DNA from: a virus
Virus record (IMG/VR): IMGVR_UViG_3300009706_000069
Span: 1-22,240 of that record
DNA: 22,240 bases
Reading direction: 5' to 3' (one strand)
Shown piece by piece: positions 1-22,240 of the stretch. The notes beneath the pieces were generated by a model, which worked only from the letters and a program-made list of their open reading frames with translations, did not search any database and was not told the origin of the DNA. A program made the translations under genes and the position numbers. Position 1 is the first letter of the stretch. Each line of letters opens with the position of its first letter.

Positions 1-747
1 AGGGCATCACATCGATCTCCAAACCTAGGTCAAGTGCCTAGGGCATCAGCTCCATTTGGCAAAGAGTGCCGAGATCTATTCACAGCTCCTCGAGGGTGGC
101 TCGTCTGTGGCAGTGACTTGTCCGGGATAGAGCTACGAATCTTAGCCAGCTATTTAGAACCAATGGATGGCGGTGACTATGCCAAGCAAATACTCGAGGG
201 AGACATTCACTCCTTCAATCAGAAGAGCTTCGGATGTGAAACTAGAGACCAATCGAAGAAGCTGATCTTCTCTATGGTCTACGGTGGAGGTGATAAGCTC
301 ATCGGTGAAGTGGTCGGTGGAAGTGCCAAGGATGGCAAGAAGCTCAAGCAGAACTTTGATCAGTCAGTCCCAGCCTTCGCCAGTTTAAAACGAAAGCTAA
401 CAGCTGCATCACAGCGTGGCTACTTAGTTGGCCTGGATGGTCGACACTTGTTTTTAAAGAGTGCCCACAGAAGCCTCAGTCAGCTCCTACAATCAGGAGC
501 AGCAGTCGTCTGTAAGAAATGGCTCGCACTCGTCAACGCAGAAATTGAGGACACATTAGAGGGCCAAAGCTACATCATGGGTTGGATTCATGATGAATTG
601 CAGAGTGCTTGTAACAATAAGGAGACCGCAGAGTATGTCGGTAATTTGTCTAGAACAATGGCGAAAAAAGCGGGAGAAGAGCTGGGAGTCAGAATCCCAA
701 TTGAAGCTGAATTCCAAGTTGCTGAAACTTGGTCAGGATCTCACTAA
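1..747 (+). CDS. Family A (T7-like) DNA polymerase, C-terminal part, 5' truncated
   Basis: This is the replicative phage DNA polymerase, cut by the window edge. The frame is open from base 1, and translation begins RASHRSPNLGQVPRA, the conserved block before motif A in T7-like PolA enzymes, so the GTG at 34 is internal and not the start. Motif A is SDLSGIELR, with the metal-binding Asp encoded near 115-117. Motif B (finger helix) is RDQSKKLIFSMVYGGGDK at about 247-300. Motif C is the His-Asp-Glu triad at 589-597 (GWIHDE). All palm residues expected for catalysis are intact, and the end matches the usual polymerase C-terminus. The exonuclease domain lies upstream, outside the window. It is followed by an exonuclease and an RNR, a replication cluster. 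The family is certain; processivity partner and details are not visible. Confidence 0.96.
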   Translation, partial: RASHRSPNLGQVPRASAPFGKECRDLFTAPRGWLVCGSDLSGIELRILASYLEPMDGGDYAKQILEGDIHSFNQKSFGCETRDQSKKLIFSMVYGGGDKLIGEVVGGSAKDGKKLKQNFDQSVPAFASLKRKLTAASQRGYLVGLDGRHLFLKSAHRSLSQLLQSGAAVVCKKWLALVNAEIEDTLEGQSYIMGWIHDELQSACNNKETAEYVGNLSRTMAKKAGEELGVRIPIEAEFQVAETWSGSH

Positions 748-1012
748 CGTCGAGTACCACACCAAGCAGCTCATAGTTACCTATGTCACCCTCGATCTGG
801 CACTCAAGAAACCCTTTAAGATTAAAGGAAGATTTGCTCGAGAAGGGGCGATGTACGTTGCAATATGTGCATCACAAGGATGGATAACGAACTGCATCGA
901 AGAAGATACCTGGGGAGACCGATGGGGCATATCTGTCGAGGGAATGGAAACACTGAAAACCTTAGAGGGCTTGATTGGCTCTCTGATTGAAGAAGAGGAA
1001 GAGCCCACATGA
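719..1012 (+). CDS. Small unknown protein, start codon uncertain
   Basis: I do not recognise this protein. The reading frame is open through the polymerase 3' end to 1012. The protein-like part runs from about 750 (VEYHTKQLIVTYVTLDLALK) to an acidic end, EEEEEPT. No ATG, GTG or TTG lies between the polymerase stop (747) and an ATG at 851. Candidate starts are TTG 719 (29-nt overlap with the polymerase, given here), ATG 851 (53 residues, weak GA-rich sequence upstream) and ATG 590 (long overlap, unlikely). The sequence looks like a small alpha/beta protein with a strand-rich first half and a helix (METLKTLEGLIGSLIEEE) at the end. It ends in an ATGA overlap with the exonuclease, which suggests coupled translation. 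The coding call is moderate; the start is low confidence. Confidence 0.5.
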   Translation: MLKLGQDLTNVEYHTKQLIVTYVTLDLALKKPFKIKGRFAREGAMYVAICASQGWITNCIEEDTWGDRWGISVEGMETLKTLEGLIGSLIEEEEEPT

Positions 1013-1764
1013 GAATACTTACAGATAACGTGAAGAAGCCGTTCACTCTTATTGATGCAGACTTATATCTCTACAGAGCTGCCGCAGCTGCTGAAGAAGA
1101 AACAGACTGGGGAGACGACATCTGGTCGCTGAGTACAGATCTTAAAGAGGCTAAGGTTGTCTTCGAAGACTTCTTAGATGCAACCGAGGCCAGACTGAAG
1201 AACAACAACTTCATCTTGTGCTTAACCAATCAACAGAACTTTAGAAAAGAGCTCAACCCACTGTATAAGTCTAACCGTCGCAAGGTCAGAAAGCCTGTCG
1301 GATACAAAGCTTTGGTGGACTGGGCTAAGGGCCGCTGGCAGTGGTGGTCAGAACCCTACATGGAAGCCGACGATGTCATGGGTATCTTGTCGACAGTCCC
1401 GGGCAGTAAAGCAACTGTGGTTTCCGATGACAAAGACCTCAAGAGCATCCCCGGTCGCCTCTACAGACCTATGACAGATGAGATCCTACAGATTACTGAA
1501 GATCAAGCTGACCGTTGGTTTTACAGTCAGGCATTAACGGGTGACCCAACGGATGGGTATGTCGGCCTCAGAGGCTGTGGACCTAAGACAGCCGAGAAGA
1601 TCCTGGGGAGTAGACCTGAGTGGTCTCTTGTCGAGAGAGCCTACATCAAGGCCGGGAAGACCAAAGAAGATGCCCTACTCCAAGCCCGGATGGCTCGGAT
1701 ACTTCGTTACACAGATTGGGATGAGACCACAGCAACAATTAAACTCTGGGAGCCAGATCAATGA
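1009..1764 (+). CDS. 5'-3' exonuclease, FEN/T7 gp6-like
   Basis: A 251-residue flap-endonuclease/5'-3' exonuclease of the PolA N-domain and T7 gp6 superfamily. In phage replication such enzymes remove RNA primers and can degrade host DNA. Acidic metal-binding residues are in the expected order: IDAD (D16, D18), MEADDVMG (E119, D121, D122), VSDDKDL (D140, D141, D143) and LTGDPTDGY (D179, D182). The last runs directly into the helix-hairpin-helix GLRGCGPKTAEKIL at about 186-199, which contacts duplex DNA. A Tyr/Arg-rich clamp region (LYKSNRRKVRKPVGYK, 85-100) corresponds to the helical arch. The start overlaps the previous stop as ATGA, and its own stop overlaps the next start the same way, indicating one translation-coupled operon. 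The length fits the family. Confidence 0.93.
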   Translation: MRILTDNVKKPFTLIDADLYLYRAAAAAEEETDWGDDIWSLSTDLKEAKVVFEDFLDATEARLKNNNFILCLTNQQNFRKELNPLYKSNRRKVRKPVGYKALVDWAKGRWQWWSEPYMEADDVMGILSTVPGSKATVVSDDKDLKSIPGRLYRPMTDEILQITEDQADRWFYSQALTGDPTDGYVGLRGCGPKTAEKILGSRPEWSLVERAYIKAGKTKEDALLQARMARILRYTDWDETTATIKLWEPDQ

Positions 1765-2057
1765 GCATTTTAAACGACGCATACTCGTACCGCAGACAAC
1801 ACATGAAACCCCACGAAGAGCAGATCATGGCGGATCTAATGAAAGAGCAAGCAATTGCCGCAGGTCATGAGCCACGACTCCCTGTCTCAGAGTACTGGCG
1901 CTTAGACCTATACGCCAGATCCGCCGCCACAGCCAAGTACCGAAGGAATGCCAGGACCCAGTATGAAGCCAGCTTAAGACTTCATGAGCAAGAGAAGGAA
2001 GCCAGAGAGGAACGTAAAGCTAAGGTGAGAAGGAGGCTACTCGATGGTAGAACTTAA
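1761..2057 (+). CDS. Small charged helical protein of unknown function
   Basis: A 98-residue protein that I do not recognise. The N-terminal half contains PHEEQIMADLMKEQAIAAGH and SEYWRLDLYARSAATAKYRR. The C-terminal third is a highly charged Glu/Lys/Arg helix (LHEQEKEAREERKAKVRRR) that could form a coiled coil or bind nucleic acid. The start overlaps the exonuclease stop (ATGA), and the 3' end overlaps the next gene by 14 nt and carries that gene's strong Shine-Dalgarno. The C-terminal helix contains a 31-bp stretch almost identical to part of the downstream RNR gene (see the repeat entries), which is odd for unrelated proteins. The tight packing supports a real gene; function is unknown. 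Confidence 0.75.
   Translation: MSILNDAYSYRRQHMKPHEEQIMADLMKEQAIAAGHEPRLPVSEYWRLDLYARSAATAKYRRNARTQYEASLRLHEQEKEAREERKAKVRRRLLDGRT
1986..2016 (+). repeat. 31-bp dispersed repeat, copy 1
   Basis: This stretch matches 3419-3449 in the RNR gene at 30 of 31 positions (the first 24 bases are identical, then one G/A difference). Both copies are in the same reading frame and encode EQEKEARE. Here it lies in the charged C-terminal helix of the small upstream protein. Confidence 0.9.
2031..2046 (+). promoter_or_regulatory. Strong ribosome binding site for the DUF3310 gene
   Basis: AGGAGG at 2031-2036 stands 7 nt before ATG 2044. It sits inside the end of the previous coding region and fixes the start of the next gene despite the 14-nt overlap. 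Confidence 0.8.
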
Positions 2058-2442
2058 CCTACACAACGGCAGGGCACCTTACCCAAACTTGGAATTCAGC
2101 TGTGATTTCACTGCGGAGGAGTGGGATGCTCGTAGCAGAGATGCCGCTGCCCGTCTGGCTACTCATAATGGCAGTGTAGAACACATAGTGTCAGACCAAG
2201 TCGTGGAGCCCGATCACTACACCAGGTTTGTCATTGAACCCGTTAACTTCATCATGAAGAACCGACTGGAATTCTGGCAGGGCTCAGTGATCAAGTACAT
2301 CATGAGATGTGGTCACAAGGTCAACCAGGGTGAGACCCCCAAAGAAGCAGAGATAAGAGACCTCCAGAAAGCTACTAGGTATATCGAGATGAGAATAAAC
2401 CAATTAAGAGGAAAAGAACCTAATGACACTACTACCAAATGA
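2044..2442 (+). CDS. DUF3310-type protein, possible nucleotide-metabolism role
   Basis: A 132-residue protein whose C-terminal half (about residues 54-121) matches the pattern of the DUF3310/SaV-like family: PDHY, then IEPVNFI, a tryptophan (FWQGS), IKYIMRCGHK, and a final helix with DLQKATRYIEM. This family is frequent in phages, and the same domain type is found in T7 gp1.7, reported as a nucleotide kinase, so a role in nucleotide metabolism is plausible but not shown here. The N-terminal ~50 residues are not recognised. Its position immediately before the RNR, with a 20-nt overlap, fits a dNTP-supply role. The start at 2044 is supported by AGGAGG 7 nt upstream. Confidence 0.78.
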   Translation: MVELNLHNGRAPYPNLEFSCDFTAEEWDARSRDAAARLATHNGSVEHIVSDQVVEPDHYTRFVIEPVNFIMKNRLEFWQGSVIKYIMRCGHKVNQGETPKEAEIRDLQKATRYIEMRINQLRGKEPNDTTTK

Positions 2443-4162
2443 TATCCAATACATCTACGGCCCAAAGCTTACCCTCAGCAATGAGATAGACCAAATGAAA
2501 TACCGACAAACCGGGGAGGACTTCAGTGGTAAATGCACTCGACTTGCTAACACCCTAAAAGACAGTGATATGCACTTCGATGCCCTCCGAGAGATATTCA
2601 GAGAGATGAGGTTCCTACCTGCTGGTCGAGTGCAGAATGCCATAGGAGCTGCCCGCCAAACCACAGCGTATAACTGCTTCGTTTCCCAGGTTATCGAGGA
2701 CAGTATGGAGAGCGTCATGAGAGCCGCTACGGCGGCCTCTGAGACCATGCGGAAAGGCGGGGGCATTGGATATGATTTCAGTCGCTTAAGGCCCCGTGGT
2801 GACCTCATTAAGAGCTTAGACAGCCGTTCTAGTGGCCCTGTCTCGTTCATGGGTATTTTTGATGCTGTTTGCCAGACTATTGCGTCCTCTGGGCACCGCC
2901 GAGGAGCTCAAATGGGTGTCCTGAGAGTAGACCATCCAGACATCATGGAATTCGTCACAAGCAAGCAGAATTCAGACAAACTAACCGGCTTCAACATCTC
3001 TGTGGGTATTACAGATAACTTCATGAAATGCCTCATGGAGAAGACACCATTTGACCTTACCTTTGATGGGAGGGTGTATGACAGCATTGACCCTGTGAAC
3101 CTGTGGGATGTTATCATGAGAAGCACCTGGGATTATGCTGAGCCTGGCGTTCTCTTCATCGACACAATCAATGATATGAATAACCTCCAGTATTGTGAGA
3201 CTATTGAGGCAACTAATCCGTGTGGTGAGCAGCCCCTTCCACCTTACGGTGCATGTCTCTTGGGGAGCTTCAATCTTACTAAGTATATAAATAATAAGAT
3301 GGATGACGGCTTCTTAGTTATACTTAAGAGTTTCGACTACAAGCTGTTCTCTAAGGACATACATAATGTCGTGAGGGCCATGGACAACGTGATCGACAGA
3401 ACAATCTACCCGCTGCCCGAGCAAGAGAAGGAAGCCAGAGAGAAACGTAGGATGGGGCTAGGTGTCACTGGTCTAGCTAATGCAGGTGAAATGCTCGGTC
3501 TAAAGTATGGAACTATGCCTTTCCTAGTCTTCACTACACAAGTGCTCACTCAGCTCCGGGACGAGACTTACCACGCCAGTACACTCCTGGCTGAGGAGAA
3601 GGGCAGCTTCCCAGCTTTTGATAGGAACGAGTATATGAACAGTCCGTTCGTCAAGACACTCCCAGACTGGCTCCAGGAGACCATGTGGGAGAACGGCATG
3701 AGGAACAGCCACCTGACTTCTATTGCACCTACTGGGACCATAAGCATCGTTGCAGACAATGTGAGCTCTGGTATCGAACCACCGTATATGTTGTCGTATG
3801 ACAGGACAATACGGACTTTTGATAGTGACAGAGTTGAGACTGTGAGAGATTATGCTCATAACTTAGGTGTCGACGGTGTCACAGCTGACGAGTGCACAGC
3901 TCAGCAGCACCTAGATGTATTGGTCACAGCCTCTCGTTTTGTCGATTCAGCTGTGTCTAAGACGTGTAACATCGGTGATGACGTTTCCTATGACGACTTC
4001 AAGACACTCTACATGGATGCCTGGAGAAAGGGATGCAAAGGTATCACTACATTCAGAAAGGCTGGTAAACGACGTGGTATTCTCAATGCCACACCAGATG
4101 CAGCTGAGGTAGCAGAGGCTTGCTTCATCGATCCAGCGACTGGTCAGAGGACCTGTGACTAG
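2423..4162 (+). CDS. nrdJ: Class II (adenosylcobalamin-dependent) ribonucleotide reductase
   Basis: A 579-residue reductase making deoxyribonucleotides from ribonucleotides with a B12-derived radical. Visible motifs: YNCFVS with Cys85 (first redox cysteine), SSGHRRGAQMGVL typical of class II, NPCGEQPL with Asn265, Cys267 (radical cysteine) and Glu269, GACLLGSFNL with Cys278 (second redox cysteine), and APTGTISIVADNVSSGIEP starting at residue 435 (phosphate binding). The C-terminal tail has Cys567 and Cys578, which probably shuttle electrons from thioredoxin or glutaredoxin. No N-terminal ATP-cone is seen, and no small subunit (nrdB) follows, consistent with class II. The start overlaps the previous gene by 20 nt and has AGAGGAAA upstream. 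It needs adenosylcobalamin from the host. It ends the replication module; a 771-bp spacer follows. Confidence 0.95.
   Translation: MTLLPNDIQYIYGPKLTLSNEIDQMKYRQTGEDFSGKCTRLANTLKDSDMHFDALREIFREMRFLPAGRVQNAIGAARQTTAYNCFVSQVIEDSMESVMRAATAASETMRKGGGIGYDFSRLRPRGDLIKSLDSRSSGPVSFMGIFDAVCQTIASSGHRRGAQMGVLRVDHPDIMEFVTSKQNSDKLTGFNISVGITDNFMKCLMEKTPFDLTFDGRVYDSIDPVNLWDVIMRSTWDYAEPGVLFIDTINDMNNLQYCETIEATNPCGEQPLPPYGACLLGSFNLTKYINNKMDDGFLVILKSFDYKLFSKDIHNVVRAMDNVIDRTIYPLPEQEKEAREKRRMGLGVTGLANAGEMLGLKYGTMPFLVFTTQVLTQLRDETYHASTLLAEEKGSFPAFDRNEYMNSPFVKTLPDWLQETMWENGMRNSHLTSIAPTGTISIVADNVSSGIEPPYMLSYDRTIRTFDSDRVETVRDYAHNLGVDGVTADECTAQQHLDVLVTASRFVDSAVSKTCNIGDDVSYDDFKTLYMDAWRKGCKGITTFRKAGKRRGILNATPDAAEVAEACFIDPATGQRTCD
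3419..3449 (+). repeat. 31-bp dispersed repeat, copy 2 (inside RNR)
   Basis: This copy is near-identical to 1986-2016 (30/31) and in the same frame, encoding EQEKEARE at RNR residues 333-340, just before the conserved RRMGLGVTGLA segment. Confidence 0.9.
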
Positions 4163-4244
4163 GAATTATAAGGCCTCCTTTGAGTGTGTATGCAGTAACA
4201 CCGAGGACAGAGACTGAGTTATCCTTATGATGTAGAAATCAAGT

Positions 4245-4256
4245 CCTACTAGTAGG
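4245..4256. repeat. 12-bp perfect palindrome
   Basis: CCTACTAGTAGG is a perfect dyad 83 bp after the RNR stop. It could be a protein-binding site or part of an RNA hairpin; nothing else identifies it. Confidence 0.6.
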
Positions 4257-4290
4257 GTCTGCAAAGACTCCCCCCCTCGATGCTACCTAA

Positions 4291-4318
4291 GGAAGAACAC
4301 ATAGTGGCTTCCCCGAAG
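4291..4318 (+). repeat. Inverted repeat, overlapping hairpins
   Basis: GGAAG (4291-4295) pairs with CTTCC (4308-4312), and inside it CAC (4298-4300) pairs with GTG (4304-4306). An alternative stem is CTTC (4308-4311) with GAAG (4315-4318). The two stems are mutually exclusive. No T-run follows, so this is not a standard terminator. Confidence 0.45.
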
Positions 4319-4380
4319 ACAGCTTATACTGGTGAAATCCTAGGTGTCTACCCTTATAGAGATTCCAGTTACTCTTATCA

Positions 4381-4583
4381 GATAACTTAAGAGTACTTAA
4401 GAGTACTTAAGAGTACTTAAGAGTACTTAAGTGGTCTAAGTATATACTAATAAGCAGAACAATTTTAATAAATACTAAGACAACTTAAGTTATACCTAAG
4501 ATACACTTAGGTTATACTTAGTATTTACTTAGGATAACTTAAGATACTTAAGATACACTCTGGATAACCTAAGATAACTTAAG
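4381..4583. repeat. Helically phased CTTAAG-type hexamer array
   Basis: Four perfect tandem copies of GAGTACTTAA occupy 4391-4430. Around and after them, CTTAAG or near variants (CCTAAG, CTTAGG, TCTAAG) recur with starts at 4386, 4396, 4406, 4416, 4426, 4435, 4484, 4495, 4506, 4517, 4528, 4538, 4547, 4568 and 4578. Steps are 9-11 bp, with two gaps that are near whole multiples of a turn. The 11-mer GATAACTTAAG occurs at 4381-4391, 4533-4543 and 4573-4583, so it bookends the array. Because each core is self-complementary, many hairpins are possible, for example 4494-4512 (7-bp stem) and the 10-bp palindrome at 4482-4491. Iteron-like protein binding or DNA bending at an origin or control region is the likely meaning; this is inference. 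Confidence 0.88.
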
Positions 4584-4709
4584 AGGCTGAGGTGGTTTAT
4601 TGTTTGTCGATATCCTTGTCCCGATCTGCAGACAACATAAAAAGACCTTATTCCGACAATTTTCAGAGGGCAAATGTCGCTAATGTCTAGGAACCAAAGT
4701 AGCCATGAC

Positions 4710-4736
4710 GGGCAACAGATAATATATCCGTTGCTC
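4710..4736. repeat. Imperfect hairpin in AT-rich stretch
   Basis: GCAAC (4712-4716) pairs with GTTGC (4730-4734), and after one mismatch GAT (4718-4720) pairs with ATC (4726-4728), with loop AATAT. G4710 can also pair C4736 around a G-T wobble. No T-run follows, so a terminator is unlikely. Confidence 0.45.
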
Positions 4737-4745
4737 TTAGGTATC

Positions 4746-4837
4746 TAATGATATCAATGACTTAGCTAATGAAATAATGATCTGGAATTCCACTACCCAT
4801 AAAAATGACCCCCAGGGCCTAATAATGACTTAATGAT
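4746..4837. repeat. Cluster of seven AATGA motifs
   Basis: AATGA starts at 4747, 4756, 4768, 4776, 4804, 4824 and 4832. TAATGAT occurs three times (4746, 4775, 4831) and AATGACTTA twice (4756 and 4824). All are on the same strand. The spacing is irregular and there is no open frame, so this is more like a set of binding sites than coding sequence. Confidence 0.6.
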
Positions 4838-4843
4838 TCCAAA

Positions 4844-4880
4844 AAGCCGGTAAAGGGTCGGGCTTGTTATTATTATTATT
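4844..4880 (+). terminator. Possible intrinsic terminator before the virion module
   Basis: AAGCC (4844-4848) pairs with GGCTT (4861-4865) and is followed by TGTTATTATTATTATT. The stem is only 5 bp and the loop is 12 nt, so termination would be weak. The position at the module boundary is what makes it plausible. Confidence 0.35.
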
Positions 4881-4882
4881 GA

Positions 4883-4898
4883 CCTCTTTGAGCAGAGG
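4883..4898 (+). other. Small hairpin in the collar-gene leader
   Basis: CCTCT (4883-4887) pairs with AGAGG (4894-4898) around a 6-nt loop, 21 nt before the AAAGGA ribosome binding site at 4919-4924. It could be a leader structure; the function is unknown. Confidence 0.4.
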
Positions 4899-4933
4899 CC
4901 CACCCAAGAAACACACATAAAGGAAACCTAAGT

Positions 4934-5608
4934 ATGGCTTTAGAAACTGGCACATACATCGATGATCTCGTTGCAACTAACCCAGCATCCACCGACGCCC
5001 TCTCAGCTGCCGACGACCACATCCGTCTGATCAAAAGCACCCTCAAAGCCACCTTCCCCAATATCACTGGTCCCGTCACTGGCACCCAGGCCATCTTAAA
5101 CACAACTTTCCCAACTGGCGGCATCATCATTTGGTCGGGAGCTGAAGCAGCTATTCCTACTGGCTGGGTCTTATGTAACGGGAGTAACTCTACACCCGAC
5201 CTTCGTGAGAAGTTTGTCATGGGGGCTGGGACAACCGCAGTTAATGCTACTGGGGGCACAAACAGCCTCACCATAGCCACTACGAACCTACCCTCGCACA
5301 CCCACGGCATCTCATTGACCTCTGGTGCTGGGGGCTCCCACACGCACTCAATCTCCTCAGATGGTGCCCACACACACAATATGACCTTCTACGCCCGTGG
5401 TGATGCTTTTGGAGGTTCACCAGCAATGAGCACCGTCGCTGGAACCAGTTCACGGGCAACAGAATCTGCTGGGGCACACACGCACACTATAGGCTCTGAA
5501 AGTACTCACACCCACACGATCTCAGGTACATCCGCAGCGACTGGTGGTGCTACTGCCATAGATAACCGCCCCTTATTCTTCTCCCTTTGCTACATCATGA
5601 AATCATAA
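4934..5608 (+). CDS. Tail fibre/needle protein with collar domain
   Basis: A 224-residue protein with the phage tail-collar architecture. The N-terminus (MALETGTYIDDLVATNPAST, then ADDHIRLIKSTLKATFPNI) is the common virion-attachment segment of marine phage fibres. The collar segment reads GGIIIWSGAEAAIPTGWVLC followed by NG and TPDLREKFVMGAG. The rest is rich in HxH motifs (SHTHG, SHTHS, AHTHN, AHTHT, THTHT); in T4 gp37 such motifs bind iron along a needle axis. It ends with DNRPLFFSLCYIMKS, the usual collar C-terminus. It probably forms a trimeric spike or fibre tip used in host contact. Start 4934 has AAAGGA 9 nt upstream. First gene of the virion module. Confidence 0.88.
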   Translation: MALETGTYIDDLVATNPASTDALSAADDHIRLIKSTLKATFPNITGPVTGTQAILNTTFPTGGIIIWSGAEAAIPTGWVLCNGSNSTPDLREKFVMGAGTTAVNATGGTNSLTIATTNLPSHTHGISLTSGAGGSHTHSISSDGAHTHNMTFYARGDAFGGSPAMSTVAGTSSRATESAGAHTHTIGSESTHTHTISGTSAATGGATAIDNRPLFFSLCYIMKS

Positions 5609-5619
5609 GGATCTGAACT

Positions 5620-7230
5620 ATGGCTAACTTGCCTATTAGAGACCTTGGCTCCACTGGTGTTGTCACTGATGTCGACCCCTACAACCTCCCCTTTAATGCA
5701 TTCACCAGGGCCAATAACGTACGCTTCCATAGTGGTCGGGTATCCCGTGCCCCCGTGTTCCGCACTGTCAAAGAGAGCATTAGTTTCTCACCCCAGCACC
5801 TCCACGGTATTAACTCCTCTACAGGCTTCGATAGTGTTATTGTCGTCTCCGATGATTACGCTATCCACGAGTATGCCGGTGGTACTCTTAATGATCGCTC
5901 AGGTTCCATCACTGGTTCATCCTCAGTTAAGTCCTACACCAGCTGCTCCCTAGCTGATGTCACCTATATCAACCGGGAAGATCGTGTCCCCGTCTTTAGA
6001 TCCCCCAGTGGTACTAACTTTGCAGACCTAACTAACTGGACGTCTACCCACAGAGCCGGGTCTCTCAGGAGCTTCGGGGATTTCTTGATAGCCTCTAATA
6101 TGACCGAGGGCTCAACGAACTTCCCGAACCGAGTTAAGTGGTCCAATATTGCTACTGCTAATGCTGTCCCAGACAGCTGGGACCCCACAGACACAACCAA
6201 GAGTGCCGGGTATAATGACCTAGTGCAAATGACGACACCCATCATTGACACGGCTACCCTCGGTTCTAACCTCATGATCTACTCGAGTGACCAGGTGTGG
6301 CAGATGGAATTCGTTGGGGGTCAGTTTATCTTTAACTTCCGTAAGGTCTTCAGTGACGCTGGTGTCATAAACCACAACTGCGTGGTTGAGGTCGAGCGTA
6401 AGCACTTTGTCTTCGATACAAACGACATCTACATTAACGATGGTGTCTCGAGAACTTCCATAGTTGACCAACGTGTCAAAGACTACATCTTTGCATCCTT
6501 GAATAACTCCAATACGGACAGGTGCTTCGTTGCACACAACAAGGATCTAGAGGAGGTTTACTTCTGCTACGTCTCCGGGGACGACATGGTCTCCTTCACT
6601 AATACTACCGGGTGCAACAGAGCTGCCGTGTATAACTACAGAAGCAACACCTGGTCCTTCATGGATCTCCCTAATGTATACGATGCCACCTCAGCTAACG
6701 TATCCTCGGTGAGTACCTTCGCTAACGCTACCCAGACATACGCTGTCGTGGGGGGTTCCTATTATTCCCAGGAAGCCGGGTATAACCAGCATCTCTTAAT
6801 GGCTGGAAGGACAGATACTCCCAATGGCATTGCCTCTAATAAACTGTGGGGTGTCGATTTGTTTGACAATGGGTCACTGACGTTCCCTATGGATACAACA
6901 GCGACTAAGCCTACAAAGCTCGAGCGCATAGGTATAGACTTAGACGAATCTCAGCTCCCCTTAACTGGGTACAAGACCATCAGTAAGATATCCCCTCAGA
7001 TCGAGACAGCAAACTCCAACAAGGACTTCTCCTTTACCTTTGGAGCATCCCAGCTCCCGAGTACTCTACCAACGTATAGTGCAGCTCAAGTTCTCAATAT
7101 CTCTACCGGGTATAAGCTGGATACCAGAGAGAGCGGGAGATACCTCTCGTATAAGCTTGAAGTACCCACCGACAAAGATTTCTCCTTCTCAAGTTTTGAT
7201 GTCGAGATCTACGCAATGGGCAAAAGGTAA
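5620..7230 (+). CDS. Tail nozzle-like beta-rich structural protein
   Basis: A 536-residue protein with no signal peptide or membrane segment and a beta-rich pattern throughout. Its N-terminus (IRDLGSTGVVTDVDPYNLP, then NAFTRANNVRFHSGRVSRAP) resembles a family of podovirus tail proteins that I recall opening with a similar GV..D..PY.LP.NA....NVRF..GR..RAP block. The C-terminus (FSFSSFDVEIYAMGKR) resembles the ends of P22 gp10-like nozzle/stabilization proteins. A seven- or six-bladed propeller forming the distal tail tube is the likely structure, but this is judged by pattern only. It starts 11 nt after the collar gene; the AAGGA ribosome binding site overlaps that stop codon. Tail function is probable, exact homology unconfirmed. 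Confidence 0.68.
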   Translation: MANLPIRDLGSTGVVTDVDPYNLPFNAFTRANNVRFHSGRVSRAPVFRTVKESISFSPQHLHGINSSTGFDSVIVVSDDYAIHEYAGGTLNDRSGSITGSSSVKSYTSCSLADVTYINREDRVPVFRSPSGTNFADLTNWTSTHRAGSLRSFGDFLIASNMTEGSTNFPNRVKWSNIATANAVPDSWDPTDTTKSAGYNDLVQMTTPIIDTATLGSNLMIYSSDQVWQMEFVGGQFIFNFRKVFSDAGVINHNCVVEVERKHFVFDTNDIYINDGVSRTSIVDQRVKDYIFASLNNSNTDRCFVAHNKDLEEVYFCYVSGDDMVSFTNTTGCNRAAVYNYRSNTWSFMDLPNVYDATSANVSSVSTFANATQTYAVVGGSYYSQEAGYNQHLLMAGRTDTPNGIASNKLWGVDLFDNGSLTFPMDTTATKPTKLERIGIDLDESQLPLTGYKTISKISPQIETANSNKDFSFTFGASQLPSTLPTYSAAQVLNISTGYKLDTRESGRYLSYKLEVPTDKDFSFSSFDVEIYAMGKR

Positions 7231-7237
7231 CCACGCA

Positions 7238-7516
7238 ATGGCAATTAACGAAAGTAGCGACCTACTCATAAAGCAGTACATCCGTCGTTACATCCCAGAA
7301 TTAGAAGAGAGCATACAAACATTCATCCAGGGCGAACTTCAGGGCATTGAAGCCTCAATACGCAGTTTAACCGATGGATCAGTCCAAACAACAGACCAGG
7401 CACCAGCCAAACCAAAACGAGGCATGGTGCGCTTTTCCACACTTCCGTGGAACCCCTTAAGCAATAATGCTGAAGGACTGGTCGTCTACAACGGCTCAGC
7501 TTGGGTCGCAGTTTAA
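7238..7516 (+). CDS. Small virion-associated protein, unknown
   Basis: A 92-residue protein. ATG 7238 lies 7 nt after the nozzle-like gene stop and has AAAAGG about 10 nt upstream; the frame is open further upstream, but that part overlaps the nozzle-like gene. The N-terminal half is helical (SSDLLIKQYIRRYIPELEES, then IQTFIQGELQGIEASIRSL). After a Pro/Lys linker (APAKPKRG) comes a short beta segment, MVRFSTLPWNPL, ending EGLVVYNGSAWVAV, a type of ending often seen in fibre or attachment proteins. Its place among tail genes suggests a small tail or connector part. I do not recognise a named family. Confidence 0.72.
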   Translation: MAINESSDLLIKQYIRRYIPELEESIQTFIQGELQGIEASIRSLTDGSVQTTDQAPAKPKRGMVRFSTLPWNPLSNNAEGLVVYNGSAWVAV

Positions 7517-7540
7517 TACTTTAAGAAAAGGAATACTCAT

Positions 7541-8500
7541 ATGTGGGGTCAAATTGCAGGTGCAGTTATAGGTGGGGTCATGGCAAACAAGGGTGCCAAA
7601 GACGACCGCCGTTATAAAGACGAGCAGAATAAACTAAACCGCGAACCCTGGGAGATGTCAAAACCGTACATCAAAGATATGTATGCGGATGGCAAGACAG
7701 AGCTTGAAAAGATTAAAGCTGGTGGTGCTTACAGTGGAGACACCTACGCAGGGCCTAACCCCTACGCAACCAATGCCTATAACAACATGGGTGGCAGGGT
7801 CCCCGGCATGATGGACAACTCTTTCGGTATGATGGACAGCACCAAAGGCTACGCTGGTAACTACCAGGACATGTACAACAAAGCCTCCAGTGGAACTACC
7901 CTGGCCGACGCTCAGAAGTACGCCACAGCGAACTCAGGTGGGATGGTCGACGCTGCTATGCGTGACCCAAGACGCCAGCTAGAGGAACAAACCCTCACTG
8001 GTATTGATCAGGGTGCATCCGGGACAGGCAACACCAACAACACTCGAGCTATGATGGCCGGAGCAATTGCCAACCGGGGCTTCAATGATCGCCAGGCTGA
8101 CATGACAGCGGGAATTAATAACCAGCTTATGAACCAGTACACAAACCAAGCTAACCAGGACACCCAGAATGCGTTCACCGCAAATAGCGGCATGGGAAAT
8201 GCCTATGGGAGGTCATTTGGTCAGATTGGTGACTCTATGGCCTACGGCGTGGGAGCTGGAGAAGGTCTATCAGGATATGACCAAGCTAAGATGAACGACC
8301 AGAAACGTCGCTATGACGAAGATATGTTTTGGAACCAGAACGCTAACAAGGACTTCTCCTCAGGCATCCTATCTAACGCACAATATTCACCAGCAAAAGC
8401 AGAAGCCAATATGACGAATACTGGAGCTGCTACTTTAGGTGGGATGATGTCAGGCTGGGGAACAGGTGGAAAAGTCCAAGATTGGTGGAGGAGTAGGTAA
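7541..8500 (+). CDS. Probable internal/ejection protein, Gly/Ala/Asn-rich
   Basis: A 319-residue protein. The N-terminus MWGQIAGAVIGGVMANKGAK is a glycine-zipper-like hydrophobic segment of the kind seen in phage DNA-ejection proteins that insert into or cross membranes. The remainder is low in hydrophobic core and rich in Gly, Ala, Asn, Gln, Met and Tyr (for example NPYATNAYNNMGGRVPGMMD), with a helical middle (DPRRQLEEQTLTGIDQGASG). It is followed by another probable ejection protein and the giant 2020-residue protein, matching the cluster of three ejection genes found in P22- and T7-like phages (inference). AAAGGA lies 8 nt before the ATG. The role is inferred from composition and place only. 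Confidence 0.7.
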   Translation: MWGQIAGAVIGGVMANKGAKDDRRYKDEQNKLNREPWEMSKPYIKDMYADGKTELEKIKAGGAYSGDTYAGPNPYATNAYNNMGGRVPGMMDNSFGMMDSTKGYAGNYQDMYNKASSGTTLADAQKYATANSGGMVDAAMRDPRRQLEEQTLTGIDQGASGTGNTNNTRAMMAGAIANRGFNDRQADMTAGINNQLMNQYTNQANQDTQNAFTANSGMGNAYGRSFGQIGDSMAYGVGAGEGLSGYDQAKMNDQKRRYDEDMFWNQNANKDFSSGILSNAQYSPAKAEANMTNTGAATLGGMMSGWGTGGKVQDWWRSR

Positions 8501-8501
8501 A

Positions 8502-9461
8502 ATGGCTGGAGCTTTAAACCCAATAGGATGGTGGCAAGACTGGAAGAATGGCGGAGCTTTAGCAGGGACAGTGGACAAACAACCACCCCCTGTTTTAAAT
8601 GTCCAAGACAATAGTTCCCTTGAGACGAAGCCAGTACTTACTATACCAGATGCAAACAGCTTTTCCCCACAAGTTGGAACTATCAACACCTCAAACGCTC
8701 GAGGCTCAGCCCTCACTCGACCAGATGACCAAATTGGTTTCAATGAGATGATGATACGAACGGGTGGAGCAATGATGGGCGGAGCTCAACAAGGTGGTTT
8801 GTCGGCTTATAGTGCAGCTACAGATGCGTATGGTAATATTCAAGATGCTAACCGGGCCAACGCCCTCGATAGATACAACACGGAGATGAAAGCCCAAACA
8901 GCTTTAGATAAAATGAACGCTAAGAGCGCAAGGACGCAGCCAGCTGACCCTAATGCTGGTGTAGCCGTTAATGACGAGATTGAAAGAGCACTAGAGATAG
9001 TCATTGATGACCAAAAAGACACCTGGATGCCCTTCGAAAATCTCAATAATGCAACTGGTATAGTTGGGGCAATGACCAAGGGAATTCCCACAACCAATGC
9101 GTATCGCTTAGACAGTTTTCTAAATATGATAAAAGCCAATATTGGTTTTGATAAATTAGCAGATATGAGAGCAAAATCACCAACTGGTGGTGCTCTTGGA
9201 CAAGTTTCTAACCTTGAAATTGGCTTACTACAGGCCGTCTGGGCTGACTTACGGCAGGGTAATAGGCCAGAGGATCTCGAGTACAATCTTAGGAAGCTTC
9301 AGTATCATTACAATACTGTCATACATGGGGACCCAAAGACTGGTGCACTTAATCACAATTATAAGATGCCAACTCGTGGTGGTACTAGTAGTGAAAGTGG
9401 TTTGTCTGCTAAAGATGAAGCGGCGAGGATCAGGCTAAATACTTTACTAGACAATAATTAA
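8502..9461 (+). CDS. Probable virion/ejection protein with conserved TGGALG block
   Basis: A 319-residue protein. ATG 8502 is chosen over the GTG at 8466 because GGAGGAG (8487-8493) sits 8 nt upstream of it and because the GTG would overlap the previous gene. The first residues, MAGALNPIGWWQDWKNGGAL, are amphipathic. The middle has an Ala/Gly segment and a helix. The C-terminal third contains FDKLADMRAKSPTGGALGQV followed by SNLEIGLLQAVWADL and a helix ending LRKLQYHYNTVI. I recall this SPTGGALG..S..E...L block from many virion proteins of podo- and siphoviruses, where its function is not settled. It sits between two other probable ejection genes. The gene is real; the function is inferred. 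Confidence 0.72.
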   Translation: MAGALNPIGWWQDWKNGGALAGTVDKQPPPVLNVQDNSSLETKPVLTIPDANSFSPQVGTINTSNARGSALTRPDDQIGFNEMMIRTGGAMMGGAQQGGLSAYSAATDAYGNIQDANRANALDRYNTEMKAQTALDKMNAKSARTQPADPNAGVAVNDEIERALEIVIDDQKDTWMPFENLNNATGIVGAMTKGIPTTNAYRLDSFLNMIKANIGFDKLADMRAKSPTGGALGQVSNLEIGLLQAVWADLRQGNRPEDLEYNLRKLQYHYNTVIHGDPKTGALNHNYKMPTRGGTSSESGLSAKDEAARIRLNTLLDNN

Positions 9462-9492
9462 ATAATTCAATTTCACGGAGGCAACTCAATCG

Positions 9493-12400
9493 ATGCCAAA
9501 AACTTCAAAAGAAATAGGTAATTGGATTCTAAATAACGAGGCCCTTCAAGGTACTTCAGATTTTAACTTTGCAGTTAGCCAATTCAAACAGGCCAGAGAA
9601 CGCGAGACCAACCCATACCAAAACAAAGAGAACGTATACGCCGGCTCAGGTTCACAGCCAGCTATTGTCTCTGGTGTTGGGAATGCATTTAATGCCCTCA
9701 AACGCGGTTTGCATGGGCTTGGTAGTACAGTTGATCTAATAAAGTCTGGGTCTAAAATGAGCGATTACAATCGTTCTCAAGGATCAAAACAAGACATCTT
9801 AAAAGGTATGTTTGATAAGCAATTTGGTTCTACATATGGAATGCAGTGGGACCCAAGTTGGCAAACACCACAAGATGTTTTCAATGGCATCCAAGGACGT
9901 GCAGATGATATTGGTGTTACCAGTGTCGTCAATAGTCAGCTAATTAATTTTACAGAACGCTACAATAATATGACTGCGGAGTGGGAGAAGAACCAAGACG
10001 ATAGTGGAGCTGGTAAACTTAAAGATGCTATTACAAGTTTTCAAGACTATAAAGGACACTCGGATAAAAAAGCTGCAATAGACTCAAGTATAAGTGGTCA
10101 AGATTGGCAAAAAGTACACGCAGATAATATTAAAGAAGATGATAACAAAGAGACTGGCCTCAAAGGTTTCTGGAATGGAACCAAAACATTCTGGAGATCA
10201 ATTGGAGAAGACCCAACCGGTGCAGCAGCTTTTATAGCTGAGACTGCTATTGAAAGTGGGCCAGTAATGGCAGCCTCACTATTCACTACACTTCTCACAA
10301 GAAACCCAGTCTATGGTTCACTAGTTATGGCAACTGGAGCTGTTAGCCAAGAAGCTGGCCCAACCGCTATGGCGTATCTTCAAGAGCAAGGTGTTCCAAT
10401 GGAGACCAGAGAAGACGCTCTAGCTGTCCTTAGAAATCACGACCTATTGGCTGAAGCCAACCGCAAAGGTTTTGGCAAGGGCTTGGTTGTCGCTGCCTTC
10501 GAACTCTTAGGCCAGGCATCTGTCGCACGAATGTATTTTAAAGCAAATAAAGGTGCAGCTGTTGATCCAAGCTTACTTAGTAAGATTGTGACTAAAACAA
10601 AGACAGGAACCAAAAGCTCACTTATACAAGCAGGCACTGGTGGTGGCGGAGAGATATTTAGTCAACTTGCAATAGGTGAAGAGGTAGACGCTTCCGATGC
10701 CTGGATAGAGTTCTTAGCCGAGTTTGGAACTGCCCCTGGCGAGGCGGTTATTGCTGGAGCATCACTTACTAAAAACGCAATTAGATCACCATACACTGCT
10801 GACCCAACAGATGGCAGCTTAACCGGTGAACTTAAGGGGCACGAAGACTTAACCACTAATGAAACCAAAGCCTATTCCAGTTTAGCCTTAGAGCTTAATA
10901 AAATAGCAAAAGAGGGGGGCCTCGACAAAGTACCTTTTGATCTAATGGATATCGACCCACAATCAAAAAAAGGTGCGAAGACTGTAATTGATGACACGCA
11001 CAATAAGCTAGTTGGATTTATGAATCGCTATTATGGTGAGCTAACCGCAAAAGGTGGACCACTTAATAAAAAAGGAAAAACTGAAGCAGAACGTGACCTT
11101 ATTACGTTAGCACTAATTGCTAAGGCAGAAGGCCGTAACAAAGCAAAAGGGCAAGTTGCTAGTGAAAGTTATGACGCTCTAGAAGCCCTTGTTGGTAAAA
11201 CCAAAGAAGGCCAAAACTTAATCCGTACACTAATGCAACTAGACGCACTAACACAGCTAGACGGCAAAGGCCTTCAAGGTGGGCTGTCAGAGTTTACAGA
11301 TAAGTTCTCGATACTTGGAAGAGTGGGCGGTAAAGACTCCGGTTTCCCAGGAGCTACCGCAAGGCTAAAGCCTATTATAACCGGACTGGCTGCCGCGCAA
11401 ACTGCAGGTGTAAGTTTAATACCCCAGGCAATACTACCACCACTGGGTCGATATATTGACAAGAAACGCGGCACTTATTCTGTCTTAGACAAATACATAA
11501 AAGATAACATAAAAGGTGACCCCTTAGATGCGGCAACTGGCCCATCGGTAATTGCAGCCAGGGAACTTGAGCAGCAAACCAAGCAACGAACCAAACGCCT
11601 GGGTGACCTCAACAAAAGATTAGAAACATCTAGAGTTGATTTAGCTAAACGAGAAACAGCTAAATCTAGCTTTGAAAAAGCAGACCTAGCGTCACCAGGC
11701 AGCCCACAAGACGTTCTAGAGCAAGCTTTAGGAGTTAGGGAATCAGACCTTGGTCGTCAAGACTTTGAACCACTCATAGATATTACTCCGGTAGTTCTTG
11801 TAGATCTACTTGAGATTGTTAAAGCAGAGAATGAAACAAGCTTAAACAGCGATCTTCAGAAACAAGAGTTTTTAAAAGCAGTTGAAGAGTACCAAAAGTC
11901 AATCAGAGAAGGCGGTACTATTCAGAATGACATGCTTTCCCCGGTTATCCGAAAAGTTGTCAGTATGGCTGAGAAACAGGGCGTAATCAGAAGACGCACC
12001 ACAGCAAACTCACCTGGGCTAAATAACACACAGCTGGAAACCCCAGCAATCTCTCGAGGCATCGCAGACAACCAGAGAGTGCTCGCAGATTTAACTAAGA
12101 AAGCCAAAGAGAACTCATCAGTAGAGCCTTACAGAGCTCCTTTAGAGGAAGCACTAAACACCCTAGGATTAAACCTAGGAACTGACCCCGTAACAGCGGC
12201 TGTGGATGTCGTTACTAAAGCGGTAGCTGATGGTGTCCCAAATAAAGCTATCAATACCTACTTACGCCCATATGTTGATCGTATCATCAGACAGGCACTT
12301 CAGTCTAAAGCTAAACCACCAAGTTTACAGACTACAGGATTTGGTGCCGGTACAGATACCTCTGGGAGCTCAGTTCTAAATAAGGCACCCTTGAACATAG

Positions 12401-15400
12401 ACCCTAGCGTAAACTTTCCAAAACTACCAAACTTAGGTAATCTCAATAATTCCTTAAACACAGACACCGCACCTCGCATCAATGACGACGCAGGGGTAAT
12501 GCCGGGCTCCCAACCATCAGGTATACAGACTACAGGATTTGGTCGTAACACAGATGTTATAACACGCCAAACAGATATGGGTCGTATCAATCAGATCTCA
12601 GTAATGAGTGAGCAAGAACTCAGAGCCCTCACTGAGCAAGAGCTCCTGGCTATGACACCACCCGAATACAACGCCTATCTTAAGCGTCAGTTTGACTTAG
12701 CAAGAGGCGTCGATCCTAGCGTAAACTTCACCCAAGCCCCGGGCCTCACCCAGCTTGATAACACAGACACACCTCCAGTTATTAATCAGGATGGAACACG
12801 GTCAATGTCGGGCGACCAACCATCAGGTATACAGACTACAGGATTTGGTGTTGGCACAAATACCTCGGGAAGCTCAGTTCTAAATAGAGCACCGTTGAAC
12901 ATAGACCCTGACGTAAACTTCACCCAAGCCCCAGATCTCACTCAGCAAGTTTCTAACCTTGATAACACAGACACCCCACCAGTCATTGAAGATGACGACG
13001 GTACGCTTACCAGGAAATCTAAAGTCCCACCAATGTCCCTCGACGGCCCAGCATTAAATCAAATGCCAACGGCACTAGATATTCTTCCAGATGAGAATGA
13101 AGTCTCTGCAATGCGAGATCCAAATTGGAAACCGGAAGTAAAAAGATCCAAAGAGGCAGCAGCTCAATTTCTTCAAGATCGCTGGGAAAAAGCTACAGGT
13201 CGAACTACTCCATATGAGTACACAGAAGAGAATGTACCTGTAATTGCTGATATCATGGTTGCAGAAGCTATGAGAAACTTGGAATCTGATGGCAATGCTA
13301 TTAGATGGTATGATGAAAAGATTAAATCAGCTAAAGCAATTGTAGAGTTGGTCGAGCCTAGAGTTACCCAATCAGCAGAATCTGAGGCAATGTTTGATTT
13401 TGCACTAGCTGTAACTTCAAATGGACAAGCCGTAGAAAACAACTTCTCAATGGCACTCGAAGTCTTCCGAACTGGTATGGATACTGGGCGTATGCCTGAG
13501 GATTTCACTAAAGGTGGCAATAGGGCCGCTGCTATGCGAGCAGCCTTCAAGTTCTACAATGCATATCAAGACAGCGTTCCAGATATACCTATTCAAGAAT
13601 TTCTGGACTGGGATTATACAGTCAAAGAACTTAAAGTCTGGGTTGCAGAATTTAATAAAAATAATGGAACCAAAGTTAAAGTCCCGGCCTCTGAAACTGT
13701 AGATACTTTTGTAAAAGGATCATACATCTTAGGGCCAAAAATAGGCCAAGGATTCTATCAAAACATCCGAGGAAACTACGATCCTTTAACGATGGATCTG
13801 TGGTGGATGCGTTCTTGGAATAGAATGGTTGGTCGCCCTTTTATGCCTAAGAAGACAAAAAAAGCTATGGCGATAAAAAGAGATTCAATTGTCACTGAGA
13901 TCAAGAAGGGTGGAAAAGTTGAGAACCAGCTTGTTAATGAGACACTAAAAACAACAGGTGAGACTAAAAAAGGTCTTTATAAAGATCCAGAGAGAATGGA
14001 CGTTTTCATCAAAGTTTTAGATAAACGCTGGAACAAATACTACAAAGATTACCAAGACGCTAATAACAAAAAGAACCCACCGAAGCCTCAATTGTTTAAA
14101 TCTACTGGAACTTATGTACTAAATAGTTCCCCTCAGATGCAGGGAGAACCAACAGGCCCAGATCGACCATATATGAGAAAAGTTGTCAAAAAAGCACTTG
14201 ATGATCTTATGCAACGTCAAATCCATATAAAGACAGCAGATTTTCAAGCTTTGATGTGGTATCCAGAGAAGTTATTGTATAAGAAGATGGGTGTATCACC
14301 TGGTAACGGGTCAGATACAGACTATCAGGACGCTGCAACACTATTAGCAAAGAATGAAGGGATAACAGATGGACAAATTGAAGAAGCACTCCGCAACGCA
14401 AACGGAGACGGAGCCGTCAATAATCGACCAAGTGCCCCCGGAGAAGATGGGGGAGTTTATCCGGGGCCTAGTGGAACTGGGACGAGCTCGCAAGGCGGCC
14501 CAGGAAACCTTACAAGGCAATCCAGGGGACCAGCCCTTACCAGCCCGGAAAGAAATCAACCGAGGACCAATCCTCCGAGCGTACGACGCCTAAAGCCATA
14601 CGTCGAGCCAGCTAAAAAGGCTTTCGAGATTGGAAAGAAGGGTGGTAAATACGAAGACGGTATTGGCACTTTAGGTGAAGCTCTAGAGCTTGCGACGGCA
14701 CTTAACCTCACAGTCACATTCCTAAATGAGATGCCAAAAGGAGAGTTTGGCTCATACACTGGCTCTCCAGATTCACGCGATGCGGATGGTGTTACCAGGT
14801 CAACCACTAGGGCAAAAGTCAGGGTCTTAAAACAGGGATCTGACCACCCAAAATTTGGGGGCACTATAAATAGCATCCAGGAGTTTACAAGTCTAATGCA
14901 CGAGATTGCACATGGTCTCGCAATCGAACGCACAGATAGAGTACCCATCGCACAATACCGAAAAGCAGAGAACCCATTAGTTCTTGCTAAACAGGCACTG
15001 GAGAGCGTTAAAGTTGGTTCTTTTGAGGATTTCATTTTAGACGAAGTCGAATCTGCTGAAACTCAAACAGAAGTACTCCAAGAGATTATAAACCTTCAAG
15101 AAAACATTGACGTCCAAATAGCTAAGCGTCCAGAGCTTGGTACTAAGGGTGTCCGTGATATGCGCGAAATATCAGAGTACATAAAAACTGACCCAGAGCT
15201 TCGGGCTAAGTATTCCGACGATAGAATACAGGATTCTAACAACAAGTTTAGAAGAACGTACTTGCGTACAGTACCTGAGATGGCGGTAGACCCACTGTGG
15301 GTTTACTTAGTTAATCCAAAGCTTCTCAAGAAGGCTGCACCACATACTGCCCGGGCGATCCGAAAGACCTTTAATAACTTCGGTGGACCCAAGCAGCCTG

Positions 15401-15555
15401 TAACTTTCTACAGCTACCCACTCGCCACCATTATGGCAATCGTTATGGGTGTCTTAGCTAATCTTGAGGACGAAGAAGAGAAACGTAACGCCCAGCCACC
15501 ACCGCCCCCAGGAGCTCTATCCCCAAATATGAACATGGGTGCCCTCAGTGCGTAA
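9493..15555 (+). CDS. Giant (2020 aa) internal virion/ejection protein with HEIAH metalloprotease-like motif
   Basis: The largest gene, starting at ATG 9493 with ACGGAGG about 11 nt upstream. Regions by residue: 1-210 helical; 235-300 hydrophobic Ala/Gly-rich (AAAFIAETAIESGPVMAASL and ATGAVSQEAGPTAMAYLQEQ), a possible membrane-interacting part; 680-930 coiled-coil-like; 946-1150 a proline/Asn/Thr-rich region with a triplicated QTTGFG motif; about 1215-1460 a conserved-looking block (TSNGQAVENNFSMAL, GPKIGQGFYQNIRGNYDPLT) of the sort I recall from giant multi-domain phage proteins; 1640-1705 a Gly/Pro linker; then a C-terminal domain with LMHEIAHGL (His1803, Glu1804, His1807), the HExxH signature of zinc metallopeptidases. 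Glu1929 (VPEMAVDP) is a candidate third ligand. A hydrophobic segment follows at about 1975-1990, then a PPPPP tail. Likely ejected with DNA to open the envelope; enzyme activity is inferred. Confidence 0.82.
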   Translation: MPKTSKEIGNWILNNEALQGTSDFNFAVSQFKQARERETNPYQNKENVYAGSGSQPAIVSGVGNAFNALKRGLHGLGSTVDLIKSGSKMSDYNRSQGSKQDILKGMFDKQFGSTYGMQWDPSWQTPQDVFNGIQGRADDIGVTSVVNSQLINFTERYNNMTAEWEKNQDDSGAGKLKDAITSFQDYKGHSDKKAAIDSSISGQDWQKVHADNIKEDDNKETGLKGFWNGTKTFWRSIGEDPTGAAAFIAETAIESGPVMAASLFTTLLTRNPVYGSLVMATGAVSQEAGPTAMAYLQEQGVPMETREDALAVLRNHDLLAEANRKGFGKGLVVAAFELLGQASVARMYFKANKGAAVDPSLLSKIVTKTKTGTKSSLIQAGTGGGGEIFSQLAIGEEVDASDAWIEFLAEFGTAPGEAVIAGASLTKNAIRSPYTADPTDGSLTGELKGHEDLTTNETKAYSSLALELNKIAKEGGLDKVPFDLMDIDPQSKKGAKTVIDDTHNKLVGFMNRYYGELTAKGGPLNKKGKTEAERDLITLALIAKAEGRNKAKGQVASESYDALEALVGKTKEGQNLIRTLMQLDALTQLDGKGLQGGLSEFTDKFSILGRVGGKDSGFPGATARLKPIITGLAAAQTAGVSLIPQAILPPLGRYIDKKRGTYSVLDKYIKDNIKGDPLDAATGPSVIAARELEQQTKQRTKRLGDLNKRLETSRVDLAKRETAKSSFEKADLASPGSPQDVLEQALGVRESDLGRQDFEPLIDITPVVLVDLLEIVKAENETSLNSDLQKQEFLKAVEEYQKSIREGGTIQNDMLSPVIRKVVSMAEKQGVIRRRTTANSPGLNNTQLETPAISRGIADNQRVLADLTKKAKENSSVEPYRAPLEEALNTLGLNLGTDPVTAAVDVVTKAVADGVPNKAINTYLRPYVDRIIRQALQSKAKPPSLQTTGFGAGTDTSGSSVLNKAPLNIDPSVNFPKLPNLGNLNNSLNTDTAPRINDDAGVMPGSQPSGIQTTGFGRNTDVITRQTDMGRINQISVMSEQELRALTEQELLAMTPPEYNAYLKRQFDLARGVDPSVNFTQAPGLTQLDNTDTPPVINQDGTRSMSGDQPSGIQTTGFGVGTNTSGSSVLNRAPLNIDPDVNFTQAPDLTQQVSNLDNTDTPPVIEDDDGTLTRKSKVPPMSLDGPALNQMPTALDILPDENEVSAMRDPNWKPEVKRSKEAAAQFLQDRWEKATGRTTPYEYTEENVPVIADIMVAEAMRNLESDGNAIRWYDEKIKSAKAIVELVEPRVTQSAESEAMFDFALAVTSNGQAVENNFSMALEVFRTGMDTGRMPEDFTKGGNRAAAMRAAFKFYNAYQDSVPDIPIQEFLDWDYTVKELKVWVAEFNKNNGTKVKVPASETVDTFVKGSYILGPKIGQGFYQNIRGNYDPLTMDLWWMRSWNRMVGRPFMPKKTKKAMAIKRDSIVTEIKKGGKVENQLVNETLKTTGETKKGLYKDPERMDVFIKVLDKRWNKYYKDYQDANNKKNPPKPQLFKSTGTYVLNSSPQMQGEPTGPDRPYMRKVVKKALDDLMQRQIHIKTADFQALMWYPEKLLYKKMGVSPGNGSDTDYQDAATLLAKNEGITDGQIEEALRNANGDGAVNNRPSAPGEDGGVYPGPSGTGTSSQGGPGNLTRQSRGPALTSPERNQPRTNPPSVRRLKPYVEPAKKAFEIGKKGGKYEDGIGTLGEALELATALNLTVTFLNEMPKGEFGSYTGSPDSRDADGVTRSTTRAKVRVLKQGSDHPKFGGTINSIQEFTSLMHEIAHGLAIERTDRVPIAQYRKAENPLVLAKQALESVKVGSFEDFILDEVESAETQTEVLQEIINLQENIDVQIAKRPELGTKGVRDMREISEYIKTDPELRAKYSDDRIQDSNNKFRRTYLRTVPEMAVDPLWVYLVNPKLLKKAAPHTARAIRKTFNNFGGPKQPVTFYSYPLATIMAIVMGVLANLEDEEEKRNAQPPPPPGALSPNMNMGALSA
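12328..12930 (+). repeat. Triplicated coding repeat inside the giant virion gene
   Basis: An 18-nt core encoding QTTGFG occurs exactly at 12328, 12526 and 12832 (residues 946, 1012 and 1114). Copies 1 and 3 continue with TSGSSVLN and APLNIDP; copies 2 and 3 are both preceded by PSGI. The companion element DP(S/D)VNF followed by an N/DNTD(T/A)(P/A)P ending occurs three times. The copies differ by scattered substitutions, so this is an older, diverged tandem duplication in a flexible linker. Confidence 0.85.
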
Positions 15556-16054
15556 AAGAGCAGCCCCAAAAGTAGCCAAAGAGCCACAGAAGGCTCCAAA
15601 GAATAACTACTTCAGCACACTCATGCTGACCGAAGAAGGTCGAGCCTTGCGACGGGAGTGGTCCACTAAAAAGAGGAAAAACCCTGGCAGACCTATGGGA
15701 ACACCAGATGGATATCGTTTGTCTGAAATCAAGCCCATCCGCGCAAAGATCAAGAAAGAAGCTAGAAAGGTTATTAAGATAATGGCAAAAGAATTTAACA
15801 TTGATGATGAGTACTCAAAAGAAGCACTCACAACAGCAGTAGAGGTCCTACGCTCCCCAGGTGAAACTAGAGAACGACTGGCTGCCGCTCGCTTAGTATT
15901 AGATTTCTGTCGATCAAAACCAGTAGCAAAATCCGACATCACCGTTGGAAAAGCAGAGGACTTCTTAGCGTCACTTCTGCCACAAATCGAAGATGAAGAT
16001 GGAGCGGAAATTGGACAAGAGATTAGTAAAAATACGGAAAGAACTATTAACTAA
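15539..16054 (+). CDS. Terminase small subunit (putative)
   Basis: A 171-residue basic protein directly before the large terminase. The first ~60 residues are Lys/Arg/Pro-rich (RKRAAPKVAKEPQKAPKNN; KKRKNPGRPMGTPDGY), probably contacting DNA. The helical core LTTAVEVLRSPGETRERLAA followed by ARLVLDFCRSKP matches the small-terminase pattern of a helix, a short loop, R..AA..(I/V)LD and GKP-like end. It recognises the phage DNA and loads the large subunit (known role). The start is GTG: 15539 is given, but GTG 15548 is as good and reduces the overlap with the giant gene from 17 to 8 nt. No clear Shine-Dalgarno is seen, so translational coupling is likely. Family assignment rests on position and this motif. 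Confidence 0.72.
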   Translation: MPSVRKRAAPKVAKEPQKAPKNNYFSTLMLTEEGRALRREWSTKKRKNPGRPMGTPDGYRLSEIKPIRAKIKKEARKVIKIMAKEFNIDDEYSKEALTTAVEVLRSPGETRERLAAARLVLDFCRSKPVAKSDITVGKAEDFLASLLPQIEDEDGAEIGQEISKNTERTIN

Positions 16055-17582
16055 CTTTAAGTTTTACTCAAACGCAGCACTTAAGATCAGAACTAAAACC
16101 GGAAAGATTGCCCCCCTAAAACTTAATAATGCCCAGGAGATCTTAGACAAAGCTGTCTCTAAGCAAGTTGCAGCAGAAGGTAAAGTCCGAATAATCATCC
16201 TTAAAGCACGACAACAGGGCCTCTCTACCTATACTGGTGGATACTTGTACCACTCAGTGTCACAACGCCCCGCCTGTAAGGCTATGGTTGTCACGCACCA
16301 CGCAGATAGTACCAGAGCCCTCTTTGATATGACCAAAAGGTTCCATGAGCACTGCCCGGACATCCTAAAGCCCAGGACTAAGTATAGCTCGAGGCGCGAG
16401 TTAAACTTTAATATCTTAGACAGCTCTTTTATTGTCGCTACAGCTGGAGGAGAGAGCATTGGAAGAGGAGAAACTTTAACTCACGTCCACGCCTCAGAAC
16501 TTGGCTTCTGGCAGAAGAGCACAGCACTAGATAACTGGAATGGGCTGACCCAAGCCGTTCCAAACGCCCCTGGCACATGTATTTTCGTCGAAAGTACAGC
16601 TAATGGCGTAAATGGCGTGTTCTATGATCTATGGCGAGGAGCTGTAGACGGAAAGAATGGCTACGTTCCAGTTTTTATACCTTGGTTCGCTGACCCGGAA
16701 TACCGGGAAGGAGTACCAGAGAGTTTCGAGAGAACTCCCGAAGAGGAGGATATAGCTAAGCTGTATAATCTCGACGATGGACAGTTGATGTTTAGAAGAC
16801 ACAAGATCGCTCAGAATGGCATTGATCTATTCAGACAAGAGTATCCATCGGAACCAGAGGAAGCCTTCCTGACTACAGGTCGGCCTGTGTTTAACCCAGA
16901 GCAGCTACATGAGAAAATAAAGACAACACGCGACCTAAGTGAACGCCTGGCCCTCGAGGGTGAGGAGTTCGTAAACAACGCCCGAGGCGAGCTGTCTACG
17001 TTTAGACCTCATGTCGACGGAGAACAGTACGTCATAGGAGCTGATGTCGCTATGGGGATACGAAATGGGGACTATTCGGTTGCCCAGGTCCTCGATAGTA
17101 AGAAGAGACAAGTTGCTATCTGGCGAGGCCATGCCCACCCGGACTACTTTGCCCAGGTTCTTTTTGCACTTGGAGAGTACTACAATGAAGCATTTATATG
17201 TGTCGAGAATAACAGCCACGGAATACTAACGTGCACCAGACTCGGCAAAGATCTAGCTTATCCTAATTTCTACACTGAGGTGCAGCACGACAAGCTAACA
17301 GACCGTGAAACGGTGAAACTAGGTTTCTCAACTACAGTAAAAACTAAGCCCCTGATCATAGATCAACTTAGAGCCTCCATGAGAAAAGAAGAGATTGAGC
17401 TAAACTGTAAGACAACACTTAGAGAGATGATGACTTACGTCGTCACTGCGTCAGGATCTATGCAAGCAGAATCTAGCTGCTTCGATGACACAGTTATCTC
17501 GTTAGCTCTAGCGAACCACGTTCACACTGGAGCTTGGACACCAATAGAAAGCACATCCGAATTTTACATAGAAGTGATTTAA
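15993..17582 (+). CDS. terL: Terminase large subunit
   Basis: A 529-residue packaging motor with ATPase and nuclease halves. The Walker A-like loop is LKARQQGLST (Lys71, Ser78, Thr79), a variant lacking the classical GKS/T that is common in this terminase group. Walker B with the catalytic glutamate is THVHASELGFW (Glu169), and ESTANG follows as a coupling-type motif. The RNase H-like nuclease shows YVIGADVAMG (Asp351), GDYSV (Asp360), FICVENNSHG (Glu405) and CFDDTVISLALA (Asp498, Asp499). It cuts concatemeric DNA and drives it into the head through the portal. The start at ATG 15993 overlaps the small subunit by 62 nt; ATG 15999 or TTG 16011 (with GGAG 8 nt upstream) are alternatives. The portal follows after one base. 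Confidence 0.95.
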   Translation: MKMERKLDKRLVKIRKELLTNFKFYSNAALKIRTKTGKIAPLKLNNAQEILDKAVSKQVAAEGKVRIIILKARQQGLSTYTGGYLYHSVSQRPACKAMVVTHHADSTRALFDMTKRFHEHCPDILKPRTKYSSRRELNFNILDSSFIVATAGGESIGRGETLTHVHASELGFWQKSTALDNWNGLTQAVPNAPGTCIFVESTANGVNGVFYDLWRGAVDGKNGYVPVFIPWFADPEYREGVPESFERTPEEEDIAKLYNLDDGQLMFRRHKIAQNGIDLFRQEYPSEPEEAFLTTGRPVFNPEQLHEKIKTTRDLSERLALEGEEFVNNARGELSTFRPHVDGEQYVIGADVAMGIRNGDYSVAQVLDSKKRQVAIWRGHAHPDYFAQVLFALGEYYNEAFICVENNSHGILTCTRLGKDLAYPNFYTEVQHDKLTDRETVKLGFSTTVKTKPLIIDQLRASMRKEEIELNCKTTLREMMTYVVTASGSMQAESSCFDDTVISLALANHVHTGAWTPIESTSEFYIEVI

Positions 17583-17583
17583 A

Positions 17584-19623
17584 ATGGCATCTAAAAAAGA
17601 CTATAAGAAACTGAGTGACTCAGACATAGTTACCTTGATCGAGGACAATATCCACAGATCAATAGGCTATTATGATTCTCAACTAAGTCGAGAGCGCAAG
17701 AAGGTCTTGGACTATTATAATGCAGTCCTTCCTCGCCCAACTCACGATGGTAACTCAAAGTATGTATCTCAAGATGTTTACGACTCCGTTGAGAGCTCCA
17801 AGGCTACACTTTTAGAGACTTTCTCAGCTGGTAATAGAACCGTCAAGTTTGCCCCACAGACCGGGGAAGATGCTAGGATGGCTGAGGTCTGCACCTCGTA
17901 CACAGACTTCGTTTGCAATCGTCAGAATGACTTATACTCAGTAATGTCTACAGCTATCCATGACGGCCTAATCGCTAGAGCTGGAATAGCTAAAGTGTTC
18001 TGGCAAACCCAAGATGAAACACGAATTGAAGAGTTCTCGGATTTAACAGCTGATGAGCTCGATTCTATCTTGGCTGAAGACAATGTAGAGATAGATGAGA
18101 TATCCGCCCCAGACGAGCTCGGGCTCACAAGTGGTACTTTTGCTATCACTGAGGATACATCACAAGTCATAATAGAAAACATCGCCCCTGAGGAGTTCTT
18201 AATAGCTCCCCAGGCAAAAAGCTTAGAAGACGTTATCTTCTGTGCCCATAGAACTAGAAAGACTTTGTCTGAGCTTCGTGAAGAAGGCTGGGATGAGAAG
18301 AAACTAGATCGCATTGGGGAACACGATGACGTCGACCTAGAAACCGACCCAGAAGTCCTATCTCGTCATGAGAACATAGGATCTGATAGAGGTTTCGGGT
18401 CAGGCTCATATCAAGACCAAGTGAGATCCATAACAGTCTACGAATCGTATCTCCGTCTCGATATCGAGGGATCTGGGATTGCCGAACTATACCGTATTGT
18501 AAAGGCCGGGAATCAACTGTTATCGAAAGATAAAGTGTCCGGGAAACCATTCATAGCATTCGTTCCGCTCCCGATCCCTCATGCATTCTACGGAAGTAAC
18601 TTCAGCACAAAAGTTATTCCAACCCAGAACGCCCGGACTGTCTTAACAAGGGCAATCCTAGACCACGCAGTTATCTCTACAAACCCAAGGTATGTAGTTA
18701 TCAAAGGTGGTCTGTCAAACCCAAGAGAGCTAATTGATAACCGTGTTGGTGGCCTGGTCAATGTAACACGTCCAGACGCTATTAGCCCAATGATGCAAGC
18801 TCCCCTTAACCCGTTCATTTTCCAAACTATCCAACAGCTCGAACAGGACAAAGAAGAGACAACCGGGGTTTCTAGACTAAGCCAGGGACTTAACAAAGAC
18901 GCTGTATCCAAACAGAACTCAGCTGCAATGGTTGAGCAGCTGGCATCTATGTCACAGCAACGTCAAAAGATCATCGCCAGAAACTTTGCTAATACATTCC
19001 TAAAGCCTCTCTACCACAAGGTTTACCAGCTGTGTGTCGAGAACGAAGACAGTCAAAAGATCATAGAGATGACTGGCGGTGAATACGTTGAGATTAAGCC
19101 GTCAGACTGGGCATCAAAAAGAGACGTGACTGTCGAATTAGCCCTTGGATATGGCGAGCAAGAGAAAGAAGCTGAGAAGTACTTAGGAATGCACACAGCT
19201 TTCCAAAGTGACCCAAGTCTCGCTAAGATGTACACCCCCGAAAACCAATACAACTTGATGTCCCACGTTATGGAACTCACTGGCATTAAGAATGTTAAGT
19301 CATACTTAACTGCACCACAGTCGCTGCCAGAAGAACAACCTGATCCAATGAGAGAATTAGAGATCAAACAGGTACAGCAAACTATGGAGATCCAAGAACG
19401 ACAGACTATGGTCGCTGAGCAGAAAGCTCAATTAACCGCCCAAATTGCACAGATGAAAGCTGAGCTAGATCAAATGAAAGCTGAGAAATCATTTGCAATT
19501 CAATCGGACGGCATCGACCTCAAAGAAGCAATGTTTGAGCATAAGAAGGTCATAGATAAAGCTGAAATGATCCTCGCTCAATCAACTGACGATGTTAGAG
19601 CAATTGCAAGCCCTAATGGATAA
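17584..19623 (+). CDS. P22-type portal protein
   Basis: A 679-residue portal, the 12-subunit ring through which DNA is packed and ejected. The N-terminal part (RKKVLDYYNAVLPRPTHDGN, SKYVSQDVYDSVESSKATLL, ETFSAGNRTVKFAP) is the typical opening of P22-like portals. The middle is beta-rich wing, with PEEFLIAP and a C-terminal core with QNARTVLTRAILDHAV, TTGVSRLSQGLNKDAVSKQN and ARNFANTFLKPLYHKVYQL, the crown/stem helix region. The last ~100 residues form a Gln/Glu/Lys-rich coiled coil (about 600-650), matching the long barrel of P22 portals. The start lies one base after the terminase stop. The length fits the family. A charged C-terminal helix begins after a proline (EEQPDPMRELE). Confidence 0.93.
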   Translation: MASKKDYKKLSDSDIVTLIEDNIHRSIGYYDSQLSRERKKVLDYYNAVLPRPTHDGNSKYVSQDVYDSVESSKATLLETFSAGNRTVKFAPQTGEDARMAEVCTSYTDFVCNRQNDLYSVMSTAIHDGLIARAGIAKVFWQTQDETRIEEFSDLTADELDSILAEDNVEIDEISAPDELGLTSGTFAITEDTSQVIIENIAPEEFLIAPQAKSLEDVIFCAHRTRKTLSELREEGWDEKKLDRIGEHDDVDLETDPEVLSRHENIGSDRGFGSGSYQDQVRSITVYESYLRLDIEGSGIAELYRIVKAGNQLLSKDKVSGKPFIAFVPLPIPHAFYGSNFSTKVIPTQNARTVLTRAILDHAVISTNPRYVVIKGGLSNPRELIDNRVGGLVNVTRPDAISPMMQAPLNPFIFQTIQQLEQDKEETTGVSRLSQGLNKDAVSKQNSAAMVEQLASMSQQRQKIIARNFANTFLKPLYHKVYQLCVENEDSQKIIEMTGGEYVEIKPSDWASKRDVTVELALGYGEQEKEAEKYLGMHTAFQSDPSLAKMYTPENQYNLMSHVMELTGIKNVKSYLTAPQSLPEEQPDPMRELEIKQVQQTMEIQERQTMVAEQKAQLTAQIAQMKAELDQMKAEKSFAIQSDGIDLKEAMFEHKKVIDKAEMILAQSTDDVRAIASPNG

Positions 19624-19645
19624 AAACTAACGAAAGGAAATAAGG

Positions 19646-19930
19646 ATGAGCCAAACTGACGAGGTTTTAGTAGAAGAGGGCAATGACGCCGAAGTTCTAC
19701 TAGAACACCCTGCTTTCAACAGATCTATAGATTCAATTGTTGAGACAACTTTCCAAACATTCGTAAATTCACAGTACACTGAGAAAGAAGAAAGAGAGAA
19801 CTCCTACGGGCATTATCGTGCGTTAGTAGATCTCGTTAATACTCTAAAGCAACGTGTAATTGTGAGAGACGGAATACTTACTAAAATAGTACGCGACAAC
19901 AGCGAAACAGAAGAAAGGATGGACCATTGA
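19646..19930 (+). CDS. Small conserved-position protein between portal and scaffold, unknown
   Basis: A 94-residue, acidic, largely helical protein (EHPAFNRSIDSIVETTFQTF; HYRALVDLVNTLKQRVIVRD). I do not recognise its family. AAAGGA lies 7 nt before the ATG, and its stop overlaps the TTG start of the scaffold gene (TTGA), implying coupled translation. Small genes at this position are common in podovirus head clusters. A role in head assembly is likely from position only. Confidence 0.78.
   Translation: MSQTDEVLVEEGNDAEVLLEHPAFNRSIDSIVETTFQTFVNSQYTEKEERENSYGHYRALVDLVNTLKQRVIVRDGILTKIVRDNSETEERMDH
19914..19929 (+). promoter_or_regulatory. Ribosome binding site deciding the TTG start of the scaffold gene
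   Basis: AAAGGA (19914-19919) lies 7 nt before TTG 19927. No in-frame ATG appears until about residue 96, so TTG is the start. Confidence 0.75.
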
Positions 19931-20949
19931 GCAATTCCAACGTCCAAGAACTAGAACCTGTAACAACGGCATTTGGTGAAATTGATGTCGAAGATGCTAT
20001 CCTAAAGAGGTGGGAGGCCGTTGATGAAAATCAACTAGCTGAGAACTCTGATGAGGCAACATCTGAGGAAGTCACTGAGACAGACGACCTGGATGAAATA
20101 GAGAATGAAGAAGAACTCCTTGACGACGAGGAAACCGAAGAAGACCCTGCTCAAGAAGAAACTGAAGATCAAGACGATGCTACTGAGACATTGGAACTAT
20201 CCGATGATTCAATGGTTGAAATCTCAGTCGATGGTGAAGCTAAACAGGCATCTTTAAAGGATTTGAAACGTCTTTACGGACAAGAAGCTTCACTCACAAA
20301 GAAGTCTCAAGAGACCAGTGCAAAACGGAAAGAGGCCGACCAAGCCTTAGAAAGAACGTCTGTACAATATCAAAAGATGCTCGAGCGAGCTGAGAAACAG
20401 TGGGAACCATATTCTAAAGTGGATATGCTCCTGGCTGCAAAGCAAATGTCCGACGACGACTTTGCCCAACTCAGGAATGAAGCTCGAGTAGCCGAAGACA
20501 ATCTCAAGTTTCTAAAAGAAGAATCCAATAGTTTCTACGATAGTTACAGACAAGACCAGGCAAAGCAGCAACAGCTACAAGCCCAGGAATGTATTAAGAC
20601 ACTATCAGCGGATGTACCCGATTGGTCGAACGAGCTCTATAACTCTATTCGAACGTATGCGGTGTCTCAGGGTTTTCAGAGCGATCAGGTCGATCAATAC
20701 GTTGATCCATCCGTGATTAAGATTCTGAATAAAGCCCGACTATACGATCAGTCTAAGAAAACTGCCGCCACCAAAAAGGTTGCTAAACCCCCGGTGAAGG
20801 TTCTGAGATCGAAGAAAGCACCAGCGAGTTCGCAAGATGCGAAGCAAGCAAAGACGGCAGCCGCTATTAAGCGGATGCAAGAAGGCTCGCAGCTCTCCGG
20901 TAATCTTGATGATATAGCAGAAGTTCTCCTTTCGCGCTGGGAAACATAA
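19927..20949 (+). CDS. Capsid scaffolding protein (putative)
   Basis: A 340-residue, highly acidic then basic, coiled-coil protein directly before the capsid gene, the classic scaffold position. Residues about 45-95 are a dense Glu/Asp tract (DDLDEIENEEELLDDEETEE). Residues 110-235 are long charged helices (KKSQETSAKRKEADQALERT; RAEKQWEPYSKVDMLLAAKQ). A Lys/Ala/Pro segment (TKKVAKPPVKVLRSKKAPAS) follows at about 282-305, and the C-terminal helix ends DDIAEVLLSRWET. Basic C-terminal helices of scaffolds bind coat protein (known for P22). It uses a TTG start with AAAGGA 7 nt upstream. No protease motif is visible. The role is inferred from composition and position. Confidence 0.8.
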   Translation: MSNSNVQELEPVTTAFGEIDVEDAILKRWEAVDENQLAENSDEATSEEVTETDDLDEIENEEELLDDEETEEDPAQEETEDQDDATETLELSDDSMVEISVDGEAKQASLKDLKRLYGQEASLTKKSQETSAKRKEADQALERTSVQYQKMLERAEKQWEPYSKVDMLLAAKQMSDDDFAQLRNEARVAEDNLKFLKEESNSFYDSYRQDQAKQQQLQAQECIKTLSADVPDWSNELYNSIRTYAVSQGFQSDQVDQYVDPSVIKILNKARLYDQSKKTAATKKVAKPPVKVLRSKKAPASSQDAKQAKTAAAIKRMQEGSQLSGNLDDIAEVLLSRWET

Positions 20950-20968
20950 CCCCAACTCTAAAGCCATG

Positions 20969-20984
20969 AAAGGAATACATCTTG
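20969..20984 (+). promoter_or_regulatory. Ribosome binding site deciding the TTG start of the major capsid gene
   Basis: AAAGGA (20969-20974) lies 7 nt before TTG 20982. The ATG at 20966 is out of frame, and the next in-frame ATG would cut off the conserved N-terminus. Confidence 0.8.
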
Positions 20985-21866
20985 GCCACATTTACCACAT
21001 ACAATTCCATTGGGATTGCTGAGGATGTTAGTGACGTCATAGTTACAATTACGCCCTCAGACACCCCTATGTACACCATGTTCAAAAGTGAGAAGGTTCA
21101 CAACAGAACTTTTAGCTATTTGGAGGACTCGCTTAGAGCCGCTGCCGCAAATGCGAAAGTTGAGGGAGCCGACCAGGCCGACATAACTTTAGGCAACCCG
21201 ACCGAAAGGACTGGGACTTGTCAGATTATTTCTGAGACTTTTAAGATCTCTGAGACATCTGATTCTGTCAAGACGTACGGCAGGGCCAAAGAAACAGCGT
21301 ATCAAATGGGTCGAACTCTTAAGAACATTAAGAGAGACGTAGAATACGCCTTTTGTGGTGCTGCTAATGCAGCAGCTGCTGGTAACGCAAGTACTGCCAG
21401 GGAAATGGCTAGTATTGATCAGTTGATCTCTACAACTTTAGATGCTGGTTCGAATTCTACCGATGCCATGACAGAGGCTAAGCTGCTTACTCTAGGGCAG
21501 TCATGTTACACTAATGGATCTGATCCATCTGTATTCATGATCAAACCAGCTGACGCACAAATCGTTGCAGATATGGCAGCCAGCTCGGGCAGAAACCGAG
21601 AATTCGCTTCGACTAAATCCTTAGTCAATGCGATTGATCTCTATGTCTCTCCATATGGCGAATACAAGGTTGTCCTAAACAGACACCAGATGACAACTCA
21701 CGCATTCCTGATCGATCCGTCAATGTTTAAATCGTGTGTGCTCAGACCCTTCACTAGAACACTTCTAGCTAAGACTGGTGACGCAGATAAGCATTCTGTG
21801 ACTGGAGAAATGAGCTTGAAGCACAACTCATTTGCTGACTCCGGCATGATCACTGGATTGTCATAA
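20982..21866 (+). CDS. Major capsid protein, SU10-like (DUF5309-type)
   Basis: A 294-residue coat protein with the HK97-like fold expected of this group. The N-terminus MATFTTYNSIGIAEDVSDVI, then ITPSDTPMYTMF, and the middle TGTCQIISETFKISETSDSV, VKTYGRAKETAYQM, then LKNIKRDVEYAF, match the SU10-type major capsid pattern (conserved Gly-Ile-Ala-Glu-Asp start, SDTP, Asn/Cys-Gln-Ile strand, helix KRDVEY). Start is TTG 20982 with AAAGGA 7 nt upstream; this keeps the conserved N-terminus complete, so it is well supported even though TTG is unusual for a highly expressed protein. It lies right after the scaffold, and strong inverted repeats follow the stop. Confidence 0.92.
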   Translation: MATFTTYNSIGIAEDVSDVIVTITPSDTPMYTMFKSEKVHNRTFSYLEDSLRAAAANAKVEGADQADITLGNPTERTGTCQIISETFKISETSDSVKTYGRAKETAYQMGRTLKNIKRDVEYAFCGAANAAAAGNASTAREMASIDQLISTTLDAGSNSTDAMTEAKLLTLGQSCYTNGSDPSVFMIKPADAQIVADMAASSGRNREFASTKSLVNAIDLYVSPYGEYKVVLNRHQMTTHAFLIDPSMFKSCVLRPFTRTLLAKTGDADKHSVTGEMSLKHNSFADSGMITGLS

Positions 21867-21874
21867 AACAAGTT

Positions 21875-21904
21875 TTAGTCCCAGAAATTAACACCTGGGA
21901 CTAA
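21875..21904 (+). terminator. Strong inverted repeat after the capsid gene
   Basis: TTAGTCCCAG (21875-21884) is perfectly complementary to CTGGGACTAA (21895-21904) around a 10-nt loop, 9 bases after the capsid stop. No T-run follows directly, so it could be a terminator, an mRNA-stabilising 3' hairpin for the capsid message, or a processing site. Confidence 0.65.
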
Positions 21905-21909
21905 GAACC

Positions 21910-21961
21910 GTCAGAGTGTTTCTCTGGTTTTGTGCTCTCCTTCCCGGAGTAGCATTCTGAC
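21910..21961 (+). other. Nested hairpin structure in the leader of the downstream gene
   Basis: An outer stem, GTCAGAG (21910-21916) with TTCTGAC (21955-21961, one G-U pair), encloses an 8-bp hairpin, TGCTCTCC (21933-21940) with GGAGTAGCA (21946-21954, one bulged T). A competing stem is CAGAG (21912-21916) with CTCTG (21922-21926) followed by GTTTTG, which looks like a weak terminator. The two foldings share 21912-21916 and exclude each other. Confidence 0.55.
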
Positions 21962-21989
21962 ACCCTATCCACAAAGGAGATCTAAAGAT

Positions 21990-22240
21990 ATGACGACTAA
22001 GAAAGAGAAGACAGTTTTGCATAACGTCAACACAGACTTTATTGCCGAACATGGCGGCCTCACTATGAAGAACACCCAGCACATTGATCAGAAATGGTTA
22101 GATAGGCTTAAAGATGTACGAAACAACTCTGGTAAACAGAGAGAGAAAGAATTCATGCGTGTTGCATCGATCCCGAACGCTGTGGTCGATCAATGGCTCC
22201 GAGACGGCTTCAATATTTATGAAGAGTCAGGAAAAGAGAT
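21990..22240 (+). CDS. Conserved-type head/tail-region protein, 3' truncated
   Basis: The first 83 codons of a gene that runs off the window. ATG 21990 has AAAGGAG (21973-21979) upstream. The sequence starts MTTKKEKTVLHNVNTDFIAE and is basic and polar. It contains QREKEFMRVASIPNAVVDQW followed by LRDGFNIY, which resembles small proteins of unknown function that I recall next to capsid genes in many phages (MR.VASIP..V.D.W...GFD). Its place after the capsid gene suggests a head-completion or connector role, but this is inference. Confidence 0.7.
   Translation, partial: MTTKKEKTVLHNVNTDFIAEHGGLTMKNTQHIDQKWLDRLKDVRNNSGKQREKEFMRVASIPNAVVDQWLRDGFNIYEESGKE

Follow-up and report, generated by a model that had tools for sequence, protein, structure and literature searches.

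A helically phased repeat array in an uncultured T7-like virus, probably its family's version of the repeats at T7 genome ends

Repeats and cut sites at the ends of T7-like genomes

Short repeats at the ends of the T7 genome have been known for decades and, to our knowledge, have no agreed function. We refer to them as SRL and SRR, and our comparison rests on the T7 sequence itself. The T7 concatemer junction contains ATCTGTT, a class II pause and termination signal of T7 RNA polymerase (PMC11617373). T7 RNA polymerase that is paused at the junction interacts with gp18 and gp19, and packaging then starts (PMC3276506). Assembly turns T7-like genomes with terminal repeats into circles in which the ends lie in the interior (PMC10438801, PMC3350473). 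In SF6 and SPP1, bent DNA is selected by the small terminase, which forms a ring of HTH domains with weak specificity (PMC4737164).

In T7, T3, K1F, SP6 and Syn5, the terminal repeat is followed immediately by ATCTGT(T). With a caret marking the right edge of the repeat, the sequence is GTCCCT^ATCTGTTA in T7 and T3, which is like the box described below, TCTCT^ATCTGTA in K1F, GGGCT^ATCTGTTCG in SP6 and CCCC^ATCTGTTCG in Syn5. In gh-1, CTATCTGT occurs at and beside the junction. Terminal-repeat lengths were read from the sequence for T7 and are annotated for T3 and gh-1; for K1F, SP6 and Syn5 we used presumed lengths. The edge in P-SSP7, for which the repeat length was taken from PMC3350473, is AAGCG^ACCTGTTG, a degenerate form (ACCTGTT).

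Significant arrays are present in the terminal spacers of T7 (period 13 bp), T3 (12 bp), SP6 (12 bp), HTVC019P (12 bp), YIMV22061 (11 bp) and MedDCM-OCT-S35-C6 (10 bp), the ends of the last two being deduced from gene order. In the terminal spacers of gh-1, Syn5, phiKMV, LUZ24, tf and P-SSP7, arrays were not significant. CACCAGG and CCACACAAAGC arrays lie in the terminal spacers of YIMV22061 (L293 14700-16310) and MedDCM-OCT-S35-C6 (L294 29200-29300); we know of no description of either.

The array and its surroundings in the window

The window is a stretch of 22,240 nucleotides (positions 1-22,240 of IMG/VR record IMGVR_UViG_3300009706_000069), and comes from an uncultured, probably marine, T7-like virus of bacteria. 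No nucleotide relatives of the window were found among annotated phages. Its virion genes are about 30% identical to those of LUZ24-like phages, with homologous portal and virion proteins. In relatives, the upstream module is T7-like: it encodes a T7-type RNA polymerase, a gp2.5-like single-strand-binding protein, endonuclease I, a T7 primase-helicase, a polymerase and an exonuclease, and also a tyrosine integrase. One contig that matches the ribonucleotide reductase and the tail protein of the window at 99-100% has the T7-type RNA polymerase and the integrase, and thus both hold for the window's own species. Judged from gene content, the genome is a hybrid of T7-like replication genes and LUZ24-like head genes. 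The family is probably temperate, integrating at various tRNA genes.

Among the virion genes, one (9493-15555) encodes a protein of 2,020 amino acids that is almost without relatives in annotated phages. Its matches, to Limnohabitans phage DC33 and to two metagenomic phages, are all weak. Phage DC33 (PQ492659, L292) is filed under Inoviridae, but has a 39-kb genome with a tailed-phage-like layout, and is probably misclassified.

The original prediction described a run of CTTAAG-type hexamers, spaced 9-11 bp, that is marked at both ends and inside by one 11-mer. The positions, the 11-mers and the spacing were all correct. The array is non-coding and is housed in the spacer between the ribonucleotide reductase gene and the tail collar gene (Table 1). 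There are 16 CTTAAG-like cores at 4386-4583, of which 13 are strict CYTARG cores (starting at 4386, 4396, 4406, 4416, 4426, 4484, 4495, 4506, 4528, 4538, 4547, 4568 and 4578) and three are degenerate (4435, 4474 and 4517). Successive cores are 10, 10, 10, 10, 9, 39, 10, 11, 11, 11, 11, 10, 9, 21 and 10 bp apart; thus, the array consists of two blocks with a gap between them. The 11-mer, GATAACTTAAG, is found in the window only at 4381, 4533 and 4573.

Table 1. Positions of the array, the elements around it and the terminase genes in the window
Feature	Position	Strand	Basis or remark
Ribonucleotide reductase large subunit gene	2423-4162	+	Last gene before the region
Putative promoter for the T7-type RNA polymerase of the phage, GAAATCCTAGGTGTCTACCCTTATAGAGA	4334-4362	+	Motif recurrence; reads into the array
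Array block 1: five CTTAAG units spaced 10 bp and a degenerate core (CTAAG)	4381-4440	.	
AT-rich interruption of the array	4441-4473	.	Contains AATAAGCAG, kept in close relatives
Array block 2: CTTAAG, CCTAAG and CTTAGG cores every 9-11 bp	4474-4583	.	
Box GTCCCG^ATCTGC (family consensus GTCCCGATTTGT)	4618-4629	+	Family alignment
Direct doublet CAAATGTC-G-CTAATGTC (family (T/A)AATGTC)	4671-4687	+	Family-conserved
Hairpin or dyad CAACAGAT-AATAT-ATCCGTTG	4713-4733	+	Compensatory changes across the family
Conserved CAATGACTTAGC	4755-4766	+	Family alignment
26-bp element ATGATTCCAAAAAGCCGGTAAAGGGT	4833-4858	+	In most cases about 215-227 bp beyond the box; TTG/TTA repeats follow (to 4881)
Tail collar/fibre protein gene	4934-5608	+	First gene after the region
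Candidate small terminase gene	15539-16054	+	Position only; product basic and conserved; overlaps the large terminase gene
Terminase large subunit gene	15993-17582	+	

The periodicity is far above that of shuffled sequence, as had been expected. Whereas 13 strict cores fall within 210 bp of the window, 5,000 first-order Markov simulations of the spacer gave at most five. Self-matches within the array are highest at lags of 10 (0.52) and 11, and the core positions give their largest resultant at a period of 10.2 bp for the whole array (R = 0.76) and of 10.4-10.5 bp for the right block (R = 0.90). The claim that all cores lie on one face of the DNA is approximately true; the left block drifts slightly against B-DNA because its period is exactly 10.0 bp. 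The further suggestion that the self-complementary cores extrude as cruciforms found no support, because the palindromes are only 6 bp long and many relatives keep the period but lose the exact palindrome.

The two blocks and the 39-bp interval resemble parC of plasmid R1, where the repeats likewise form two blocks. One could imagine plasmid-type iterons that bind a replication initiator, or a partition site with ParR/parC-like repeats of 10-11 bp. We give this idea almost no credence: the early and replication proteins that we scanned included no recognisable partition protein, integration at tRNA genes is probable for these phages, and a T7-type replication module needs no initiator.

It had also been stated that no phage element of exactly this form was described. 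This is wrong: T7, T3, SP6 and other T7-like phages have arrays with periods of 10-13 bp by their terminal repeats, and thus the element in the window is of a known kind. The left-end array of SP6 (CCTTAGT, 12 bp) shares the CTTAG word with the window, but differs in sequence and period. The left-end array of pelagiphage HTVC019P (CCACA-AGC words, 12 bp) is likewise on the scale of a helical turn, with another sequence and period. In both phages, the flanking genes are not homologous to those of the window. The terminal repeats of LUZ24 and tf, which share the head-gene lineage with the window, have clusters of CTTAAG and CTTAGG a few hundred bases away, but differ in having no significant periodicity and no ATCTGTT-like edge; we know of no RNA polymerase of their own in these phages. 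These small clusters, with cores about 11-12 bp apart, lie near the right ends (LUZ24 44995-45075, tf 45700-45740; L187, L188).

Upstream of the array lies the motif GAAATCCTAGGTGTCTACCCTTATAGAGA. Allowing up to four substitutions, 19 of 26 family loci have it 104-380 bp ahead of the box. The same-species contig has it immediately before the RNA polymerase gene and again next to an att-like tRNA fragment; in each of two other relatives (G004 and G006), there are four copies in non-coding DNA. Because it recurs in front of the RNA polymerase gene and other genes, it is promoter-like, and a reading of it as the left-end signal of a terminal repeat was dropped. From this distribution we read it as the probable promoter of the phage polymerase. 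Host sigma-70 promoters are no more frequent in the spacer than expected by chance, and the two terminator-like sites there are weak. The array was also considered as attP. Att-like tRNA fragments are present upstream of the integrase gene (L304:4045-4378; spacers of G006, G004, G014, G021 and G020), and because they sit in the integrase-side spacer, attP was ruled out.

A non-coding region of some 300 bp that is conserved family-wide, more so than the array, starts about 35 bp after the array. The box in it is GTCCCG^AT(T/C)TGT throughout the family, with ATTTGT in most relatives and ATCTGC, not ATCTGTT, in the window itself. Like the T7 concatemer junction signal, the box (GTCCC.AT(T/C)TGT) follows a phage promoter motif and lies next to a short-repeat array. 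It differs from the T7 signal by a G for T before AT and a T for C inside, and the window copy ends in GC. The strongest family box, GTCCCGATTTGTTC, agrees with GTCCCTATCTGTTA of T7 at 11 of 14 positions, for which the chance across the conserved region is about 0.02. When genomes were scanned with a weight matrix built from known cut sites, the box came first in none of those searched. Taken alone, this resemblance is modest; it gains weight from the position of the box beside the array and behind the promoter motif. We propose that the box is an RNA polymerase pause site and the right-hand terminase cut, which is predicted between 4623 and 4624. T7-like phages have a left-end signal, (C)CCCC(A/G)TAGG, some 25 bp in from the left end; no consistent match to it was found. 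Its only candidate is a C-run at about 4268-4275 that is not conserved in relatives, and the left cut was not located.

The arms of the hairpin downstream of the box covary, with 34 double-changed cells compared with 10 in shuffles and none of 500 shuffles as high. It has a GAT-N5-ATC base, with the compensatory changes in the outer arms. By this measure, it is an RNA or DNA structure under selection. The 26-bp element was tried as a repeated promoter and rejected, as it has no second strong match in any genome searched.

The RNA-like hairpin with compensatory changes and the element near the tail gene that has no second copy lie between the phage promoter motif and the tail operon. The region could thus also be a leader that regulates the late (tail) transcript, in which the array, with the hairpin and TTG repeats, would control transcription or translation and have no packaging role. 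We think that this is unlikely. It would explain neither the helical period that is common to T7-like terminal arrays nor the cut-site-like box, and an Rfam search found no family.

The array across the family

Close relatives have the array, as the original prediction expected, and their flanking genes are conserved. Among near-identical contigs, the 10-bp unit is present in 4-7 copies, and two close contigs have an extra 30-bp duplication in block 2. In distant relatives (51-62% identity in the adjacent virion protein), an array occupies the same place with other words, 10-11 bp apart: CTGAGG, CTAAGG, CATGGG, CTTAGG and CTGTGG. Together with CTTAAG, these are the cores seen across the family.

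Of 20 non-redundant family members, 10 have a significant array directly upstream of the box, whose best lag is 9-12 bp or roughly double; in the remaining 10, there is no array or there are only degenerate words. Thus, the array is common without being universal, and is not essential in that form. Upstream of the box, no hexamer is more over-represented than CCTAAG/CTTAGG, found in 13 of 20 sequences where 2.1 are expected, or in 10 of 17 (1.7 expected) when three AT-rich close sequences are left out. The array region is the longest non-coding gap in most long contigs. In contigs with an array (G021, G018, G017 and G014), no 10-11 bp periodicity elsewhere in the contig is stronger.

Changes in copy number among near-identical genomes, and the lack of a significant array in half of the family, are what one would expect if a functionless tandem repeat had grown by replication slippage in a non-coding spacer. 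This seems very improbable to us, since arrays of unrelated sequence arise at the same place by the box in divergent relatives, where their spacing stays near one helical turn and the CCTAAG word recurs, and since no other place in the array-bearing contigs scores near the array.

The drifting core and the spacing of about one turn beside a fixed cut or pause box suggest, more tentatively, a packaging (or origin) site that is recognised by its period and not by its sequence. A ring- or filament-forming phage protein would read the helical phase together with weak, CYNNRG-like contacts, and whole units would turn over fast. We consider this possible, though less likely than not.

The region may also have another function. 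The window's array is AT-rich and has the promoter motif directly upstream, and the family encodes a T7-type polymerase, a single-strand-binding protein and a primase-helicase. T7 terminal promoters can act as origins. The region may be a replication origin of the T7 kind, in which RNA polymerase transcripts prime the leading strand and the array aids opening or binds replication proteins, possibly alongside packaging. Cumulative GC skew, which had been put forward as a check for replication initiation, peaks near the region in the window and in two relatives (G006 and G020), but it mainly follows the coding strand (G023) and is of no use as origin evidence. In addition, the arrays of GC-rich relatives are not AT-rich, such origins need no helically phased repeats, and the box would be left unexplained. 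We regard an origin as rather unlikely. In G023 (L181/L182, L081), the whole replication module is inverted relative to the structural genes; with this inversion, the layout at the array region would be divergent, as in LUZ24.

The long family contigs are circular permutations of one another and, like assembled T7-like genomes, have their putative ends in the interior. Contig ends were tried as a proxy for physical ends and discarded, because their positions are uninformative; the contigs stop inside repeats, probably for reasons of assembly.

A proposed packaging junction before the tail genes

Based on these results, we propose a model in which a T7-like temperate phage has its concatemer junction and packaging-initiation region at 4334-4860, with the array as the counterpart of T7 SRL/SRR. 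We hold this model to be probable, though well short of certain. Late in infection, the phage's T7-type RNA polymerase would start at the promoter motif, transcribe across the array and pause at the box. The paused polymerase would help terminase to cut the concatemer just before AT(C/T)TG, as described for T7, and the physical ends of the genome would thus be formed here.

The second part of our model concerns the array itself. Along roughly one face of the helix, the phased cores would present a series of contact sites to an oligomeric DNA-binding protein, the likeliest being the small terminase, and the bound protein would wrap the DNA or hold it next to the cut. The SF6/SPP1 small terminase is a precedent for such wrapping; by analogy, the small terminase may recognise the array by its shape and phase, with sequence counting for less. 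The pac sites of SPP1 and SF6 resemble the window in having repeated DNA elements near the cut, but these are headful phages with another repeat length, and no homology was shown between their small terminase and the window's candidate. This candidate had no Pfam, PHROG or PDB match, and its AlphaFold model (mean pLDDT 72) gave no fold match; for this reason, its role is inferred from gene position only. The original prediction had favoured cooperative protein binding at an origin or regulatory region. A regulatory region on which protein assembles is compatible with our results, and that reading is supported in part.

Like SRL/SRR of T7 and T3, the array is a regular run of a short word in non-coding DNA beside an ATCTGTT-like site, with a promoter motif upstream and a T7-type RNA polymerase in the phage. 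The cores are also akin, as the family's CCTAAG/CTTAGG compares with CCTAAAG and CCTAAGG in T7. The layout is different. The T7 array has a period of 13 bp, lies mainly to the right of the cut and belongs to a region behind terminase, whereas the array in the window has a period of about 10.3 bp and a CTTAAG/CTTAGG core, and lies to the left of the box, inside the putative repeat, in a region before the tail genes. An argument against the junction model is that arrays are not universal at T7-like ends, as those of gh-1, Syn5, phiKMV and P-SSP7 are not significant. Because it would work like SRL/SRR but is laid out differently, we call the system a variant: most likely, it is a variant of the short-terminal-repeat and concatemer-junction system of T7, and the array is probably this family's version of the repeats at T7 genome ends. 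The site before the tail genes, the hybrid genome and the conserved period with a drifting core are unusual.

In sum, our model predicts the location of the genome ends for an uncultured, probably marine, temperate group of T7-like phages. The junction is predicted before the tail genes, in phages that pair T7-like replication with LUZ24-like head genes; if this is true, the early genes would lie in the middle of the genome, unlike those of T7. This metagenomic family, whose arrays often retain the period as the core drifts, beside a promoter motif and a fixed, cut-like box, offers natural variants for testing which proteins read such arrays.
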